From positions 1 to 64,000 of the forward strand of contig QHWT01000056.1 of NCBI GenBank assembly GCA_003222675.1: 64,000 nucleotides of DNA. Direction: 5' to 3'. The notes beneath the pieces were generated by a model. The model did no database searches, was not told the DNA's origin, and saw nothing but the letters and a program-made list of their open reading frames with translations. This DNA comes from Acidobacteriota bacterium (GTDB lineage: Bacteria; Acidobacteriota; Vicinamibacteria; Vicinamibacterales; 2-12-FULL-66-21). Position 1 is the first letter of the stretch; each line of letters begins with the position of its first letter. This document shows, piece by piece, positions 1 to 64,000 of the stretch. A program made the position numbers and the translations under genes.

Positions 1-132
1 GTGAGCATAGAAGGGCACCACGCCATCGGAATAGCGGGAGCTGATCCCACTGAGCCGCCGATCATGGAAACGTTGCGACGAATGGAGATGGAGGTCTGCC
101 GCACGATTGAACTATTCAGGCCTGAGTTCTAG
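1..132 (+). CDS. Possible 3' end of a gene entering from the left edge
   Basis: The first forward frame is open from base 1 to a TAG at 130-132, giving 43 residues. The last part is rich in Met, Glu and Arg (METLRRMEMEV followed by CRTIELFRPEF). The beginning lies outside the window. I recognise no family, and the stretch may be chance; it is listed only because it is the sole coding candidate at this edge. Confidence 0.2.
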   Translation: MSIEGHHAIGIAGADPTEPPIMETLRRMEMEVCRTIELFRPEF

Positions 133-455
133 TTCCTTCGAGCAATCTCGCGCGCTGGACCATGCGGATACTGACAGCCAATCTGACAGCCAAACCGACG
201 GATTCCGGCGGATCAGGCGGCACGCTGCGGACGCGAGATCGTTAGATTTGCTAAAGGAAGCGACTGCACGAGAACACGCGGACGGTGCTCTCTCGCTCTC
301 TTAATCTGCGGGTTGTAGGTTCGATTCCTTTGTGGCTGACCATCTCCCGTTCCTTTCAAACGGGCGCAATCTCGATTCCAGGTGCCGTCTCGCTCCGAGC
401 TGCTTTCCGCATTCCTGCTGCACTACCCGGGCACGCTCGAAAATGCTGGCGATTC
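133..455. other. Non-coding stretch before the amylase gene
   Basis: Apart from the tRNA-like scar at 298-342 I see no supported gene. The short forward frames here lack a ribosome binding site and have no recognisable domain. The 3' end of the reverse-strand amylase gene begins at 456. Confidence 0.4.
298..342 (+). repeat. 3' half of a tRNA-Lys(CTT)-like gene (scar)
   Basis: The segment reads like the 3' part of a tRNA: anticodon loop CTCTTAA, a variable region, a T-arm with loop TTCGATT, a 7-base acceptor strand GTGGCTG, discriminator A and an encoded CCA. The bases upstream do not form the matching 5' anticodon stem, D-arm or acceptor strand, so it is not an intact tRNA. Such 3' fragments are typical of integration (att) scars. 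The T-stem is itself imperfect, which suggests decay. Confidence 0.5.
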
Positions 456-1925
456 TCACGGCTGCTGTCGCACGAACATGACCGCAGTCTGTCCCGGCAC
501 ATTCAATTCGTGGACGCGCCCGCCCGCCTCCACATTAAGCTGCGATCCCGTAACCACCTCAATGTAGCGCCCCGGCTGCAGGCTCTTGCCAAGATCCCGA
601 AGCGCAAGCTGCTCCGCCGCCTTGTTGATCACCACGAGCCGATCGGTGCCTCGTTGCCACGCGATAGCATTCGGTGAACCGATGTCGAGCCAGATGTCGG
701 GCCGCCGCGCGACTCCTCCCTCGTCGGCCAATGACAAATTGTGGAACCTGATGAACGCGAGCAGACGCGGGTCGTCGTACACGTCGCGGCGGCGGTCGTC
801 GACACCGTCACCGATCATGTCGGCGAATACATACGGCAGGCCTTCTTCGAGACCCATGATGTACGCGTACGCGAGCACGATGTCGCCTTCAGCGAGTGGG
901 GCTGACAGGCCGCGCCATCCGATCCCGAAGGTATTCTGCGATTCAGGATCCAACCCGCGATCGCCCGCCTGACCCCGATCGATGTCGTGGTTGCGCACGA
1001 ACGTCACCGCACGGGTTCCCTCTAACGCGCGGCCGTGTGAAGCGGCATCTCGCAGCAGCTGCAGATTCCCACCGAAGTCGAAGGCCTCCTTCATGGTGGC
1101 TGCGAGCGGGAAATCGTAGAAGTCGAGCACAGGGACGTCGGGAATCGCCTTCGGCGATGGAGTGATCACCTCCCCAAACGAATACGCATTCGGCAGGTCC
1201 TGCAGGACATCTGCGAAGAATCCTGGCTCAATGTGCTTGGCCGCGTCAAAACGAAACCCGTCGACACCGAGGCTTGCCAGCTTCCGCAGGTAGTCGCGTA
1301 TGGTGGCGCGAACGTGCGGCGTCTCGGTTCTCAGATCGCAGAGATTGCCACTCAGCCAGCACGGAATCACCGACTCGGGATTCGCATCGCTTACGGTACA
1401 CCGCGGGTGAAAATCCGTCGGCTCGAACTGGGGAAAATGCTCGCTGACGATCATGTTGCCGCTGAGCCGTACGAAATCCGGCTCCGGCATCTCTGTGATG
1501 TCAATCGTGTGGTTGGCAACGACATCGACAACAATTTGGATGTCTACGTGGTCGGCCTCCACGTTCATCGCGCGGAACTCCGCCTCGTTGCCAAGCGGCC
1601 CTTCGATGCGGGAGAAATCCACAGGCTGATAGCGGCCCCACCACTGCCAGACGCGTTCGTTGCTCTTCTGCGGCGGTGAAACATGAACGTGGCTATAGCC
1701 GGCGGCGCGCAGCCGCGACAGGTGCGTGGTGATGTCCACGAAGCGCCAGTTGAACAGCTGAACGATCACGTTACGATGCGCCGGCTCCGGCAGCATCGAT
1801 GCGGACGCAAACGAGATCGCACGAGAGGTGTTACGCGCATTCAGGGGGGCAGATGACCGTGTGCACGCCGCAGGCGAAATAAGGGCGGCGACAAGCGCGA
1901 GAGTGCGGAGAAGATCGCGCTTCAT
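456..1925 (-). CDS. Alpha-amylase family (GH13) lipoprotein
   Basis: This predicted secreted glycoside hydrolase of 489 residues probably cleaves alpha-1,4-glucans. I chose the ATG at 1925 because it begins a lipoprotein signal (MKRDLLRTLALVAALISPAAC, lipobox Cys21); the open frame continues upstream without signal-like sequence. GH13 landmarks are in order: region I DVVANH at about 134-139, region II GFRFD with nucleophile Asp227, region III FGE with acid/base Glu252, and region IV NHD with Asp314. The C-terminal ~80 residues resemble the usual beta-sandwich domain C. The gene stands alone on the reverse strand with no sugar transporter or regulator beside it. The catalytic set is complete, so activity is plausible. 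Exact substrate specificity cannot be read from the sequence. Confidence 0.93.
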   Translation of the reverse strand: MKRDLLRTLALVAALISPAACTRSSAPLNARNTSRAISFASASMLPEPAHRNVIVQLFNWRFVDITTHLSRLRAAGYSHVHVSPPQKSNERVWQWWGRYQPVDFSRIEGPLGNEAEFRAMNVEADHVDIQIVVDVVANHTIDITEMPEPDFVRLSGNMIVSEHFPQFEPTDFHPRCTVSDANPESVIPCWLSGNLCDLRTETPHVRATIRDYLRKLASLGVDGFRFDAAKHIEPGFFADVLQDLPNAYSFGEVITPSPKAIPDVPVLDFYDFPLAATMKEAFDFGGNLQLLRDAASHGRALEGTRAVTFVRNHDIDRGQAGDRGLDPESQNTFGIGWRGLSAPLAEGDIVLAYAYIMGLEEGLPYVFADMIGDGVDDRRRDVYDDPRLLAFIRFHNLSLADEGGVARRPDIWLDIGSPNAIAWQRGTDRLVVINKAAEQLALRDLGKSLQPGRYIEVVTGSQLNVEAGGRVHELNVPGQTAVMFVRQQP

Positions 1926-2770
1926 GCTGGAAGAGGTTGGATGTTCGATCCGATACGCGGGTGAGTCAAATCCCGAATTCACCCACGCCGCTTTTTGGAG
2001 TATAGGACGACGCGGGCAAGAAGGCACGGATTGATGCGCCTGCGTGTCATGGCAGCCGCACTGATGGCGCACTACATTTGCGGTTCGTATTGTATTTGCA
2101 GCCGGCCGGATATAGATCGCCGAGAGCAGCGCCTCTGAGGCGATTGCAATGAAGAAGTGGCAATTCTGAGGGACGCGGATTGCTATGTCAGGTTTTCGCC
2201 AGAACCAGCGTTCTTATTGATGGAGGCCGGAATCGCGTCATGTGGTTGACGGTACCCGACCGAGTGTTTGACTCATGGCACCTCAAAGAGAGCGTCGAGA
2301 CTTCCCTCAGTTTGTGCCCGAGAACGATGCGGATCTCGCACACCCGAACCCTGATCGGATCGATGCGCACCCCCACAGGTCATCGTAGATCTGGCCGGTC
2401 GCGTGCGCTTAATCGACGATTCCTGATACGACCACGTTGGCGAATGCTCGCGGTGTTACCGTGAGGTTCGGGCGCTGCAGCAGGCGCCCGGCGGATGGCG
2501 CGGCATAGTGGACTAAATAATGAGGTGATCCCTAATTCGATTCGCACCGCGCAGTTAATTGTCGCGTCAGCAGCGGCGGCGCCACTGAGGGAGTCCCACT
2601 GGCGACGGCCGGGCTTAGCGGAGTGCGGTGGAGCCGAGCGGGCCGCGTTCATACCGGCCTGTTAGCCGCTAGAATAGGCGAAGATGCCGACAGGGTTAGG
2701 GCACAATCAGGGGTACAATCTCGTTTTTGACTCGATTCAGATTCGCGTAAGTGATTGATTCTAAAGACAC
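1926..2770. other. Non-coding gap between amylase and tRNA-Ser
   Basis: About 845 bases hold only short frames without ribosome binding sites or recognisable domains. The part nearest 1925 should hold the amylase promoter on the reverse strand, but I could not pick out a convincing -35/-10 pair. The reverse frames at 2380-2861 are shadows, the last one running across the tRNA. Confidence 0.4.
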
Positions 2771-2860
2771 GGAGAGATGTCCGAGTGGTTGAAGGAGCAC
2801 GCTTGGAAAGCGTGTGTAGGGGAAACTCTACCGTGGGTTCGAATCCCACTCTCTCCGCCA
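2771..2860 (+). tRNA. tRNA-Ser (GGA)
   Basis: The gene is a 90-base class II tRNA with a long variable arm. The 7-bp acceptor stem pairs GGAGAGA with TCTCTCC, followed by G and an encoded CCA. The anticodon loop is TTGGAAA with anticodon GGA at 2805-2807, reading UCC/UCU serine codons. The T-arm loop is TTCGAAT. Its last 18 bases before CCA (2840-2857) recur exactly at 10445-10462, so this tRNA may have served as an integration site. Confidence 0.98.
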
Positions 2861-3266
2861 ATTTTCGTCCGTTGCTTTCAAAAACTTACAGCGCCCGGTG
2901 ATGTCTCGCCGTGTAACGGCGTCCTATCCAACACCTCTGACCATCTGAAATTCGGCCCGCGAGGCATGTAACAGAACGATTTTCTACCGTAAGTTCTTGC
3001 GTCCAGCGAGTCCACTCTCGGGAGAAGCAAGCGCGACGCAGGTCTCAAACCCCCATTGACATTCGTATGACGGACCCGGCCGGCTAGCGCTGATCCTTTC
3101 GGTTGTACCAGCAACGCCGGGCAGCCGGTTCCACCGGAGTCGCTGGACAGCAACCCCAAAACGTAGTGTCAAGCGACAGGGCAATTTGACGCCCTTACGA
3201 GACTAAGCCTGGTCGAATTCGCGCCCGGCTGCTGGCCTGGGTTCGCAGCTCCGGCGTACTCCACAC
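2861..3266. other. Non-coding gap after tRNA-Ser
   Basis: No supported gene. Around 2971-2994 lies a segment (GATTTTCTACCGTAAGTTCTT) that recurs with three changes near 6800-6820. No clear terminator was found. Confidence 0.35.
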
Positions 3267-4049
3267 TCATTCGGCTCGAATTGCGCCATTCAGAATGTGT
3301 GCGTACGGAACGAACCCTGCCTTTTGAAGAGTCTTACGCGATGGGATGTTCGACGGATTACAGCGAGCACAAGGAACGCTCTCAAGCTCGTAGGCAAGCC
3401 GCTTGAGCTCCTGCACGAAGTACGATCCGAAGCCGCGGCGGCGAAATGGTTCAGCGACTTCCATGTAGATATCCGTGTACGGCACGTTGTAGTGAAACAT
3501 GAGGCCGCCGGTCGCCACGGTCTCGCCATCGAGCTGCAGCAGGCACTCGGTGCCGCCCTGGCGATGAGCGATAGCGCTGCGGGTCTCTTGATCCGACGTC
3601 ACGTGATGGACGACCGCACCATGCGGCGGCAGCGCAGTCCCAATTGCGTCGTGAAAGACGATCTTCTCGCTCCAGATGTCTCGGGCGTAGGTATGCAGCA
3701 TGACGGTCAGCAGAACGTCGCTGGATTGAATTTCCATAAAGCGCGCACCGCTGGCTGAGAGGAACGCCTCAAACAGGTCGAACGCACGCGCGCGGTGTTC
3801 AGGCAGCACATAGAACTCGAACATGGTCGGCTTGTCCTGCCACGGTCCGGCGATCGCCACGGAGGCGAAGCCAGCGATCGTGCCACCGAGCGTGCACATG
3901 TAGGTCAGCGTCCAGCCGTTACGCCGGTGAATCGAGTCGTGCACGATCTGGCAGTTCATTTCCTGGCGGTATCGGACCCGCAAGGGAAGGACGGCGTCAA
4001 CAGTCGAAAGTGTGGCGAGTGCAGGCATCAAAACGATGGAGTCGAGCAC
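3267..4049 (-). CDS. GNAT-family N-acetyltransferase
   Basis: This 260-residue cytoplasmic protein is predicted to transfer an acyl group from acetyl-CoA to an unknown amine. The C-terminal third carries the GNAT core: a beta strand DIYMEVAEPF followed by the acetyl-CoA pyrophosphate loop RRRGFGS (R-x-x-G-x-G/A type) and the helix YFVQELKRLAYE. It ends with the NIPSRKTLQKAGF segment typical of GNAT proteins. The first ~110 residues look like a second, degenerate GNAT-like half. The start at 4049 has no strong ribosome binding site. It lies inside the interval bracketed by the tRNA-Ser repeats. The substrate is unknown. Confidence 0.8.
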   Translation of the reverse strand: MLDSIVLMPALATLSTVDAVLPLRVRYRQEMNCQIVHDSIHRRNGWTLTYMCTLGGTIAGFASVAIAGPWQDKPTMFEFYVLPEHRARAFDLFEAFLSASGARFMEIQSSDVLLTVMLHTYARDIWSEKIVFHDAIGTALPPHGAVVHHVTSDQETRSAIAHRQGGTECLLQLDGETVATGGLMFHYNVPYTDIYMEVAEPFRRRGFGSYFVQELKRLAYELESVPCARCNPSNIPSRKTLQKAGFVPYAHILNGAIRAE

Positions 4050-4098
4050 AGGCGCTTATAACAATCAAGAGCAATGTCCTAACGCTTCTCGTTCTGAT

Positions 4099-5016
4099 TC
4101 AACGGTCTTTGACCACCCGACCCGCGGTCAGAAAGCGGCGATAGCTGCTGAATGTCTCGGTCCGGCGAGTCGACTGCAGGCCGCCGCGCAGCACGGTCAG
4201 CGATTCGACTGACTCCGGCAGCAGCATGACTTCGTCGGGATCGCGGAAGGCCACCGCCTTGTAGTGCATCGTCTGGTCATCCCGCTCGATCACGACCCAG
4301 GGCGCGAGATTGTATCGGCGCTGCAGCCGCCACGGCACCCGCACGTCGACAGGTCCGTCGATCCGCCGATCGACGCGCAGCACTTGGTGCGTCTTCGCGT
4401 CCACCCAGACCCGTCCTCTCGTCGCAAGCGGACCCGACCAGTCGAAGCAGTCGTCGTGCCCGCGCTCGTCTTCGACCAGCTCCGGCCTGCTCGTACGGCT
4501 TGTCGACATGAAGTCGATGATCAGCGCCGCGCGATCCTTCTCCCGGCCGTCGCGTACCGACATGAACCGGTACTCGTCGCGGTGCGCGGGGAGCAGGAAG
4601 GCGAGCGCCTCGGGCGACAGGGGATCGGGATCGGTGCAGCCGCTGCGGTCCTTCTTGTCCCGCTCGCGCGGCGCCCGCCCGTTGATGCGGCGAACCTCCC
4701 GAATCACTCTCGCCGTCGATAGGGTGTCGCCATCGGCCTCGAATTCGACGTGCAGCTCTGATTCGACCGTCCGCGAAAACCCGTCCGGCGACCAGTTCGA
4801 CTGGATGGGTTGCACGGTGGACTGTTCGACGCACATGACGCTTTGCGCAGAGCGGTAGTACTCGCCGACGCGCTCGCCGACGCTCGTCATCAGCCCCTCG
4901 ATATCCGGCGGCGCCTGCGGCGCCGCCGAGACCCAGCAGGCACACACCCCGACCGACGCGAGTAATACAAGGCGCGGGTACCCGCGCCGGCCCATAGCGT
5001 TCGCGACAGTTATCAA
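4099..5016 (-). CDS. Secreted protein of unknown function
   Basis: The 305-residue product has an N-terminal signal peptide (hydrophobic LVLLASVGVCACWVSA, with likely cleavage after the Ala-rich stretch). The mature part is rich in charged residues, and segments such as ATRGRVWVDAKTHQVLRVD resemble outer-membrane-lipoprotein-sorting (LolA/LolB-like) or DUF-type periplasmic proteins frequent in Acidobacteriota. No catalytic motif is visible. Translation may begin at the internal ATG 24 bases downstream (MGRRGYP), closer to a normal signal-peptide length. It follows the GNAT gene on the same strand with a 49-base gap, so the two could be co-transcribed, this gene first. Function unassigned. Confidence 0.65.
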   Translation of the reverse strand: MITVANAMGRRGYPRLVLLASVGVCACWVSAAPQAPPDIEGLMTSVGERVGEYYRSAQSVMCVEQSTVQPIQSNWSPDGFSRTVESELHVEFEADGDTLSTARVIREVRRINGRAPRERDKKDRSGCTDPDPLSPEALAFLLPAHRDEYRFMSVRDGREKDRAALIIDFMSTSRTSRPELVEDERGHDDCFDWSGPLATRGRVWVDAKTHQVLRVDRRIDGPVDVRVPWRLQRRYNLAPWVVIERDDQTMHYKAVAFRDPDEVMLLPESVESLTVLRGGLQSTRRTETFSSYRRFLTAGRVVKDR

Positions 5017-5587
5017 CCCAGCTCCGCAGCCGTTGCTCTTGTCGAGCGGCGCGCGGATCTACACGCGTCGCGCGAGGTGGCAGTCTAAGTGGTTCGGGCC
5101 GTGTCGACAACCGGCCTGCAGCGAAGCATCGTTGCACTCGAAGCGCGCCAGGTGCGGATGTTTCCTGATTGCGCACTCGACCGCGGACGTGTTTCGCAGG
5201 CCGGCCGACCGTCGCTGAACGTTGCGAGGATTGCCGGTTGTTGCCGCTCCGCTCGAACTGCGCCGCCACTCGACGAACAAGATCGCCAAGCGGCTTCTTG
5301 CGATTGGCCTTGAACTCCACTTCGACGACCACGTTCATCCGCTACCTTCCTGTCATCAGGCAGAGTCGATAGCCTGATTCATGCCGTGAGGTTCTGACGT
5401 CACGTCACGACTGAACCGGAGGGCTTCTTGCTGCTGTCTTCTTCGCAACGCGATCTGCGCCGATTTCGGCGCGTTGTGCTGTCCGGCTCCATCAAAACGG
5501 TCACTCACGAGACAGATTCGTACCTGACGATTCCGCGTGGCCTGATGCGGGGAGTCGCGGTCAGCGGACAATGGCAGGAGGGATGAG
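5017..5587. other. Gap with a possible short reverse-strand gene start
   Basis: No gene is well supported. On the reverse strand an ATG at 5338 is preceded by a good AGGAAGG motif and reads MNVVVEVEFKANRKKPLGDL for the first ~40 codons, but the frame then runs antisense through the secreted-protein gene with arginine-rich, non-protein-like sequence. It may be the 5' remnant of a lost gene. Confidence 0.3.
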
Positions 5588-6476
5588 ATGATTCGAAGCG
5601 CCGCGGCCGTCGTCCTCGCGCTCACGCTCACGCTCAATCCGGCGCTGGTCCGCGCCCAGGACACCGTGCTCACGGTCACGGTCCTGTCGGCTGACGTTCA
5701 CAACGGCCCGAGCACCGTCACTCCCGTCATCGCCCATGTACCGCGCGGCACGGTTCTGCCCGTCTCGCGCAATCTCGGAAGCTGGGTCAGAGTTGCCTGG
5801 CCCGGCGCGCCTGACGGCGCCGGTTATGTGCACGTGACGATGGGACGGCTCAGTCCGCTCAAGGCTGATGCGCCCGCCGCGAGCACGTCGCCGCGAGCGC
5901 CCTCCGCGCCCACGCCGGAACCCGCGTCCGCGCCGGCGTCGATGACGGGGCGGACTCGCGCGTCAGCGGAAGAGCGTGTCGCCGTGCGGGGCCCACAGGG
6001 CGTGACGCCAATCAGTCACATCATCGGTGTTGGCGGGCTGGTCGGGTCAATGAGCAGCTTTGGTGCGACCGCGCGCGCGTGGCGCAACGACCGTCTCGGG
6101 ATTCAGCTCCGGCTTACGCGAGATACCATGACGAGCGACGTCGCCCCGGGCCGAGTGACGTCTATGCAGTTCGAGCCGGGAGTGGTGTACGCGTTATTCG
6201 ATCACGTGAGCGACTATGTCTGGATTCGCCCGTACGTCGGCTCCGGCCTGAGTTTCCGTCACCAGACGTTGAAGCTCTCCGCGCCTGCTCCGATCGAGCC
6301 CATGTCGGACAACGGTGTGGGATTTCGCGTTTTCGGCGGCGGCGAACTGACGTTCGCGAGCGTGACGCGGTTCGGACTGCGCGGAGCTCGGATACCGTCG
6401 ACTTCCGACGGCGTTCCCAGGATTCGAGGCAGATCGGTTGAGCGTGTCGATTGCCGGACACTGGTACATCAAATAG
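5588..6476 (+). pseudogene. SH3-like/beta-barrel secreted protein, frameshifted
   Basis: The protein starts with a clear signal peptide (AVVLALTLTLNPALVRAQ), followed by a bacterial SH3-like domain (about residues 25-90, with NGPSTVTPVIAHVPRGT), a Pro/Ala linker, and a region alternating Gly and aromatic residues that resembles an outer-membrane beta-barrel. At about 6379-6382 the frame shifts by one base. Before it the frame reads ELTFASVTRFGL; after it the next frame continues AELGYRRLPTAFPGF and ends IAGHWYIK with TAG at 6474-6476. That ending is barrel-like, whereas the unshifted frame becomes Arg-rich and runs to 6610. So the intended product is about 295 residues. The single-base shift is either a recent mutation or a sequence error. 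Ribosome binding site AGGAGGG precedes the ATG. Confidence 0.7.
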
Positions 6477-7060
6477 GAAGGCGCCGAACACGTCGCGCAG
6501 CGACCTTGGAGCACGTACCGATCGCAGGTCGGGCTGCCCGCCGCTCCTTCAAGGACGCCGCTTCGCGATTGTGCGGGCGTTGCCACGCTTGCGCGATTCC
6601 TCGCGACTAGGTGACGACTTGAATCGGTGACGCTGTGAGACACGAGGAGCGTTGATGCGCGCGGATACGGCGACTGGTCATCCATGAAGCGTGGCCGAGT
6701 CGAAGTCGGCGCGGTCGGCCACACCAAACGTGCGCTTGCCTCTAGCCGCACCCCTCTATGCATTTAGTCGCGGCACGCTCTGCTCGCGTGTAACCGATTT
6801 TCTGCCGTGGGTTCTTCAATTATCGGACGGACTCTCACCAGACGCGGAGCCTCGAGGGCGCGAACCCTTGCACATCACTACGCCACTGAAACCACAAACT
6901 GAGGGGCGGGCACGCTTGACCAGGAAGCGTAATCGCGCGTGCGCGGCTGAGCCGCGTTGGTCACAAACTGAGCGTCCTAGCGACTGTCGCCCAGGCGACA
7001 GTAAGCGTTCAGCGAACTCGACGGATGGTGAGGAGTTCCACAGTTGCGGATGACCAGTCG
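6477..7060. other. Non-coding gap with an inverted repeat
   Basis: No supported gene. At 6983-7002 there is a nearly perfect 20-bp palindrome, ACTGTCGCC-CA-GGCGACAGT. A segment near 6800-6820 repeats the motif seen after the tRNA-Ser gene. Confidence 0.35.
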
Positions 7061-7092
7061 CAAAGAGAGACGGGGATTTCTCGACCCCCGCC
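7061..7092 (-). terminator. Likely terminator of the hsp20 gene
   Basis: Read on the reverse strand just after the hsp20 stop, GGCGGGG and CCCCGTC form a 7-bp GC-rich stem with one G-T pair around a 10-base loop, followed by the pyrimidine-rich tail TCTCTTTG. The U-tract is weak, so this is a moderate call. Confidence 0.45.
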
Positions 7093-7104
7093 TCATAGCG
7101 AGAC

Positions 7105-7551
7105 TTACGCGGCGACTTGGACCTTGATCTGCTTAGCCTTGGCTTCCTCGCGCAGCGGCAGCAGGACCGTCAGCAGGCCGCCCTTGTACTCGGCGCTGAC
7201 CTTTGCGGTGTCGACTGTTGGCGGCAACGCGAACGTCCGCGCGAACGAACCAAAACTTCGCTCGATGCGATGAAACTGCTCCTTCGCGATTTCAGTGTCG
7301 AACTTCCGCTCGCCACGGAGGGTGAGGGTGTTGTCTTCGATCGTCAGTTCGATGTCTTTCTCGTTTATGTCGGAGAGCTCGGCCTTGAGCACCAACTCGC
7401 GCTTGCCGTTGCTGTAAATGTCGACCGCCGGCACCCACGAGCCGGGGGCAAGTTCTTCCTGAGGGCGGCCGTAGAGCCCCTCGAGGGCGCGGCTCATCCG
7501 CTCCTGATACGCGGCCACGTCGCGCGATGAATCCCAACGAACCATAGTCAT
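7105..7551 (-). CDS. Hsp20/alpha-crystallin small heat-shock protein
   Basis: The product has 148 residues, the normal length for bacterial small heat-shock proteins. These are ATP-independent cytoplasmic holdases that bind unfolding proteins. The alpha-crystallin domain spans about residues 40-135: WVPAVDIYSNGKRELVLKAEL, then DIELTIEDNTLTLRGER, then the A-x-Y-K-x-GLL-x-V-x-L motif AEYKGGLLTVLLPL near the end. The start at 7551 has an AGGAG site seven bases upstream. A second ATG lies two codons later. The Shine-Dalgarno sits in the loop of a small hairpin, as in heat-regulated leaders. It follows the 106-residue gene on the same strand after an 89-base gap filled with hairpins. Confidence 0.95.
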   Translation of the reverse strand: MTMVRWDSSRDVAAYQERMSRALEGLYGRPQEELAPGSWVPAVDIYSNGKRELVLKAELSDINEKDIELTIEDNTLTLRGERKFDTEIAKEQFHRIERSFGSFARTFALPPTVDTAKVSAEYKGGLLTVLLPLREEAKAKQIKVQVAA

Positions 7552-7640
7552 GATGTTTCTCCTGTACTGAAACTTTCGGTCTCGCGGCCGGACGTCCGTC
7601 CCGGCCCATCAGATGGACCGGGACGCCGGCAATGCCGGCT
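7552..7640 (-). promoter_or_regulatory. Structured leader of hsp20 (possible RNA thermometer)
   Basis: The stretch contains three inverted repeats. At 7625-7639 GCCGG-CAATG-CCGGC. At 7598-7624 GTCCCGG-C-CCAT-CAG-ATGG-A-CCGGGAC. Nearest the start codon, on the reverse strand, GTTTC (7573-7569) pairs with GAAAC (7559-7555), leaving the AGGA core of the ribosome binding site in a nine-base loop. The GC-rich hairpins could end the upstream transcript. The weak AU-rich hairpin around the ribosome site resembles thermosensing leaders of other small heat-shock genes, but no exact ROSE consensus is present. Confidence 0.4.
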
Positions 7641-7961
7641 TCAAGCAGTCACGGGACCGACGATCTTGTGGAACGTCGAGTTGGACACGTCATAAGTCTG
7701 GACGCGCGGCGTGCCCTCGACCACCGTGGTGAGCGCCTTGAGCACACCGGGATATGCACTGCGGGCATAGATCTCGGCGTTTTCTTTCAGGTCCCACAGG
7801 CTGATGGCGACGGCGTCTGCCCCACCTGGGGCAACGAGCGCGATTTCGTCCTGGAAGCCCTTCTGCTTTCGAAGCATCGGGACGATCTCCTTGTCGAAGA
7901 GTTGAGTGAATTCCGCTGATCGACCGGGTTTGATATGGAAGGCAACGCTGCGAGCAAACAT
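7641..7961 (-). CDS. Antibiotic-biosynthesis-monooxygenase-like (ferredoxin-like fold) protein
   Basis: The product of 106 residues begins MFARSVAFHIKPGRSAEFTQ and continues through EIVPMLRKQKGFQDEIALV and VAISLWDLKENAEIYA, the strand-helix-strand pattern of the small dimeric ABM/YgiN-like alpha+beta barrel. These proteins act on small aromatic or haem-like substrates, or have lost catalysis; no cofactor is needed. The ribosome site is GGAG followed by a short A/T-rich spacer. It is divergent from the XRE regulator gene across a 202-base AT-rich intergenic region and may be controlled by it. Specific reaction unknown. Confidence 0.7.
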   Translation of the reverse strand: MFARSVAFHIKPGRSAEFTQLFDKEIVPMLRKQKGFQDEIALVAPGGADAVAISLWDLKENAEIYARSAYPGVLKALTTVVEGTPRVQTYDVSNSTFHKIVGPVTA

Positions 7962-8163
7962 GTCAATCTCCTTGTGGACGTGCGTTTAAGAAGTGGGGGT
8001 CAGACAACCTGAATTAGTTCAGATAACCTGGAGATTGAGGTGCCTGCCGCAATCACATTAACCATAATAGGTAAATTCACTTTGTTTGTCAAGTAAGATG
8101 TGGAATAATGCTCACTCGGACACGTTAGTTTAATATTTTGAGTTAATTCACGGGAGCGATGGT
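7962..8163. promoter_or_regulatory. Divergent promoter region between the ABM-like gene and the XRE gene
   Basis: This is markedly more AT-rich than its surroundings. At 8009-8022 there is an inverted repeat CTGAA-TTAG-TTCAG flanked by direct repeats AACCTG at 8006-8011 and 8025-8030, a plausible operator. Toward the XRE gene, TTGTTT (8082-8087), an 18-base spacer and TAATGC (8106-8111) could be a promoter. A second AT-rich stretch, TTTAATATTTTGAGTTAATT, lies near 8130-8149. Confidence 0.4.
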
Positions 8164-9039
8164 GTGGATTTCCCCCTTTTCATCAGGCAGCGGCTTAAAG
8201 AATTGAAGACCGAGCAGAGAGATCTCGCTACGGCCGCCCGGGTGACGGAGTCCTACATTTCCCAGTTGCTGACAGGGAAGAAGGCGCCCCCGGCGCCCGA
8301 GCGGACCGAGATTTACGTCAGGATGGAGACGTTCCTGAGGCTGCCCGCAGGAAAGTTGGCCCACCTGGCGGATCTCCAGCGCAAAGAGGTCTTGAAGAGA
8401 AAACTGGCTGCCCCTCCCGCCCCCTTGTTCAAAGAAATGCGGGAGTTGATTCTGCGCAAGTGCGTCGCGGCCAAGAAGCACTCAATCGAAGCGATCTTTG
8501 AGAAGGAGCCCTTCGGCGCCCTCGAACGCCTCGTCGCGCAAAAGCTTCTGGACGTCGTGCAGCGCATGGCCGAAGAGGAGCTGGAAGATGAAACTTGGCT
8601 CCCGCTGGTGGCCCGACTCAGCGGCCGCAGCTACGAGCAGCTGCGCGTCATTGCGCTCGAGTTCCTGGAGACGGACATCTTCAACGTCTCCGCGGAAAAC
8701 TCCGTCACGTTTCTCGATCCATTGATTGAATCGTGGGACATCGACCTCGCGACGTTCGGAATGGAGATCGTACTCAACCGGCGTCTGGCGCCCGGGCACC
8801 GGAAGAGATTTGAGTTCGTCGAACGGGAAGCCGCCGCGGCCGACGAGGAGGCCGGGTTTCAAGCGTTCCTTCAGGATCCCTCCTTGAAGGGCGATGCAAC
8901 CGCGGAAGAAATCGAGTTTCTCAAGAAGCTGCGATTCGCGCGCAAACGGCCGACGGCCCTTTACTATTACCGAGAACTGCAGAACCTGCGAGACCCGCTT
9001 CATTTTCGCCCCGTGTCGACCGAGGAGAAGACAACCTAG
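8164..9039 (+). CDS. XRE-family helix-turn-helix protein
   Basis: The product of 291 residues starts at GTG with GGGAG just upstream. Residues about 5-60 form an XRE DNA-binding domain: RQRLKELKTEQRDLATAARV, then TESYISQLLTGKKAP as turn and recognition helix. The remaining ~230 residues are mostly helical and charged, with no recognised ligand or peptidase motif. A Glu/Ala-rich stretch (FEFVEREAAAADEEAGFQAF) lies near residue 225. It is divergently oriented to the ABM-like gene, so it may control that gene and itself through the shared intergenic dyad. This longer XRE architecture is familiar in Acidobacteriota, but the signal it responds to is unknown. Confidence 0.8.
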   Translation: MDFPLFIRQRLKELKTEQRDLATAARVTESYISQLLTGKKAPPAPERTEIYVRMETFLRLPAGKLAHLADLQRKEVLKRKLAAPPAPLFKEMRELILRKCVAAKKHSIEAIFEKEPFGALERLVAQKLLDVVQRMAEEELEDETWLPLVARLSGRSYEQLRVIALEFLETDIFNVSAENSVTFLDPLIESWDIDLATFGMEIVLNRRLAPGHRKRFEFVEREAAAADEEAGFQAFLQDPSLKGDATAEEIEFLKKLRFARKRPTALYYYRELQNLRDPLHFRPVSTEEKTT

Positions 9040-9441
9040 ACGCCCGTGCCGTCTCCGGCCTCGGTGGAGAGCATTCTTGGCCTGAGCGGAGGCCGGTCCA
9101 GCCGCATCGTACGCGCCGCTCAGATCGAAAAAACCTACGCGCAGCATACGCCCGGACGTGCTCCACTCTGAGTGCCCGGACATATCCGCGAGTGCGGTGT
9201 CGACGAGTTCGAGTGCGCGGGCGTATCGCGGGGACCGTGAAACGGCCGCGACTTACGCCGCCTCATTCGTTCGACAGTTCGCGAGCGGCGATCGCTGAAC
9301 GTGATATGCTGGAATTCCTTTCCTGAAGTTCCCCGGCCATCACCAGCCGCCGAGCTCACTAAAGTGACTGGCGCAGTTCGACTCCGCTTCCGCTCCAGCC
9401 TCGTCCGCCTTCGAACGGTGCACATCGGAAGGGGTCGGCCA
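9040..9441. other. Non-coding gap before the small membrane-protein cluster
   Basis: No supported gene. The forward frame starting at 9301 reads into the next gene but its first 47 codons are arginine-rich and lack a ribosome site, so the internal ATG at 9442 is preferred. Confidence 0.35.
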
Positions 9442-9777
9442 ATGACAGCGACCGCAACAGAACCCATTCACCTCGGCACGTATCCTGCCGCATGGAACCG
9501 CATCGCCATCCACGAAGACGGAGTGCGCAGCGACGATGCGGTCGTCAACCGCACCCGCGCCGTCACACCGAGTGGACGTGTCCGCCCCGCTGTGGGCCGC
9601 GACGAAGACTTGAACGTCAGTTCTTCGATATGGTCGTGGACCACGCTGATGGATGGCGTGACGTTGCTTGGTGTCGTCTGGAGTATTCCGATCGCCGTGC
9701 TGGTCGCTGGGAGCTCTGTCGCGCTCGCGATCGCATTCCTGCTCTGGCTCGTGCGACTCACGCTGCGCGCGTTCTGA
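9442..9777 (+). CDS. Small membrane protein, first of a three-gene cluster
   Basis: The chosen ATG at 9442 is preceded by GGAAGGGG, giving 111 residues (MTATATEPIHLGTY...). The N-terminal ~75 residues are polar. The C-terminal ~35 residues form a long hydrophobic segment (VTLLGVVWSIPIAVLVAGSSVALAIAFLLW) ending in a short basic tail, so this is a tail-anchored inner-membrane protein. The next two genes follow almost without gap (16 bases, then a 4-base overlap) and also encode tiny membrane proteins. No family recognised. Confidence 0.55.
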   Translation: MTATATEPIHLGTYPAAWNRIAIHEDGVRSDDAVVNRTRAVTPSGRVRPAVGRDEDLNVSSSIWSWTTLMDGVTLLGVVWSIPIAVLVAGSSVALAIAFLLWLVRLTLRAF

Positions 9778-9793
9778 ATGGAAGGAAGCACCA

Positions 9794-9943
9794 ATGCTCG
9801 TTTTTGCGTTCGGCCTCGTGTTGGCCGCAGTGCTACTCATCAAGCTGGGGTTTCGTCGGCAGTTGGGTGGGGCGACTCTGGGATCGATGAGCCCTCAATG
9901 GATCGCCGCCCTCCGGGCGTCGCAACAAGCGTCGTCAATATGA
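9794..9943 (+). CDS. 49-residue membrane protein
   Basis: The ATG at 9794 has GGAAGGAAG upstream. The product begins with a single transmembrane segment (MLVFAFGLVLAAVLLIKLGF) and a short polar tail (SPQWIAALRASQQASS). It overlaps the next gene by four bases (ATGA), which indicates translational coupling. No homologue recognised; the good ribosome site and coupling are the support. Confidence 0.5.
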   Translation: MLVFAFGLVLAAVLLIKLGFRRQLGGATLGSMSPQWIAALRASQQASSI

Positions 9944-10206
9944 GGATCATCACGTTCGGTCGCACTGTCGTCGTTCCGGTATCGCTGGTCGTCCTGGCTC
10001 TCGCGGGATTCAGCGCACCGCCCGTCACGATCCGGTCCATGCTCGTGCTCTTGGCAGTTGGCGCGCTCGGTCTCGTCGTGCTTGCGCTGACGAGATCGTG
10101 GCGCGGGTCGAGTCCCGTCCGTCCGCTCACGCGGACGGACGATGCAGTCCAGATTACAAAGGACGACGCGTCGGACCTCGCGCGCATGGGCAGCGACGCC
10201 GGCTGA
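9940..10206 (+). CDS. 88-residue two-helix membrane protein
   Basis: The start ATG overlaps the previous stop (ATGA). Two hydrophobic helices (VVVPVSLVVLALAGFSAPP and MLVLLAVGALGLVVLALT) are joined by a short loop and followed by a polar tail of about 35 residues. It is the last of the three compact genes. Function unknown; proteins of this size are often accessory to envelope complexes, but nothing here points to one. Confidence 0.5.
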   Translation: MRIITFGRTVVVPVSLVVLALAGFSAPPVTIRSMLVLLAVGALGLVVLALTRSWRGSSPVRPLTRTDDAVQITKDDASDLARMGSDAG

Positions 10207-10704
10207 GAAGAGACGGGGACGCCTGCGCGCACCCCGTCCTGCACTACTCATTGTGACCAACGACATCCAGCAAGAACCTATGAACGACTTCGACAACATC
10301 CGGATACTGCGCGAACTGATCGCCGCGCTGGACCGCCGACTGGCGTGCAATGGCGTGCAAGGGTCGACGGCATCGTCGGCGTTCTTGGCATTCCCGGCAA
10401 CGTGCGTTCTGTCACTTACAGAATCTAAACGGTGCGCGAGAGTCCGAATCCCACTCTCTCCGTCACGTTCTAACGTGCCTCCTATCAATAACCTGCAAGA
10501 CTGAGTGATTTCACTTTAGAACCGCGCAATCGCTCGCGTCATCAGCCGATAGGCGCTGCGGGTCGGACAGCGAGCGCGCGCGCAAGAGTCAGTCGACTTT
10601 GGGCCGCGGGTGCAGCTTCCCCGTTGTCGAACGACGGAGTCACCTTCACCATTCACACCTCCCATCGAGGGCGCGTCGGGCGGGACACGAAGCGTGCGGA
10701 ACCG
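10207..10704. other. Junction region: gene-start fragment, tRNA-Ser scar, then empty
   Basis: At 10280 a forward ATG reads MNDFDNIRILRELIAALDRR and then loses protein-like character by about 10340, so it looks like the 5' stump of a small soluble protein. A copy of the tRNA-Ser 3' end follows at 10445-10465. From about 10470 to 10704 I see nothing. Confidence 0.4.
10445..10465 (+). repeat. Copy of the tRNA-Ser 3' end (possible att site)
   Basis: CGAATCCCACTCTCTCCG at 10445-10462 matches 2840-2857 of the tRNA-Ser(GGA) gene at 18 of 18 positions and is followed by TCA where the tRNA has CCA. It is in the same orientation, 7605 bases away. This is what a tRNA-integrating element leaves at its distal end. 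No integrase gene lies between the two copies. Confidence 0.6.
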
Positions 10705-11112
10705 TTATCGCTGGATGATGCGTTCCGCGATCAACCGCATTGCCGGTTTACTGACTAGCTCCTGGGCATAAAAACGCTGTCCCCACTCCAACAGCGTTAC
10801 GTCGACGTATTCGTGCAACCAATCGTTTTCGTGGATTCGCTTTCGCAGAGAGGCGCGGGCATTCGGGTCGGCACCCGCATCGAGGAGCAGCCGAGCGAAC
10901 GGATCATCTTTCAGCTGCGGCGCGGCATACTTCGATTGGACATAGTAAGCATACGACACGACCGTTGAGAACAGCGGCGTGTGGCCGCCGAAACCCTCCG
11001 AGTCGATCGCAGCCCTGGTGTTCACGTCCATTCCACGATCGAGCAGCCAGCGTGCGATCTCGATTTCGCCATAATCGATGGCCAGGTGCGGAAACGTCCC
11101 AGACAGCCCGCC
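10705..11112 (-). pseudogene. Ankyrin-repeat protein, C-terminal fragment
   Basis: The reverse-strand frame from about 11112 to 10705 reads FPHLAIDYGEIEIARWLLDRG, then MDVNTRAAIDSEGFGGHTPL, then ARLLLDAGADPNARASLR, which are recognisable ankyrin repeats. It ends with about 40 non-repeat residues. A TGA sits just upstream of the first repeat, and there is no start codon with a ribosome site, so the 5' part of the gene is missing. Ankyrin repeats mediate protein-protein contacts; with the N-terminus gone the gene is probably not functional. Confidence 0.65.
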
Positions 11113-11399
11113 ATCCTCTCACGCGAGATGCAGCAATCGCTTGTGGCGCCGGGTGTTTTTCACTTCAGAACTTCCAGGGTACCGCTCCCGGTTTCATCTG
11201 GACGGATGAAGAATCCGAATCGGAAAGTCCGCAAGTCACTGCGAGATAATTTCCGCGAATCGTGATTGGAGGATCGAAGGGTTGGGCAATGGAGGCGCGA
11301 CGCCGACCGTAGTGAATCCCACGGGCGCGAGCAGAGCGGGGCAACGAGACGCCGTCGGAACCTCAGTCGCGTACCGCGTCGTACTCCAATCCGACAGTC

Positions 11400-11605
11400 C
11401 CCGACTTCTCGTAAACGCGTCGACTTCTCAGGCTTCAGCATCGCCTCAAATGTCTTGCGGCCGATAAGCAGAATGTAGAACCGGCTGAAGATCTCATTGA
11501 AGTCGATGTCAGGGTCGTGGACGATCCAGTCGCTTTCACCGTTCGGCCCTGCGATGTAGCCGTCGAGACTCATGGCCACGCCGTAGCGAAAGCGGCGCGT
11601 GGGTC
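11400..11605 (-). pseudogene. RibD/dihydrofolate-reductase-like protein fragment
   Basis: The reverse strand reads RRFRYGVAMSLDGYIAGPNG, ESDWIVHDPDIDFNEIFSRF and LLIGRKTFEAML, the characteristic N-terminal third of RibD C-terminal-domain/DHFR-like reductases (start with an M-SLDGYIAGP motif). The sequence then degenerates near 11400. The upstream part of the same open frame (to 11819) is unrelated and overlaps the QueA-like fragment. No intact gene can be assembled. Confidence 0.6.
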
Positions 11606-11719
11606 GAGCCTCCGTTCCAGATAGTCCAGCCATGTGACCCCTCAAATCGGGAAGCCGTGTTCGTTGAGGTACGGGACGACCGCAGATGGAAGGTGCAACG
11701 CGGCGATCTAGAAGCGAGA

Positions 11720-12145
11720 TCGTGAGTCGATCGACCCGATGAGCGGATGCGGGGCCAGCACGGTGATCTTTCCATCCGCCGGCAGTCGGTAGGTCATCCC
11801 CGCCAATGCGTGACGGCACGGAAGCGACGCGACCGCGCCAGGCTGTCGCACTTCAACGCTCCAGAAACCCCGGGCAGGCGGGTCGATAGATGAATCTCGA
11901 ACGCCTCTCGGTCTTCGGCCGTTGCAGACACTGCGGCGTTCAAGGTGCCACTGGTATTGACCACGAGCAGGTCGCCTGCCGAGAGCCATCGAGGCAAATC
12001 AGTGAAGCGGGCGTGCTCGATCGAATTGGTCTCGATATTCGAGACGAGCAGTCGCACCTCATCGCGCCTGAGGCCACGCGCCTCCGGCGGTTCGGCCCGC
12101 TTTCGAGGTCGGCGGATAGTTCGAAACCCGCGATTAGATCGAACG
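11720..12145 (-). pseudogene. queA: QueA-like tRNA ribosyltransferase-isomerase fragment
   Basis: Three reverse frames join into a QueA-like N-terminus: FELSADLE near 12120, EPPEARGLRRDEVRLLVSN at about 12085-12040, DLPRWLSAGDLLVVNTSGTL, EIHLSTRLPG, and after another shift GFWSVEVRQPGAVAS. QueA transfers and isomerises the ribosyl group of S-adenosylmethionine onto queuosine precursors in tRNA. At least two frameshifts and loss of the C-terminal two thirds make this a pseudogene. The motif pattern is of the longer actinobacterial-like subtype, so a transferred or paralogous copy is likely. Confidence 0.65.
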
Positions 12146-12436
12146 TGAATGATACTTGCCTGCGGTCACTCGTTGCTCGAGTAGCGCTCCGTCAGATACT
12201 CGATGACGGCGGGAGTAGCCGACTCCACGGGAACATCCGTCGGGGCTCGTGATCGAGGACGGGCGCCCAAGAGAATTCGCACGGAACGCAGGTGACGCGA
12301 AGGTCACCTCGAGGCATCACCGCAGCACGGAGATTCATACGGTGCCCGCATCAACCCGGCCTGACCGCCTGCACAACGATCGCGCAGCTCGTCGCAAACC
12401 CTTCCACAGGCGCAACAATTCGCTCACACTCAATCA
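12146..12436. other. Gap between QueA-like fragment and aquaporin
   Basis: No supported gene or structure; short frames lack ribosome sites. Confidence 0.3.
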
Positions 12437-13147
12437 TCAATGGCTGACAGCTCGAGCTTGGCGAGTTTCGCCAGCAGTCGGAGTGTCCGCCGCAAGCGCT
12501 TCCTGGGGTGTGGGCTGCGATGGCTGTTGCACGCGGTACAAAATCGCCGCAAGCGCGCCACCGATGAACGGTCCCACCAGGTATAGCCACAGATTGGCAA
12601 CGGAGCCGCCGCCCAGCAGCGCCGCAACCAGGATCGGCCCAGTGCCAACCGCGGGGTTGAAGGCTCCGCCCGAAATCGGACCACCTGCAAACGCGCCGGC
12701 GGTAACGGTAAACCCGATCGCCAGACCATAGAACGAGTTGCCTGTCGTCTGCGGTGCGGTCGCGCTGTGCAGCACGACGAGACACAGTGCGGTCGTGTAC
12801 AGGATTTCGATCAGCAGGGCGCCAAGTGTCGAAGCCCCGTCACCCGGCGCGGGCGCGAACGTTCGCCCCAGCACCACGTAGACGACCGCTGCGGCGCTGA
12901 GCGCGCCCAGGATTTGCGCCGCCATGTACGGCACAGTGTCTCGCGCGTGGAGCTTGCCGCGCAGCACGACGGCGAGCGTCACCGCCGGGTTGTAATGGCC
13001 ACCGGAGACATGTCCGCCCATGTAAACCATCACCATCAGCGACGCGCCAATCGCCAGAGGCGCCATCGGCGTGCCGCCGAGCACTGCCAGACCGATGGTA
13101 AGGACCAGGAAGAAAGTCCCGACAAACTCAGTTACGTACTTATTCAT
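12437..13147 (-). CDS. Aquaporin / glycerol-facilitator family (MIP) channel
   Basis: This 236-residue inner-membrane channel has the two NPA boxes of the MIP family: HYNPAVTL (NPA at 53-55) and GAFNPAVGTG (164-166), each in a re-entrant loop, within six predicted transmembrane helices. The ATG at 13147 (MNKYVTEFVGTFFLVL) is preceded by AGGAG; the longer frame adds non-conserved sequence. The C-terminus has a polar ~35-residue tail. After the second NPA the usual Arg or Asp position reads VGTG, so water-versus-glycerol selectivity is unclear. It stands alone on the reverse strand. Confidence 0.93.
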   Translation of the reverse strand: MNKYVTEFVGTFFLVLTIGLAVLGGTPMAPLAIGASLMVMVYMGGHVSGGHYNPAVTLAVVLRGKLHARDTVPYMAAQILGALSAAAVVYVVLGRTFAPAPGDGASTLGALLIEILYTTALCLVVLHSATAPQTTGNSFYGLAIGFTVTAGAFAGGPISGGAFNPAVGTGPILVAALLGGGSVANLWLYLVGPFIGGALAAILYRVQQPSQPTPQEALAADTPTAGETRQARAVSH

Positions 13148-13693
13148 GTGTCTTGCTCCTGCGGGGGCCGGGCAGCCTGCGCCTGCAGCGGGACGATATC
13201 GATCGCTGCCAGCGTGCAAGGTTCAAGCGCCATGTTTCGACCCGACAGGAAAGCGTCCGGTTGCCCGCTCTCCTGAACTTTTTCACAGGCCTGCACAGAA
13301 CATGCCTGCACCGAACATGTGTGCAATACTTGAGCGTTCAAGCAATCGCCTCATCGAAGCGAATCCGCGTTGCCCGCGGTCGTCAGCGGACACGATCGAC
13401 GATGGATCGGCTACGTCGCTGATGTGCGAACACCTTTGCCGGATTGTCGGCATCGCTGGCGTCGAGTTTGCAGTCGAGACCGGCTGGTGCTGTACGGAAC
13501 TGCCACGCACAACCAGCTGTGTCTCATGGTACGCGAACGCGCCCTCGTGACGCCGTATGACTCGTGTGTCTGAACATCGTACGGGTGGAAGATGATGCGG
13601 TCTCGGTGGTCTGAGCTCGCCATTCGCGATGGCACTGGTTGGTGACGTTCTGTACGTAGTCAAGACCGACGCGCTACGATTCGGAGGCAAGGC
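13148..13693. other. Gap with a 15-bp tandem repeat
   Basis: No supported gene in 546 bases. At 13290-13319 CCTGCACAGAACATG is followed directly by CCTGCACCGAACATG, a tandem duplication with one mismatch. Confidence 0.4.
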
Positions 13694-13978
13694 ATGTTAG
13701 ACACAGCATCAAAGAGGGATTCTGGCGCTGTCGGGCCGAAGGTACCACCTTCCGGCGCAAGCGCTGCCACACGTCAGGATGGTCGCGACGAGCCGGCCTC
13801 GGCCCCTGGGCCGGAGGTGCAGTCATATGAATCCAGAATGAACAGAATCGCGCGGCGAGCGCATGAGATTTACGAGGCTCGAGGAGGAGAGCACGGGAAA
13901 GCGATGGAGGATTGGCTCCAGGCCGAACGGGAAATCGACGCTGAACTGGACAACTCACGCGCCAAGTCTACCGAGTGA
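13694..13978 (+). CDS. DUF2934 protein
   Basis: The 94-residue product has a low-complexity polar N-terminus (about 45 residues) and a C-terminal DUF2934 domain: RIARRAHEIYEARGG, EHGKAMEDWLQAEREIDAEL. This short helical domain is widespread in Acidobacteriota and Proteobacteria; its role is unknown. The ATG is preceded by GGAGGCAAG. A small frame begins ten bases downstream. Confidence 0.8.
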   Translation: MLDTASKRDSGAVGPKVPPSGASAATRQDGRDEPASAPGPEVQSYESRMNRIARRAHEIYEARGGEHGKAMEDWLQAEREIDAELDNSRAKSTE

Positions 13979-13987
13979 GTCGCGGTC

Positions 13988-14170
13988 GTGGAAGTTTCGA
14001 TCACGAACCGGCGTGAGGGCGAGGATCGCCGAACCGTGACCCGCAGCGGGCGACGCGCGACCGACCCGAAACCAAGGCCGACCAAATCGCTTGAAGCGCT
14101 TGGGATATCCCACCAAAATCCCGCCCTCGTCTCAGAAACCGCTGATGCCACTAACGATCACGAGGCGTGA
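13988..14170 (+). CDS. Possible 60-residue hypothetical protein
   Basis: A GTG-initiated frame starts ten bases after the DUF2934 stop. It encodes a highly charged peptide (EGEDRRTVTRSGRRATDPKP). There is no good ribosome site and no recognised family. Proximity to the DUF2934 gene is the only support, so this may be chance. Confidence 0.3.
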   Translation: MEVSITNRREGEDRRTVTRSGRRATDPKPRPTKSLEALGISHQNPALVSETADATNDHEA

Positions 14171-14731
14171 TCGACAAAGCGTCTGCGATACGAAGTTGGC
14201 GCGCATGCGATGGGCGTACGCAGACCTTATCCGCCGTCCGCATGGGAGACATCCGCACCGAGCGCCGGTGTCTTGAGGCGTCAATAAACACAGGTCGAGA
14301 CGGTCAAACGGCGTGCAAGCCTGCGCCCACGCTCACCGGGAGGATGTTGTACTTCTACGCCGACGACTGGAAGATCGAGAGCGAAGCGTAAGCCGCCGGC
14401 AAGCTGTTGACTACGGCCGCGACGCGCATTGGCTCGATCCGTTCGTCTATGGATCTGTTGCGTACACGATCGCCCTCGTACCGCGTAACGCTACGGCTCA
14501 GACTCATAAGTCGGTGCACGGTGCCTGGACGGCATCGTGATGGAATGGATCCACAGGGTCTTCAGTAGGCGCGAAGGAAGCTATCAGCAGGGGATTGCTT
14601 CAGCACCTCCACCCTCACAGAGTCCACTCGTTCAGCGACCCGGTGACGACAGCGCGACGAGCACTGCAGCATGACCAAAGTCTTTATCGGAGAATCTTAG
14701 GTCAGCCACGCCGATCGGTGTTGTCCTAGCG
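14171..14731. other. Gap before the serine hydrolase
   Basis: No supported gene. Two overlapping short forward frames (14167-14391 and 14313-14540) have no ribosome site or conserved motif. Confidence 0.3.
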
Positions 14732-16102
14732 CTATTGTGTAATCGGCATTCGATTGGCGAAGACGTCGATGACCCGTTCGGCCAGAGGCGGGTCGAGATT
14801 GGTGAGGCCGATCAGGACATAACCGAGCTGGGGATATATCCGAACCTCGCCATTTCTGCCTGGTGCGCCGCCCGCATGGCCGTAATAACGCAGCTTACCG
14901 TCGCCCTGAACATTGAAGCCGTACCCGTAGTGTTCTTGGTGGATCGTTGTCGCATTCGCAAGGGTCGCCTTGGCTAGGAGCTGTCCCGATTCGAGCGCCT
15001 GGACAAAACGAAAGAGGTCACCCGCTGTCGCATAGGCGCCGCCGAACGCCATTCCCCTGCCCCACGGTGCGGTATTCGCTATCCACGCGCCGTTTCGCCT
15101 GACGTATCCAATCGCGTGTCTGCCGACGTGTTCACTCGGTGGGAGAAAATCCGTGGATGTCATGCCGGCCGGCTCGAAGATTCTGCGGTGCACGTAGTCG
15201 TAATACGACATCCCGCTGACCCGCTCGATGATCAGCGCCAGCAACACGAATCCGTAGTTGGAGTACCGGTACTCCGTCCCGGGCTCGAAGAGCAGCCCAC
15301 GTGTTCCAAACAGCTTTATGTAATCCGCGTGCTCGCGCAGCGTTGACAGCTCTGCGCCAAACACATCGCCTGTTCCGCCAGTGTGCGTGAGCAGATGACG
15401 GACCGTCACCTTTGATGCGACGTCCGTGTTGGGGTAGTTGGCAAGGTACTGTCCGACGAGACCATCCAGACTTAGCCGGCCGGCTTCAATCAGCTGCAGC
15501 ACGGCAACCGCCGTAAACATCTTGGATATTGATGCGACGTCAAACTGCGTATCCAGGGACACGGGTAGTGCCCTGTCACGGTCCGCGAGGCCCCATCCTT
15601 TCTGCAGGCGCACTTTTCCTTCCCGTGCCACGAACACGACGCCGGAGAACCGATCTTCGTTCGTGGCCTTCTCAGCGAAATCCGAGACGGCCTCCAGCGC
15701 TGCGGTCTCGCTCAGCCTCGGCGGTGCAAGATCCGCAGGGCACGGTATCGGCACCACTTCCTGCCGCACAATGTTCGGCGGGGTTTCCGAGGCGAGAACA
15801 AGTTCCAATCGACCAATCTGGTCCGAGTTTCTTTCCCGTAGTAGAGCGGTCAGCGACAACGATTCATTCTTTTCGATGCGGATGAGAGTGAAGCCGCCAG
15901 TCCATTCGCGGAAAGTGAGACTGGCACCGACGGGCCGACTCTGCCGCCGGTACGTCGTATCGAACGCTCTGATCCTGGCTGGATCCGCAGAATTGAAGGC
16001 GGTCAGCCATGCTGCGAGGACTTTGCCGGCGGCCGTATCGGTCGTCGTCGGTTGGCTGAACGCACAGCTTGCCAGCACGACGAGGAGGACAGTACGCCGC
16101 AT
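14732..16102 (-). CDS. Beta-lactamase-related serine hydrolase (class C fold)
   Basis: The 456-residue product has a signal peptide (TVLLVVLASCAFS), an N-terminal DUF-like segment (about 25-120) that resembles the NTF2-like domain often fused to these enzymes, and a penicillin-binding-protein/class C beta-lactamase domain. The catalytic motifs are present: S191-I-S-K194 (SxxK), Y280-S-N282 (YxN), and HAGG near residue 412 in the position of the KTG box. Such periplasmic proteins act as esterases or D-amino acid peptidases rather than true beta-lactamases. The gene is isolated on the reverse strand. Substrate unknown. Confidence 0.9.
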   Translation of the reverse strand: MRRTVLLVVLASCAFSQPTTTDTAAGKVLAAWLTAFNSADPARIRAFDTTYRRQSRPVGASLTFREWTGGFTLIRIEKNESLSLTALLRERNSDQIGRLELVLASETPPNIVRQEVVPIPCPADLAPPRLSETAALEAVSDFAEKATNEDRFSGVVFVAREGKVRLQKGWGLADRDRALPVSLDTQFDVASISKMFTAVAVLQLIEAGRLSLDGLVGQYLANYPNTDVASKVTVRHLLTHTGGTGDVFGAELSTLREHADYIKLFGTRGLLFEPGTEYRYSNYGFVLLALIIERVSGMSYYDYVHRRIFEPAGMTSTDFLPPSEHVGRHAIGYVRRNGAWIANTAPWGRGMAFGGAYATAGDLFRFVQALESGQLLAKATLANATTIHQEHYGYGFNVQGDGKLRYYGHAGGAPGRNGEVRIYPQLGYVLIGLTNLDPPLAERVIDVFANRMPITQ

Positions 16103-16530
16103 GCGAATGAGTCTTCTTCGATTAATCGTGAGGCTTGGCTATACCCATGGTGACCGACTTCAAACGATCCTTTGACGGTGGCGTGCGTGCAAAGGGTTGG
16201 CGCAAAGGATAAAACAGGCGCACGCTGACGGATCGGCTTCGACCGGCCGCTTTGATGAGCTCCTATTGTGCACGCTGACAAGCGGTAGAAGGAGTGAGGC
16301 GGCTCGTCCGCTGACCTGGTGGGTCCAAGTCATGAGGCAATCTGGTTTCAACTGGCAAGCGTTAGGAACCCGTACCGTCGATCTTCGACGCTGACGTCGA
16401 ATGCGACGTGCGGAAAGTCGGCCAGTCACCGCCCGATGCACCCATTGGTGCGCTGAAGCGGACTTCCTTGACGCGATCGTGTACAAGAACCTCCTCCTGC
16501 GCGCGGCTCGCTCGGCACCTCTGCATTCAT
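16103..16530. other. Gap between divergent serine hydrolase and PadR gene
   Basis: No supported gene. The reverse-strand serine hydrolase promoter should lie near 16103-16200. The PadR promoter begins at 16531. Confidence 0.35.
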
Positions 16531-16566
16531 TTGACAGCCCAATGGAACGGGTGATATTCCGTTGGT
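16531..16566 (+). promoter_or_regulatory. Promoter and dyad of PadR cassette 1
   Basis: TTGACA (16531-16536), a 17-base spacer and ATATTC (16554-16559) place the transcript start close to 16566. The dyad AACGG (16546-16550), N8, CCGTT (16559-16563) straddles the -10 region. The PadR GTG at 16567 would then be the first codon of a leaderless message. No ribosome site precedes it, which agrees. Confidence 0.5.
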
Positions 16567-16914
16567 GTGTCTAATAGAGAGGCATCGAAGGCCGACGTCC
16601 TGCAAGGCACACTCGATCTCATGGTGCTGCAAACGCTGAATTCGCTCGGGCCCCAGCATGGTTACGCGATTGCCGCGCGCCTCGGGCAAGTCTCTGGCGG
16701 CGCGCTTCAGCTGAACATGGGCACGCTCTATCCGGCACTGATGCGCCTGGAACAGCGCGGGCTGCTGCGTGGCAACTGGGCGATCACTGACAACAACCGC
16801 AGGGCGCGCTTCTATGCGCTTACGGCCGCAGGGCGGCGCGAGCTGGCCAAGGAACGACAGGCATGGGACCGGATGGCGGCGATCATCCACGCGCTGCTGC
16901 GCGGCGAGATCTGA
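16567..16914 (+). CDS. PadR-family regulator, cassette 1
   Basis: This 115-residue winged-helix repressor starts at GTG. The family signature runs DVLQGTLDLMVLQTLNSLGP, HGYAIAARLGQVSGG, MGTLYPALMRLEQRGLLRG, NNRRARFYALTAAGRREL. Family members usually repress themselves and a neighbouring transporter until a ligand binds. The permease gene starts 15 bases downstream, so they form one transcript. It matches the acidobacterial PadR subfamily (TIGR03433) known to sit beside ADOP permeases. Confidence 0.95.
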   Translation: MSNREASKADVLQGTLDLMVLQTLNSLGPQHGYAIAARLGQVSGGALQLNMGTLYPALMRLEQRGLLRGNWAITDNNRRARFYALTAAGRRELAKERQAWDRMAAIIHALLRGEI

Positions 16915-16929
16915 TCGAAGGAGCGTCAG

Positions 16930-19698
16930 ATGCATGTCCTCCGCGAATGGCTTCAACGTCTCCGGGGAACGCTCGGTCGAAGCCGACAAGACCAGGACCT
17001 CGAAGAGGAGCTTCGGTTTCACCAGGAACTGGCCGCGGAGGAGGCGCCGCGTCAACATCAGACGCCGCAGGATGCCGCGCGGGCGGCGCGAATTCGCCTC
17101 GGCGGCGTCTCGCAGGCAATGGACGCGCTGCGCGATCAGCGTGGCCTGCCCTGGCTGGCTGATCTGCCGCGTGATGTACGCTACGCATTTCGAACGCTGC
17201 GAAAGTCGCCGAGCTTCGCGACCGTCGCGATTCTCACGCTGGCTCTGGGTATCGGCGCGACGACCGCCATCTACAGCGTGGTGGATACCATTCTGCTGCG
17301 GCCGCTGCCATTCGCAGACTCCGACCGCCTCGTACGCGTCGTCGAGAATGTCGCATCGCCTGACGGCGCAGGGCCACCCGGGCAGCGCGACGTGACTTAC
17401 CAGGAATTTCTCGAATGGCGCGCGCGGACACGAACACTGGCGGACGCCTTCGCTGTCAGCATGCGGGAGACCGTCGTGCGGACGCACGACGGAGCCGCGC
17501 GCCTGTGGGGAGCGAATGTCTCGCCCAACACGTTCATGATGCTCGGAACACGTCCGCTGCTGGGAACACTTGCATTCAGCGTGGACACAGATCCGAATGT
17601 CGTCGTGCTCAGTTTTGACACGTGGCAACGTCTCTTCCACTCGGCGCGCGATGCCGTCGGGGCAACTCTCGAGTTTCGAGCCGACTTCAACGCGAGTTTC
17701 ACACCGGAGCTCGAACCACCACGACTGATGACGGTGATTGGCGTATTACCCGCCGCGTTCGAGTTGCCGATCGATCCGATGGATTTTTACACGCCGTTCG
17801 TCGTGAGCGCGTCCCAGCGTTCTCCTCACGTCACGCTGATCGGCCGTTTGCGCGAGGGCATGTCGCGGACCGCTGCGCTGGACGAGGCAAATGTCATCGG
17901 CAACGCGATCCGGCCGCCGCGGCCCGCGAACGCTGCCGCCATGTCAGTACCGCGATTCGATGTGCAAAGTCTCAAGGAGCAGACGGTCGCGCCGCTGCAG
18001 GGCGCGCTTCGAGTGCTCCTCGCGGCCGTGGCCGCGGTCCTCTTGATCGTCTGCGCAAATGTGGCGAACCTCCTGTTGGCGCGAGGCACGACGAGGCGTC
18101 GCGAGATCGGCCTGCGCTTCGCAATCGGTGCCAGCCGCGGCCACGTCGTTCGCCAGATCCTGACCGAGTGTCTCGTGCTGGCGCTTGCCGGCGGGATGCT
18201 CGGCGCTCTGGTCGGAGCGGGCGGCGTCACGCTCGTCAAGCATCTGACGTCGGTTGACGCGCCAGGCATTTTCCGCCTCGGTTTTGGCACGTCTGTCCTG
18301 CCGCGCGGAAATGAGGTGGGCGTCGACCTCCGGATGTTCGGGATCGCGTTCGCCATTGCCGCGATCACGAGCCTCGCGTTCGGCGTGCTGCCGGCCATCC
18401 ATCTGTCGCAGACGAGGTCACTTCAGGCGTTGGGATCCCGCGGCGGCGGAACCGTCCGCGGAGAATCGCGGATTCGTGCGGCGCTGGCGGTGGCGCAACT
18501 GGCGATGGCCACCGTGCTGCTCGTCGGCGCCGGATTGTTGATCCACAGCTTCGTCAAACTGACCACGATCGAACGAGGATACGATCCCGCCAACGTCCTC
18601 GCCTTTCAGCTCGTGTTTCCGCCCAACTATCCACTCACCCGAAAGACCGACACGATCGAGGCGATCTTGGCTCGGCTGCGAGCCATGCCGGGCGTGGAAT
18701 CCGCCGGCTTCACCCGCGCCGGTCTTCTGATCGGTGAAGCCATCACTGTCGGCACGTTCGTGCCGCCCGGGCGGACGGTGGATGACATTCGGGCGGATCC
18801 GATGAGACCGCTGATTCGACCGGTCAGTCCGGGATATCTCACCGCGGTGGGTGTCCGCGTGCTCGATGGGCGCGAATTCGAGGCCATCGATGCCACGGCC
18901 TCGATGCGCGTGATTGTGATTAGCCGCACCGTCGCCCGACGATACTTCGGCGCCGCCAGCCCCGTGGGCCAGGTCCTCGACTGGCACGTCGGCAACGGGC
19001 CTGCGACGCCCATGCGCGTGATCGGCGTCATAGAGGATGTGCGCAACGAAACGCCCGATCAGGAGCCGAACCCGGAGATATTCCTCCACTATCGTCAGCT
19101 CCTGTCGCTTCAGCAGCGCTGGGGCGACTCGACCCAGCGACAGGAGCAGATGTCGATCGGGTTTCTGTCGTTTGCCATTCGAACCAGAGGCAATCCCGCG
19201 TCCGCGGCTCACCGCGTCGCCGGCATCGTGCGTTCTGTGGATGCCAATGCGGGAATCGACGCGATGATTCCGATGGCGCGTCTCGTGGCGAGCTCCGTTG
19301 CGGGACCACGCTTTTACGCCGTCCTGCTTGCCGTCTTCGCCGGCGTCGCCGGAATGCTTGCGGCCATTGGCGTCTACGGCGTGCTGGCCTATGCCGTGAT
19401 ACAGCGCACTCGGGAGATCGGCATTCGCATGGCCCTCGGGGCGCAGCGCGCGCAGGTACTGGTGAACGTTCTCCGTGACGGAATACTCCTCGCTGCGACC
19501 GGTATCGTTCTTGGTGTGGCGGCGGCCGCTGCTGCGACGCGAGTGCTGCGTACCATGCTGTTCGGCGTCACGCCGCTCGACCCGCTGACATTCGGGGCGG
19601 TGTCGGTCGCGTTCGGTTGTGTCGCGATGCTGGCGTGTTATGTACCGGCGCGCCGCGCAACGAGAGTCGATCCGATGGTGGCATTGAGGAGTGAGTGA
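16930..19698 (+). CDS. ADOP-family FtsX/MacB-like permease, cassette 1
   Basis: This 922-residue inner-membrane protein has the ADOP layout. A soluble N-terminal segment (about 1-90, with [15 protein letters not shown] and [10 protein letters not shown]) is followed by TM1 ([20 protein letters not shown]), a MacB-like periplasmic domain, a first FtsX block of three helices (from [20 protein letters not shown]), a second periplasmic domain, and a second FtsX block ending [18 protein letters not shown]. No ATPase domain or gene accompanies it, so it may use a shared ATPase elsewhere or work as a mechanotransmitter only. Ribosome site AAGGAG precedes the ATG. Substrate unknown. Confidence 0.95.
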
Positions 19699-19814
19699 GG
19701 CTTCAGGAAGTACCCAGCGTCGTGAGTCGACATGGGCGCCATGAGAGTTCGGAGGTCAGTAAGTCCTCACGATACACGCCCGAACTGTTTACCAGACGCC
19801 AAGCCCCACCAAGG

Positions 19815-20276
19815 TCAGGGAGGTGACAATCGGACTAGCCGCGCTTCGTAGCGATTCAACAGGGATGTCAGCCACTCCCGGACGGCATCGTCAGCTGGCG
19901 TCGATCGATTCTCCGCGAACCGCACGATGTCGGCGCGTACGGTTGCTTTGGTGCTTTGCATCGCCAAGCTGGCCGCCTTCAGTTGATCTGATTCCGCCTC
20001 GGGCAACCTGTCGATTGCGGCCGTGGCAGATGCTAAGAGGTCGAGACCGCCGCCCCGGTTCGCAAGCACTGCCCGAAGCGCGTCGACGATGCGCCGCAGT
20101 TGAAGCCGGCCTCCGGAATTGCTTTCGATCAGCGCGTCAAGATGCGGAAACTGCGGGCGTCCTTCGTACGTGCCGTCATCCCAGCGCACTGAATCCAATT
20201 CGATGAGATCAATCTCGCGCGGCGTCCAGATTCCCGCCGGCGTGAACTCGTTGGCAACCCCAGATGTCAGATTCAT
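19815..20276 (-). CDS. Hypothetical protein
   Basis: The reverse frame encodes 153 residues from ATG 20276 (MNLTSGVANEFTPAG) or 169 from a TTG at 20324. It has no signal peptide or membrane segment. The sequence is helical and balanced in composition (RLQLRRIVDALRAVLANRGG, PEAESDQLKAASLAM), unlike a shadow frame. I do not recognise a family. Neither candidate start has a strong ribosome site. Confidence 0.45.
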   Translation of the reverse strand: MNLTSGVANEFTPAGIWTPREIDLIELDSVRWDDGTYEGRPQFPHLDALIESNSGGRLQLRRIVDALRAVLANRGGGLDLLASATAAIDRLPEAESDQLKAASLAMQSTKATVRADIVRFAENRSTPADDAVREWLTSLLNRYEARLVRLSPP

Positions 20277-20324
20277 AAGGCGTGATGGACGGCGCTCAAC
20301 CGTCGTGCACGGTGGCTGATTCAA

Positions 20325-20691
20325 TTCCTACGGACTCACGATACGCCTTCACTGACGCCGCAGGGATGATCTGGCCAGGTCCGGGTCATTCATAGGCACT
20401 GGGCGACTGCACAGGAGAAAATCGACGTGGGTCTCTACGATGTTGCCGTGCGTGACGCCTTGACGTCGTTTGCGCTTTCGCCCGTCTGGCCGACATGCGC
20501 GAGGAAGCGCCGGCATACGGATTCAGCAGCGTCGCGGAGCGGCCGCATCGACAGCTGACAGCGTGATGTGACATTAGGTCTTGGTGGCAAGAACGATCTC
20601 GTCCGCGGTTGAGCGAAATGCCAAGACGCGCGCGGGGTGAATCCAAGAAAACTTCTTAGCTGCTGTACCTGCGGATGATGCTACCGCTCCG
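20325..20691. other. Gap without supported gene
   Basis: A reverse frame at 20386-20646 is arginine- and serine-rich with no ribosome site or motif and is not accepted. Nothing else is visible. Confidence 0.3.
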
Positions 20692-22068
20692 CTATTCATG
20701 CTGCAGGGCAAGTATTGGATCGATATGCGACGTGCGCCGGGCGGGCACAAAACACGCGAGGGCTGCTACCGCCAGCAGAACGAGGGATACCAAGGCAACA
20801 GCTGGGAGATAGTCTGGCTGGAAGCCGTAGAACAGCGCGGTCATCATGCGCGCTGCGATGGCCGCCAGCGCCAAACCAATAGCGAGGCCGGCGAGCGTCA
20901 ACGCCATGCCACGTCTACCGAAAGAGAGCAAGATGTCGTTGGACGTCGCGCCCAATGCCATACGCACTCCGATTTCGTTGGTGCGTTGCGTCACCGCGTA
21001 GGAGAGGACGCCGTACAAGCCGAGCGCCGCGAGGAACAGCGCGAGCAGCGCGAACGCGCTCAAAAGCGCGGTACTCTGCGATGGCGTGGCCAGCTGGCGA
21101 GCCATAATCGCCTCGACGGTTTGCAGCCGCGCGATCGGCTGGTTCTTATCGACAGACCAGATCGCCTGCCGAACCGTCGCAACGATCGACTCCGGCTCAC
21201 CGACGTGCGAACCGCTCGCCTCGTCCATGACCTGGTCGGCTTGTTCGTGCAGGCGATACACCGCGGGCCTCAACCCTTCTTCCATGCCCACCTCACGAAT
21301 CTCCTTCACGACGCCGACGATCGTGTACCAGTACCCCTTTTCGTTCAGCTGTCCGTACTTGAATCGTGCATCAATCGCTGAACGTCCGGGATAGTTGCGA
21401 TTCGCAAAGGATTCGTTGACGATCGCCACCGGCGATTCCGAACGCCGGTCGGATATCTCGAAGAAGCGCCCTTCGCGCAGCCGCGCGCCGATCGTTGGGA
21501 AGTAATCGCGAGTCACGATGCGCAAGAGCGCGACCTGCTCGGGGATACGGTCCTTCGACTGACCGGCGAGCAAATAAAATGTCGCGTGAGTATTGTTTAC
21601 CGTCAGTGGCATTTGCGAAGTCGCGCCGGCGTTTACGACGCCGGGAATTGCGCGAATCTTTTCCAACTCCGCGTTGACGAAGGCCACGCGCCTGTCGAAG
21701 TCCTGATAGCGGAACAGCGGAGTCTCAAAGGTCAGCAGCTTTTCGCTCCGCATGCCGAGATCGGTATTCCGAAGATGTTGAAAGGTGTGCAGCAGCAGGC
21801 CGCCACTCGTCAGCAGCACCACGGCGAAGGCCGTCTCGATGACGATGAGCGAATGCTGGAACCAGTGGCTGCGCCTGCCAACGGTGCCGCGCCCTGCTTC
21901 GCGCAGCCCGTCCTGCGGGGCGAGTCGCGACCCGCGCAGCGCGGGCGCAAGTCCGAACGTCAATGCGGCGGCAATGGCTGCGCCAGCGGAGAACGCGAGC
22001 ACGCGCCAGTCGAGCGCCAGCCGCACTGTGCCCATCGTTTCCGGCACAAGCATCTCGAGAAATCGCAT
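20692..22068 (-). pseudogene. ADOP-family permease, C-terminal half only
   Basis: From about the ATG at 22068 (MRFLEMLVPETMG) the protein matches the back half of an ADOP permease: the end of FtsX block 1 (VLAFSAGAAIAAALTFGLAP), the TM HSLIVIETAFAVVLLTSGGLL, the second periplasmic domain and the final FtsX block ending HIDPILALQHE (458 residues). The N-terminal extension, TM1, first periplasmic domain and most of FtsX block 1 are missing. The open frame extends upstream to 22494 but that part has no permease character. This is a truncated relic, although the remaining part is undamaged. Confidence 0.85.
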
Positions 22069-22276
22069 CACGGCACGGCGAGCGCGAGTGGTCGGGAAGA
22101 GGGCGTGGCGCCTCTTGCGGATCAGTCGACATGGCGACCTCCTTTCATCGAAGCGCCCGGTGTCCGCACATCGGGCTGAAAGAAGGTTCGCGAGACTTGG
22201 TGAGGACAGGTGGGCTTCTACCCTTTCCGCGGACCGGATGCGTCCTTGTACGCGACGCCAGGGTAATCCGATCAAT

Positions 22277-22960
22277 TCAGCCAGACGTTTGTTTCTGCAG
22301 CCTGAAGCGCAATGTGATTGTCTGAGGATACCCATTCTGGCCGTCCACGATTGCTGCGTGCGAAGCGACCGATGGTACGTACCCAGGTTTCGATGCCCGT
22401 AGCCTGAATGGCACGCCCATTCCGACGTGTTCGATAAAGCAATAGCCGTTGACGCGAGTCTGATTGGATCTTCCCGTGTCAAGCCCGCCGTCAATTATCT
22501 CGACCCGCGCATCCGCAACGGGCGTTGCGCCGTCCGCTTCGCTGACGAAACCCACGAGATAGGGCGCAAGAACGATCACCTGCGCAGCGGGATCAACGGC
22601 GTTCGTGTGTGGTGCGACCACATGCGCGGCGGGCGCTCGGACGTGAATGGCGATATTGCCGCGGCTTACCGGAACAATGCGGCCGCCCGCCGCGATCACG
22701 GCAACCGAACTCGCGGTCAGGCCATCCGACAGGTTCGAGTCAGCGACCATCCACGTCGCTGAATTGGTGACGTCGATGTCTGCCTAACCCAGAGACCGCA
22801 TCGCTACAGTGCAGTGGACTTCGACTTGAACGGGCACGCAGACGGGCGTGCGCAAACCGGTCGAACGGCCACGCGGTGCGTACGTCGGCTGCGTTGGCAC
22901 GGGTTCACCGCATGCCGCCGACGCAATCAGCAGTACGAGCAAGATTCGCAACGTTCGCAT
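22277..22960 (-). pseudogene. Lipoprotein with Ig-like/carboxypeptidase-regulatory domain, internal stop
   Basis: The reverse frame begins MRTLRILLVLLIASAACGEP, a lipoprotein signal with the lipobox SAAC. It proceeds to CVPVQVEVHCTV, hits an in-frame TAG at 22784-22786 (codon 59), and continues in the same frame with ADIDVTNSATWMVADSNLSD (a bacterial Ig-like domain signature) and a carboxypeptidase-regulatory-like domain (VEIIDGGLDTGRSNQTRVNG, PFRLRASKPGYVPS), ending at 22277. Without the TAG it would be a 227-residue surface lipoprotein. Its 3' end overlaps the upstream flank of the truncated permease. It may be a pseudogene or a sequence error. Confidence 0.7.
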
Positions 22961-23068
22961 CGGTACGACAGAGTCAACATCGCCGATGCACAATAAACAA
23001 CGGATCGCATTCCGAGAATCGGTCGCGAACAACGCCGCAATGTCTACGAATGTCGCTCGACAAGGTAA

Positions 23069-23460
23069 CTAGCGTTGATGGCGCTCGCGACGGTGGCCGT
23101 TCGAATTCGTCAGCATGCGCGACACTTCCACGCGCACGCTGTCGTTCGTCGGCGTCATCGGGCCTGTCGACGTCCGGCGCGCCGGGCAGAATACTGCCAC
23201 GCGAACCGCAGTGGCGTCGTCACGGTCTGACCGATGCCGCTTTGCAGCTCGGTCGTGCGCAAGCCGTTGGCGTAGCCTTCCAGTATCTTGGTGATGAAGT
23301 AACCGGGCGACGCAAGCTCGACCGACAGGCCGACGAGGGGTTGAGCGGCGGGTCGTGTCCGTGCGCGTTTCCCCAAGCGCTAATCGAAAACGCGGCAGAA
23401 TCTCACGATAACGTGCAGACCGGCACGAGCAGGAATACATCTTCCTTTGGAGCCGTGCTA
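23069..23460 (-). pseudogene. Unrecognised protein fragment
   Basis: One reverse frame contains a convincingly protein-like stretch, PLVGLSVELASPGYFITKIL and EGYANGLRTTELQSGIGQTV, ending about 23158. No start with a ribosome site and no N-terminal domain can be found, and the adjoining frames are arginine-rich. It is probably the C-terminal remnant of a gene; family unknown. Confidence 0.3.
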
Positions 23461-23473
23461 GCATCCCGTCATC

Positions 23474-24022
23474 ATGACTCGGACGATCGTATTCGCCTCG
23501 TGTCTGGCGGCCGGGTTGTCAATTGTGATGACAGCCGCACAGCAGGATCCAACACTCCTGCGATCGAAGCTGCAGATTACAAGCGCTGCCTTTGGTCCGA
23601 ACGAACGCATCCCGTCGAAATACACCTGCGATGGGCAGAACGTTAACCCACCGCTGACGTTCGCATCGATTCCACCGAATGCGGAGAGCCTCGTCCTCAT
23701 TGTCGACGACCCGGACGTGCCCAAGAACCTGATGCCTTCGGGTGTGTTCGATCATTGGCTGATTTGGGATCTGCCTGTCGATAGCCATGGGATCTCTGAA
23801 GGCGCACTCGAAGCGAAAAAGGGTCTCAATGGAAAGGGGCATGGATACACAGGTCCGTGTCCGCCCGACGGCGAACATCGTTACTTCTTCAAGTTGTACG
23901 CGCTCGATACCAAGTTCACCGGGAAGACCATCTCGAACAAACACGATCTCGAAACGGCGATGAAAGGGCACGTTCTCGACCACGCGGAGCTCATGGGACG
24001 ATACGCGCGGACCGCTCGCTGA
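23474..24022 (+). CDS. YbhB/YbcL-type PEBP (Raf kinase inhibitor-like) protein
   Basis: The 182-residue product has a signal peptide (IVFASCLAAGLSIVMTAAQ) and a full phosphatidylethanolamine-binding-protein domain. Family motifs present are KYTCDGQNVNPPLTF, LIVDDPDVP, HWLIWDLP, GPCPPDGEHRYFFKLYALD, and a C-terminal DHAELMGRY. Bacterial members bind small anionic ligands; their physiological role is unsettled. The signal peptide places it in the periplasm. No operon partner; the following methyltransferase is broken. Confidence 0.93.
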   Translation: MTRTIVFASCLAAGLSIVMTAAQQDPTLLRSKLQITSAAFGPNERIPSKYTCDGQNVNPPLTFASIPPNAESLVLIVDDPDVPKNLMPSGVFDHWLIWDLPVDSHGISEGALEAKKGLNGKGHGYTGPCPPDGEHRYFFKLYALDTKFTGKTISNKHDLETAMKGHVLDHAELMGRYARTAR

Positions 24023-24234
24023 CAAGTCGACTGCTGGTTTCGTCAACGTGTTGCCCCCGCCGCGTGTCGCGCCGGAGCGTGGCTGGTAGGTTTTTCGCGG
24101 AGATATCGTCAGATTCCCGCGGACTGGATGTTGGTGCTGACACTTGTGGCGGCGACCGCTGTGTTCCTGATCATGTAGCTGGGCGACCCGCGAATCCCCA
24201 GCGCATTCCTGATGCGCGGCCCGTCCTCTGGATA

Positions 24235-24621
24235 TGGGACGTGAACGCCCGCTGGTGGGACGACCAGATCGGTGACGGCAACGATTTCCAGACGCTGCTG
24301 ATCGAGCCTCCCACCGAACGCCTCCTGGATGTCCCTGCGGGCGACACGATCCTGGATGCCGCATGCGGCGCAGGACGATTCGCCAGGCGGATGGCGGAAC
24401 TCGGGGCGCGTGTGGTCGCGTTCGACCACAGCGCGGAATTCATCGCGCGCGCTCGCGAGCGCACGTCCAGCGATGCAGCAGTCGAGTACCACGTCGTTGA
24501 CGCCGCCAATGCAGAGGCTGTCCTATCCCCTGGATCGAAACGATTCAACAAGGCCGTTTGCACCATGGCCATCATGGACATGCCCGAAATCGGCACGCTG
24601 TTCAAGCTCCTCCCGAGTTGA
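24235..24621 (+). pseudogene. SAM-dependent methyltransferase, truncated
   Basis: The frame reads WDVNARWWDDQIGDGNDFQ, then the class I SAM-binding motif ILDAACGAGRFARRMAELGA and the motif II strand VVAFDHSAEFIARAR, then CTMAIMDMPEIGTLFKLLPS and stops at 24619-24621. The intact family continues about 100 residues further. The start is uncertain, since the open frame upstream to 23857 is antisense-like and there is no ribosome site near 24235. The truncation point coincides with the first bases of the integrase relic, so insertion of that element probably removed the 3' end. Confidence 0.65.
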
Positions 24622-24627
24622 TGTTGC

Positions 24628-25117
24628 ATAGATTTCCAAGGTCCGCCGAATCGGTATCCGGCTGGGGAATTGGCTCACTATCGAACAAGGCCGGCGTCTG
24701 CTTCACGAAGACGAACCGGTGACGCTCCGCGGCCTGCGCAACCGCGCGATGCTGGCGATGCTGATCGGCTGCGGACTTCGATGCGGGGAGCTATTCGACC
24801 TCACGGTCGAATCACTGCAGCAGCGCGAGGAAGATTGGGTGATCGCGGACCTCGTGGGCAAAGGGGGCACGTGCGCACCGTTCCCGTTCCGGCATGGGTT
24901 AAGGCGAGTGTGGACGCGTGGACGATGGTGGACGGCATTCAGCACGGACGCGTGTTCCGGTCCATCAACAAAGCCGGCCGAGTGTGGGACGATGGTATGA
25001 CGCCCAAGGTGATCTGCGAAGTCGTCAAGGCTGCCGCCGCCAGGGCTCGGATTGAGAAGCTGGCACCTGCGCCGCACGTGCGCCCGGTTGTGCCATCTGG
25101 CCGGCGGCGAGCTTGAG
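24628..25117 (+). pseudogene. Tyrosine-recombinase (phage-type integrase) remnant
   Basis: Across three frames the forward strand reads RIGIRLGNWLTIEQGRRLL, LRGLRNRAMLAMLIGCGLR (the first catalytic Arg box), CGELFDLTVESLQQREEDWV, IADLVGKGG, then after a one-base loss in a run of G (about 24862) HVRTVPVPAWVKASVDAW, FRSINKAGRVWDDGMTPKV, EVVKAAAARARIEKLAP, and after a further deletion RTCARLCHLAGGELE. The deletion removes the catalytic H-x-x-R box, the N-terminal domain is absent, and no catalytic Tyr follows. The gene is dead. It resembles the XerC/D-like integrases common in Acidobacteriota genomes. Confidence 0.8.
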
Positions 25118-25134
25118 CGCGCGAAAACCAGTGA

Positions 25135-26076
25135 TCAGAATCGGAAGAAGTCGCGAGCCAATGCCGTCACGTCTTGCCAGTAGGCTGCGAGGCGATTCGC
25201 GACCGTATCCGGCTTTGTCATATCGAAGCGACCGAGCAGGCGTGGCAGCGCGGGACGATATCCCGCAGGAACATCGAAGAGCGACTTGTCGAGAACAGCC
25301 TCCGAGAACTCGATCAGCTTCACTCTGGTCGTGATCGGCGGCTCGTGTTCGCCGCGGCGGCGCGTCGTTTCCTCGATTGGGAACCCGCGTCGCCCGGCGC
25401 CGCGAAATTCCACGTTCATGCGGTCGGGCGCCTGACCCGGGCGCACGACGGAACCGATCAAGAAAGCCTGCCCGTCGCCGGCATCCCAGCACCCAGCGGG
25501 CGGGAGATCGATATGCCAACCATCCTCGACGGATTCACTGGGGCGCGTATTCGCGCCAGGGCTGGAATCCGTCGTGATGGTTTCGATGACGTGTCGGGCC
25601 GAATACGAACCCACCTGGCGGCGTTCGCCGGTGTCCACGGTATTGACGGTGATCTTCACGTCCGCGCCGGCAGCGGGCGGCTCGGGTCTCTCCCGCCACC
25701 GCCACCGTGAACGCACCCAGTAAACATCGCTGCCGATGAAGTCGAGCGGCGACCAGCCGTAGAGCCGCGCCTCGTGATTCAGTTCCAGGGTGCGTCGCTC
25801 GTCACACCGGGTGATTGTGGCATGCCGCACCGTTCTCTGGGCCGGCAAGGCCGACGGAAACTGCAGGTACAGCTCTCTTCGCTGCCACGCGCCTTTGAAA
25901 TAGAGGGTGTTGGTCTGAACGGTCGACTGAGGAAGATCAATCGTCTCGCGCGTCTTGATTGTCAGATCCGGGACGTTTGGAACGACGAACTTGGGATAGC
26001 CTCCGTCCGCTCCCGCGTATATGCCGGCGGCAGCCAATACGAAGGCAACGAAGGACGGCATCCACGCGTGTGGCAT
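25135..26076 (-). CDS. Secreted protein of unknown function
   Basis: The 313-residue product has a short signal peptide (MPSFVAFVLAAAGIYAGA when started at the second Met). The mature part has beta-rich segments (KFVVPNVPDLTIKTRETIDL, YFKGAWQRRELYLQFP, EARLYGWSPLDFIG) that recall the LolA/DUF4412-like family of periplasmic proteins, and a C-terminal helix-rich tail (FDVPAGYRPALPRLLGRFDM). No enzyme motif is present. It lies between the integrase relic and a permease relic, both on the other strand. Assignment to a family is tentative. Confidence 0.6.
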   Translation of the reverse strand: MPHAWMPSFVAFVLAAAGIYAGADGGYPKFVVPNVPDLTIKTRETIDLPQSTVQTNTLYFKGAWQRRELYLQFPSALPAQRTVRHATITRCDERRTLELNHEARLYGWSPLDFIGSDVYWVRSRWRWRERPEPPAAGADVKITVNTVDTGERRQVGSYSARHVIETITTDSSPGANTRPSESVEDGWHIDLPPAGCWDAGDGQAFLIGSVVRPGQAPDRMNVEFRGAGRRGFPIEETTRRRGEHEPPITTRVKLIEFSEAVLDKSLFDVPAGYRPALPRLLGRFDMTKPDTVANRLAAYWQDVTALARDFFRF

Positions 26077-26109
26077 TGGTCCTGTGTGTGAATTCTCGTG
26101 GATTAGCCT

Positions 26110-26629
26110 ACCACGGCGTCAGATCCGGCGTCGCTCGCCCTTGCCATTCGCGAGGCGGTTTCACAGGACTGATGCGGCTCTTCCCACGATCGACATGCAG
26201 ACCGAGCGACAGCAGATCGCCGACACGATCGCAAAGCCGCGCGCGTTCGCACTCCTGACGACAGTCTCGGGAATCATCGGACTTCTCCTGGCTTGCGTCG
26301 GCGTTTACGGTATCGTTTCCCAGGATGCGGTGCGGCGGACACACGAGATCGGAGTCCGAATGGCCCTCGGCGCAGGTCGCGCCCAGGTCCTTCGCCTCGT
26401 GATGCGCCAGACGATGATCGTCGCGATCGTTGGCGCAGCCATTGGATTTGGCCTGGCGATGGCCGCCTCGCGGCTCATCGCCGGATCGCTGTTCGCAATC
26501 CCGGCGAACGATCCGCTGGCGATTGGGTCAGCACTTGCTGTCCTGCTGGCCGTCGCATTCGCTGCCGCGTATGTGCCCGCACGTCGGGCGACCGAGCTCG
26601 ATCCGACGCAAGCGCTCAGATATGAATGA
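26110..26629 (+). pseudogene. ADOP-family permease, C-terminal fragment
   Basis: A forward fragment begins about 26110 with ALAIREAVSQD, shifts frame near 26167, and continues LPTIDMQTERQQIADTIAKP followed by the complete last FtsX block (TVSGIIGLLLACVGVYGIVS to VPARRATELDPTQALRYE). Only the last ~170 residues of a normal ~810-920-residue permease remain. It directly follows, divergently, the secreted-protein gene at 25135-26076. Confidence 0.8.
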
Positions 26630-26861
26630 CTCCCGCGTGATCCGCCATTTGATACGCCAGCACTCAGGCGGCTGTGGCAGATGCTCGAGTTCGTGCCGGA
26701 AAGTGCCGATCGAGTTCCAACACGCGAAGGTTAGTCACCACATAACTCGTTGTACCCGCTGATCCTCCCGATCTCGGGAGCATCCGGCTTGAACACTCTC
26801 CTCGAGTGTTCGGGGCTTCTGCCTGGCCAAGCGGTCTTCGTCCGCGAAGCGTCTCGCCGGT

Positions 26862-29309
26862 TCACTCCGCCCTCAACGTCTCGACAGGATCGACCGCCAC
26901 GGCGCGACGCGCCGGCAGGTAGCTGGCCAGCGCGGCCGCCGCCGCGAGCACGAGTGTCATGACGGCGAACGTGATCGGATCAAGCGGGCCGGTACCAAAC
27001 AGGAGCGATCGCATCAAGCATGAAAAGGCCGCCGCGCTGGCGAGGCCGAGCGCCACTCCGACGGCGCCCAAGACGAGCCCTCGCCGTACGAACAACCGTC
27101 GGATGTCGCTTGACTGTGCTCCGAGCGCCAGCCGAATCCCGATTTCGCCCCGCCGCTGTGAAACGCCGTACGAGATCACACCGTAAATGCCCAAAACCCC
27201 CAATAGCAGCGCCATGGTTCCGGCAATCGCCAGCATCACCAGGGTGAAGGACGTTCGAGCCATCGACTGGTGGTACACCTCGTCGAGCGTGCGCACCTGC
27301 GCGAGCGGCAGCGTGGCGCTGACCGACCACACCGCTTCGCTGACCTGATTGAGCAGAGCCTGCGTGCCGGCGCGTTCGCTGCGGATCGCGATGCTGACCC
27401 GGCGGGACTGATATCCGGACATGCTCAGGAGCCGGTCGTCGGGTTGCGCCGGCCAGTAGACGGTTGTCGGCGCCGGTTGCTGAACCCCGTCGTCGTGAAC
27501 GTCGCCGGCCACGCCGACGATCTCTCGCCATGGTGATTGTCTGTCGTAGTACTCGCGAATCCGCCGTCTCAGCGCAGCGGTCGGAGATCCCCACAGCTCG
27601 CGCGCCAGATTCTGCGAGACGATTGCGACGTCGCGCATGTCATGCAAATCCGCCCACGTCAAGTCGCGTCCCGCAACGAGCGGGGTTCCCAGCGTGCGGA
27701 ACACGCCGGGCGAGATGACCTTGATCTGCCGGTTGGGTGGCGTCCGACCGTCGTCCGCTTTGCCTTCAACAGCGAGGGCGGCGCTGCTGCGATCACTCCC
27801 CATCGGCAACCGCGTCGTGAACGCCACCGATTCGACGCCGGGGATGGCGGCGATTTTGTCCAGAATCGCGTGCTGCATGCGCGTGACGCGCTGCGCGTCC
27901 GTCACTATGCTCACGGGAATCGAGATGCTCAACGTCTGCACGCGCTCGGGCTGCCCAAAACCAGGATCGATGCTGTGAAGCGCCCGGAAACTGCGGATCA
28001 TCAGACCCGCGCTGACCAGCAGTACCAACGCAAGCGCCACTTGGACGACCACCAGCGCCTGCTGGGACCTCTGGCGCTCGGGCGTGGCGCTGAGGCCGCG
28101 GCCCGCTCCGACGGTTTCTGCAATTCGGGGACGGGCATACTTCAGGATCGGGATAAGGCTGAAGAGGAGGCCTGACAACAGAGATATCGCGAGCGCAAAA
28201 CCGAGGACCAGAGGGTCGATCGAGATTTCCGACAGCCTCGGGAGGTTCGAGGGTGCAATCGCCACCAGGATGCGCAGACCGCCGAAGGCGAGTGCCAACC
28301 CCAGTGCCCCGCCCAACAGCGCGAGGACGACGCTTTCGACGAGCAACTGCCGCGCGAGCCGACTCCAGTGCGCGCCGAGGGCTGCCCGAATCGCAAACTC
28401 CTGCCGGCGCGCGTCCGCTCGTACCAGCAGCAGGTTGGCGACGTTGGCGCACGCCATGAGCAGGACGGTGCCAATTGCCGCGATCAATACCCAGAGCGTC
28501 GTACCCACGTCTCCGATGACGTCCTGCTCGAGAGGCCGCAGCGCCGGCGCCCACCGATTTCGGATCGCCGGTGTCACTCCGGCGTTTTCAAACCACACGT
28601 GGAGTACGCGAGCAGCGTCGGCGTTGCCTTGCGCCAGCGTCACGTCGGATTTTAGCCTCGCCACGCCAAGCAGCCGGAATGAAGGTATCGGCGCGCCTTG
28701 GTCGATCCGCAGCGGCAAGACGACATCGAACTCATCGCTGAAGCGGAAGTGCGCGGGCATCACGCCGATGATTTGATGAGGACGGCCATTGATGGTGAGC
28801 GCCCGCTCCAGAACGGCGCGGTCGCCGCCGAACTTCCGATGCCAGTAACCGTTGGCTAGCATCACCGCGTCCGGTGCCCCAGGCGTATCGTCCGCCTTCG
28901 AAAACCAGCGCCCGATTTCGGGGCGCACGCCGAACGTGGTCAGAACGCCCCGGCTCGCGGTCAACGTGCGCACCTCCTCCGGGTCGCCCTGGCCGGTGAT
29001 CGTCGCCGTTTCTCCCGGACTCCAGACGCCCACGTCTTGGAACGCCCGCGTGTTGTCGACGTAGGTCAGGTAGATCGCATCGGAGAAGTACGGTTGCTCG
29101 ATGCCACCAATCGAGTGGACGATGCGGACGAGCGCGTCGGGATCGGGATACGGCAACGGCTTGATGAGCACGCCGTTCACAACGGTGAAGATTGCGGTGG
29201 TTGCGCCAATGCCGAGCCCCAGCATCAGGACAGCCGCGCTGGCGAAGGCGCGCTGCTTTCGTAACGTGCGCGCCGCATGACGCATGTCTTGGCTGAGATC
29301 GCGGAGCAT
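26862..29309 (-). CDS. ADOP-family FtsX/MacB-like permease without PadR partner
   Basis: The 815-residue product starts MLRDLSQDMRHAARTLRKQR, directly before TM1 ([20 protein letters not shown]), so it lacks the ~80-residue N-terminal extension of the PadR-linked paralogues. The order is TM1, periplasmic domain, FtsX block 1 (VLIAAIGTVLLMACANVANL), second periplasmic domain (from about residue 430), and FtsX block 2 ending VPVETL-type VDPVETLRAE. Two adjacent long open frames on the same strand are shadows. No ATPase or regulator gene adjoins it; the BlaI-type regulator 360 bases upstream is divergent. Confidence 0.94.
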   Translation of the reverse strand: MLRDLSQDMRHAARTLRKQRAFASAAVLMLGLGIGATTAIFTVVNGVLIKPLPYPDPDALVRIVHSIGGIEQPYFSDAIYLTYVDNTRAFQDVGVWSPGETATITGQGDPEEVRTLTASRGVLTTFGVRPEIGRWFSKADDTPGAPDAVMLANGYWHRKFGGDRAVLERALTINGRPHQIIGVMPAHFRFSDEFDVVLPLRIDQGAPIPSFRLLGVARLKSDVTLAQGNADAARVLHVWFENAGVTPAIRNRWAPALRPLEQDVIGDVGTTLWVLIAAIGTVLLMACANVANLLLVRADARRQEFAIRAALGAHWSRLARQLLVESVVLALLGGALGLALAFGGLRILVAIAPSNLPRLSEISIDPLVLGFALAISLLSGLLFSLIPILKYARPRIAETVGAGRGLSATPERQRSQQALVVVQVALALVLLVSAGLMIRSFRALHSIDPGFGQPERVQTLSISIPVSIVTDAQRVTRMQHAILDKIAAIPGVESVAFTTRLPMGSDRSSAALAVEGKADDGRTPPNRQIKVISPGVFRTLGTPLVAGRDLTWADLHDMRDVAIVSQNLARELWGSPTAALRRRIREYYDRQSPWREIVGVAGDVHDDGVQQPAPTTVYWPAQPDDRLLSMSGYQSRRVSIAIRSERAGTQALLNQVSEAVWSVSATLPLAQVRTLDEVYHQSMARTSFTLVMLAIAGTMALLLGVLGIYGVISYGVSQRRGEIGIRLALGAQSSDIRRLFVRRGLVLGAVGVALGLASAAAFSCLMRSLLFGTGPLDPITFAVMTLVLAAAAALASYLPARRAVAVDPVETLRAE

Positions 29310-29622
29310 TTTTGTGATTTCTGATCAGGCTCCTGGGGAGGTGCTGGCGCGCTGCCCGACGGAGCGATCACATGTAGTTCACCAGACCATCCTGAACGAG
29401 CGACTGATGGATGCAACGTCAGCGGTGGCTGGCGCCGGCTGCATATGTTAAGGACATCTGAATTGTCCGGCAAGCACCGCACCACTTCCAGCCGACCAAG
29501 TGGGAAGTCATTAACCCTCGTGTGACATGGCTCGATGAGAACTCGGCCATCGTTTCATATGCGTCCACGCGTCTCCCGCGTGTCGCTTCAATGTGCGCGA
29601 ACGCGGTGCGATGTCGTCGGGC

Positions 29623-29669
29623 TTGACATGCCACAGGCGTAGCAGTAGGCTGCCACGCTTGTAGCACAT
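29623..29669 (+). promoter_or_regulatory. Promoter with two tandem dyads upstream of the BlaI-type gene
   Basis: TTGACA (29623-29628), 17 bases, TAGGCT (29646-29651) form a promoter. Two copies of TGCCAC-N4-GTAGCA lie at 29629-29644 and 29651-29666, exactly 22 bases apart, two helical turns. Each is a near-dyad (TGCYAC against GTRGCA). One occupies the promoter spacer and the other the transcript start, ideal for a BlaI/MecI dimer pair. The predicted transcript start lies only about a dozen bases before the ATG, so the message is nearly leaderless. Confidence 0.6.
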
Positions 29670-30062
29670 ATGGCCAGGGCGCCACTCGAGAGGCTGACCC
29701 GTCGCGAGCGCGAAATCATGAACGTCCTGTTCGCGCTCGACAACCGCGCGTCGGCCGAGGACGTACGCGCGCGACTGACCAATTCGCCCAGCTACTCAGC
29801 GGTCCGGACCATGCTCACGCGGCTGGAACAGAAGGGTTATCTCCGACACTCGCAGGAGGGCGTCCGATACGTTTACTCGGCGACGACGTCGCAGGCCGCC
29901 GCCAGGCGTGCCGCGCTTGGGCAGTATCTCCGGACCTTCTTTGGTGGATCCCGCAGTCGGATGCTGACGGCGCTTCTTCGACAGGAAGACTGGACGGAGC
30001 ATGAGCTCGAGGAGCTTGAGTCGGAAATTGAGCGGATTCGCGGGGAAAGGAAGCAGTCATGA
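29670..30062 (+). CDS. BlaI/MecI/CopY-family repressor
   Basis: The 130-residue winged-helix protein has the family pattern LTRREREIMNVLFAL, SAEDVRARL, SYSAVRTMLTRLEQKGYLRH, and a C-terminal dimerisation region (RMLTALLRQEDWTEHELEEL). Such repressors bind paired dyads in their own promoter and are cleaved by a partner membrane metallopeptidase when it senses a ligand. The partner gene overlaps by four bases (ATGA). The two tandem dyads upstream are candidate operators. No beta-lactamase gene adjoins it, so the regulon is not resistance in the usual sense. Confidence 0.93.
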   Translation: MARAPLERLTRREREIMNVLFALDNRASAEDVRARLTNSPSYSAVRTMLTRLEQKGYLRHSQEGVRYVYSATTSQAAARRAALGQYLRTFFGGSRSRMLTALLRQEDWTEHELEELESEIERIRGERKQS

Positions 30063-31924
30063 CTGAGGTCCTGACGCAAATCGTTCTCGTCATTGGCGCT
30101 TCGACAGAACTGTCGATTCTCGCAAAAGCCACCACGATCCTCGTACTCGCCCTCCTCGCGCTGTGGATGTCGCGGCGAGTACCCGCGTCCGTTCGGTCTT
30201 TGGTATTGGCGTCGACGTTCGGCATCCTGTTTGTGCTGCCGATCGCGGCGGTGGTAACGCCGCCGGTTGCGCTGAAGGTTGGGACCTCTGACATCCGATC
30301 GGAGATAACCGGTCTTTCGGCCGGAATCGGCCACGGTCGTGACGAGCACCCAGTTCCCCCATCGAGCGATCGGTCCGCGAGTTCCGCACGAAACCGGAGT
30401 CCGGTTTCAATACGCCTGCTGCTAATGACGGCATGGGCCACAGGCGCCGTGCTCTTCCTGGCCCCTGTGATCGAAACAGCGCGCCGACTCCGTCGCATGC
30501 GCCGCAGCGCTCGGCGATGGCTGAACCAGGAAACACTCGTTCGCACCCTCTCACGTGAGGCGGGTCTTCATCGCCACGTGGTGGTGCTCCTTCATGACGA
30601 TCTCCTGGTCCCCTTCACGTACGGAGTCCTGCGGCCAACGATCTTGATGCCCGCGGACGCACAGAATTGGACCAATGCCGAAATTCGGCAGGCGGTGATC
30701 CATGAGCTCGAACACGTGCGCCGCAGCGACTGGCCTCTGCACGTGCTGGCGCGCGTGGTCTGCGCGTTGTACTGGTTCCACCCGTTGGTCTGGAGGGCGT
30801 GGCGGTGCTTCTGCCTGGAGTCCGAGCGGGCCTGCGATGATGCCGTCGTCCGCTCGGCGGAGGGGATCGCTTACGCCGAGCAACTGGTGTCGCTCGCGCG
30901 GCGGCTATCGAGATGCGCTCCGGCGCCGGTGCTGTCAATGGCGAACCGCGGTGACCTGGCGGCGCGAGTGGCCGCTGTGCTCGACACAACTCAGGCCAGA
31001 GGGCGCGTCGGAATGTTGGGTCGCGGCGCGACCCTCGTCATCGCGGTGGCGCTCGTGGCGTGTATATCACCGCTGAAAGCCACGTCCGGCACCAGCGCGC
31101 TCGCGAGGGCCCAGGCGCCGGCACAAAATACATCTAGTGTCGCGTTTGAACAGGCTTCCGTGATGCCGCACACGCCTGGCAAACCGAGGGGCATTCCCCC
31201 GCTGATCGACGGCCGCTTCACCGCGGGCGATTCCACGCTGAGGGAGCTCGTCCGCATTGCGTACGGAGACCCGTTTACCCGGTTTGAATTTCAGGTCATC
31301 GGCGGCCCGGCCTGGGTCGACTCAGACCGTTTCGATATCGAAGCGCAGGTCGGCAGCGGCCTGAACATTGGCGCGAGTTGGCATCCACGCGTAGTCGCGA
31401 TGCTGCGAACGCTCCTCGCGGACCGATTCAAGCTCGAGGTGTTATCCGAGACCAGACAGCTCCCCATGGCTGACCTCGTCCTCGCGAACAGCGACCGCAA
31501 GCTGGGGGCAGGGCTCCGGCGGTCAGCAGGGAATTGCATAGACCTTCTTGCAGGTCCATTACCGAATCCCTCAGAGCCCCAACCCGATCGCTGGTGCGGC
31601 TTTAAATTTTCTGGACCGAGTGTGCTAACCGGTCAGAAGGTATCGATGGCAGCACTGGCTGGCGGCCTTTCGAACCGGCCCGAAGTGGATCGTGTCGTCC
31701 GCGACCGGACGGGACTGGAGGGTGCGTTCGATTTTCACGTCGAATTCACATCGGACGCGAGGAGCGCGTCGAACGCGTCTTCCACGCGAGGGGCAAATGC
31801 ATCGCCGATTTCGCCAGCCCTGCTCACCGCGCTCGAGACACAGCTCGGCCTCCGTTTGGAGGCGAAGCAAGGTCCGGTGGATGTACTCGTCATCCGTCAC
31901 GCGGAGAAACCCACGGAGAAGTAA
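30059..31924 (+). CDS. BlaR1/MecR1-like M56 metallopeptidase with C-terminal TIGR03435 domain
   Basis: The 621-residue product has an N-terminal membrane part (helices at about 22-38, 47-66 and 121-139), a cytosolic M56 zinc peptidase with H215ELEH219 and the downstream ESERACDD motif near residue 255, and another helix near 325-340. The C-terminal ~260 residues are not the penicillin-binding sensor of BlaR1. They match the TIGR03435 'soil' domain: SVAFEQASVMPH, LIDGRFTAGDSTLRELVRIAY, VIGGPAWVDSDRFDIEA, MLRTLLADRFKLEV, VRDRTGLEGAFDFHVEF. It probably senses a periplasmic signal through that domain and inactivates the BlaI-type repressor encoded just upstream. Confidence 0.9.
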   Translation: MTEVLTQIVLVIGASTELSILAKATTILVLALLALWMSRRVPASVRSLVLASTFGILFVLPIAAVVTPPVALKVGTSDIRSEITGLSAGIGHGRDEHPVPPSSDRSASSARNRSPVSIRLLLMTAWATGAVLFLAPVIETARRLRRMRRSARRWLNQETLVRTLSREAGLHRHVVVLLHDDLLVPFTYGVLRPTILMPADAQNWTNAEIRQAVIHELEHVRRSDWPLHVLARVVCALYWFHPLVWRAWRCFCLESERACDDAVVRSAEGIAYAEQLVSLARRLSRCAPAPVLSMANRGDLAARVAAVLDTTQARGRVGMLGRGATLVIAVALVACISPLKATSGTSALARAQAPAQNTSSVAFEQASVMPHTPGKPRGIPPLIDGRFTAGDSTLRELVRIAYGDPFTRFEFQVIGGPAWVDSDRFDIEAQVGSGLNIGASWHPRVVAMLRTLLADRFKLEVLSETRQLPMADLVLANSDRKLGAGLRRSAGNCIDLLAGPLPNPSEPQPDRWCGFKFSGPSVLTGQKVSMAALAGGLSNRPEVDRVVRDRTGLEGAFDFHVEFTSDARSASNASSTRGANASPISPALLTALETQLGLRLEAKQGPVDVLVIRHAEKPTEK

Positions 31925-32259
31925 GTTGGGGACACGCCGCTCTGTTACCGAAGGACGCCGCCTGCATCGCGTTCTCATGGAATACGAACGACAAACGTCA
32001 ATCGTGCGGCACCGGCAGTACCTTCGACCCGCCAGCATTACGCCTTACCCGCCAACATCGAATTGGGACTTGCGACGGCTCGATCGTTCATCCCAGCAAC
32101 CAGCCTCATCGTCTTCTTCTGGCATGAAGGCACAGAGTATTTCACTCCGTGAGGACCTTATCGGAACCGCATCCCCGCGCTGAATCGCAGAGATAGTCGA
32201 CAGTGGCAACTATCGCGGTCTACAGCTCTCCTTGACCTCCGAGGGCTGAATGGTGCATG
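31925..32259. other. Gap after the M56 peptidase gene
   Basis: No supported gene, terminator or repeat in about 335 bases. Confidence 0.3.
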
Positions 32260-32282
32260 CTCCTCTCGTTGCTTGAGAGGAG
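32260..32282 (+). promoter_or_regulatory. Perfect inverted repeat covering the ribosome site of PadR cassette 2
   Basis: CTCCTCTC (32260-32267), a 7-base spacer and GAGAGGAG (32275-32282) form a perfect 8-bp inverted repeat; two more pairs (one G-T) extend it outward. The right arm is the Shine-Dalgarno sequence of the PadR gene. In DNA it is a candidate operator; in RNA the hairpin would hide the ribosome site. Confidence 0.6.
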
Positions 32283-32287
32283 TAGTG

Positions 32288-32614
32288 GTGCCGAAGACCG
32301 ATCTGCTGCAAGGCACTCTGGATCTGCTACTGCTGAGGGTGCTGGCGCTCGGACCAAATCACGGGTGGGGCATCTCGAATCGTATTCGACAGATGTCTCA
32401 CGAAGGACTGAACGCGAGCCAGGGATCGCTCTATCCCGCGCTACATCGCCTGGAACTGCGGGGCGATGTGCGATCTGCAATGAAGTCGTCCGAGAACAAT
32501 CGCCGGGCCCGCGTGTACACCATCACGCCCCTCGGACGCCGGCGCCTCGAAAGCGAGCGAAGGAGCTGGGAGCACTTCGCCCTTTCGATGCGGCGTGTGC
32601 TCGAGCCGGAGTAG
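32288..32614 (+). CDS. PadR-family regulator, cassette 2
   Basis: I place the start at GTG 32288, five bases after GAGAGGAG, giving 108 residues (MPKTDLLQGTLDLLLLRVLA). The family pattern follows: HGWGISNRIRQMSHEG, SQGSLYPALHRLELRGDV, NNRRARVYTITPLGRRRL. It lacks a functional partner, because the permease behind it (32640-32937) is reduced to scraps. The regulator itself is undamaged, so either the loss is recent or it has other targets. Confidence 0.92.
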   Translation: MPKTDLLQGTLDLLLLRVLALGPNHGWGISNRIRQMSHEGLNASQGSLYPALHRLELRGDVRSAMKSSENNRRARVYTITPLGRRRLESERRSWEHFALSMRRVLEPE

Positions 32615-32639
32615 CCAGCGGACGATATCAGCGCGCCCG

Positions 32640-32937
32640 ACGTGATTGGTCGATACTCTCCCGGGCAGCTTGCGGATCTTGAAATCCTTGGTGTCATGCC
32701 ACCGTCGTTCGCCCATCCAGTGGGCGCGGTCCACCCAACGGACGTATGGCTGCCGAATGTCTTCGGGCCGGACGACCGCGTGCGCGGCAATGCTTCTCCC
32801 GCCGCCTGCAGGTAATCGGTCGGCTTCGCGACGGCATGTCGATCGAACAGGCGCAAACGCAAATGAATCAGGTTACCGCCCGCCTGGCGCAGCGTGCGGC
32901 ACGCGTGGATCCGCTCGTCGCCTTGCGTATGGACTAG
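32640..32937 (+). pseudogene. ADOP-family permease with large internal deletion
   Basis: The forward strand reads VIGRYSPGQLADLEILGVMP, PPSFAHPVGAVHPTDVWLPN and VFGPDDRVRGN (first periplasmic domain). A one-base loss near 32795 shifts to SRRLQVIGRLRDGMSIEQAQ and MNQVTARLAQR, then the next residues are AARVDPLVALRMD, the extreme C-terminus of the family. The N-terminus and about 600 internal residues, including all FtsX helices, are gone. It sits where the PadR-linked permease should be. Confidence 0.75.
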
Positions 32938-33098
32938 TCGGGTCGCGCGCGCGCGACCGGCGCGCGGTGCCTCTGCGCTTGGCAGTCCGGGGTAGCCGTT
33001 GCGAGTCAGCGCTCATAAATGCCGCTGTGTTAGAGGCGAACCCTCAGTGCAGCATAGGTGCCGGTTATCGTCGGGCCAAGCCCCTGATGCGCGCCCCC
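32938..33098. other. Short intergenic region between the permease relic and the DUF1080 gene
   Basis: The two genes converge here. An alternating CG run (about 32945-32962) is visible, but I find no clear terminator. Confidence 0.3.
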
Positions 33099-33757
33099 TC
33101 AGTCTAGTGGCTTGATTCGGATGTTCTTGTAGAACACGGTGCTCTTCGGATCGTGAGCCTGCAGCGCGATCGTGCCGGGCCCAGTGATTTTGCGGCCAGG
33201 CCCTTCGCGCCCACCGTTCCAGTCGGCGGTCTGAGTCCACTCCACGACCTGCTTCTCATTCACCTTCACCACGATCGTGTCACCTTTGACGGCTCTGTGA
33301 ACCACTCATCGTCCTTCGCGGGAGACTCATCGAGAATATCGACCACATGATAGAGGCTACCGGTTTTGATGCGGTCTCCGTGCGAGTTGTTCACCTGAAT
33401 TTCAAAACCCTTCGAGGGGAAATGGCCGGATGCTCGCTCGTTGCCGCCAACGTCCTGAAATTCAGTCAGCACGTAGACGCCGCCGTTCGACCCAGCGCGC
33501 GTCATGACATCTACCTTCAATTCGAAATTGCGGAAGCTGTGGTTTCGAAACGAACCGTCGTAGTAGGCATGACTCGCCTGACCGTTTGCGACGATCGCGC
33601 CGTCACGGATTGTGAAGGATTCGGCCGGTCCGCTAACTTTCCAGCCGGTAAGGTCCTTCCCGTTGAACAGGCTCGTAAATCCCGGTTCGATCGCCGGAGC
33701 GCCGGCACCGGCGGCTGCGGAGATCGCCATCACAACAAGCACAATAACTTTCATCAT
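33099..33757 (-). pseudogene. DUF1080 (3-keto-disaccharide hydrolase-like) secreted protein, frameshifted
   Basis: Starting at ATG 33757 or 33754, a signal peptide (VIVLVVMAISAAAGAGA) precedes a DUF1080 domain: FTSLFNGKDLTGWKVSG, FRNFELKVDVMTRAGSNGGV, SKGFEIQVNNSHGD. Near 33297 the frame shifts by one base after DDEWFTE; the next frame continues VKGDTIVVKVNEKQVVEWTQ, TADWNGGREGPGRKITGPGT and ends NIRIKPLD at 33099. The domain is complete across the two frames. This jelly-roll family binds or cleaves keto-modified disaccharides or glycans. The single shift is a candidate sequence error. Confidence 0.8.
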
Positions 33758-34376
33758 GCCGAAGTCTACCACCGGTGACGTGCCGGCTTCGATCCTCACT
33801 ACAAGCGTTCGCGAGCGCCAAGTTCATTCACGACGTTCCAGCCCGCAAGAACAGAATACACAAACTCAGCCAACATCAAGACGGAACGCACGATGGGCGG
33901 GCACGCATACAGCACCGGCCGCGATCATCAAGTACATCGCGCAGACGGGTCCGGATGCTCCGCAACAAGCCGCTGCGCAAACGTGTGGATCTCGGCCTCC
34001 GCGGACCGGATATCGTACCCGTCCTTCAGGCGCGCCAGTTTACGTTGGCGCCGTCCGACGCGATTGGCCGTGCTGATCGGAATGCGCGTGCACGAGACAG
34101 TCCCCTCGGATTTCGAATCGATCAGCGCGTTTGTGCGTGGCTGTCCGGCACGACTCGACCCAACGACGAACGCCACGAAGTCTCCGAATGTTCATTGCTT
34201 TCGCTTGACGCGGAATCAGTACTACTAAACAATTAGTTTTCGAAGACACTTCCCGAGTGTGTCCTCGCGCAGAAGCTGACGTCGCGCGACGTGGTCGCCT
34301 TACTCACGCAACGGCAAAGCGACACCTGTGCGCCACGTGAAGGGACCTCCGTCAAGACTCGTGCATCGGGAGGCAC
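33758..34376. other. Gap before a permease gene
   Basis: No supported gene in about 620 bases. A reverse-strand stretch near 33950-34060 (RRQRKLARLKDGYDIRSAEA followed by IHTFAQRLVAEHP) looks protein-like and may be a gene remnant, but no family or start could be assigned. Confidence 0.3.
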
Positions 34377-36848
34377 ATGGACACATTCGCTCGCGACATC
34401 AAGCAGACGTTCCGGCTCCTGTCGAAGAATCGTGGCTTCGCCGGGGCGCTCCTCCTCACGATCGCGACTGGCGTCGGCGGCACTGCCGCAGTGTTCTCGG
34501 TCGTGTACGGCGTCCTGCTGCGGCCGCTGCCTTACCCAGAGCCTGAGCGGCTCGTGCGGATGTGGGAAGTGCATCCAGGAGCTCAGCCACCGATCCCCGG
34601 TCCTCACCTGAGTGGCCCGACATATCGCGCGTGGTCGCGGTCTGCAGCAAGTCTGCAGGACATCGGCGCTTTTGGTGGCAACGATTACACGGTGATCGCT
34701 GCGAACGGAGCGCAGCGCCTTCGCGGCACGCGGGTCACGCCGTCGCTGTTCCGCCTGCTCGGTGTGTCGCCGGTGGTGGGCCGCTTCTTCAGGGACGAGG
34801 ACGCAATTGATGGCGCGCCGCCGGTCGTCGTGCTTGCGCACAGCCTTTGGCGCGAGCGATTTGGCGGGGATCCCGCTGCGATCGGTAAGCCACTCACCAT
34901 CGACGGAATCGATCATCAGATCATCGGCGTGGCGCCTTCGGGATTCGCGTTTCCCGAGAAGGAAGTCGGGCTGCGCGATGATCGACGCGCGATCATGCTC
35001 TATACGCCGTTCGCCGTGCGTCCGCGGCCGGGCGCGAAAGTGATCGACTTCTTGGAGGCGATCGCGCGCCTCAAACCCGGTGCGACCATCGCCCAGGCCG
35101 AGGCGGAGGGCATCTCGTATGCTCGCAGCGTGGACCGTCCATTCGCTGATCTGGTCTTCGGCAACGGCAATCCGGTCGAAGTGCGTGTCCGGTCGCTCGT
35201 CGATCAGATGACGATTCGGGTGCGGCCCGCGCTCATGGTGCTGGCAGCGGGCGTTACGTTCGTGCTGCTGATCGCGTGCGCCAACGTCGCCAGCTTGTTC
35301 CTGTCGCGTGGCAGCGATCGAGCCCGCGAGCTGGCAGTCCGCTCGGCCTTGGGGGCGACCAGGACGAGACTCATGCAGCAGCTCCTCACCGAGAGTCTGG
35401 CCATCGCACTGCTCGGCGGGACGCTGGGGATGTTCGTTGGATGGGGCCTGACTGCCGAACTACCTGTGTTTGCGCCTGCCGACTTTCCGCGTCTGAACGA
35501 CATCCACGTCGACGCAGGATTTCTGATGGTCTCCGCGTCGCTGGCCATATTCGTGGGAATGGTCTCAGGAATGGTACCCGCGCTGAGGGGCTCGCGCGTC
35601 GATCTCGCCGTGTCGATGCAGGCGGGCGGTCCGCGGAGCGTGGGGACGTCGGGCGGTCGCATTCGGCGGGTGCTCCTCGCGCTCGAGGCTGCGCTCGCCG
35701 TCGTGCTCCTCGTCGGTGCCGCGCTGCTCGCACGCAGCTTCGCAGAACTCGTCCGAGTGGATCCCGGTTATGACCCGACCAACGTACTGACCGCCGATGT
35801 GCGCCTGCCTGCGACCGCCGGCCCTGAGGCCCTGAGTTCGCAACTGGCCGTCGCCATGGTGGAGCGGCTGCGCACCATTCCAGGCGTAAGCGCCGCTGGC
35901 GGCGGCGACATGGCGCCCTTCGGCAGTATGATCTCCGGCTTCGGTTTCTCGATCCCTGGGATGGCACGCGCCGACGGTCGGCCGGTGATGGCCACCGCGC
36001 TCCGCGCGATCATCACGCCCGGCTATGTCGAGGCGCTGGGAATGCGGCTGAGGGAAGGACGCATATTCCGCGCCGACGATATGACATCCGCGATCCGTCC
36101 GATCCTGGTGAACGAGACGTTTGCGAAGACCTATTTCGCGGACGGGCGGTCCATTACCAGCCGGAGCTTCACTGGCTTGTTTCCGAAATGGCTCGGCAAA
36201 GACACGGTCGTAGAAATCGTGGGCGTCGTCCAAGACATGCTGCCGGCGGATCTCGACGCGCGGCCGCAGCCGCAAATCTTCATTGCCGAGGGAGGCGGTG
36301 CACACATCGGCCACGTGACGCTCGTTGTCAAGACGATCGGCGAACCAGCGGCAACCGCGCCGCTGGTGAAAGACGTCGTTCAGCAGATGCGACCCGGCGC
36401 GACGATCGAACGCATGGGACCGCTCGAAGCGAAGATCTCCGCCTCGATCGCCGCGCCACGGTTCGCCACACTCGTACTGATCGCGTTTGCCGCGCTGGCT
36501 CTCGTCCTCGCGACGACGGGGCTGTACGGCGTCCTTTCCTACAATATCGCTCAACGCAGACGGGAGTTGGCCGTCCGCGGTGCGATTGGAGCCACGCGTG
36601 GCGACCTCGTGAAGATGGTGATGCGCGAGGGTCTCGGGACGATGGGGATTGGGTTGGCCGTTGGTGTCACGCTGACGGCATTTATCACTCGCGCGATGGC
36701 CAGCGCGTTGTTCGGCGTGACGCCTCTGGACATCGTCGCATTCTCCACGGCTCCATTTATACTTTCCGTCGTCGCTTCCTTCGCCTGCTTGATCGCCGCG
36801 CGGCGCGCGGTAGCTATCGATCCAGCGGAGGCGCTCAAAGCCGAATGA
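34377..36848 (+). CDS. ADOP-family FtsX/MacB-like permease without PadR partner
   Basis: The 823-residue product begins MDTFARDIKQTFRLLSKNRG just before TM1, so the N-terminal extension is absent. A strong GGGAGG site precedes the ATG. FtsX block 1 starts near residue 290 (VLAAGVTFVLLIACANVASL), and block 2 near residue 695 (LVLIAFAALALVLATTGLYG), ending RRAVAIDPAEALKAE. It opens a run of four permeases on the forward strand up to 47780, the other three each preceded by a PadR gene. Whether it is co-regulated with them cannot be told. Confidence 0.94.
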   Translation: MDTFARDIKQTFRLLSKNRGFAGALLLTIATGVGGTAAVFSVVYGVLLRPLPYPEPERLVRMWEVHPGAQPPIPGPHLSGPTYRAWSRSAASLQDIGAFGGNDYTVIAANGAQRLRGTRVTPSLFRLLGVSPVVGRFFRDEDAIDGAPPVVVLAHSLWRERFGGDPAAIGKPLTIDGIDHQIIGVAPSGFAFPEKEVGLRDDRRAIMLYTPFAVRPRPGAKVIDFLEAIARLKPGATIAQAEAEGISYARSVDRPFADLVFGNGNPVEVRVRSLVDQMTIRVRPALMVLAAGVTFVLLIACANVASLFLSRGSDRARELAVRSALGATRTRLMQQLLTESLAIALLGGTLGMFVGWGLTAELPVFAPADFPRLNDIHVDAGFLMVSASLAIFVGMVSGMVPALRGSRVDLAVSMQAGGPRSVGTSGGRIRRVLLALEAALAVVLLVGAALLARSFAELVRVDPGYDPTNVLTADVRLPATAGPEALSSQLAVAMVERLRTIPGVSAAGGGDMAPFGSMISGFGFSIPGMARADGRPVMATALRAIITPGYVEALGMRLREGRIFRADDMTSAIRPILVNETFAKTYFADGRSITSRSFTGLFPKWLGKDTVVEIVGVVQDMLPADLDARPQPQIFIAEGGGAHIGHVTLVVKTIGEPAATAPLVKDVVQQMRPGATIERMGPLEAKISASIAAPRFATLVLIAFAALALVLATTGLYGVLSYNIAQRRRELAVRGAIGATRGDLVKMVMREGLGTMGIGLAVGVTLTAFITRAMASALFGVTPLDIVAFSTAPFILSVVASFACLIAARRAVAIDPAEALKAE

Positions 36849-36996
36849 CCGCGCTCCGCTGCTGTGAGGTCATGACTCGCGATCAACGCCGCGATGTTTC
36901 TCAAGGGCGGCGGCACTCGCATGCCGACAGATTCCAAGGTGATTGTTCCGGCGCCTTGAAACCGATAGAGTCGCTCTCGCGACCCTTGCGCGCTCT

Positions 36997-37095
36997 ATGA
37001 ATCTTGCCCTGTTCGACTTCGACCGGACCATCACATCAAGCGACACTTGGACGCCGTTTCTGCGAAGAGATTACGGACTTCCGGCAGATTATTGA
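36997..37095 (+). pseudogene. HAD-family phosphatase, N-terminal stump
   Basis: The 32-codon frame reads MNLALFDFDRTITSSDTWTP, the classic HAD N-terminus, except that the D-x-D-G-T nucleophile motif has Arg in place of Gly. It stops at 37093-37095, and no further HAD motifs follow. The rest of the gene (normally about 200 residues) has been lost. Confidence 0.55.
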
Positions 37096-37448
37096 GCGGG
37101 TCGAGGAAGAGTACTGTTGCGCACCTCGCGACTGAGCCTGATCGCGTGGTTCGACTGCTTCCAGCTCTTGAACGTGAATGTGTGATCCACTGCGGACGCT
37201 TTGGGTCAGAGCCATTGGCGCGAGCTTCTCGTTAACGATCGCTGTGTCTGACCCATCGCGGGTTTTGAAGCGGTCTCTCCACCTGGCAGGCGCCGGCGAG
37301 GGCGTCGACGGCCTCCGGGAATAATCATCGAGGAAGCCGGGCCCACGCTGCGTAAGAAGACATGCATTCGCTCAAGGCCAATCTTGTGGAGCTGTCTCGG
37401 GGGTGGCCGCATCATGGCCCGCACGGGCAGTCGACATCGTCTCTCTCC
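37096..37448. other. Gap before PadR cassette 3
   Basis: No supported gene. Short frames on both strands lack ribosome sites and conserved motifs. Confidence 0.3.
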
Positions 37449-37505
37449 TTGACAGACTAGGAAAGCCGGCGATAGACTCCTAGGCTATCTAGGACTCTAT
37501 CTTCC
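37449..37505 (+). promoter_or_regulatory. Promoter and 13-bp inverted repeat of PadR cassette 3
   Basis: TTGACA at 37449-37454 is followed, 17 bases later, by ATAGAC (37472-37477). GATAGACTCCTAG (37471-37483), a 5-base spacer and CTAGGACTCTATC (37489-37501) form an inverted repeat matching at 12 of 13 positions, overlapping the -10 region and ending four bases before the ATG. A lone half-site CTAGGA lies at 37457-37462 inside the promoter spacer. Confidence 0.65.
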
Positions 37506-37847
37506 ATGAGCCAGAGCGCCGACCTGCTTCCCGGAACGTTGGACATGCTCATCTCGAAGGCGGTGTCGCTCAAGCCGCTCCATGGCTACGGCGTGCTGCT
37601 CAGAATCGGCCAGATTTCAGGTCATGCCTTGCAGATACCGCAGGGCTCGCTCTATCCGGCCCTTTATCGGCTCGAGCACCAGGGCCTCATTGCCGCCGAA
37701 TGGGGTGAGAGCGACAACAAACGCCGCGCGAAGTACTACACGATCACATCGGCCGGCCGACAACGACTCAAAGAGGAGACTGCCAGTTGGCAGCGGCTGG
37801 TGACAGCGATCGCGTCGGCTCTAGCGACGACCCCCGATGAGGTCTGA
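37506..37847 (+). CDS. PadR-family regulator, cassette 3
   Basis: The 113-residue protein reads SADLLPGTLDMLISKAVSLKP, HGYGVLLRIGQISGHALQIP, QGSLYPALYRLEHQGLIAAE, NKRRAKYYTITSAGRQRLKE. There is no strong ribosome site, which fits a short leader from the predicted promoter. Its stop overlaps the permease start, so the two are translationally coupled. Of the five PadR proteins here it is the one with KPLHGYG instead of the GPxHGY version. Confidence 0.94.
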   Translation: MSQSADLLPGTLDMLISKAVSLKPLHGYGVLLRIGQISGHALQIPQGSLYPALYRLEHQGLIAAEWGESDNKRRAKYYTITSAGRQRLKEETASWQRLVTAIASALATTPDEV

Positions 37848-40581
37848 GATGGTGCATCGACTTCGTTCGCTCATGAACGCGCTCTTCCACCGGGATCGCT
37901 TCGAATCCGCGATGTCGGACGAAATTCGGTTCCACATCGACGCCTATGCAGACGATCTCGTGCGCGCTGGTTGGTCGCGCGAGGAGGCACAGCGGCAGGC
38001 GCGGCTCGAATTTGGCGGCGTCGAGCGCGTCAAGGAAGACGCCCGCGAGGCTCGAGGCGTTCGGCTGTTCGATGAGCTCCGCGCCGATGTGCGCTACGCG
38101 ATGCGTCAGTTGCGCCACGCGCCAGCATTCACTGCCGTTGCCGTGCTCTCGCTTGCGTTGGGCATCGGAGCCAATACGGCGATCTTCAGCTTGATGCAGA
38201 GCGTGCTCTGGAGCACGCTTCCGGTTGACGCCGCGAAGCGGCTACGCCTGATCTCGTGGGTCTCTGGTCCTCAGCTCGTCATGGATTCGACGTGGGGAAA
38301 TATGAATCCGACCGCTACCGGCGGCCGGACGAGTACCTCGTTCTCGTATCCAGTCGTTCAGGAGCTGCAACGCCGCGACTCGTCATTCGAGCAATTGTTC
38401 GCGTTCAAACCGATCGGACGGATCACCGCTGTCATCGACGGGCAGGCGGAACTGGTCACCGGACAACTCGTATCGGGGAACGTATACGAAGCTCTCGGTG
38501 TCGTCCCGATCGCCGGCCGTCCGATCGTTCCCGCCGATGATGATCGCCCGGGCTCAGGCATGGCCGTCGCCATCAGTGATGCGTTCTGGGCCCGACGATT
38601 TGGACGGGCTCCCGCCGTCCTGGGGCGCACGATGACGCTGAACCAGGTCGATGTGACGATCGTCGGCGTCAACCCACCGGCGTTCACCGGGCTGGCGTCC
38701 GGTCAGCATCCTGATGTCTTTCTGCCGTTGAGTGCGCAACCGGTCGTTCTGCCCTGGCGCTACGGCAAGAGTCCTTCTCTCTTGGACGATCCGGAGTACT
38801 GGTGGGTGCTCATGATGGGCCGGCGCAAACCAGGAGTGGACGAGCGGGAGGCGAAAGCATCCCTCGACGTGCTGCTCCGTCAGGCCGTTCAGGCATCGTT
38901 GCCGCACAAGGCGGCGCGCGACCAGCCACGGATCCAGCTGCTCGCTGGTGCCCAGGGGCTCAATGATGTGCGCCGCGCGTTCAGCACGCAGCTCTTCGTG
39001 CTGAGTGCATTCGTGGCGCTGGTGTTGCTCATCGCGTGTGCGAATCTTGCGAATCTCCTGCTTGGCCGCGCAGTTGTGCGCCAGCGGGAGATCAGTCTTC
39101 GGTTAGCGCTGGGTGCCGGGCGCGGTCGCGTTGCGCGACAACTGTTGACCGAGGGCATCGTCCTGGCGCTGCTTGGAGGCGCCATGGGCATCGTCCTCGG
39201 CTACTGGGCGCGGGACAGCATCCCGTACTTGCTGTCCACGTCCTGGAACGCCAGCCCGCTGCAGGCGGATTTCGATCGGCGCGTGCTGGCGATGTGTGTG
39301 ACGGTCACGTTGGTGATCGGTGTCCTCTTCAGCCTCGCACCCGTATGCCAGTCGACACGTGTCGAGCTCACCGAATCGTTGAAGGACGGTGCTCGGACCA
39401 CGATGACCCGTTCGAAGCGCTTGATGCGTCGTTCGCTCATCGTGTTCCAGGTGGCTCTGTCGGTACTTCTGCTGACCGCGGCCGGTCTGTTCGTGCGCAC
39501 GCTCTGGAATCTTCGATCCGCCGACCTCGGTTTTCAGCCTGGCCAGATCGTGCTGTTCACAATCGACCCTCCTCGTTCGGCGTATTCGGGTGAAGCGCGG
39601 AAGGCTCTTTTTCAGCGGCTCGAAGAGGAGATCGGTGGACTGCCGGGCGTGGTGTCCGCCTCGCTCTCTTCAGAGCCACTCGTGGCCAACAGCAGTTCCA
39701 CGACGCGTGTGGCGGCGTCCGGGCGGAAGCCAAGCCAGGGTGATTCGATTCAGGTGTGGGTGAACGACGTGGGCGAACGGTTCTTCGAGACGATGCGCAT
39801 CCCGATCCTGTATGGGCGTGCCTTGGGACCACGGGATCGCGCCACGTCGCTCCCGGTCGCTGTCGTGAACCAGCAGTTTGTCCGCACATTCTTCCCAGGC
39901 GAGAACCCGCTTGGCCAGACATTCGCGAATGCCAGCCAAAGCTGGCACATCGTCGGTATCTGTGGAGATGCCCGTTATGACGAAGTCAGCGCACCCGTGC
40001 CGCCGACGTTCTATCAACCGTTCGCACAAACGAAGGATCTCGGCGCGATGACGTTCGAAGTGCGCGCTGCGATTGGCGAGGCCGGGCTGGTGAAGGCAGT
40101 CCGTGAGGTCGTGCGAACGATTGACAAGGACATCGCCGTGTTCGATGTTCGGACGCAAGAAGAGCAGATAGCCGCCACGTTCTCCCGTGAACGCCTGTTC
40201 GCTGTCCTGACGTCGGCCTTCGGTCTGCTTGCGCTGGTGTTGGCATGCATAGGAATTTACGGGGTCATGGCCAGCGCCGTAGCCAGCCGCATCCCCGAGA
40301 TTGGGATACGGATGGCGCTCGGCGCCGAGAGCCGGCGCGTGCTCACGATGATCCTGCGCGAATCCGCAGGTCTTGCCGGCCTCGGCGCGTTCATCGGTGT
40401 GCTGGGGGCCGCCGCACTCGGGCGCTCCATCGAAGGTCTGTTGTACGGCATCAGGCCATTCGATCCGGTCACGGTCAGTGGGGCGGTGCTCCTCATGCTG
40501 ATGGTTGCGCTCTTGGCCGCCTGGTGGCCGGCCAGGTTCGCTGCCACGCTGGACCCCATGCACGCACTCAGGCGGGGCTGA
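37837..40581 (+). CDS. ADOP-family FtsX/MacB-like permease, cassette 3
   Basis: The 914-residue product (910 if the second Met at 37849 is used) overlaps the PadR gene by 11 bases. The N-terminal extension (FESAMSDEIRFHIDAYADDL, ARLEFGGVERVKEDAREARG) is present. TM1 is TAVAVLSLALGIGANTAIFS. FtsX block 1 is near residue 390 (FVALVLLIACANLANLLLGR) and block 2 near 790 (LLALVLACIGIYGVMASAVA), ending WWPARFAATLDPMHALRRG. The C-terminal motif is less conserved than in its paralogues (ARFAATLDPMHAL against [13 protein letters not shown]). Confidence 0.95.
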   Translation: MRSEMVHRLRSLMNALFHRDRFESAMSDEIRFHIDAYADDLVRAGWSREEAQRQARLEFGGVERVKEDAREARGVRLFDELRADVRYAMRQLRHAPAFTAVAVLSLALGIGANTAIFSLMQSVLWSTLPVDAAKRLRLISWVSGPQLVMDSTWGNMNPTATGGRTSTSFSYPVVQELQRRDSSFEQLFAFKPIGRITAVIDGQAELVTGQLVSGNVYEALGVVPIAGRPIVPADDDRPGSGMAVAISDAFWARRFGRAPAVLGRTMTLNQVDVTIVGVNPPAFTGLASGQHPDVFLPLSAQPVVLPWRYGKSPSLLDDPEYWWVLMMGRRKPGVDEREAKASLDVLLRQAVQASLPHKAARDQPRIQLLAGAQGLNDVRRAFSTQLFVLSAFVALVLLIACANLANLLLGRAVVRQREISLRLALGAGRGRVARQLLTEGIVLALLGGAMGIVLGYWARDSIPYLLSTSWNASPLQADFDRRVLAMCVTVTLVIGVLFSLAPVCQSTRVELTESLKDGARTTMTRSKRLMRRSLIVFQVALSVLLLTAAGLFVRTLWNLRSADLGFQPGQIVLFTIDPPRSAYSGEARKALFQRLEEEIGGLPGVVSASLSSEPLVANSSSTTRVAASGRKPSQGDSIQVWVNDVGERFFETMRIPILYGRALGPRDRATSLPVAVVNQQFVRTFFPGENPLGQTFANASQSWHIVGICGDARYDEVSAPVPPTFYQPFAQTKDLGAMTFEVRAAIGEAGLVKAVREVVRTIDKDIAVFDVRTQEEQIAATFSRERLFAVLTSAFGLLALVLACIGIYGVMASAVASRIPEIGIRMALGAESRRVLTMILRESAGLAGLGAFIGVLGAAALGRSIEGLLYGIRPFDPVTVSGAVLLMLMVALLAAWWPARFAATLDPMHALRRG

Positions 40582-40990
40582 GATCGTCTGAAGCGAGCGT
40601 CCTGTGGCGTGAGTGAGGCAAAAGACAGTCTCACAATCGCCGACGCGCGCTCTCATTCAGGAACCCAGGATCTGGAACCTACTCTCGACGCCCGTGTGGT
40701 CGCTGTTCGCGTTCGTTCACCTGCCTAAGGCACAAGCGCGACTCAACCCGCCTCGCCTTACGGAGTGACCCACCCGCCAACTCGCGCCGATGAACATCGG
40801 TCAGCCGTGCATGAGAATTGGAACGACCGTTGTGGCCGGTCATTCGGATTGATTCATTTCGAATCAGCCTGGCAATTCTCGCATCGATCGTTATGAACGC
40901 GGATCTGTTTACAAAACACTTGGTTGTCATTCGCCACTTCGCGACTCGGAGTGACTGGTCTGCCGTTGCGCCCCGTCCTGAGCTTTGACG
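40582..40990. other. Gap between cassettes 3 and 4
   Basis: No supported gene or terminator; short reverse frames are not convincing. Confidence 0.3.
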
Positions 40991-40991
40991 G

Positions 40992-41104
40992 CCAACAGTC
41001 GTCGACTACAGTTCGCGCCCGTTTAGGTCGGAAGGCTTTCTGTTGACTACCGCGAAAAGCCGACGTAGTCTTCTGTTGGCTACCAACAGAAAGATTGCTG
41101 CCGT
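40992..41104 (+). promoter_or_regulatory. Promoter and palindromes of PadR cassette 4
   Basis: TTGACT (41043-41048) and TAGTCT (41066-41071) are spaced 17 bases apart. TTCTGTTGG-CTA-CCAACAGAA (41071-41091) is a perfect 9-bp inverted repeat at the transcript start. A direct copy of its left part, TTCTGTTGACTACC, lies at 41038-41051 (second copy 41071-41084, offset 33 bases), and a lone half-site CCAACAG at 40992-40998. Confidence 0.65.
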
Positions 41105-41452
41105 ATGTCCACCGGTCGGCCCGACGTCCTCCACGGCACGCTCGCGCTGATGATTCTGAGAACGCTCGACAGTCTGGGATCACTGCACGGATATGGCATC
41201 GCGCGCCGGATCGAGCAGATCAGCGGCGACCAGCTTCAGCTGAACCAGGGGACGCTCTATCCGGCGCTCCTCAAGCTCGAGCAAATGGGCTGGATCACCT
41301 CGAAATGGGGTGCTTCGGAGAACAACCGCCGTGCGCGCTATTACACCATCAGTCGCGCGGGGCGGAAGCAGCTGAAGGCGGAGGCCGAAAACTGGTCGCG
41401 TACGTCGGCGATCATCGGCCGGTTTGCCAAATCGTCCGAGGACCTGGTGTGA
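41105..41452 (+). CDS. PadR-family regulator, cassette 4
   Basis: The 115-residue protein starts MSTGRPDVLHGTLALMILRT and continues HGYGIARRIEQISGDQLQLN, QGTLYPALLKLEQMGWITSK, NNRRARYYTISRAGRKQLKA. It is closely similar to the cassette 5 regulator (both HGYGIARRIEQ), yet their palindromes differ. The GTG start of the permease overlaps its stop (GTGA). Confidence 0.95.
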   Translation: MSTGRPDVLHGTLALMILRTLDSLGSLHGYGIARRIEQISGDQLQLNQGTLYPALLKLEQMGWITSKWGASENNRRARYYTISRAGRKQLKAEAENWSRTSAIIGRFAKSSEDLV

Positions 41453-44154
41453 CCTCTCTCCGCGTCTTCATCGCACGTCTCCTGTCGCTGCTTCGTGCAC
41501 GACAGCTCGACGATCGACTCGACGAGGAGCTGCGCGCGCATCTGCAATTCGCCCTCGAGGAGAACATGGTACGCGGCATGACACGTGATGACGCGCGTGC
41601 TGCCGCTGTCCGCAGCATCGGCGGCATCACGCGGACGCGTGAGACGTGGCGTGAGACGCGTGGATTCCCATCACTCACGGCGGTCTATCAGGATTTGCGG
41701 TACGCGTGCCGCAGCTACCGCAAGACGCCATCGTTCACACTCGTCGCCCTGCTCTCGCTGACGCTTGCGATCGGTGCGAACAGCGCTATTTTCAGTCTGC
41801 TCAACGCGCTCGTGCTGCGCAAACTACCAGTGCGCGATCCGAGCGGACTCGTCCAGGTGACGACCGTCACACGAACCGACACGGACGCAGCCTTCACCTA
41901 TCCGATGTTCGAAGAGCTCACGAGGCAGCAACAGGTGTTCTCGTCGGTGATTGGGTGGTGGGGTCACACGATCGTCAGCGCCGAGATCGACGGGGCGCGC
42001 GCCGACGTGTTTCTCTGGGCGACGACGGGTAATCTCCAATCTGAGCTTGGACTGACGCCGGCGGCGGGGCGACTGTTTTCGACCTCTGACATGGATCTGG
42101 CGCGCCCCAGCGCCGAACCCCTCGGCGTGATCAGCTACGCGTTCTGGCACCGACGGTTTGACGGTGACCCCTCCGTCGTCGGCCGGACCATTCGTGTGGA
42201 AGGCGTGCCGTTCACGATCATCGGCGTGGCCCCACGCGGCTTCATGGGCTTCAGCCTCGTCACCGAACCCGATCTGACCATCCCCCTTCCTGCAGTACCA
42301 CTTGTGATCAGCCATCACCCGACCGCGTCTATCAAGGCGAGTCCGAGACAATGGGTGCGCATCATCGGACGCCTGAAAACAGGTCTGACGATCGAGCAGG
42401 CCCGCGCGCACCTCGACACAGTTAGTCCAGCGCTGCTCAATGCGACAGTGCCCGCGGGTTTCACTCATGCGCAGCGTGACGACTTCTTATCGATGCGGCT
42501 GTCGGTCGCGTCGGCGGCGACAGGCATCGAGCCGAACCTTCGATCGCAATACGTGCAGCCTCTACTGATTGTACTGACGATCGCCGGCCTGGTGCTGCTC
42601 ATCGCCTGCGTCAACCTGGCGAGTCTCATGCTCTCGCGCGCGGCCGCACGCAATCAGGAAATCGCCGTGCGGCTCGCGCTCGGTGCAAGCCAGTGGCGCG
42701 TGGCGCGACAGATGCTCACCGAAGGCCTGCTGTTGTCGCTTCTCGGAGGCGCATGTGGAGTGCTGTTCGCGTTCTGGGGCTGCCGCGCGATCGCCGGGCT
42801 GATTCTCGAGGAGTATCTTGTCCCGGTAAATTTCGAGGGTACGCCGGACCTGCGCGTCGTTGCTGTGACGACAGCAACGGCGCTCGCGGTTGGAGTGCTC
42901 TTCAGCCTCGCACCGATGTGGCGCGTCCGGGGCGCCTGGTCGGCCGGCGCGCTTCGACAGAATTCAAGAGCGATTGCGAGCACCGGTCGTGTCGGCCGGC
43001 TGCTCGTGAGCGCGCAGATGGCGCTGTCGCTCGTGCTGGTCGCGAATGCAGGTCTTCTCGTCCGCAGTCTTTCCCAGGTCCGGTCGATCGAGTCTGGAAT
43101 CTCCCGCACCGACGGTGTCTTTGTCGCCTATCCAAGTCCGCGACCGGGCGGGTACGACAATCTCGATTCCGATCTCTACTATCAGCAAGTGCTGCAGCGG
43201 ATCAGCGCCGTGCCCGGCGTGCAGCGCGCGAGCGCGTCGCTGGGCAAGCCAGCAACCACCGGTACGGGCCCGCTCGATTTCGTTGCTCCTATCTCCGAGC
43301 AGTCGGTTCTCGAGCGCGGCGTTCAGTCGACAGGGGCCCAAGTGTCGCCCGGCTTCTTCGACGCGATCGGTATTCAGCTGGTGAAAGGACGCGATTTCTC
43401 GTGGCAGGACAGCTCACGGGCGCGCCGCGTGGCCATCCTCAGTCATAGTCTGGCGCAGCGGCTGTTCGGCCCTGGCGATCCGATCGGGCAGCGCGTACGG
43501 GTGGGTTTGACTCCTGAACTCCAGGAGGTGGAAGTGATTGGCGTCGCCGCCGACGCGCGCTTGTACGATGTCAAGAACCCGAATCTCCTGGCGATCTACC
43601 TTCCGGCGCTTCAGGATCCTGACGCGAACTACAAGTGCTTCGTGATTCGCGGGACCAACGTGTCGTATGGTGCGCTGAAGCAAGCCGTTGAATCGCTCGG
43701 TCGTGAAGAACTCGGTGCAATGGTGACCATGCGGTACATCACCGATCGTGCACTGCTGCAGGAGCGATTGACGGCGATGATCGCGGGCTTTTTCGGCATG
43801 CTTGCGCTGCTGCTGGCCGGCATCGGTCTGTACGGCCTGATGAGTTATGCCGTGGCGCAGAGGCAACGCGAGATCGGCATCCGGATGGCGCTCGGCGCCG
43901 ACACGGCCCGCGTGGTGCGCGATGTCATTCGCGACGGGCTGGCAGTGTCAGTCGGAGGTGTGGGTATCGGCTTCGCGGCGGCTTTGGCCGCGACCCAAGT
44001 GGTTAAGTCGCTGCTGTTCGGCGTCACTCCGCACGATCCCTTGACACTGCTCGCCGCGCCAACGCTCCTCGTTGGCATCACGATCATCGCGTCCGCCGTG
44101 CCGGCGATGCGGGCCGCTCGCGTCGATCCGATGGTCGTCCTGCGAGCCGAGTAG
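41449..44154 (+). CDS. ADOP-family FtsX/MacB-like permease, cassette 4
   Basis: I start the 901-residue protein at GTG 41449, which overlaps the PadR stop; the open frame runs on upstream but antisense-like. The N-terminal extension is present (LDDRLDEELRAHLQFALEEN, AAVRSIGGITRTRETWRETR). TM1 is LVALLSLTLAIGANSAIFSL. FtsX block 1 begins near residue 370 (LTIAGLVLLIACVNLASLML) and block 2 near 780 (FGMLALLLAGIGLYGLMSYA), ending MRAARVDPMVVLRAE. Substrate unknown. Confidence 0.95.
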   Translation: MTSLRVFIARLLSLLRARQLDDRLDEELRAHLQFALEENMVRGMTRDDARAAAVRSIGGITRTRETWRETRGFPSLTAVYQDLRYACRSYRKTPSFTLVALLSLTLAIGANSAIFSLLNALVLRKLPVRDPSGLVQVTTVTRTDTDAAFTYPMFEELTRQQQVFSSVIGWWGHTIVSAEIDGARADVFLWATTGNLQSELGLTPAAGRLFSTSDMDLARPSAEPLGVISYAFWHRRFDGDPSVVGRTIRVEGVPFTIIGVAPRGFMGFSLVTEPDLTIPLPAVPLVISHHPTASIKASPRQWVRIIGRLKTGLTIEQARAHLDTVSPALLNATVPAGFTHAQRDDFLSMRLSVASAATGIEPNLRSQYVQPLLIVLTIAGLVLLIACVNLASLMLSRAAARNQEIAVRLALGASQWRVARQMLTEGLLLSLLGGACGVLFAFWGCRAIAGLILEEYLVPVNFEGTPDLRVVAVTTATALAVGVLFSLAPMWRVRGAWSAGALRQNSRAIASTGRVGRLLVSAQMALSLVLVANAGLLVRSLSQVRSIESGISRTDGVFVAYPSPRPGGYDNLDSDLYYQQVLQRISAVPGVQRASASLGKPATTGTGPLDFVAPISEQSVLERGVQSTGAQVSPGFFDAIGIQLVKGRDFSWQDSSRARRVAILSHSLAQRLFGPGDPIGQRVRVGLTPELQEVEVIGVAADARLYDVKNPNLLAIYLPALQDPDANYKCFVIRGTNVSYGALKQAVESLGREELGAMVTMRYITDRALLQERLTAMIAGFFGMLALLLAGIGLYGLMSYAVAQRQREIGIRMALGADTARVVRDVIRDGLAVSVGGVGIGFAAALAATQVVKSLLFGVTPHDPLTLLAAPTLLVGITIIASAVPAMRAARVDPMVVLRAE

Positions 44155-44338
44155 CAGCCCGGCGCAGCGCTCGACCGCACGATCCCGCCTATCGGAGGTG
44201 CACGATCTCCCTAGTCGACATGTTCACTAAAGACTAGCGACTTGTCGGGAGTAGTCCAGATTGCCGCTGCCGCTGATATTCGCGTGTGCGCGCCGGATGA
44301 CTGACAGGACCATCAAGGAACTCTGAAATACTTCGGCG
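44155..44338. other. Short gap after cassette 4
   Basis: Nothing supported; no terminator-like hairpin was found. Confidence 0.3.
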
Positions 44339-44614
44339 GTGTCCAAGCAGCTTGCGTCAGTACCGCGGATACGGCGCGCCTTCCCTGCAGACGCCAGCGA
44401 CATCGCGGGGGTGCTTGCGGTGATCGCTGCAGAGCGGATTCATTCCGCCATTGATCAAGTCTGGACGGTCGAGGAAAAGAGGCGCTACTTGGAGTCGCTG
44501 TCATCGCCCGAGGCAGTCCACGTAGCCGTCGATGACGTGCAAGGCGTCATTGGTCTTCAGATTCTCGACCTCTGGTCGCCACTCCTCAAGTCGATGTTCG
44601 AACCCCGAACCTGA
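44339..44614 (+). pseudogene. GNAT acetyltransferase, N-terminal fragment
   Basis: A GTG-initiated frame of 91 residues reads RIRRAFPADASDIAGVLAVI, EEKRRYLESLSSPEAVHVAV, DDVQGVIGLQILDLWSP, the first half of a GNAT domain up to the strand before the acetyl-CoA loop. The loop (R/Q-x-x-G-x-G/A) and the C-terminal half are missing, and the frame stops shortly after. It is probably inactive. Confidence 0.6.
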
Positions 44615-44709
44615 ATGACGAACTTCCGATAGCCGGCTTCACGCGTAGCTGGAGTGTGTTACGTCGGGGTGGTTCAGCTTTGCACCGGACGAGCTCCGAT
44701 ACCTATTGA

Positions 44710-44769
44710 ATACCCATATGAAGGTGTGACACCCTAAGCGCAGTGTTATGGGTATCCCATAGGAGCGAT
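44710..44769 (+). promoter_or_regulatory. Operator-like repeats upstream of PadR cassette 5
   Basis: TATGGG-TAT-CCCATA (44747-44761) is a perfect palindrome abutting the ribosome site AGGAG. A further copy of the half-site in ATACCCATA (44710-44718) pairs perfectly with TATGGGTAT (44747-44755), centre-to-centre 37 bases. Three half-sites in this arrangement suggest cooperative or looped binding. I could not choose a convincing -35/-10 pair. Confidence 0.6.
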
Positions 44770-45111
44770 ATGGCCAAGAGCGACGTCTGGCAGGGTACGC
44801 TCGCCCTGATGGTGCTGAAGACTCTCGAAACGATGGGCCCATTGCACGGATACGGCATCGCACGCCGGATCGAGCAGACCAGCGGAGACGCGCTCTCGAT
44901 CAATTACGGCACGCTGTACCCCGCGCTGCTGAAACTCGAACAGGAAGGCTACATCGCGTCGGACTGGGGCATGTCGGCCAACAACCGCAGGGCGAAGTTC
45001 TACCGGCTCACCCGAGCGGGACGCAAGCAGGTCGACAGGGCCGCGAGAGAGTGGGACCACACAACTGCGATCCTGTCGCGGTTCCTGTCGCCGAAGGAGC
45101 AGTCATCATGA
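44770..45111 (+). CDS. PadR-family regulator, cassette 5
   Basis: The 113-residue protein begins MAKSDVWQGTLALMVLKTLE with AGGAG four bases upstream, and continues HGYGIARRIEQTSGDALSIN, YGTLYPALLKLEQEGYIASD, NNRRAKFYRLTRAGRKQVDR. The longer frame from GTG 44743 would run through the palindrome and is less likely. The permease ATG overlaps its stop (ATGA). Confidence 0.95.
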   Translation: MAKSDVWQGTLALMVLKTLETMGPLHGYGIARRIEQTSGDALSINYGTLYPALLKLEQEGYIASDWGMSANNRRAKFYRLTRAGRKQVDRAAREWDHTTAILSRFLSPKEQSS

Positions 45112-47780
45112 GATGGCTACGCGCGGCGCTGGTGCGACTGCGCGGGCTGTTCGCCAGCGATCGCCTGGAGCGGGAACTGGAAGACGAGCTCGACGCCCAT
45201 CTCAGGATGCACGTTGACGACAACATTCGCGCTGGCTTGGCGCCCGACGAGGCGCGTCGCCAAGCGATTCTCGCGCTCGGCGGCATCGAGCAGACGAAGG
45301 AGCGATATCGCGATCGTCGCGGTCTGCCCGTGCTTGAACATGTCGCGCAGGATCTCCGCTACGGTCTGCGTGCGCTTCGAAAGAGTCCCGGCTTCGCCGG
45401 TGTCGCCGTACTGACGACGGCCCTCGGGATCGGCGCGAACACGGTCGTTTTCACGCTGCTTAATGCGGCCATTCTCCGTCCGTTGCCCGTCCACGAACCT
45501 GACCAGCTCGTGTACCTGCAAGGTGGTGGAAACTCGTATTTCTCGTACCCGCTATTCGAGCGCCTGCGGGACCGTAGCCATACGCTCGACGGAGTGTTCG
45601 CCACTACTCTCCTCGAACGGGTGAACGTTGTCGTCGACAGTCACGCCGGAGTCGCCAGCGGCACACTTGTCTCGGGCGACTATTTCAGCGTGCTTGGACT
45701 TGCGCCGTATCTCGGGCGTCTCCTCACCCCCGACGATGATCGAGCGGGCAACACCGTTGCGGTCATCAGCTACGGATTCTGGCGGAGCCGCTTTGGTGCC
45801 GATCCCGCCATCGTCGGGAAGACAGTCGCGGTGAATAGCGTCCCCGTGACCATCGTCGGCGTGACGCCGCCGCGATTCTTTGGCGTGACGGTGGGACGCT
45901 CGTCGGATCTGACGCTGCCGATGCGGTTCAGGGATCGCTTGTATGCGGGCAGCGGCCGGTGGGATCAACCATTCATTACGTGGCTGCAGATCGTTGCGCG
46001 CCTCAGGCCGGGTGTACTGCACGACGATGCCCGTGCGGAGCTGGACGGCATCTATCGGCAATCGCTCTCCGAGTTTGCCATGACAGCGAACGAGACCGAC
46101 CGGCGGATGGCCCAAAACGCGCACATGGAGGTGCTCCCGGCCTCGACCGGGCTCGCGAGCGGTGTGCAGAGATTTGCGCCGGCGCTCCGGCTCCTGATGT
46201 GGATTGCCGGGGTCGTCCTGCTCATTGCATGCGCGAACAGCGCCAACCTTCTCCTGGCGCGCTCCGAAGCGCGGCAGCGCGAGATTGCGATCCGTCTGGC
46301 GCTCGGCGCGAGCCGTGCGCGGCTCATTCGGCAGTTCCTGACCGAGAGCGCGCTCGTCGGGGCAATCGGCGGCACGCTCGGCCTCGTATTCGCGGTCTGG
46401 GGCAGTCAGGCGTTGACCACGATGGTTTCTGCCGGGCCGATCCCGTTACTTCTGGATGCCGCTCCGGATGTGCGTGTGCTTGCGTTCACGGGACTGGTGT
46501 CAGTCGCGACGGTACTGTTGTTTGGCCTCGCGCCCGCATGGCGCGCGACAGCGAGCGATCGGAGCGCGGGTTTGTACGGCCTCCGGTCAGCGACGGGAAC
46601 CGCACGTCTTGGCTGGAACAACACCCTGGTTGTGACGCAGGTGGCATTGTCGCTCGTTCTTGTCATTGCGGCCGGCCTCTTCATCCGCACCGTCAACAAC
46701 CTGCTCGCCGTGGACGCGGGATACAGCAGGCAGAACGTGCTGATGTTCTCGACGGACGCGTCGCTGTTGCGGTACGGCGCGACAGAAACGCGAGCACTCT
46801 ACGATTCCATCCTGAATGCGATCGAAACCCTGCCCGGCGTGTCGCGCGCAACGGCATCCTTCGTGCGCCCGATAGACTCCACCATCTATCTCGTCGGCGG
46901 CACCGGCATCGTCGACGGCCGAACATTGGATGTCGACCATCGAATCCGATTCGCGTTCAATGTCGTCAGCCCTGGATATTTTTCGGGGCTTGACGTTCCA
47001 CTGGTCATGGGCCGCGACTTCGGGCCGCAGGACACCGCGGCGTCACCGAAGGTGACCATCATCAACGAGACGATGGCCCGCCAGTTGTTTTCCGCGAACA
47101 ATCCGCTCGGTCGTCGGTTCGATGGCGGTGACGCCGGCGAGGTCGAGGTCGTGGGCGTAGTGAAGGACACCAAATACGGGAATCTCCTCGACGCCCCCCG
47201 CGGCGTAGTGTATTTCCCAATCAGCCAGACCCCCTGGGAATACCAGGTGACATTCCTGCTGCGCTACACGGGCGCGGTGGGTCCGCTCACCGAGACCGTG
47301 CGCCGGAAGGTCGCGGCCATCGATCCGAACCTCCCGATCTATCGGATCAACACGCTCGAGGCCGAGGCGCGGCAATCGCTGCTGCGGCAGCGACTGCTGG
47401 CGGCGATGTCGATGCTGTTTGGAGCCACGGCGCTGCTGTTGGCGTGTGTCGGCCTCTACGGTCTGATGTCGTTCGCCGTGGCACGGCGGAGCAAGGAAAT
47501 CGGGGTTCGGATGGCACTCGGCGCCAGGCGGGGTGAGGTGCTCTGGATGATCGTGCGCGAATCCCTGCGGCTGATCGGCGCGGGCATCATCATCGGCGTG
47601 CCGAGCGCCGTCCTTCTCATGCGCCTCGCGCGCAGCTTCCTGTTCGGTTTGACGACGGCCGATCCGCTCACACTTGCCACATCAGTCGCGGCATTGACGG
47701 TTGTGGCCCTCTCGGCCGCTTACGTTCCGGGTCGACGGGCTTCTCGCGTCGATCCAATGGTCGCGTTGCGCGTCGAATGA
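45108..47780 (+). CDS. ADOP-family FtsX/MacB-like permease, cassette 5
   Basis: The 890-residue protein starts MRWLRAALVRLRGLFASDRL at the ATG overlapping the PadR stop. The extension reads LERELEDELDAHLRMHVDDN and ILALGGIEQTKERYRDRRGL. TM1 is VAVLTTALGIGANTVVFTLL. FtsX block 1 lies near residue 365 (MWIAGVVLLIACANSANLLL) and block 2 near 770 (FGATALLLACVGLYGLMSFA), ending [16 protein letters not shown]. It closes the forward run of four permeases; a reverse-strand kinase gene converges on it. Confidence 0.95.
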   Translation: MRWLRAALVRLRGLFASDRLERELEDELDAHLRMHVDDNIRAGLAPDEARRQAILALGGIEQTKERYRDRRGLPVLEHVAQDLRYGLRALRKSPGFAGVAVLTTALGIGANTVVFTLLNAAILRPLPVHEPDQLVYLQGGGNSYFSYPLFERLRDRSHTLDGVFATTLLERVNVVVDSHAGVASGTLVSGDYFSVLGLAPYLGRLLTPDDDRAGNTVAVISYGFWRSRFGADPAIVGKTVAVNSVPVTIVGVTPPRFFGVTVGRSSDLTLPMRFRDRLYAGSGRWDQPFITWLQIVARLRPGVLHDDARAELDGIYRQSLSEFAMTANETDRRMAQNAHMEVLPASTGLASGVQRFAPALRLLMWIAGVVLLIACANSANLLLARSEARQREIAIRLALGASRARLIRQFLTESALVGAIGGTLGLVFAVWGSQALTTMVSAGPIPLLLDAAPDVRVLAFTGLVSVATVLLFGLAPAWRATASDRSAGLYGLRSATGTARLGWNNTLVVTQVALSLVLVIAAGLFIRTVNNLLAVDAGYSRQNVLMFSTDASLLRYGATETRALYDSILNAIETLPGVSRATASFVRPIDSTIYLVGGTGIVDGRTLDVDHRIRFAFNVVSPGYFSGLDVPLVMGRDFGPQDTAASPKVTIINETMARQLFSANNPLGRRFDGGDAGEVEVVGVVKDTKYGNLLDAPRGVVYFPISQTPWEYQVTFLLRYTGAVGPLTETVRRKVAAIDPNLPIYRINTLEAEARQSLLRQRLLAAMSMLFGATALLLACVGLYGLMSFAVARRSKEIGVRMALGARRGEVLWMIVRESLRLIGAGIIIGVPSAVLLMRLARSFLFGLTTADPLTLATSVAALTVVALSAAYVPGRRASRVDPMVALRVE

Positions 47781-47868
47781 CTTCAAAGGTACTTGCTTAA
47801 AACGGTCGGTTCACGTCTTCAGAGGGTCATCGTTTCTCGGAAATTACGCTCTCCACTACCACTGTTTG

Positions 47869-48990
47869 CTAGACAGTACTGATTTCCGGGCTCGCGGTGT
47901 CCGAAGGCCTGGTTCGCTTCGCGGACCGAAGGTACAGCCGAAAACGCGTGCCGTGTCCGACCTCCGAATCCACAAAAATGAAGCCGCCATGCTGCTTGAC
48001 GATCCCGTACACCACCGCCAGGCCAAGCCCCGTACCCTCGCCGAACCGCTTGGTCGAAAAGAAAGGCTCGAAGATACGCGACTTCGTTTCGTCATCCATG
48101 CCGACTCCGGTGTCTTCGACGGTGACCAGCACGAATGGTCCCGACGGCACTTCTATGCCACGGCCAAATGCGCCCTCTGACAGCCCGACCTGCTCAACCC
48201 GAATCGTCAGTCGTCCACCGTCTGGCATGGCATCAGAGGCATTGCCGGCTAGACTGAGAATCACCTGTGCAAGCTGGATAGAGTCGACTTCAACGAGCGC
48301 CGTTTGGTCAGGCGACGGCATCTCGAGCGCGATGCCCGCTCGCAAGGATGAATGGATAACCGTCTGCAGGCGATTCAGTAACTGAATAATATTCACGACT
48401 TGGGGCTGCAACGGTTGCCGGCGCGCGAACGCCATGAGTTGGCGCGTCAAGGCAGCGGCCTTGCCAGAGGCCGTCTGAATCTCGCGCACGCTTTCGCAGC
48501 CGGGAGATGATGGCATCAATTCGTCGAGCAGAAGCTCACTATGGCCAATAATGATGGACAGCAGGTTGTTGAACTCATGGGCAATACCGCCCGCCAGCTG
48601 TCCGACGGCTCGCAGCCGGTCCGCATCCCGAATCTCCGATTCCCACTGCCGCGGCCGTGTCACGTCCTCTACGATCGCCTCGAAGACGTCGGAGACGATC
48701 CGTCCCGTCAGGCGGACGATCAGGAGCTGTTCATCCTTGCGTCGCCAGTTGACTTCGACGCCCTCGAACCGTCCCTGTTGGGCCCGAATCAGCCGCTCCC
48801 GTTCCGCAGGGTCGGCGTAGATCTCACGCATGTTCGTCGCGAGAAGTTCCGCCGCGGAATCGTAGCCCAGCATCTTCACGAGCGCAGGATTCGCGTCGAG
48901 GACGCGGCCGTCGACCGTGGCGCGGTACACACCGAATACTGTCCGTTCTATAAGTGCAGCACGATCGGCCTGCACCCGCGGATCGATCAT
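47869..48990 (-). CDS. PAS-domain sensor histidine kinase
   Basis: The 373-residue cytoplasmic kinase has a PAS domain (about 10-110: RTVFGVYRATVDGRVLDANP, LVKMLGYDSAAELL), a HisKA dimerisation helix with phospho-acceptor His138 (LAGGIAHEFNNLLSIIIGH), and an ATPase domain. The latter has N250 in LSLAGNASDAMPDGG (N box), DTGVGM (G1), FEPFFSTK (F box) and GEGTGLGLA (G2). It has no membrane segment, so it reads a cytosolic signal through PAS. No response regulator adjoins it, making it an orphan kinase. It converges with the last permease gene. Confidence 0.95.
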   Translation of the reverse strand: MIDPRVQADRAALIERTVFGVYRATVDGRVLDANPALVKMLGYDSAAELLATNMREIYADPAERERLIRAQQGRFEGVEVNWRRKDEQLLIVRLTGRIVSDVFEAIVEDVTRPRQWESEIRDADRLRAVGQLAGGIAHEFNNLLSIIIGHSELLLDELMPSSPGCESVREIQTASGKAAALTRQLMAFARRQPLQPQVVNIIQLLNRLQTVIHSSLRAGIALEMPSPDQTALVEVDSIQLAQVILSLAGNASDAMPDGGRLTIRVEQVGLSEGAFGRGIEVPSGPFVLVTVEDTGVGMDDETKSRIFEPFFSTKRFGEGTGLGLAVVYGIVKQHGGFIFVDSEVGHGTRFRLYLRSAKRTRPSDTASPEISTV

Positions 48991-49501
48991 GATTTCAGGT
49001 ATTGACTAGACGGCGTTCGTCCGCGTGAGCCAATCGACGTCGAGCAGCGCTTCGCGGGGTGGCAGGTTCATTTCCGCCGAAACTTAACATACGGGTTTTC
49101 CATCGGGCAACCGCGTAAGCGACAGGTCAACTTGCCTCCGATCGGCTGTTCGTGATCAAACGACGGCGATTCGTCACGGACGGCCGTCGCGGCACCGCCG
49201 CAGCGTGAAGCTTCCGATGCTCGACGTGCTACGTGGCTCTAATGGGTCTTTAACCCAACGGCACGCCGAACGCGAGCAGCCGACTCGTTTTCTAGTTGGG
49301 CGGGGGCACCGCGGGTTACGCGTGCAGTGTTATCGACCGATTGAACTGGTCGCCCGTGCGGAGGTCATCATCCGCGCGGGCGCCGAACGGCAGCTGGCGG
49401 CGCCAGCACGTAACGAGGGCCTGCGTGAGATTCCAACGCGGGTGCACTTCACCGTGCTCTCCCCCCTGAGGGTAAGTTTAGACAAATAAGAATGGAGGTC
49501 A
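48991..49501. other. Gap upstream of the kinase gene
   Basis: No supported gene. A forward frame at 49205-49489 is arginine-rich and unconvincing. The kinase promoter should lie near 49000-49100. Confidence 0.3.
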
Positions 49502-49538
49502 GCGAGGCGGAGGCAGGGGGTCGCGCCTCGCGCCTCGC
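49502..49538 (-). terminator. Hairpin downstream of the 131-residue secreted-protein gene
   Basis: GCGAGGCG (49502-49509) and CGCCTCGC (49531-49538) form a perfect 8-bp GC-rich stem about 36 bases after the stop of the reverse-strand gene at 49575-49970. The following reverse-strand bases are pyrimidine-rich rather than a clean T-run, so termination is plausible but not certain. Confidence 0.35.
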
Positions 49539-49574
49539 CGTTCTGGTGCGGCTGTCCCGCCGCGGTCGTTGGTG

Positions 49575-49970
49575 CTACGGGCAGGTCGAGGACACCATCT
49601 TGACGGCCGAGATCCGCATGTGATGTTCGCCTCGCTCCTCCTTCATGTCTTTCGTTCCTTCCTTTTTGGCGGCAGCCTTCGCCGCAACGGCGGTGCCGGT
49701 AATCGTCACCTTGTGACCGACATGCGGGGCGAGGTCGACTCCCTTCGACGTCCCGACGATCTCGACGCTCTTCGGGCCGGTACCCTCGACGTTCGTGAGC
49801 TGGTACGTGTTCGCCTCACTACCCTTTTGTAGACATCCCGTCATGCTGTGGCTGCCACCGCCCGCCTTCTTCTGCGCGGTCCCCGTCGCCCCCGCGGCTA
49901 GCGGGATTGTGGCAAGCGCCACGGCTATGGCCGCTAGGAAAGTGAATCTGACAACACTGCTGCTTTTCAT
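49575..49970 (-). CDS. Small secreted protein of unknown function
   Basis: The 131-residue product has a signal peptide (FTFLAAIAVALATIPLAAGA). The mature part is a compact beta-rich domain starting SMTGCLQKGSEANTYQLTNV, with GHKVTITGTAV as a typical OB-fold-like strand pair, then a lysine/glutamate-rich linker and a C-terminal VKMVSSTCP. The two cysteines (CLQK and the terminal CP) could form a disulfide. AGGAGGA precedes the start. Family function unknown; similar proteins are frequent in Acidobacteriota. Confidence 0.75.
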   Translation of the reverse strand: MKSSSVVRFTFLAAIAVALATIPLAAGATGTAQKKAGGGSHSMTGCLQKGSEANTYQLTNVEGTGPKSVEIVGTSKGVDLAPHVGHKVTITGTAVAAKAAAKKEGTKDMKEERGEHHMRISAVKMVSSTCP

Positions 49971-50143
49971 ACTCTTCCTCCTGGTTTGGCCGGACCGTTC
50001 ACCTCACTCCATTCAAGTCTACCGTTGCGCACGCGGATTCGACAGCACGACCACATCACACTCGAGGTTCGCTTCGTCCCCTCACTCGCCTCGCGTTCTC
50101 CTCTGTGATTCCTGCTAGGCTGCGTAACTGAACGGTTCGCGTT

Positions 50144-51124
50144 GTGGATATGGATCGAACGGTCAAGCGGCGGATTCTCGCCTGTCTGAAGGGAATCGCA
50201 ATCGGTGACGCCGTCGGCAAGCAGACGGAAACTCTGTCCCGTGAGGGGGTCCTCCGATGGTATCCGGACGGGGTCCGTGGGTTCGAGGGCCCGCCTGGGA
50301 CGGCCATCCCGCGGTATGTCGGCAACGCGAAGCGGGTGTGGCGAATCGGGGAGACCACCGACGACACCGAGCGTACGATTGCTGTGGCGCGCGCGATTCT
50401 CGAAGACGGCGATGTCCGTCACAGGAGCGTCGGCCGAGAACTGCTCAAATGCACGAAGAGCGTTCACCCGGGCGTCACGTCGCTTTGGGAGTTTCATCAA
50501 GCGGGCGATCCGGCGCGGGTGGATCAGCGCCACGACGGATGTGGCGCTGCCGTTCGCGTCGCACCCGTTGGAATCCTGTATCGCTCCGATCGGTTGGAAG
50601 ACATTGTCGTCGGCGCACATGAGGCGTCGATTCCAACCCATGGCGGGCCGCTGGCCATCGCGGCTGCAGCGGCGACCGCTGCCGCTGTATCTGCGGCGAT
50701 CGACGGTGCACCGCCGCCCGAGATCATCGGGCTCGCACAACGGGCAGCAGCTCAGGCCGAACGGCAACGATCAGGTTGGATGGATACCTCCTTCGGCGAG
50801 GCCCTGCGCATTATCCACGCTGACTTGGGCCGACATAGTGAGCTCCAGCCTCAGGACGTGGCAGCCAGATGGTTTCCCGAGGGTCCGTTAACGATCGTGC
50901 CGCTTGCCCTCGCGCTCGGAACGGTCATGCAGTCCGCAGAAGCGGCCATTCTTCTCGCTTCAAATGTCGGCGGCGATAGCGATTCCGTGGCATCTATATC
51001 GGCTGCCATCCTCGGGGCGAGGTACCCCGAGACGGTGAACGACGAGTGGTATGCCGTTGTCGAAAAAGTCAATGAGCACGATCTCGTCTCGCTGGCAGAG
51101 AATCTCAATGCTCTTCGCTGTTGA
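50144..51124 (+). CDS. ADP-ribosylglycohydrolase-family protein
   Basis: The 326-residue protein starts at GTG 50144 or ATG 50150 (two codons later). It has the family's metal-binding signatures: KGIAIGDAVGKQTE near residue 16, TTDDTERTIAVARAIL near residue 70, and SNVGGDSDSVASISAAILGA near residue 285. These enzymes hydrolyse ADP-ribose from arginine, serine or nucleic acids, using two divalent metals held by the Asp clusters. All clusters appear intact. No ADP-ribosyltransferase adjoins it, so its target is unknown. No obvious ribosome site. Confidence 0.93.
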   Translation: MDMDRTVKRRILACLKGIAIGDAVGKQTETLSREGVLRWYPDGVRGFEGPPGTAIPRYVGNAKRVWRIGETTDDTERTIAVARAILEDGDVRHRSVGRELLKCTKSVHPGVTSLWEFHQAGDPARVDQRHDGCGAAVRVAPVGILYRSDRLEDIVVGAHEASIPTHGGPLAIAAAAATAAAVSAAIDGAPPPEIIGLAQRAAAQAERQRSGWMDTSFGEALRIIHADLGRHSELQPQDVAARWFPEGPLTIVPLALALGTVMQSAEAAILLASNVGGDSDSVASISAAILGARYPETVNDEWYAVVEKVNEHDLVSLAENLNALRC

Positions 51125-51412
51125 GTCGGGCATCGGGTCGTGAAGCGGTTAATGTCGATAAACGCCGCGGCGACGACCTCTCTCTAACCATCAGAGCGCT
51201 GCTGAGCCGACATCGCACATCGCCGTAACACGGCTGAACTGTTTAGGATGTTTGCAAGTGTCGCTGTGCTCGTCCAGTGGTGCAACGCCTGCACCACGGC
51301 GCTTCGCGCGATGCGCCCCGCCATCAGTCGGAAAGCGAATCGGTGAAGTGGAAAACAACATGGATACACTGAGAAGCGCGCTCGCCTCGACGGCCGGTAC
51401 GAGGTCGGCGGT
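51125..51412. other. Gap with an inverted repeat
   Basis: No supported gene. GTGGTGCA (51277-51284), 5 bases, TGCACCAC (51290-51297) is a perfect 8-bp inverted repeat of unknown role. Confidence 0.35.
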
Positions 51413-51778
51413 ATGACATGGCGTTGTTCTCGGCTCGCATTGCCGGCTGTTATGGGGTTAATGGTTTCTGTGGTACCGACCACAGCGGATCCGATTCCCG
51501 TTGAGGGCGGCTCGTTCTCGCTGCCTTTCTGGGTCGCATAACGGTCACATTCGGAAATGTTGAGTCGCTCTTCGGTCAGCCGCATCCGGTTCCGGCTGTT
51601 CCGGTTTTTTGAGAATGGCTTTGTTGCGATCCATCTGGAGGGAACCTCAGAGCCGATAGAGCCAGCTCCGGAACCATCCACGATCGTTCTCACGCTGGTC
51701 GGAGGAGCTGCCATAGCAGGCCGCTCCGTCAGGTCTGGCAGAAGCGCGCCGCCGAGTCGTACGATCATCAAATTCTAG
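51413..51778 (+). pseudogene. PEP-CTERM exosortase-substrate protein, degenerate
   Basis: ATG 51413 starts a signal peptide (LALPAVMGLMVSVVPTTA) and DPIPVEGGSFSLPFWVA, ending at a TAA (51539-51541). In a neighbouring frame VTFGNVESLFGQPHPVPAVP follows, and in the original frame FVAIHLEGTSEPIEPAPEPS, then TIVLTLVGGAAIAGRSVRSG. That end is a PEP-CTERM tail: a P-E-P-S motif, a hydrophobic helix and a basic cluster. Such tails direct proteins to exosortase for surface sorting. Internal stop, frameshifts and loss of most of the mature domain mark this as a relic. Exosortase genes are not in the window. Confidence 0.6.
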
Positions 51779-51984
51779 GACAGCGTGGGCCATCGACGAG
51801 TCTGATGATGCTAAGGCGCCTGTCGGCGCAGTCCTTAGACTCGGTCCCGGAGGTCGTAGACGCGAATTCATAGACTCCTTTGCCCGCCTTTTTCTTGTGC
51901 ACCGTCGCCCCCGGCACGTGCGGAGGCAGAGCCGATCACGCTCAGCGGCAGGGAATCTTTCAGAGGGTGTCGTCTGGCGAGCGC
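51779..51984. other. Short region with a reverse-strand peptide remnant
   Basis: A reverse-strand stretch near 51840-51920 reads HVPGATVHKKKAGKGVYEFA and may be a gene scrap. Nothing else is supported. Confidence 0.25.
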
Positions 51985-53715
51985 TTAACGGACGAAGCCG
52001 GCGAGCGCCCGACGCTGTGACGCGGTCCAACCCTCGAGTGTCTCGGCGTACCGGCGGCTCTCGTCGGCGTATCGCGCTGAGAGGTCGACGGTCTCGTCAG
52101 GATCGTTTTCGATGTCGAACCATCTGGATCGGCCGGACCCCATATCGTGGATGAATTTGCGCGGTCCGTCGCGAAGACCGACCAGCGCCAGCGAGTAGTC
52201 GGTGAAGAAGAGCGCCATGCGAGACCGTCCCTTCAGCATCGACTCCCCCTGATACGCGCGGGGAACCGGCAGTCCGAGAAGGTCGAGCACGGTCGGCGCG
52301 GTATCGAGCAAGCTCACGATCCGGCGAGCGCGGATCGATTGCGACATGAGCCCCGGCGCCGAGATCAGATACGGCACGCGCACGTTCTCGTCGTACAACT
52401 GGAAGGTGTGGCCATAGTTGCCCTCGTGCTGTCCGAAGGCTTCGCCGTGATCGCCCAACACGATCCAGATCGTGTTTCGATCGAGTCCGCGCGCCTGGAG
52501 CCCGCGGCGGAGCGCTCCCAGAGCGGCATCGCCGTAGTGAACCGCGTTGCGATATCGCCCGAATTCGTCGCGATCGGGGAACGGGCCGCGGTCGGGCGTT
52601 TCATACGGATGGTGGCCGGCGATCGGAAGGTAGGTTACGAAGAACGGTCGGCCGGCGGGCCCCGCGTCAATCCAGCCCAGGATGCTCGCGATCGTTGACG
52701 GCTCGTCGATGCCGAAGCTCGAATCGTGCCGGCCGCCGATATCACCCGCATCCGCCAGCACGCCATATCCCCTGTTCTGGATAATGGCGTTCATCCCAAG
52801 GTACGGAAATCGTCCGGAGTGGAAGAGCGCAGTGCGATAGCCATGCTCGGCGAGCACCGCGGCAATGGAGTGGCACGGAACGCCGACGTACGACTCGGCG
52901 GTTGTATCAAACGCCGGAGACACCGAACACAGGATCGACAACAGGCCCTTGATGCTTTCAGGGTAGACCGCGTACGCGCTTTCGAACACGACGCCCGATC
53001 GGGAGAGCTCGGAGAGATTCGGCGCGACATCAGGCGCCGCTCCGTACACCCCCAGATACCGCGCACCCGTTGACTCGAGGCTGACCAGAACGACGTTCCG
53101 CCCGGCCGCCGACCCACGGAATCGTAAGAGGTCCTCGTCTGGCGGACGCTCGACATGGCTCGCACGCCAATCGCGCGCCGCCGGCTTCGCAGCGCCGCGC
53201 ACCATGATATTTCCGGCGAGCGCAGTCCAGGCATTCCGCTCCATGCCCAGGGTGTCCACGTGGGCACCGGCGATCGGCCCGAACGCGGCGCATCCAATTA
53301 GTGCGATGAGTACGGGGCGTGTCGGCACTCGCCGGCAGACGATCGGCGCTAGAGGGATAACGGCCAGGCCGACGCCCGTCAGCCACGCGTTTGACCACGT
53401 GGCGTAGTGACGGATGGAATCTGCGAGCGGTCCGCCGGCGGCGTGCAACATCGGCCAGGTGAGCGGCGACCACAACACGCGTTGTACTGGAATGTTGATG
53501 ACCGCATACAACGCGACGATTGCGTATATCGTCCAGACAACGCGCGTGCGCTTCCGGAGGGCGGATTCGAAGGCCGCGAAGACGAGCACGACCGCCGCGT
53601 CGTGCCACAAGTACGCGACTGGCGACCACCACGTGATCGTCACGCGATGTCCCACCGACCCCAACGCTCTGCTCATCGCCAACACGATCAGCAGGCTCAT
53701 CGCCTTCATCGGCAT
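51985..53715 (-). CDS. Membrane-anchored sulfatase/phosphoethanolamine-transferase-like protein
   Basis: The 576-residue protein has an N-terminal membrane part (helices at about 8-24, 35-50, 61-78, 110-126 and 135-150) and a C-terminal alkaline-phosphatase-superfamily domain. The latter begins [20 protein letters not shown], with [12 protein letters not shown] at the nucleophile position (Ser or Glu-Ser rather than the sulfatase C/S-x-P-x-R) and ends with [20 protein letters not shown], the GDHG metal site. The layout resembles LtaS-like or lipid-headgroup transferases. It is last in a three-gene operon, overlapping the desaturase-fusion gene by 10 bases, so it may act on a lipid. Confidence 0.85.
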
Positions 53716-54842
53716 ACAAGGTTTACGCGCTTCAGCAGCGGCACGGCGACGATGCGGCTTGTACCTCGCTTTCGCCAGATCCAGTCGTGAACGATGACGG
53801 CCGCTGCCGGAGGATCCGCATACACCGCGGCGCGATCACCCACGTACGACAGCGGAATGACAATCAAATCGAAATCCTGCGGATGCGCCGGCGAATACCA
53901 CGCGTGAAGGAACTCGACGCCGGCCGGATCGAGCAGGCGCCGGGCTCGATCCAGGTTCGCGCTACTCGCGTCGATAATCGTCAGCCGCGCGCCGGGACAC
54001 AGTCGCCGGAGCACGATCGCCGTCCGCGGGAACAGACCGCCGCCAACGATCGCGATCGATTCAATTCGCTTCGGGGCCGCGGTCAGGACGGACCGGAGCG
54101 CGCGTGCGTGCACGTCGATCACGAAACGTTGCAGCACCCGAGACCTCAGGACCAGCCGCTCGAGCCCGTTCAGACCGCACGCATCGAGCCAGCGGAGGAG
54201 CGCCGGCCACCGACTTTGACGGGCGCCGGCGTCACGATGCTCCGGCAGGCGCGACCAGTGCACGCCGGGTCGCGCGTGATGCTCGACGTGATAACCGTCG
54301 TTGAAGAACAGCAGGTTGTAGACGGGGCCGTAGTGGCTCGTTGTGCCGTGATGATGCTCGTAGAATCCATGAACCGCGCAAAGAAGCAGGCCGACAAAAA
54401 ATCCCGGAACATACGTGCCTGCGAAGAACTCCGCGTTGCGTACGGCCATCGTCGTCCACAGCGCCAGCACCGCTGCTACCTGCACTGACAGTTCCGACGA
54501 TCTGCGGACGCGCGGCCGCATAGCCGCGTGGTGCGCGAGGTGACGGTCGCGCCACAGCGACTGCGGAATCCCCAGGAGCAGGGTCAGATACAGAGCGAAC
54601 AGGCGGTTCGCTACGCCTGTTCGGAAGAAGGGACGGTGTATGAAATTGTGCGCGATGGTGTTGGACGTCCACCAGACGCCGATCGCGATGATCGGCGGTG
54701 TCGGCCACGTGGCCAGGACGATGCCGTGAGCCGCGGCAAGCGCGATCATCACGGCGTCGTACGTCGACTCCTGCCCGACCGAGCGGCGAATGAGGAGCAC
54801 TGGTTCAGTTCCGGTAATCGACCAATGCGCGAATCGGCGCAT
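53706..54842 (-). CDS. Fatty-acid desaturase fused to a Rossmann/methyltransferase-like domain
   Basis: Residues 1-240 form a membrane di-iron desaturase/hydroxylase with the three His boxes: H65NFIH69, H101LAHH105 and H185VEHH189, plus HGFYEHHH at 158-165. Hydrophobic helices lie between them. Residues about 245-378 form a separate soluble domain with a nucleotide-binding start [38 protein letters not shown] and [18 protein letters not shown], like a nicotianamine-synthase or SAM-methyltransferase Rossmann fold. The start overlaps the upstream secreted-protein gene by 38 bases; a later start is possible. Such a fusion suggests oxidation and then modification of one lipid substrate. Confidence 0.85.
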
Positions 54843-55269
54843 AGTCGGTGTTGCCGCTGACCTTCGTCAGGCCCATCCCTGTTGCGTACGGGTCCGGCGC
54901 ATCAGGCGGTTCGTTGGCGGTCCTCAGTCGCGGCTTGAGCTGATGCCGATTCCCGAACGCGACGATCTGGCGTGTGCCGGCGATCTCTCTGAGATCGGTC
55001 CACTCGCGCCGCGCCAGACGCTCGTCACCCCCGAGCGTGAAATACAGGTAGCCGCGCGCGGGCGGCTGATAGTCGTTGGGGTTGTTCGGCACCGCGAGAG
55101 AAAAGACGCCAAAAATCTGAATCGTCTGCGCCGCCTCGGCGTTTGGCACGACGACGACACGATCGACGCGTGCATACACCGCGATTGGATCACTGGCGTG
55201 CAGCGTGGCGGCGACACCCCCAATGATGAGGCCGCTCAAGGACAGTGCAACGAGGCGAAATCTCTGCAT
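54805..55269 (-). CDS. Secreted protein, first gene of the desaturase operon
   Basis: The 154-residue product has a signal peptide ([20 protein letters not shown]) and a mature domain beginning [20 protein letters not shown] with repeated aromatic/Pro motifs ([20 protein letters not shown]). The C-terminal part ([20 protein letters not shown]) is polar. I recognise no family, although the N-terminal part resembles uncharacterised acidobacterial exported proteins. It is co-oriented and overlaps the desaturase-fusion gene, so the three products probably work on one envelope lipid pathway. Confidence 0.65.
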
Positions 55270-55566
55270 AGGCCTCCCTTGGCCGACGCCACGGCAGGCG
55301 TCGATTCGAAGAAGAGGACGTCGCGGGTTCGAAAATGTTATCGCGGCGAGCGCAGCGCGGTAAAGATTTCGAATAACCGACGTTCATGTGACGCCCTCGC
55401 CGATTGCCGAGCTTGGCGTCTTCACCTCGCGTGCGGTCGACGCAAGGTGAGACCGTGCTCGTCATCGATGACTCGCGTATCGTCGATGACGAACATCCCC
55501 TTCGGCCTGAGTGCGCGGAGTCCATCGAACGATCTCCGATGTCCGCCGTGATAGTCTGCCGGCGCT
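55270..55566. other. Divergent promoter region with an inverted repeat
   Basis: TCGTCATCGA (55459-55468), 14 bases, TCGATGACGA (55483-55492) is a perfect 10-bp inverted repeat about 75 bases upstream of the DUF1080 start. It may be an operator or hairpin. No gene is supported. Confidence 0.4.
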
Positions 55567-56283
55567 ATGAAACTCCCCGCAGCTCTCGCTCTTCTGGGCG
55601 GCTTGTTCGCCTCGGTCACCGTCATCGGCCAGTCGGCGGGCCAGTTCGTGGATCTCTTCAACGGCAAGGACCTCGCGGGCTGGGTCAACGTCAATACGGC
55701 CGAAGACACGTGGAGAGTCCGCGATGGGCTCTTGATCTGCTCGGGTCATCCGATTGGGGTGATGCGCACGGTGAAGCAGTACGAGAACTTCGTGCTGCAC
55801 ATCGAGTGGATGCACATGGAGCCTGGAGGCAACTCGGGCGTCTTCGCCTGGAGTAACGCACGGCCCGATCCCGAGTCACGCCTGCCCAACGGCGTCGAGA
55901 TCCAGATGCTCGAGCTCGAGTGGCCCAATCTTCACAAAGTGAACGGCGTGACCCCGCCCATCGCCTACGTTCACGGGGAGCTGTTCGGCGTCGGCGGCGT
56001 GAGGACAACGCCCGACAATCCACGTGGCGATCGAAGCAAATCCATCGAGAACCGTTGCAAGGGCAAGGGCGAGTGGAACACCTACGACGTCGTGGCGGTC
56101 GACGGCGTCCTCAAGCTCTCTGTCAACGGCAAGGTCGTCAACGGCATCTCGCATGCGACACAGAAGAAGGGATACCTGTGCCTGGAATCCGAAGGCGCGG
56201 AGATTCACTTCCGGAACATCCGCGTCATGGAGTTGCCGCCGGGCGTCACTGCAGCCGACCAGGCTGCGCCGGAACTGAAGTGA
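55567..56283 (+). CDS. DUF1080 (3-keto-disaccharide hydrolase-like) secreted protein
   Basis: The 238-residue product has a signal peptide ([19 protein letters not shown]) and a complete DUF1080 jelly-roll domain: [115 protein letters not shown]. Unlike the copy at 33.1-33.8 kb it is intact. The domain resembles GH16-like lectin folds and is linked to glycoside turnover in planctomycetes and acidobacteria. Its partner is unknown. Confidence 0.9.
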
Positions 56284-56460
56284 GATCTGGAACCGCTGGC
56301 AACGAGACGCGCGGATTGCCTGCGACGGAGGTGCCGTCTGGTGAGGAGTGCTATCTGCGCGGTCGCGTGTGCGCCGGGTCTCAGGATAGTGCGCATCAAG
56401 CCGCTGTCGGCGTGAAAGGTTAACCCCGCTTCCCAGACGGGCTCGCTCATTTCACCGCCG

Positions 56461-58887
56461 TTAGAGGCCTTTTCCTCTCAACGCCACGAGCGGATCGATC
56501 TGCGTGGCGCGTCGCGCCGGGACGTACGCCGCCACGAGCGCGACCAACACGAGAAGCGCGGCCGCGGCGCCGAACGCCGCCGGATCGAGCGGTCCCACTT
56601 CAAAGAGAAACGACTGGAGCACGCGCGCCAACGCCAGCGCGACGACCAACCCGGCGGCGGCGCCCACGCCCACGGATCGCATCGCGCCGTCCAGCATCAG
56701 TCCCACGACGCTCGACGCGTCCGCGCCCAGCGCCATCCGGATCCCAATCTCCGACGTCCGCTGCGCGACAGCCTGCGATAGCACACTGTAGATCCCTGTC
56801 GCGGCCAGCAACAGCGCGAGCGCCGCAAAGGCGGCGACGAGCATCAGCAGGAACCGACGGTCCGCCACCGAGTCGGCGATCATGCGATCGAGCGACGAGA
56901 TGTCAACAGGGACGTCCGAATCGTACTGGCGCAGCGTGTCGCGGATCGCCGACGCCACCTGCCGCTGCTGCGGCGCAGCGGCCGCGCGGGCGACGACGCC
57001 GATCGTCGATCGCGCCCGCCACGGCTGCTGGTACATGGACACGAAGACCTGCGGAACCGGCGCACGCAGGAGCGACTGCTGGTGCACGTCGCCGACGACC
57101 CCGACGATCGTGAAGAGAGGATTCACCGTATCCATCCCGGCGTACTTGAACCGCACTCCGATCGGATCGACACGCGGCAGGAAGCGCTTCACAAACGTCT
57201 CGCTGACGACGGCCGCCGGGGGCTGCCCTGCGGTATCGCCATCGGCAAGGAAACGGCCTTCGCGCAGCCGCATTCCGAGCGTCTCGAGATACCCCGGTGT
57301 CACGACCTTGTATCCAGCGGAGTACTTGAAGCCGTCGTAGATGCCGTCGGGCGTCGCTCCGACATCGGGATTGCCCTCGAAGGTCAGCGCGCCGTCGGCA
57401 TCGAACCTTCCCAGCGGCAGCTCGTTCGCCGCGCCCGCGGCCTTGACGCCGGGAATCGCGCGGATGCGCTCCAGCAGTCCCGCATAGAAATGCGCGGCGC
57501 GCGCCGGATCGGGATACTTCGTGCCGGGGACGGACATGTCCGCTGTCACCACGCCGGTCGCGTCGAAGCCCGGATCGACGGCCATGAGGTGCGCGAAGCT
57601 TCGCACCAGCAGCGCCGCGCCGACGAGGAGCACGAGCGCGAGCGCGACCTCGCCGATCACGAGCAGCGTGCGCACCGTCGCGCGGGCAGGCGCCGCGGCG
57701 CGGCCGCCCTCGGCGAGCGCGTCGCGCAGGCTCGCACGCGACGCATGGAGCGATGGCACGAGCCCGAATACGAGCGGCGTCAGCAGCGCGAGCACCAGCG
57801 TGAACGCCATCACGCGCCCATCGACGCCGATGGTCTCGTGACGCGGGAGCGCCATCGCGTTGATGGACAGTAGCGCGCGCACCAGCCACGCCGCGATCAG
57901 CAGCCCGCCGATCCCGCCGAGAATGCCCAGAAGCGAGCTCTCCACCAGCAGCTGGCGCACCAGACGCGCGCGGCTCGCGCCCAGCGCCGCGCGCACGGCG
58001 ATTTCCGTCCGCCGCTCCTCTCCCCTCGCCAGCAGGGTCGTGGCGACGTTGGCGCAGGCGATCAGCAGGACGAGTCCGACCGTCGCGAGAAGCAACAGCA
58101 GCGAATTCTTCGAGTTCGCCGTCACGACGTCCTGCAAACGCACCAGCGCGACGCCAATCGCATTCTCTCCGTTGCCGTACTGCTGTTTGAGCTGCGCTGC
58201 AATGGTGTTCATCTCGGCCGCGGCGGACGCGAGAGGCACGCCGACTTTCAGTCGCGCGACGACGGACCAGTTGTGCGCGGTGCGGCCGCTCTCGTCGGGA
58301 TCGACTTCCGCAGGGACCCAGACGTCAACGTTGCCCGGGAAAACGGACGCCTCCGGCATGACGCCGACGACCCGCGCCTCGCGATCGCCGACGCGCAGCG
58401 TGAGAAGCGACAGATCGGCGTTCGATGACAGCGTGCGCTCCCAGAACCGGTGACTCACGATGACTGCCGGAGTCCCATGAAGCCGCAGCTCCTCAGGGAC
58501 GAAGGTGCGGCCGATCGCGGGCGACATGCCGAACACGCGGAAGAAGCCGTCGCTGACACTGCACACCTCGGCGAAGCGCGGCTCGCTGCCGCCGAGCACC
58601 GTGTTGGTGTCGCACGCGTACGCCGCCATCGTGTCGAAGCTGGTCGAGCGCTGCCGCCAGTCCGCGAAATTCGGGTGCGAGACCCGCGCGACGCCTTTCG
58701 TCCCCTGCTCGGACAGCTGGACGATGCGATCCGATTCACTGTACGGCAGCGGCCGAAGCAGCACGCCGTTGACGACACTGAAGATCGCGGTATTGGCGCC
58801 GATACCGACCGCGAGTGTGATGATAGCCACCAGCGTAAACACCGGACGCTTGACGAGCATCCGCAACGCGAGACGGACATCAGCCAT
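56461..58887 (-). CDS. ADOP-family FtsX/MacB-like permease without PadR partner
   Basis: The 808-residue product begins MADVRLALRMLVKRPVFTLV, that is, almost at TM1 (VAIITLAVGIGANTAIFSVV), the shortest N-terminus of the seven intact paralogues. FtsX block 1 is near residue 265 (LLLLLATVGLVLLIACANVA), the second periplasmic domain follows TLLVIGEVALALVLLVGAAL, and block 2 starts near 685 (VAAFAALALLLAATGIYSVL), ending RRATQIDPLVALRGKGL. No regulator or ATPase adjoins it. The strand is exceptionally GC-rich here, producing long shadow frames on both strands. Confidence 0.95.
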   Translation of the reverse strand: MADVRLALRMLVKRPVFTLVAIITLAVGIGANTAIFSVVNGVLLRPLPYSESDRIVQLSEQGTKGVARVSHPNFADWRQRSTSFDTMAAYACDTNTVLGGSEPRFAEVCSVSDGFFRVFGMSPAIGRTFVPEELRLHGTPAVIVSHRFWERTLSSNADLSLLTLRVGDREARVVGVMPEASVFPGNVDVWVPAEVDPDESGRTAHNWSVVARLKVGVPLASAAAEMNTIAAQLKQQYGNGENAIGVALVRLQDVVTANSKNSLLLLLATVGLVLLIACANVATTLLARGEERRTEIAVRAALGASRARLVRQLLVESSLLGILGGIGGLLIAAWLVRALLSINAMALPRHETIGVDGRVMAFTLVLALLTPLVFGLVPSLHASRASLRDALAEGGRAAAPARATVRTLLVIGEVALALVLLVGAALLVRSFAHLMAVDPGFDATGVVTADMSVPGTKYPDPARAAHFYAGLLERIRAIPGVKAAGAANELPLGRFDADGALTFEGNPDVGATPDGIYDGFKYSAGYKVVTPGYLETLGMRLREGRFLADGDTAGQPPAAVVSETFVKRFLPRVDPIGVRFKYAGMDTVNPLFTIVGVVGDVHQQSLLRAPVPQVFVSMYQQPWRARSTIGVVARAAAAPQQRQVASAIRDTLRQYDSDVPVDISSLDRMIADSVADRRFLLMLVAAFAALALLLAATGIYSVLSQAVAQRTSEIGIRMALGADASSVVGLMLDGAMRSVGVGAAAGLVVALALARVLQSFLFEVGPLDPAAFGAAAALLVLVALVAAYVPARRATQIDPLVALRGKGL

Positions 58888-59357
58888 GCCGTGTACTCCT
58901 CATCGCCGGGAATGAACAAAGGCCGTGCCACGCGGCTCTCTTGAAAAGTCATGTTTTTCCGGCGCGCGCCCCCGGCTGACTGCAACAGTGGGACGAACTG
59001 TCGCGCGTGCGCGACACGTCTGGCGGGTCGTCCGCTCGCCGGTGCTCGGTACTATGACGGGCCGTTTTCTCCAGCTTCGCTGAAGGAACGAATCAGTCAC
59101 CGGCCACGCGGTCGGCTGGTGGAGCGTGCCGCTGCCCACGGCAGAACCAGAATCGTACTGCGATGCTCCGGTAGGCATGCAGCACGAATCGTCATGGCGG
59201 ATGTCGAATCGTGCGCGACGTGAGCATGTTTCAATGAGCTCGAAGCGCGCGTACGCATCGTAACGGACGCGCCAAGAGGTTCCGGCTTAAAATCGGGGAC
59301 AGCACGAGCCGGACGCGAATCGATTGCACTGGCGCAGTACAGCCACCCAGGAACCCT
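58888..59357. other. Gap between divergent permease and deacetylase genes
   Basis: No supported gene in 470 bases. Both promoters should lie here, but I found no convincing motif pair or dyad. Confidence 0.3.
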
Positions 59358-60194
59358 ATGCACATCAAATCTGCGTTGTGCGCCGCGGTGATTGTATGTC
59401 TCTCGATCATTTCTCCTGTGGACGGCCGCGAAGCGATCCCGAACAAGGTGGTGGTGCTGACCTTCGATGACTCGAAAGCGAGTCATTACACCGTCGTCCG
59501 CCCTCTGCTGAAGAAGTACGGATTCGGCGCCACGTTTTTCATTACCGAAGGATTCACGTTCCAGACGAACAAGGAGGACTACCTCACGTGGGAGCAGATC
59601 GCAGAGCTGCACCGGGACGGCTTCGAGATCGGCAATCACACTCGCGATCACATGGCCCTGGAGAAGGGCAATCTCCCGAGATTGAGGGAGCAAGTGGAGG
59701 CCATCAACGCGCAATGCGCCGCGCACGGCATTCCGGTGCCGGTGTCCTTTGCGTATCCCGGCAACACCATCGATCCTGACGCCATCCAGATGCTGGCGCA
59801 GCTCGGCTTCCGGTTCGCCCGCCGCGGCGGCGCGCCCGAGTACCCATACGAGGAGGGAAACGGCTTCGCGTATGAGCCCGGTCGCGATCATCCACTGCTC
59901 CTTCCCTCGGCGGGGGATGCCCGTCCTTTCTGGACGCTCGAGAACCTGAAGCGCGCGACCAGTCAGGCGACAAACAGGAAGATCGCGATCCTCCAGTTTC
60001 ATGGAACGCCCGACGCCGAGCACCCATGGGTGAACACGCCGCGAGAACGATTCGAGGAGTACATGAAGTATCTCCACGACGAGAACTTCAAGGTCATCGC
60101 CCTGCGCGATTTGGCCAGGTATGTGGATTGGAGACAAAGGCCGGATGACCCGTGGAGAATCATCGAGCAGCGTAAGAATCAATTGAGGAAGTGA
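59358..60194 (+). CDS. Secreted polysaccharide deacetylase (NodB/CE4)
   Basis: The 278-residue product has a signal peptide (IKSALCAAVIVCLSIISPVD) and a NodB-fold deacetylase domain. Motif 1 is LTFDD (catalytic Asp37 and metal Asp38), motif 2 is H94-TRD-H98 (HxxxH metal site), motif 3 is AYPGN. These enzymes remove N-acetyl groups from chitin-like or peptidoglycan sugars with a divalent metal. AGGAA precedes the ATG. The C-terminal ~60 residues, with LQFHGTPDAEHPWVNTPRER, include the motif 5-like LQFHG. No polysaccharide cluster adjoins it. Confidence 0.93.
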   Translation: MHIKSALCAAVIVCLSIISPVDGREAIPNKVVVLTFDDSKASHYTVVRPLLKKYGFGATFFITEGFTFQTNKEDYLTWEQIAELHRDGFEIGNHTRDHMALEKGNLPRLREQVEAINAQCAAHGIPVPVSFAYPGNTIDPDAIQMLAQLGFRFARRGGAPEYPYEEGNGFAYEPGRDHPLLLPSAGDARPFWTLENLKRATSQATNRKIAILQFHGTPDAEHPWVNTPRERFEEYMKYLHDENFKVIALRDLARYVDWRQRPDDPWRIIEQRKNQLRK

Positions 60195-60345
60195 TTACCG
60201 CGACCTGTTGGGCGAAGCGGATCCTGGCAATCCGCGGCTCCCTCCGCCCAGCATGTGAGCGGCGAGACCGTAACACGTATTCGTTGACAAACAAAAGGGC
60301 TGGAAGTATCAACCGCTGACACTCAACATGCACAGGAGGTGCGGT

Positions 60346-60831
60346 ATGCCGGATCGGATGCCCAAAGTCGTTCTCGCGCTGCTCGCGGGTTTGATAGCAC
60401 TCGCGCTCGGCTCGGGCGCACAGGCGCAGGCACCCAAAGGTTTGGCGGGCACGTGGAAACTAAATGCCGCCAAGTCCAAGTTCAGCCCGGGGCCGGCGCC
60501 GAAGAGTATGACGGTCACGTATACGCCGGCCGGCGACAGTATCAAGATCGTAGTTGACGTGACGCCACCCGAAGGCCCGGCGCAGCACTGGGAAATGACC
60601 GGGAACTACGATGGCAAGGAGTACCCGGTGACCGGTAATCCGAATGCCGACATGGCATCGTTCAAACTCGTGAACGATCGAACCGGTGTGAGCACGTTCA
60701 AGAAGGACGGCAAGGTCACGGCCACAAATAGGCGCGTCCTCTCGGCGGACGGGAAGACGCTCACGATCACCAGCAAGGGCAGGACCGCTGACGGAAAGGC
60801 TCGCAACGACCTGCAGGTGTTCGAGAAGTAA
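60346..60831 (+). CDS. Secreted lipocalin-like protein
   Basis: I chose ATG 60346 because of the strong AGGAGGTG site five bases upstream, giving 161 residues. A signal peptide (VVLALLAGLIALALGSGAQA) precedes a small beta-barrel-like domain: GLAGTWKLNAAKSKFSPGPA, MTVTYTPAGDSIKIVVDV, QHWEMTGNYDGKEYPVTG, VLSADGKTLTITSKGRTADG. This pattern is common in acidobacterial exported proteins and resembles lipocalin-like domains. Function unknown. A strong hairpin follows the stop. Confidence 0.8.
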   Translation: MPDRMPKVVLALLAGLIALALGSGAQAQAPKGLAGTWKLNAAKSKFSPGPAPKSMTVTYTPAGDSIKIVVDVTPPEGPAQHWEMTGNYDGKEYPVTGNPNADMASFKLVNDRTGVSTFKKDGKVTATNRRVLSADGKTLTITSKGRTADGKARNDLQVFEK

Positions 60832-60840
60832 ACGACTCGC

Positions 60841-60868
60841 GCGAGTGGCGCCTGAAGGTGCCACTCGC
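60841..60868 (+). terminator. Strong hairpin after the lipocalin-like gene
   Basis: GCGAGTGGCGCC (60841-60852), tetraloop TGAA, GGTGCCACTCGC (60857-60868) pair over 12 bp with a single G-T. It begins ten bases after the stop codon. No T-run follows, so it may act as a Rho-linked or stabilising 3' end rather than a textbook terminator. Confidence 0.55.
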
Positions 60869-61222
60869 AGATCGTGGATCTCGCCATAGGAAACTCTGAG
60901 TCTCCGTGCTCCTTCGTTATGCCAGCGACGAGGCGTTTCCGAGGGCGTTGTTTCGGCCTGGGTACCATGAGCCTCTCACACCGCCGCCTCCCAGTCGGTC
61001 GCTGGGTCGCTCGTACGCCGCCAGTAGAGCTCTCCCATCAAGCGCCGGCCGTGCAGTTCGATCACGCAGCGTAGAGTTCCGCGATTTCGGGACAGGGATG
61101 TCTACTGAGGCAACCCTCCGCGGTGCAGTTGGACGCGGAGCGCGACGGAGCCGATCGGCTGACCACCGACATCCGCTGCATACGAGAGTTCGGTCGATGC
61201 GTGGCTTTCCTCTTCGCGCCCT
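60869..61222. other. Gap between convergent genes
   Basis: No supported gene in about 350 bases; the short forward frames are shadows of the reverse-strand oxidoreductase region. Confidence 0.3.
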
Positions 61223-62572
61223 TCAACTCTTCACGGTCTCCGTCGCGGGATCGAACGACACGGTCCTCCTTTGGAAGTACGACTCATTCGCCATGTGGCA
61301 GGCGAGCGCCGCGTGGTGGCCGAAGACCACGTCCTGTACCACGGGTTGGCGGGTCTTCACTGCCTGGAAAAACTTCCAGAGGTGAGGCCTGGTGTCGTCG
61401 TACGAGTCCCCCTGGTAGCTCACGGCGTCGTGGAGCGGTTCTTCGCCGGGCCGGGGATCGTTCTCGGCGTGCCACTTCTCGACATACTCGTTCCGCATGG
61501 CCTGCGGGAAGCTGGACGCGTAATAACTGGGGGCGGTATCGACGCCCGCTTGCCCCATAAACGACAGGCTCGTCTCCGCGAGCTCCAGAACGCCTTTCGA
61601 ACCAAGGAAGCGGAGCACCTCCGGCGTCTCCGAAGCCAGGTTCAGGCGTATATAAACGGGCACGTCGCCGTACTCGAAGAGCGACAGGTGCACGTCGGGC
61701 ATGTTGCGCCCATCATTGAATCGGCGGATGCCTCCCATCGCCATCACGCGCGTGGGCGCCTCGTTGATTCCCCACGTGAACAGCATTCCGCTGATCAGGT
61801 GCACCATGAGGTCGCCGGCCACTCCCGTGCCGTACTCCCTCCAGCAACGCCAGCGCGCGAAGATCTTCGGGTCAAAGGGGCGCTTCGGCACGTCCCCCTG
61901 CCAGGTATCCCAGTCCAGCGTCGCGGGGGAGAGATCGGGCGGAGGTGGATACACCCACGCGCCGGTGGGATTGTTGCGACCGAGCGAGCCCTCCACGAGT
62001 TGAAGATCGCCGAGGACGCCTTTGCCAACAAGTTCCCGAGCCTTCGCGCAGAGGACGGAGCTTGTACGCTGCGAGCCGATCTGGACAATGCGCCCGCTCT
62101 TCTTTGCCGCAGCGACCATCGCGCGGCCGTCGGCAACGCTGTGCGACATCGGCTTCTCGCAGTAGATGTCCTTCCCCGCGCTCACCGCGTCCACGACGAT
62201 TTTGCGATGCCAGTGATCGGGCACGGCGGCAACGATACAGTCGATGTCCTTATCCGCGAGCAGCTCCTGATAACGCCGCGTCGTCCGCAGGTTGGCGCCG
62301 GCGATTTCACGCGCGCGGGCGTGCCGCCCGTCATAGAGATCGCAGGCGGCTGCGCATTCGACGCCGGGAAGCGCAATCGCCCTTGCGAGCAGGCCCGACC
62401 CCTGCATCCCGACGCCGACCATCCCGAAGCGCACGCGGTCGCTGGCGGACACCTGACGCGAGGGCGTGCGCAGCGGCTCCGCCTCGAGCGGGATTGCCTT
62501 CACGGCGAGGGCTGCGCCGATGGCGCCGGCGCTCTCCTGAAGGAACTGACGACGGGACGAACGGATCTTCAT
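61223..62572 (-). CDS. TAT-exported Gfo/Idh/MocA-family oxidoreductase
   Basis: I chose ATG 62572 (449 residues) because GGAGGG precedes it and it begins with a twin-arginine signal, SSRRQFLQESAGAIGAALAV. The Rossmann domain has GVGMQGSG at residues 53-60 for NAD(P) and the family's EKP motif in YCEKPMSHS (139-141). The C-terminal half is the GFO/IDH/MocA alpha/beta domain (GDLMVHLISGMLFTWGI and so on). TAT export means the cofactor is bound before transport; such periplasmic members act on sugars or cyclitols. It is isolated on the reverse strand. Substrate unknown. Confidence 0.93.
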   Translation of the reverse strand: MKIRSSRRQFLQESAGAIGAALAVKAIPLEAEPLRTPSRQVSASDRVRFGMVGVGMQGSGLLARAIALPGVECAAACDLYDGRHARAREIAGANLRTTRRYQELLADKDIDCIVAAVPDHWHRKIVVDAVSAGKDIYCEKPMSHSVADGRAMVAAAKKSGRIVQIGSQRTSSVLCAKARELVGKGVLGDLQLVEGSLGRNNPTGAWVYPPPPDLSPATLDWDTWQGDVPKRPFDPKIFARWRCWREYGTGVAGDLMVHLISGMLFTWGINEAPTRVMAMGGIRRFNDGRNMPDVHLSLFEYGDVPVYIRLNLASETPEVLRFLGSKGVLELAETSLSFMGQAGVDTAPSYYASSFPQAMRNEYVEKWHAENDPRPGEEPLHDAVSYQGDSYDDTRPHLWKFFQAVKTRQPVVQDVVFGHHAALACHMANESYFQRRTVSFDPATETVKS

Positions 62573-62939
62573 CGACCCTCCTTCACGGTAAGCGATTCCG
62601 TTTTTGCACTCCTCGACGCGCGCTGCAATCGACCGCGTGGCGACAGCGCGACGACGCAGCCACGTCACGAAGAATCATGCGATCAATGCGCTGAAAACAG
62701 TTGTTCAGGCACACCGCCGCAATCACCGCGTACCCGAACGCGCCGATCGCAACGGAGACAAGAGCGGCGGCTCGCACACTCTGTTGTCGACATGCGCCAG
62801 ACGAACCGGCTGTCGCGGTGACGCGCCGATTATAGTCGCGGGAGCGCTACGCCGAGTCTCGAGAGCGCAAAGCATTCGCAGCCGGTCGGGCTCCGAGCGG
62901 AAAGATCCACCACGTTGAGGATCGTCAGAGTGGATGCAG
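62573..62939. other. Gap upstream of the oxidoreductase gene
   Basis: No supported gene. A reverse frame near 62690-62777 includes a hydrophobic stretch (AALVSVAIGAFGYAVIAAVC) but lacks a ribosome site and continues into arginine-rich sequence. Confidence 0.3.
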
Positions 62940-64000
62940 TCATCTGTTACCGCGCGCCTGCTGGGCGTTCGCAAACTTCTCGAGCAGCGCGTCGGTCTCT
63001 GCGAATGAGATGCAGGCATCCGTAATGCTCTGGCCGTAGACGGCGGGGTGGCCTGGCACGTAGTCCTGCCGGCCACCCACCAGATGACTCTCCAGCATTG
63101 CTCCAAAAATCTGCCACGATCCTGAAGCCACCTGTTGGCAGATCGATGCCGCAACGTCTGCCTGGCGGGCGGGATCCTTGAGACTGTTGCCATGCGAGCA
63201 GTCGATCATCACGCTTTCCCCCAAGCCTTTGGCTGCAAGCAGTCCACAGATCTGCTGGACGTGCACGGCGTCGTAGTTCGGACCGGTTTGCGTCCCGCCG
63301 CGCAGAATGACATGGCAATTGTCGTTGCCGGTCGTATGGAAAATGGCGCCGACGCCCTGTTTGGTGACCGAGGGGAACCAGTGGGGGAAACGCGCCGTCA
63401 GGACAGCATCGACGGCGGTCCGGACGTTCCCGTCCGTACTGTTCTTGAACCCGACCGGCATCGAGAGGCCCGACGCGAGCTCGCGATGGACCTGGCTCTC
63501 CGTCGTCCTCGCGCCGATTGCCACCCATGAGGTAAGGTCCGCGATGTGCTGAGGAATCTGCATGTCGAGGAATTCCGACGCCGTTGGCAGACCGAGGTCG
63601 TTGACGTCGAGGAGGAGCTTGCGGGCCATCCTCAGGCCTTTGTTAATGTGATAGGTCTCGTCGAGATCGGGATCGTTGATCAGTCCCTTCCAGCCGACCG
63701 AGGTCCGAGGCTTCTCGAAGTAGCTGCGCATGATCACGATGAGGTGGTCCGCGTAGCGTGCAGCCACCGGCTGCATGCGTTCCGCGTACTCGAGCGCAGC
63801 GGTCGTATCGTGGATCGAACAAGGGCCGACGATGATCACAAGCCGGGAATCGCGGCCTTGGAGCGCGGCGCCGACGGCCAGCCGCGTGTTGGCGATGACG
63901 TTCGACGCGCGCTCGGTGAGCGGGATCTCTTCGAGCAGAATCGCGGGCGGTATCAGGGGACGAACCTGGGTGATGCGCAGATCGTCTGTCTGTCGAAACA
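62940..64000 (-). CDS. aroG: Class I DAHP synthase (partial, runs off the right edge)
   Basis: The visible part reads, from the edge, TDDLRITQVRPLIPPAILLE, AVGAALQGRDSRLVIIVGPC, then SIHDTTAALEYA, FEKPRTSVGWKGLINDPDLD, ILRGGTQTGPNYDA, MIDCSHGNSLKDP, and ends QQARGNR at 62940. It is a type I-alpha 3-deoxy-7-phosphoheptulonate synthase of the AroF/G/H group, the first step of the shikimate pathway. PEP-binding GPCSIHD and KPRTSVGWKG and the metal residues (Cys in GPC, His in the DCSHGN box) are present. The frame is open from the right edge through the N-terminus of the family, so only a few residues are missing. Allosteric type cannot be told. Confidence 0.95.
   Translation of the reverse strand, partial: FRQTDDLRITQVRPLIPPAILLEEIPLTERASNVIANTRLAVGAALQGRDSRLVIIVGPCSIHDTTAALEYAERMQPVAARYADHLIVIMRSYFEKPRTSVGWKGLINDPDLDETYHINKGLRMARKLLLDVNDLGLPTASEFLDMQIPQHIADLTSWVAIGARTTESQVHRELASGLSMPVGFKNSTDGNVRTAVDAVLTARFPHWFPSVTKQGVGAIFHTTGNDNCHVILRGGTQTGPNYDAVHVQQICGLLAAKGLGESVMIDCSHGNSLKDPARQADVAASICQQVASGSWQIFGAMLESHLVGGRQDYVPGHPAVYGQSITDACISFAETDALLEKFANAQQARGNR

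Follow-up and report, generated by a model that had tools for sequence, protein, structure and literature searches.

The tycheposons of marine Prochlorococcus are tRNA-bounded elements that carry cargo, and in this respect, likened by description alone, they resemble the locus reported here. CIMEs in accretion arrays (PMC5704250) keep their att ends, lack integration genes and stand in tandem with other elements where a tRNA gene ends, and the island in the window may share these three traits. Among the ssrA islands of Dehalococcoides (PMC3146451), 15 are without an integration module and sixteen carry one; they have in common with the present family tandem direct repeats of an RNA-gene 3′ end, a conserved motif beside the repeat and insertion at the T-loop, but differ in that they target the tmRNA and use a serine recombinase as integrase. 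The Islander collection (PMC4383910) counts 3760 islands with 3′ fragments and 159 with 5′ fragments and demands an integrase gene inside each island, so that intervals like the one described below would be missed. Islander-type islands have an intact tRNA gene at one end and a displaced 3′ fragment at the other, and the window, by which we mean the whole stretch of 64,000 nucleotides analysed, shows this arrangement with both on the same strand. Its features are as follows.

2701–2720, + strand: pair of ACAATC repeats preceding the tRNA gene (compared by eye)
2748–2760, − strand: IHF-like site AATCAATCACTTA, the window's sole perfect match to the consensus WATCAANNNNTTR
2771–2860, + strand: tRNA-Ser(GGA), presumed integration target and left end (attL side)
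2876–2888, + strand: IHF-like site TTTCAAAAACTTA, one mismatch, 15 nt past the tRNA end, a putative P′ arm
3267–4049, − strand: GNAT acetyltransferase gene (PF00583), cargo
4106–5088, − strand: segment with a putative secreted-protein gene (4099–5016), 88% identical to G003 C310:1779–2769
5588–6610, + strand: putative secreted protein with a sub-threshold SH3_3 match
7064–9063, strand not given: block with HSP20, ABM-like and HTH-regulator genes
9273–10155, + strand: block with small putative membrane-protein ORFs
10281–10341, + strand: start of a reading frame that meets the unit's left edge (10342)
10342–10465, + strand: att-like unit of 124 bp, both ends sharp
10343–10360, + strand: doubled octamer GCGTGCAA-TG-GCGTGCAA, putative arm-type integrase sites
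10403–10427, + strand: imperfect palindrome, 8 of 12 pairs in the window and 12 of 12 in G103
10440–10465, + strand: displaced tRNA-Ser 3′ end, exact over 10445–10462
10483–10495, + strand: IHF-like site TATCAATAACCTG, one mismatch, 17 nt past the displaced copy (p about 0.04)
11642–12138, − strand: N-terminal portion of a broken QueA-like gene, sharing 87% identity with G003 C310:3360–3855 (PF02547 in the G003 frame)

The initial annotation started from the recurrence of 18 of 18 bases of the tRNA 3′ core at 10445–10462 in the same orientation, and this repeat is real: CGAATCCCACTCTCTCCG occupies 2840–2857 and returns at the distal site on the same strand, the last 26 bases of the gene and of the copy being identical at 23 positions and ending in CCA and TCA, respectively. 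A 20-mer holding CGAATCCCACTCTCTCCG has two matches in the window at up to three mismatches, as compared with 0.01 expected. Across the genome (7.16 Mb), the 24-base tRNA end finds six matches at up to three mismatches and the reversed control pattern none. Three of the six are tRNA-Ser genes, at C24:2837 (GGA), C108:554 (UGA) and C6:252700 (CGA), and three are displaced copies, at C24:10442, C28:55258 and C148:35444. That the repeat arose by chance, or from a duplicated tRNA gene that decayed without any integration, might be argued from the exact stretch being just 18 bases long and from the mutual resemblance of isoacceptor tRNA ends. Both the expectation and the control speak against this, as does the conservation in other genomes of the portion of the 124-bp unit that is not tRNA; a chance repeat was rejected on these counts and on the recurrence of the unit across the order, and we consider this explanation extremely unlikely. 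An RNA family was also considered and rejected: eight loci with 5′- or 3′-half sites yielded two weak Rfam matches, far below the gathering score and taken as chance.

The displaced copy terminates the 124-bp unit, in which the doubled GCGTGCAA, the imperfect palindrome and the tRNA 3′ end follow in this order. Of 162 Vicinamibacterales genomes, at least 22 contain the unit, a lower bound, since the best five candidates per genome were scored; the window's own genome holds a second copy (C28:55258–55381, 88% identical). For alignment, 21 of 26 places were kept: partial matches in G052, G027, G124, G049 and G153 were left out, and those in G059, G029, G122 and one G160 copy were lengthened to the full unit from shorter matches. 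Identity averages 77% inside the unit as compared with 28% and 26% in the flanks (105 pairs from 15 of the 21 units, those of 123 nt, the extra G160 copy being omitted because it repeats the G059 locus). Three units lack the terminal tRNA sequence, namely that of G029, that of G059 and the latter's second copy in G160. A viral or plasmid origin was discarded: an exact pattern taken from the unit had no match in IMG/VR, and the unit had none in the phage and plasmid collections at an E value of 0.01.

A tRNA-Ser gene lies on the same contig for eight of the 21 units (six genomes), always upstream, on the same strand and of the matching isoacceptor, and none was found on the other side or strand of any unit in the stretches scanned. 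In all eight, the acceptor strand of the unit is that of the tRNA at its own locus, TCTCTCC at GGA loci and CCTCTCC at CGA loci, and the block of identity with that tRNA starts in the T-arm, the T-stem (‘J’) sublocation of Islander; the G160a unit has a one-base insertion within the block. The distance from tRNA to unit is 7.6 kb in the window, 5.4 kb in G117, 9.0 kb in G093 and 20.1 kb in G014. Both G160 and G161 carry two units in tandem after one tRNA, the first 3.8 and 11.9 kb from it and the next 12.2 and 2.7 kb further on, respectively. For the other 13 units, no tRNA-Ser was found in the upstream DNA examined, nine of them being less than 5 kb from a contig end; such DNA extends over 29.5 kb in G045, 9.1 kb in G029 and 11.3 kb both for one G160 copy and for the C28 unit, whose entire contig holds no tRNA.

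The sharp edges, the unrelated flanks and the four units with at least 9 kb of upstream DNA devoid of tRNA-Ser might be expected of a small mobile repeat, MITE-like, that chanced to pick up a tRNA 3′ end and does not mark the end of an island. Such a repeat is nevertheless very improbable, since side, strand and isoacceptor fit the tRNA-Ser of the contig in 8/8 units that have one, and since one to three places per genome were found among the matches listed (a lower bound, best five candidates scored). The earlier proposal that a tRNA-integrating element is involved gains partial support, in that the distal copy closes a conserved att-like unit which is found again behind tRNA-Ser(GGA) or (CGA) genes in other genomes of the order. 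As the unit recurs beside tRNA-Ser genes in related bacteria, the window probably contains a member of a whole family of islands that seem to lack an insertion enzyme of their own.

Sites resembling WATCAANNNNTTR, the IHF consensus, accompany some of these loci. A perfect match is expected 0.36 times in the window, and at least one occurs in 29 of 100 shuffles, so that the place of the site at 2748–2760, and not its count, is notable. Perfect matches lie within 30 nt upstream of 9 of 13 intact tRNA-Ser(GGA) loci and of 13 of the 24 displaced 5′ halves tested, the half at G011 C454 having been excluded because the contig end is too close. The TTTCAAAAACTTA site has a p of about 0.008 in shuffles of the 50 nt there, and a similar site at similar spacing is found at the tRNA of G093 and G117. 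IHF-like sites with at most one mismatch begin 14–17 nt past the CCA in 7 of 28 sequences, both window sites included; the remaining 21, among them tRNA-Ser(CGA) of G014, G160 and G161, have no downstream site at zero or one mismatch. The attL side is tentatively marked by a 13-nt IHF-like site, absent from three of six comparable tRNA loci, while the attR unit is clear. The TATCAATAACCTG site, lying past the displaced copy, hints at a further element joined there in tandem.

As to gene content, Pfam cut-offs are reached by GNAT, HSP20 and HTH_3, matches to SH3 and antibiotic-monooxygenase families fall below them, and nothing in Pfam matches the ORF of the secreted protein or the two small ORFs scanned. 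The frame from 10281 does run into the unit's edge, but a motif search of the fetched loci gave no intact homologue, so that a gene interrupted by the distal copy is not proven. GC content shows no clear step at 2861 or 10465. The HSP20/ABM/HTH block is near-complete in G052, G006, G056 and G055 (77–80% nucleotide identity) and partial in G160, G161 and G054 (75–82%), and the regulator alone is present in G153 (64%). On contig C97 of G006, a tRNA-Ser(CGA) gene lies 4.3 kb from the HSP20 block. The C28 unit is accompanied by pieces of the window's cargo, with a second copy of the membrane-ORF block (C28:65716–66589, 86%) lying in the opposite orientation to that contig's regulator fragment and unit. 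PADLOC matches were mostly kinases under PD-T4-6 models (best 25 of 55), and no defence claim is drawn from them.

In G003 C310, the homologues of 4106–5088, inside the interval, and of 11642–12138, outside it, are separated by 590 bp and flank a QueA-like gene that is uninterrupted. The stretch 5089–11641, which spans the distal copy, therefore replaces the end of that gene, and 2861–10465 is a mosaic and not one clean insertion. Hence the island first proposed survives as regards the att-like unit and its recurrence, but not as a single 7.6-kb insertion. The check suggested for it, a tRNA-Ser gene joined directly to the sequence after 10465, gave no such junction and no precise empty site among the relatives searched, none of which was syntenic here; G003 has its breakpoint elsewhere. 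The whole interval was not found in 39 relatives, and 24 of them hold matches to parts of it, in many cases no more than the HSP20 gene (best seven places per genome); counts of relatives are lower bounds, resting on the best seven candidates per genome for interval pieces and the best 16 for tRNA-Ser. Among the matches listed, G001 (same genus, 88% complete) has no tRNA-Ser(GGA), and the right flank is matched there only in scattered pieces. Beyond the tRNA, 12 fetched tRNA-Ser loci share only large families, such as permeases and regulators, with those of the genome's own loci that were compared. No excised circle was seen.

The G003 arrangement, with only a broken N-terminal part of the QueA-like gene left in the window, could also mean that the unit arrived within a composite insertion into that gene (5089–11641), whether through an insertion sequence, through illegitimate recombination or at a secondary site. 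On this reading the unit remains a relic of the family's att site, yet it would stand only incidentally at its distance from the tRNA-Ser at 2771, and 2861–10465 would never have been one island. The scrambled unit, regulator fragment and membrane block of C28 are in keeping with this. We nonetheless regard it as unlikely, since incidental placement would not keep the geometry of tRNA-Ser followed by a unit of the same strand and isoacceptor, which recurs in five other genomes; moreover, IHF-like sites stand behind both the tRNA and the distal copy.

We favour, as the probable explanation, that the distal copy represents the attR by which a family of site-specific elements inserts into the T-arm region of tRNA-Ser (GGA/CGA) in Vicinamibacterales, and that 2861–10465 and the DNA beyond it are a decayed, rearranged and integrase-free remnant of an array, CIME-like in nature. 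A tyrosine integrase, acting in trans or coming from a lost partner, would pair the attP of the element with the tRNA 3′ end; recombination would restore the tRNA and push its former 3′ end to the distal side of the element. Predicted parts of the attP are the doubled octamer, the palindrome and the T-arm and acceptor sequence, with an IHF-like site in some members, and repeated insertion at the same site would stack elements in tandem. The window differs from CIMEs in that no parent ICE or IME was found here and in the order-wide conservation of the attR arm. Among the eight interval ORFs, Pfam showed no family of conjugation or phage structural proteins, nor were such genes among the best 25 of 63 Pfam and 25 of 50 PHROG families in 83 pooled ORFs.

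The initial annotation had seen no integrase between the two copies, in agreement with our failure to find a tyrosine-recombinase match within 2861–10341, where an Islander island would have its integrase gene, or a serine recombinase among the eight interval ORFs in the Pfam scan. Its further claim of a later loss finds no backing: no tyrosine integrase was found in any of the eight comparable tRNA-Ser-to-unit intervals, so that loss is not shown for the window's island, and the island family may be integrase-free. An integrase fragment lies 458 bp beyond the unit of G023 and a 607-aa frame 260 bp beyond the second unit of G160; these two are relatives, and a relic that precedes a tRNA-Ser 3′ half in G016 by about 130 bp is related to both. 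This type is a candidate for the cognate integrase; its nearness to the halves is biased, because the fetched loci were chosen around them. Only weak matches to the G023 fragment exist in the window's own genome (best E 3.5e-4, 33%), and some matches of the integrase search, e.g. in G117, are just the tRNA-derived tail of the query frame. G028 has a different integrase directly after tRNA-Ser and no unit among the matches listed.

On the upstream side, GTTAGGGCACAATCnGGGGnACAAT (from 2695) is also found downstream of a displaced tRNA 5′ half at C147:30706, and the ACAATC repeats may serve as arm sites for an element situated on that side. The 5′-half sites were considered as part of the unit-bearing element and rejected; they form a separate family. 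It is tempting to speculate, though we hold this only tentatively, that tRNA-Ser genes of Vicinamibacterales act as hotspots on both sides. The downstream side would hold a family of integrase-free islands that share the 124-bp attR and are moved only by an integrase in trans, as att-site parasites; the upstream side would hold a second family with a promoter, an IHF site, a tRNA 5′ half and a tyrosine integrase frame running through the tRNA gene.

Among the papers listed on islands, integrases, tRNA-Ser and attachment sites in Vicinamibacter, Luteitalea and Acidobacteriota, no title or abstract opening describes the unit, which does not prove its absence from that literature. The unit provides a searchable end-marker for islands missed by integrase-based finders in a large, little-studied phylum. 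It also poses a testable question, namely that of an att site which is recognisable across families although the islands examined are without a detectable tyrosine integrase.

The claim in the initial annotation that the tRNA-Ser 3′ end is duplicated 7.6 kb downstream was borne out: in the window, a 20-mer containing the repeat gave two matches at up to three mismatches, as compared with 0.01 expected. In the whole genome (7.16 Mb, 152 contigs), the 24-base tRNA end, again with up to three mismatches, matched six times and its reversed control not at all; the matches are three tRNA-Ser genes and three displaced copies, at C24:10442 (the window spans C24:1-64000), C28:55258 and C148:35444. The copy on C148 (35444-35467) is a lone 24-bp 3′ end without the arm described below. 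The features concerned are as follows.

2771-2860, tRNA-Ser(GGA) gene
2876-2888, IHF-like site (at most one mismatch) after the tRNA CCA
10445-10462, displaced tRNA-Ser 3′ end, same strand as the tRNA, 18 of 18 bases identical
10483-10495, IHF-like site (at most one mismatch) after the distal copy

The distal copy is the right-hand end of a 124-bp repeat unit (10342-10465), which shows 88% identity to C28:55258-55381. The unit was matched in at least 22 of the 162 Vicinamibacterales genomes, a lower bound with five candidates scored per genome. Among the 25 places listed besides the window, 10 cover query bases 2-124 and the one on C28 covers 1-124; the others are somewhat shorter, including five short partial matches. 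Averaged over the 105 pairs formed by 15 of the 21 aligned units, identity was 77% inside the unit versus 28% in the left and 26% in the right flank. The unit's parts are a doubled octamer, which reads GCGTGCAA in the window and GCGGGCAA or GGTGCAA in other units and whose two copies agree with each other in most units, GGCA repeats, an imperfect palindrome pairing at 8 of 12 positions in the window and at 12 of 12 in genome G103, and the T-arm and acceptor strand of tRNA-Ser. The module had no match in Rfam, in phage or plasmid records or in IMG/VR, nor did we find it described in the literature searched on islands, integrases and attachment sites of Acidobacteria, Vicinamibacter and Luteitalea. 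Luteitalea falls within Vicinamibacterales.

A unit and a tRNA-Ser gene share a contig in six genomes, which together hold eight such units.

Window: tRNA-Ser(GGA), unit 7.6 kb away
G117: tRNA-Ser(GGA), unit 5.4 kb away
G093: tRNA-Ser(CGA), unit 9.0 kb away
G014: tRNA-Ser(CGA), unit 20.1 kb away
G160: tRNA-Ser(CGA), unit 3.8 kb away, second unit 12.2 kb further
G161: tRNA-Ser(CGA), unit 11.9 kb away, second unit 2.7 kb further

All eight lie downstream of the tRNA and on its strand, and in all eight the acceptor strand is that of the tRNA at the same locus. At the G161 locus (C51), a near-identical segment of about 95 bp follows the tRNA and both units; it ends in a tRNA-Ser 3′ end where readable, the copy after one unit running into N. 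The other 13 of 21 units have no tRNA-Ser in the DNA examined upstream of them. Nine sit less than 5 kb from the contig end, and for the remaining four the tRNA-Ser-free stretch is longer: 11.3 kb on C28 (with no tRNA on the whole contig), 29.5 kb in G045, 9.1 kb in G029 and 11.3 kb for one G160 copy. Three units end in non-tRNA sequence, as would be consistent with insertion elsewhere and a crossover in the T-loop. Two of them, G059 C366:2722 and G160 C69:611, come from different families and have both flanks in common, apparently representing one locus transferred between lineages.

The IHF consensus is WATCAANNNNTTR. Its only perfect match in the window (2748-2760) lies directly 5′ of the tRNA; 0.36 such matches are expected in 64 kb, and 29 of 100 shuffles held at least one. 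Sites with at most one mismatch started 14-17 nt past the CCA at 7 of 28 positions tested and were missing at 21. At the six unit loci, such a site follows the tRNA gene in the window, G093 and G117 (one perfect site) but not in G014, G160 or G161. The site following the distal copy points to another element having been joined there in tandem.

No tyrosine recombinase was found in the eight tRNA-to-unit or unit-to-unit intervals, either by phmmer with 20 query frames or with an HMM built here from 14 integrases and run against 11,813 stop-to-stop ORFs from the fetched loci. The nearest lies 260 bp past the second G160 unit. G160, G023 and G016 each have an integrase of this type, or a relic of one, no more than 0.5 kb from a unit or 3′ half, which makes it a candidate partner. 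Cargo varies among islands and includes a HigB-type toxin, proteins of the DUF433 and DUF5615 families, kinases, MacB/FtsX permeases, glyoxalases and a TOTE-type primase domain. The Pfam comparison covers the best 25 of 63 families and is therefore not by itself proof of absence. In the window, a tyrosine recombinase fragment (24671-24892; PF00589, 25.9 bits, below cut-off) lies 14 kb past the distal copy.

The initial annotation further proposed an island that arose by tRNA integration and later lost its integrase. This reading is partly supported: the att-like unit recurs past tRNA-Ser, and no tyrosine integrase was found between the two. As this holds for all eight intervals, the family may instead be integrase-free, and a single insertion does not accommodate the mosaic interior. 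The main result against 2861-10465 as one simple insertion is the arrangement in G003, where homologues of 4106-5088 (88%) and 11642-12138 (87%) are separated by 590 bp, around an uninterrupted QueA-like frame (PF02547, E 1.7e-66). The window's QueA-like gene is broken, its end being replaced by 5089-11641. The distal copy therefore falls within at least one rearrangement. Complete or partial versions of the HSP20/ABM-like/HTH block (7064-9063) also turn up in distant families of the order (f1, f4 and f6); its HTH regulator is present in 9 of 162 genomes, this one included. Of the eight other block contigs fetched, seven showed no tRNA gene, and G006 C97 has a tRNA-Ser(CGA) at a distance of 4.3 kb from the block. 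On C28, the membrane-protein block recurs together with part of the regulator, in rearranged form. The interval is thus not a uniform island.

A second family concerns the 5′ side of the tRNA. Dispersed tRNA-Ser(GGA) 5′ halves reaching the anticodon region are numerous in relatives, and the genome itself has five:

C147:19763
C147:30706
C31:6507-6570
C22:26327-26381
C108:61190-61243

They have a conserved leader and a downstream arm, and several contigs carry same-strand pairs 3.6-11 kb apart. With related copies each counted singly, the leader holds a perfect IHF-consensus match in 13 of the 24 displaced halves and one with no more than a single mismatch in 18; of 13 intact tRNA-Ser(GGA) loci, 9 have a perfect match. 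In G009, G011 and G023 the intact tRNA is immediately preceded by a tyrosine-recombinase frame, which in G011 and G023 runs through the gene (tail RRDVRVVEGARLESVCRGNST); in G036 such a frame runs into a displaced 5′ half instead. Integrase frames continuing in frame through tRNA-Ser or a displaced half are:

L110:1445-2266, minus strand
L116:3032-4450, plus strand
L101:1499-2380, minus strand

Integration would therefore alter the protein tail. The halves and frames fit elements that bring a tRNA 5′ half with them, which is known but less common (159 among 3919 Islander islands; PMC4383910). Upstream of the window's tRNA are ACAATC repeats and the IHF-like site, with no integrase match on that side.

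Islander, as outlined in PMC4383910, needs an integrase inside the island and would leave out 2861-10465. The tRNA-Ser unit pattern works like cis-mobilizable elements (CIMEs) in accretion arrays, as outlined in PMC5704250, and like the Dehalococcoides ssrA islands without an integration module sketched in PMC3146451. The unit is probably the right attachment site (attR) of a tRNA-Ser-targeted family, the examined members of which have no tyrosine integrase and a rearranged interior.

Follow-up and report, generated by a model that had tools for sequence, protein, structure and literature searches.

A three-gene cassette, organised around a single gene that joins a fatty-acid-desaturase-type membrane domain to a domain modelled as a minimal SAM methyltransferase fold, was identified in the window, a 64,000-nucleotide stretch of genomic DNA from an Acidobacteriota bacterium. 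Acidobacteria, which abound in soil, produce unusual membrane lipids, and several of the genes for their biosynthesis are, to our knowledge, not known. The cassette is compact and patchily distributed, and its fused oxidase-methyltransferase offers a candidate, open to direct testing, for a novel modification of lipids. The open literature searched yielded no earlier description of a desaturase-methyltransferase fusion or of its cassette. The cassette features, listed in order of transcription with the two domains of the fusion given after the gene itself, are as follows:

54805-55269, minus strand: secreted or periplasmic protein of 154 aa with a signal peptide, the first gene of the cassette.
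53706-54842, minus strand: desaturase-methyltransferase fusion, 378 codons from the ATG at 54842; the likelier start is the GTG at 54800 (364 aa).
54228-54764, minus strand: FA_desaturase (PF00487) membrane di-iron domain, approximately residues 27-205 of the fusion.
53709-54080, minus strand: minimal class I SAM methyltransferase-like domain, approximately residues 255-378 of the fusion.
51985-53715, minus strand: membrane-anchored alkaline-phosphatase-superfamily (LtaS-type) phosphotransferase-like protein, up to 576 aa.

The initial annotation had described a 378-residue frame with three desaturase histidine boxes, followed by a separate domain, and both elements are present. Translation of the fusion probably starts at GTG 54800, directly past the stop codon of the upstream gene, since several relatives begin at that site. 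The FA_desaturase match is well above the Pfam gathering cut-off (E 6e-21, 75.8 bits versus 29.7), and the boxes, which lie near 54636-54650, 54528-54542 and 54276-54290, read H65-x3-H69, H101-x2-H104-H105 and H185-x2-H188-H189, in agreement with the PF00487 pattern of HX3-4H, HX2-3HH and HX2-3HH. The three boxes, and H163 with them, do not vary in any aligned copy that spans these residues. The desaturase half is predicted to be an acyl-chain or other hydrocarbon oxidase, and since the genome of the window holds four other desaturase genes it is regarded as an accessory copy. No desaturase match to the fusion was obtained in a profile search of the PDB, and the matches from a fold search with the fusion model were filled by the methyltransferase half. 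In the NCBIfam scan one member scored best against the beta-carotene ketolase CrtW (E 6.6e-6), with CrtR also among the weak matches, so that the desaturase-type domain could feasibly be a carotenoid or isoprenoid hydroxylase or ketolase, with the methyltransferase capping the resultant hydroxyl as a methyl ether and the phosphotransferase acting elsewhere. Hydroxylation followed by O-methylation would be natural chemistry for a single bifunctional enzyme. This reading is nonetheless improbable: the Crt scores do not come near the family cut-offs, more members (eight of nine) match DesA-type desaturases, also with scores far below cut-off, no carotenoid gene was seen among the identified flanking genes, and the constant LtaS-type partner is better suited to phospholipids or glycolipids. 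Taken by themselves, the weak CrtW, CrtR and DesA similarities do not appear to narrow the hydrocarbon substrate.

The second domain, which includes the IAIVGGG...LTIID stretch, adopts a clear methyltransferase fold in the predicted structure. The fusion model has a mean pLDDT of 72, with most of the second domain at 80-90 and residues 355-370 poorly modelled, and the domain shows six strands, one short of the usual seven. The best fold matches listed are SAM methyltransferases, many of them with SAM or SAH bound, including the SAM/SAH complexes 3t7t (Z 12.6, rmsd 4.5 over 138 residues) and 3t7s (Z 12.6, rmsd 4.6 over 133 residues); Foldseek returned the same methyltransferase class with an E value of about 1e-5. 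The reservation of the initial annotation that the Rossmann part might be a fold artefact was not borne out. A Rossmann-type fold, a glycine-rich motif I and an acidic residue after strand 2 are all present, as expected of class I enzymes, with the conserved D291 closing strand 2. Sequence motifs of the domain comprise GGGLFPRT, near 54021-54044, and VHDWIW, at residues 351-356, and G267-G269 (GGG), PRT, D291, HDW and K371-R372 are invariant in all copies covering them. Structure prediction had been proposed as a means of discriminating between a SAM and an NAD pocket, and the outcome was a SAM-methyltransferase fold. Indeed, the GxGxxG signature of NAD(P) Rossmann domains is absent, a proline (GGGLFP) occupying the position of the third glycine in all copies, and the fold neighbours likewise argue against an NAD(P) domain. 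Given the SAM-methyltransferase fold matches and a GGGLFP motif without the third glycine that NAD domains have, the second domain is, as modelled, a minimal class I SAM methyltransferase-type fold outside the curated families. The match of the domain alone to Methyltransf_25 (PF13649) is sub-threshold (E 0.0014, 19.7 bits versus a curated cut-off of 27), and the domain is therefore assigned to the fold class only. Nicotianamine synthase (PF03059), which was suspected because of the motif, was rejected, since matches were below cut-off and were confined to one of eight members (E 0.043); the fold match to MtNAS (3fpg, Z 10.5) is inseparable from those to other methyltransferases, and a PF03059 survey of the phylum returned nothing for the second domain and two sub-threshold matches elsewhere.

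The short length of the domain, its position below the Pfam cut-off, the strand missing from the model and the replaced glycine would all be compatible with a regulatory or structural module that binds SAM, SAH or nothing, leaving the desaturase as the only catalytic part. However, the second domain is as strongly conserved as the desaturase half (mean identities across ten copies of 53% and 55%, respectively), and its invariant residues fit a catalytic or ligand pocket, making such a module unlikely. In one copy (L012:4297-5409) the methyltransferase domain carries, between its strands 3 and 4, an in-frame serine-aspartate-rich repeat of approximately 29 residues.

Genome collections were searched for desaturase-Rossmann fusions, as had been recommended, which recovered the fusion in 16 further loci, nearly all from Acidobacteria (L010, L011, L012, L013, L014, L015, L016, which is broken, L017, L018, L030, L031, L032, L033, L034, L057 and L058). 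The L013 contig also occurs as G008, L002 and L035, and L015 is from a record filed as uncultured bacterium. Over both halves, full-length copies share about 50-64% of their residues with the protein encoded in the window. Frameshift-like breaks in some metagenome assemblies (L017, L018 and L031) might be taken as a sign of misassembly, or of two genes joined by chance. However, the frame is uninterrupted in at least 12 independent loci, from different families and assemblies, which refutes this explanation and leaves it a negligible probability. Nor was a split version, with the halves encoded by separate genes, found among the genomes searched, contrary to the concern that sequencing might have joined separate genes. 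Among separate desaturases, the nearest (L059) shares 30% identity, and neither a methyltransferase nor a secreted protein or phosphotransferase of the cassette kind lies beside it. Searches of plasmids revealed nothing related to the second domain, the only matches being desaturases of approximately 25% identity, mostly rhizobial and located in a conserved cluster where inspected; no relative was found in viral contigs. On three rhizobial plasmids (L043, L044 and L045) these distant desaturases are clustered with an aminotransferase, an arginase-like protein and a hydrolase, with a cyclopropane-synthase-family methyltransferase present in the cluster on two of the three and a phosphoethanolamine-lipid A transferase gene nearby on one. 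The fusion gene at L016:4260-6826 is truncated in the methyltransferase half, next to a transposase-like ORF; the metagenome bin concerned also contains an intact cassette (L011).

The expectation that the fusion would lie in an operon of overlapping genes, with a secreted protein and a membrane phosphotransferase-type enzyme, was borne out, and the operon is conserved. The gene order is secreted protein, fusion and phosphotransferase-like enzyme, with overlapping ends. The 154-aa protein has no visible lipobox and belongs to no Pfam or NCBIfam family; its model (pLDDT 86) is an OB-like beta-barrel, for which the fold matches are weak, OB-fold proteins making up the majority (Z at most 6.0, Foldseek E 0.06 at best). 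The phosphotransferase-like gene probably starts at ATG 53709, giving a 4-nt ATGA overlap with the fusion gene, an overlap that is seen at six of ten loci. Its product has N-terminal hydrophobic segments followed, from approximately residue 206, by a catalytic-type domain of the Sulfatase superfamily (Pfam), which presumably faces outward, as in the family at large; the desaturase histidines would face the cytoplasm. The label of sulfatase-like transferase given in the initial annotation thus holds as to superfamily and phosphotransferase type, but the protein is not a true sulfatase. The C/S-x-P-x-R motif of formylglycine sulfatases is absent, and the nucleophile position is occupied by PES(I/V)K in all 13 of 13 copies. 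E214, S254 (PESIK), H368/H369 and D422-H423 are retained, corresponding to the LtaS-type pattern of a metal-ligand E, an S/T nucleophile, and DH and H ligands, and the best solved-structure matches in the PDB profile search include LtaS-type proteins. The score against the LtaS equivalog NF053595 is 41.4 bits, versus a cut-off of 970, and EptA and CptA are weak NCBIfam matches.

The three-gene set is common to all loci with readable flanks except L015. A strong match to the fusion was present in 5 of 396 genomes sampled across the phylum, and a separate search with the secreted protein returned exactly those five genomes and none other; within the class, full-length fusions were found in 8 of 193 genomes. 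The cassette is inherited jointly: the evolutionary distances of its four parts are correlated (Mantel r 0.50-0.72, p < 0.001 throughout), and at L013 the fusion and phosphotransferase form one 926-aa frame. In the concatenated tree bacterial families are mixed, with the window copy grouping with one of a different family (support 0.95) and a second member of the window's own family placed elsewhere (support 1.0). This mixing, together with the patchy distribution, suggests that copies were transferred horizontally or that ancestral ones were repeatedly lost. Genes flanking several loci in common are limited to common permeases and PQQ-type beta-propeller proteins, so that no fourth member of the cassette was found among shared flanking genes, and the cassette itself contains no acyltransferase, flippase or electron donor gene. 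MacB/FtsX-type permeases of approximately 800-900 aa flank the cassette in the window (45051-47780 and 56461-58887), and related permeases occur near the cassettes of L018 and L032, probably because such proteins are numerous in these genomes. The small secreted proteins encoded at 49575-49970 of the window and at L064:2281-3069, elsewhere in the same genome, are alike by eye; the former belongs to no Pfam family.

The preferred interpretation, held tentatively and with somewhat less than even confidence, is that of a self-contained cassette that oxidises and methylates a membrane lipid on the inside and exchanges its phospho-headgroup on the outside. The di-iron desaturase-type domain would desaturate or hydroxylate a hydrocarbon chain on the cytoplasmic side, after which the attached SAM methyltransferase domain would methylate the product, at the double bond or the hydroxyl so formed. 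Outside, the LtaS-type phosphotransferase, perhaps assisted by the small periplasmic protein, would act on the modified lipid and move or remove the phospho-headgroup via its serine nucleophile. Activity of both domains, the lipid nature of the substrate, the order of steps and the headgroup chemistry are thus all predictions of this scheme, and the minimal second domain, below every curated cut-off, counts against it, as do the lack of an acyltransferase, flippase or electron donor gene in the cassette and the restriction of the phospholipid link to one locus. There is precedent in TmsA-B, in which the double bond of oleate is methylated with SAM, and for which working methyltransferase-redox enzyme fusions carry both activities (PMC7762315). 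The stronger proposition, that the fusion represents a new bifunctional class in which one polypeptide first oxidises a membrane lipid and then methylates it, coupled to the LtaS-type enzyme outside and giving a lipid new to Acidobacteria, is considered rather unlikely.

At the exceptional L015 locus (L015:2342-5427), which groups with G275 in the tree (support 0.97), the usual partners are replaced: the genes after the fusion encode a phosphatidylserine decarboxylase (Pfam E 2e-36) and a protein resembling phosphoglycerol transferase I. Since both are phospholipid functions, this single locus points to a link between the cassette and phospholipids. Phosphatidylserine decarboxylase is the enzyme that makes phosphatidylethanolamine, and its pairing with the fusion, along with the weak EptA and CptA matches of the cassette phosphotransferase, could also be accommodated if the methyltransferase N-methylates a phosphoethanolamine headgroup while the desaturase alters the chain, with the phosphotransferase moving the headgroup to an outer-surface glycan or protein. 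The chances of this are low, however, as Pfam and NCBIfam scans revealed no family-level similarity to known phospholipid N-methyltransferases, and the pairing is seen at one locus only, where the phosphotransferase differs and the decarboxylase start is roughly 200 nt away. The lipid-modification pathway originally proposed for the operon is supported as a general reading and, as an overall interpretation, in part; the acyl substrate, the action of the methyltransferase on the desaturase product and headgroup transfer, as opposed to hydrolysis, are its presumptive elements.

Comparison with known systems reveals both shared and distinctive elements. In common with FA_desaturase enzymes such as DesA and CrtW/CrtR, the fusion has three invariant histidine boxes, hydrophobic helices and, lying between boxes II and III, a further histidine that is invariant, but it falls far below every NCBIfam equivalog cut-off and adds the C-terminal SAM methyltransferase-type domain. 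That domain resembles class I methyltransferases (3t7s, CysG(N-16) 9fcq and MtNAS 3fpg) in fold, in the glycine-rich loop after strand 1 and in the acidic residue after strand 2, whereas its minimal size, its GGGLFPRT and VHDWIW motifs and its attachment to a membrane oxidase-type domain set it apart. The third protein shares an N-terminal membrane segment, an alkaline-phosphatase-superfamily domain and a metal-ligand pattern with LtaS-type phosphoglycerol and phosphoethanolamine transferases; it differs in having the PESIK serine at the nucleophile position, in accompanying the fusion and in scoring far below the equivalog cut-offs for LtaS, EptA and CptA. TmsA-TmsB, of 10-methylstearate synthesis, likewise joins a SAM methyltransferase to a redox enzyme and acts on an unsaturated acyl chain; its redox partner, however, is a reductase that acts after methylation as opposed to a di-iron desaturase, and it is not accompanied by a phosphotransferase.
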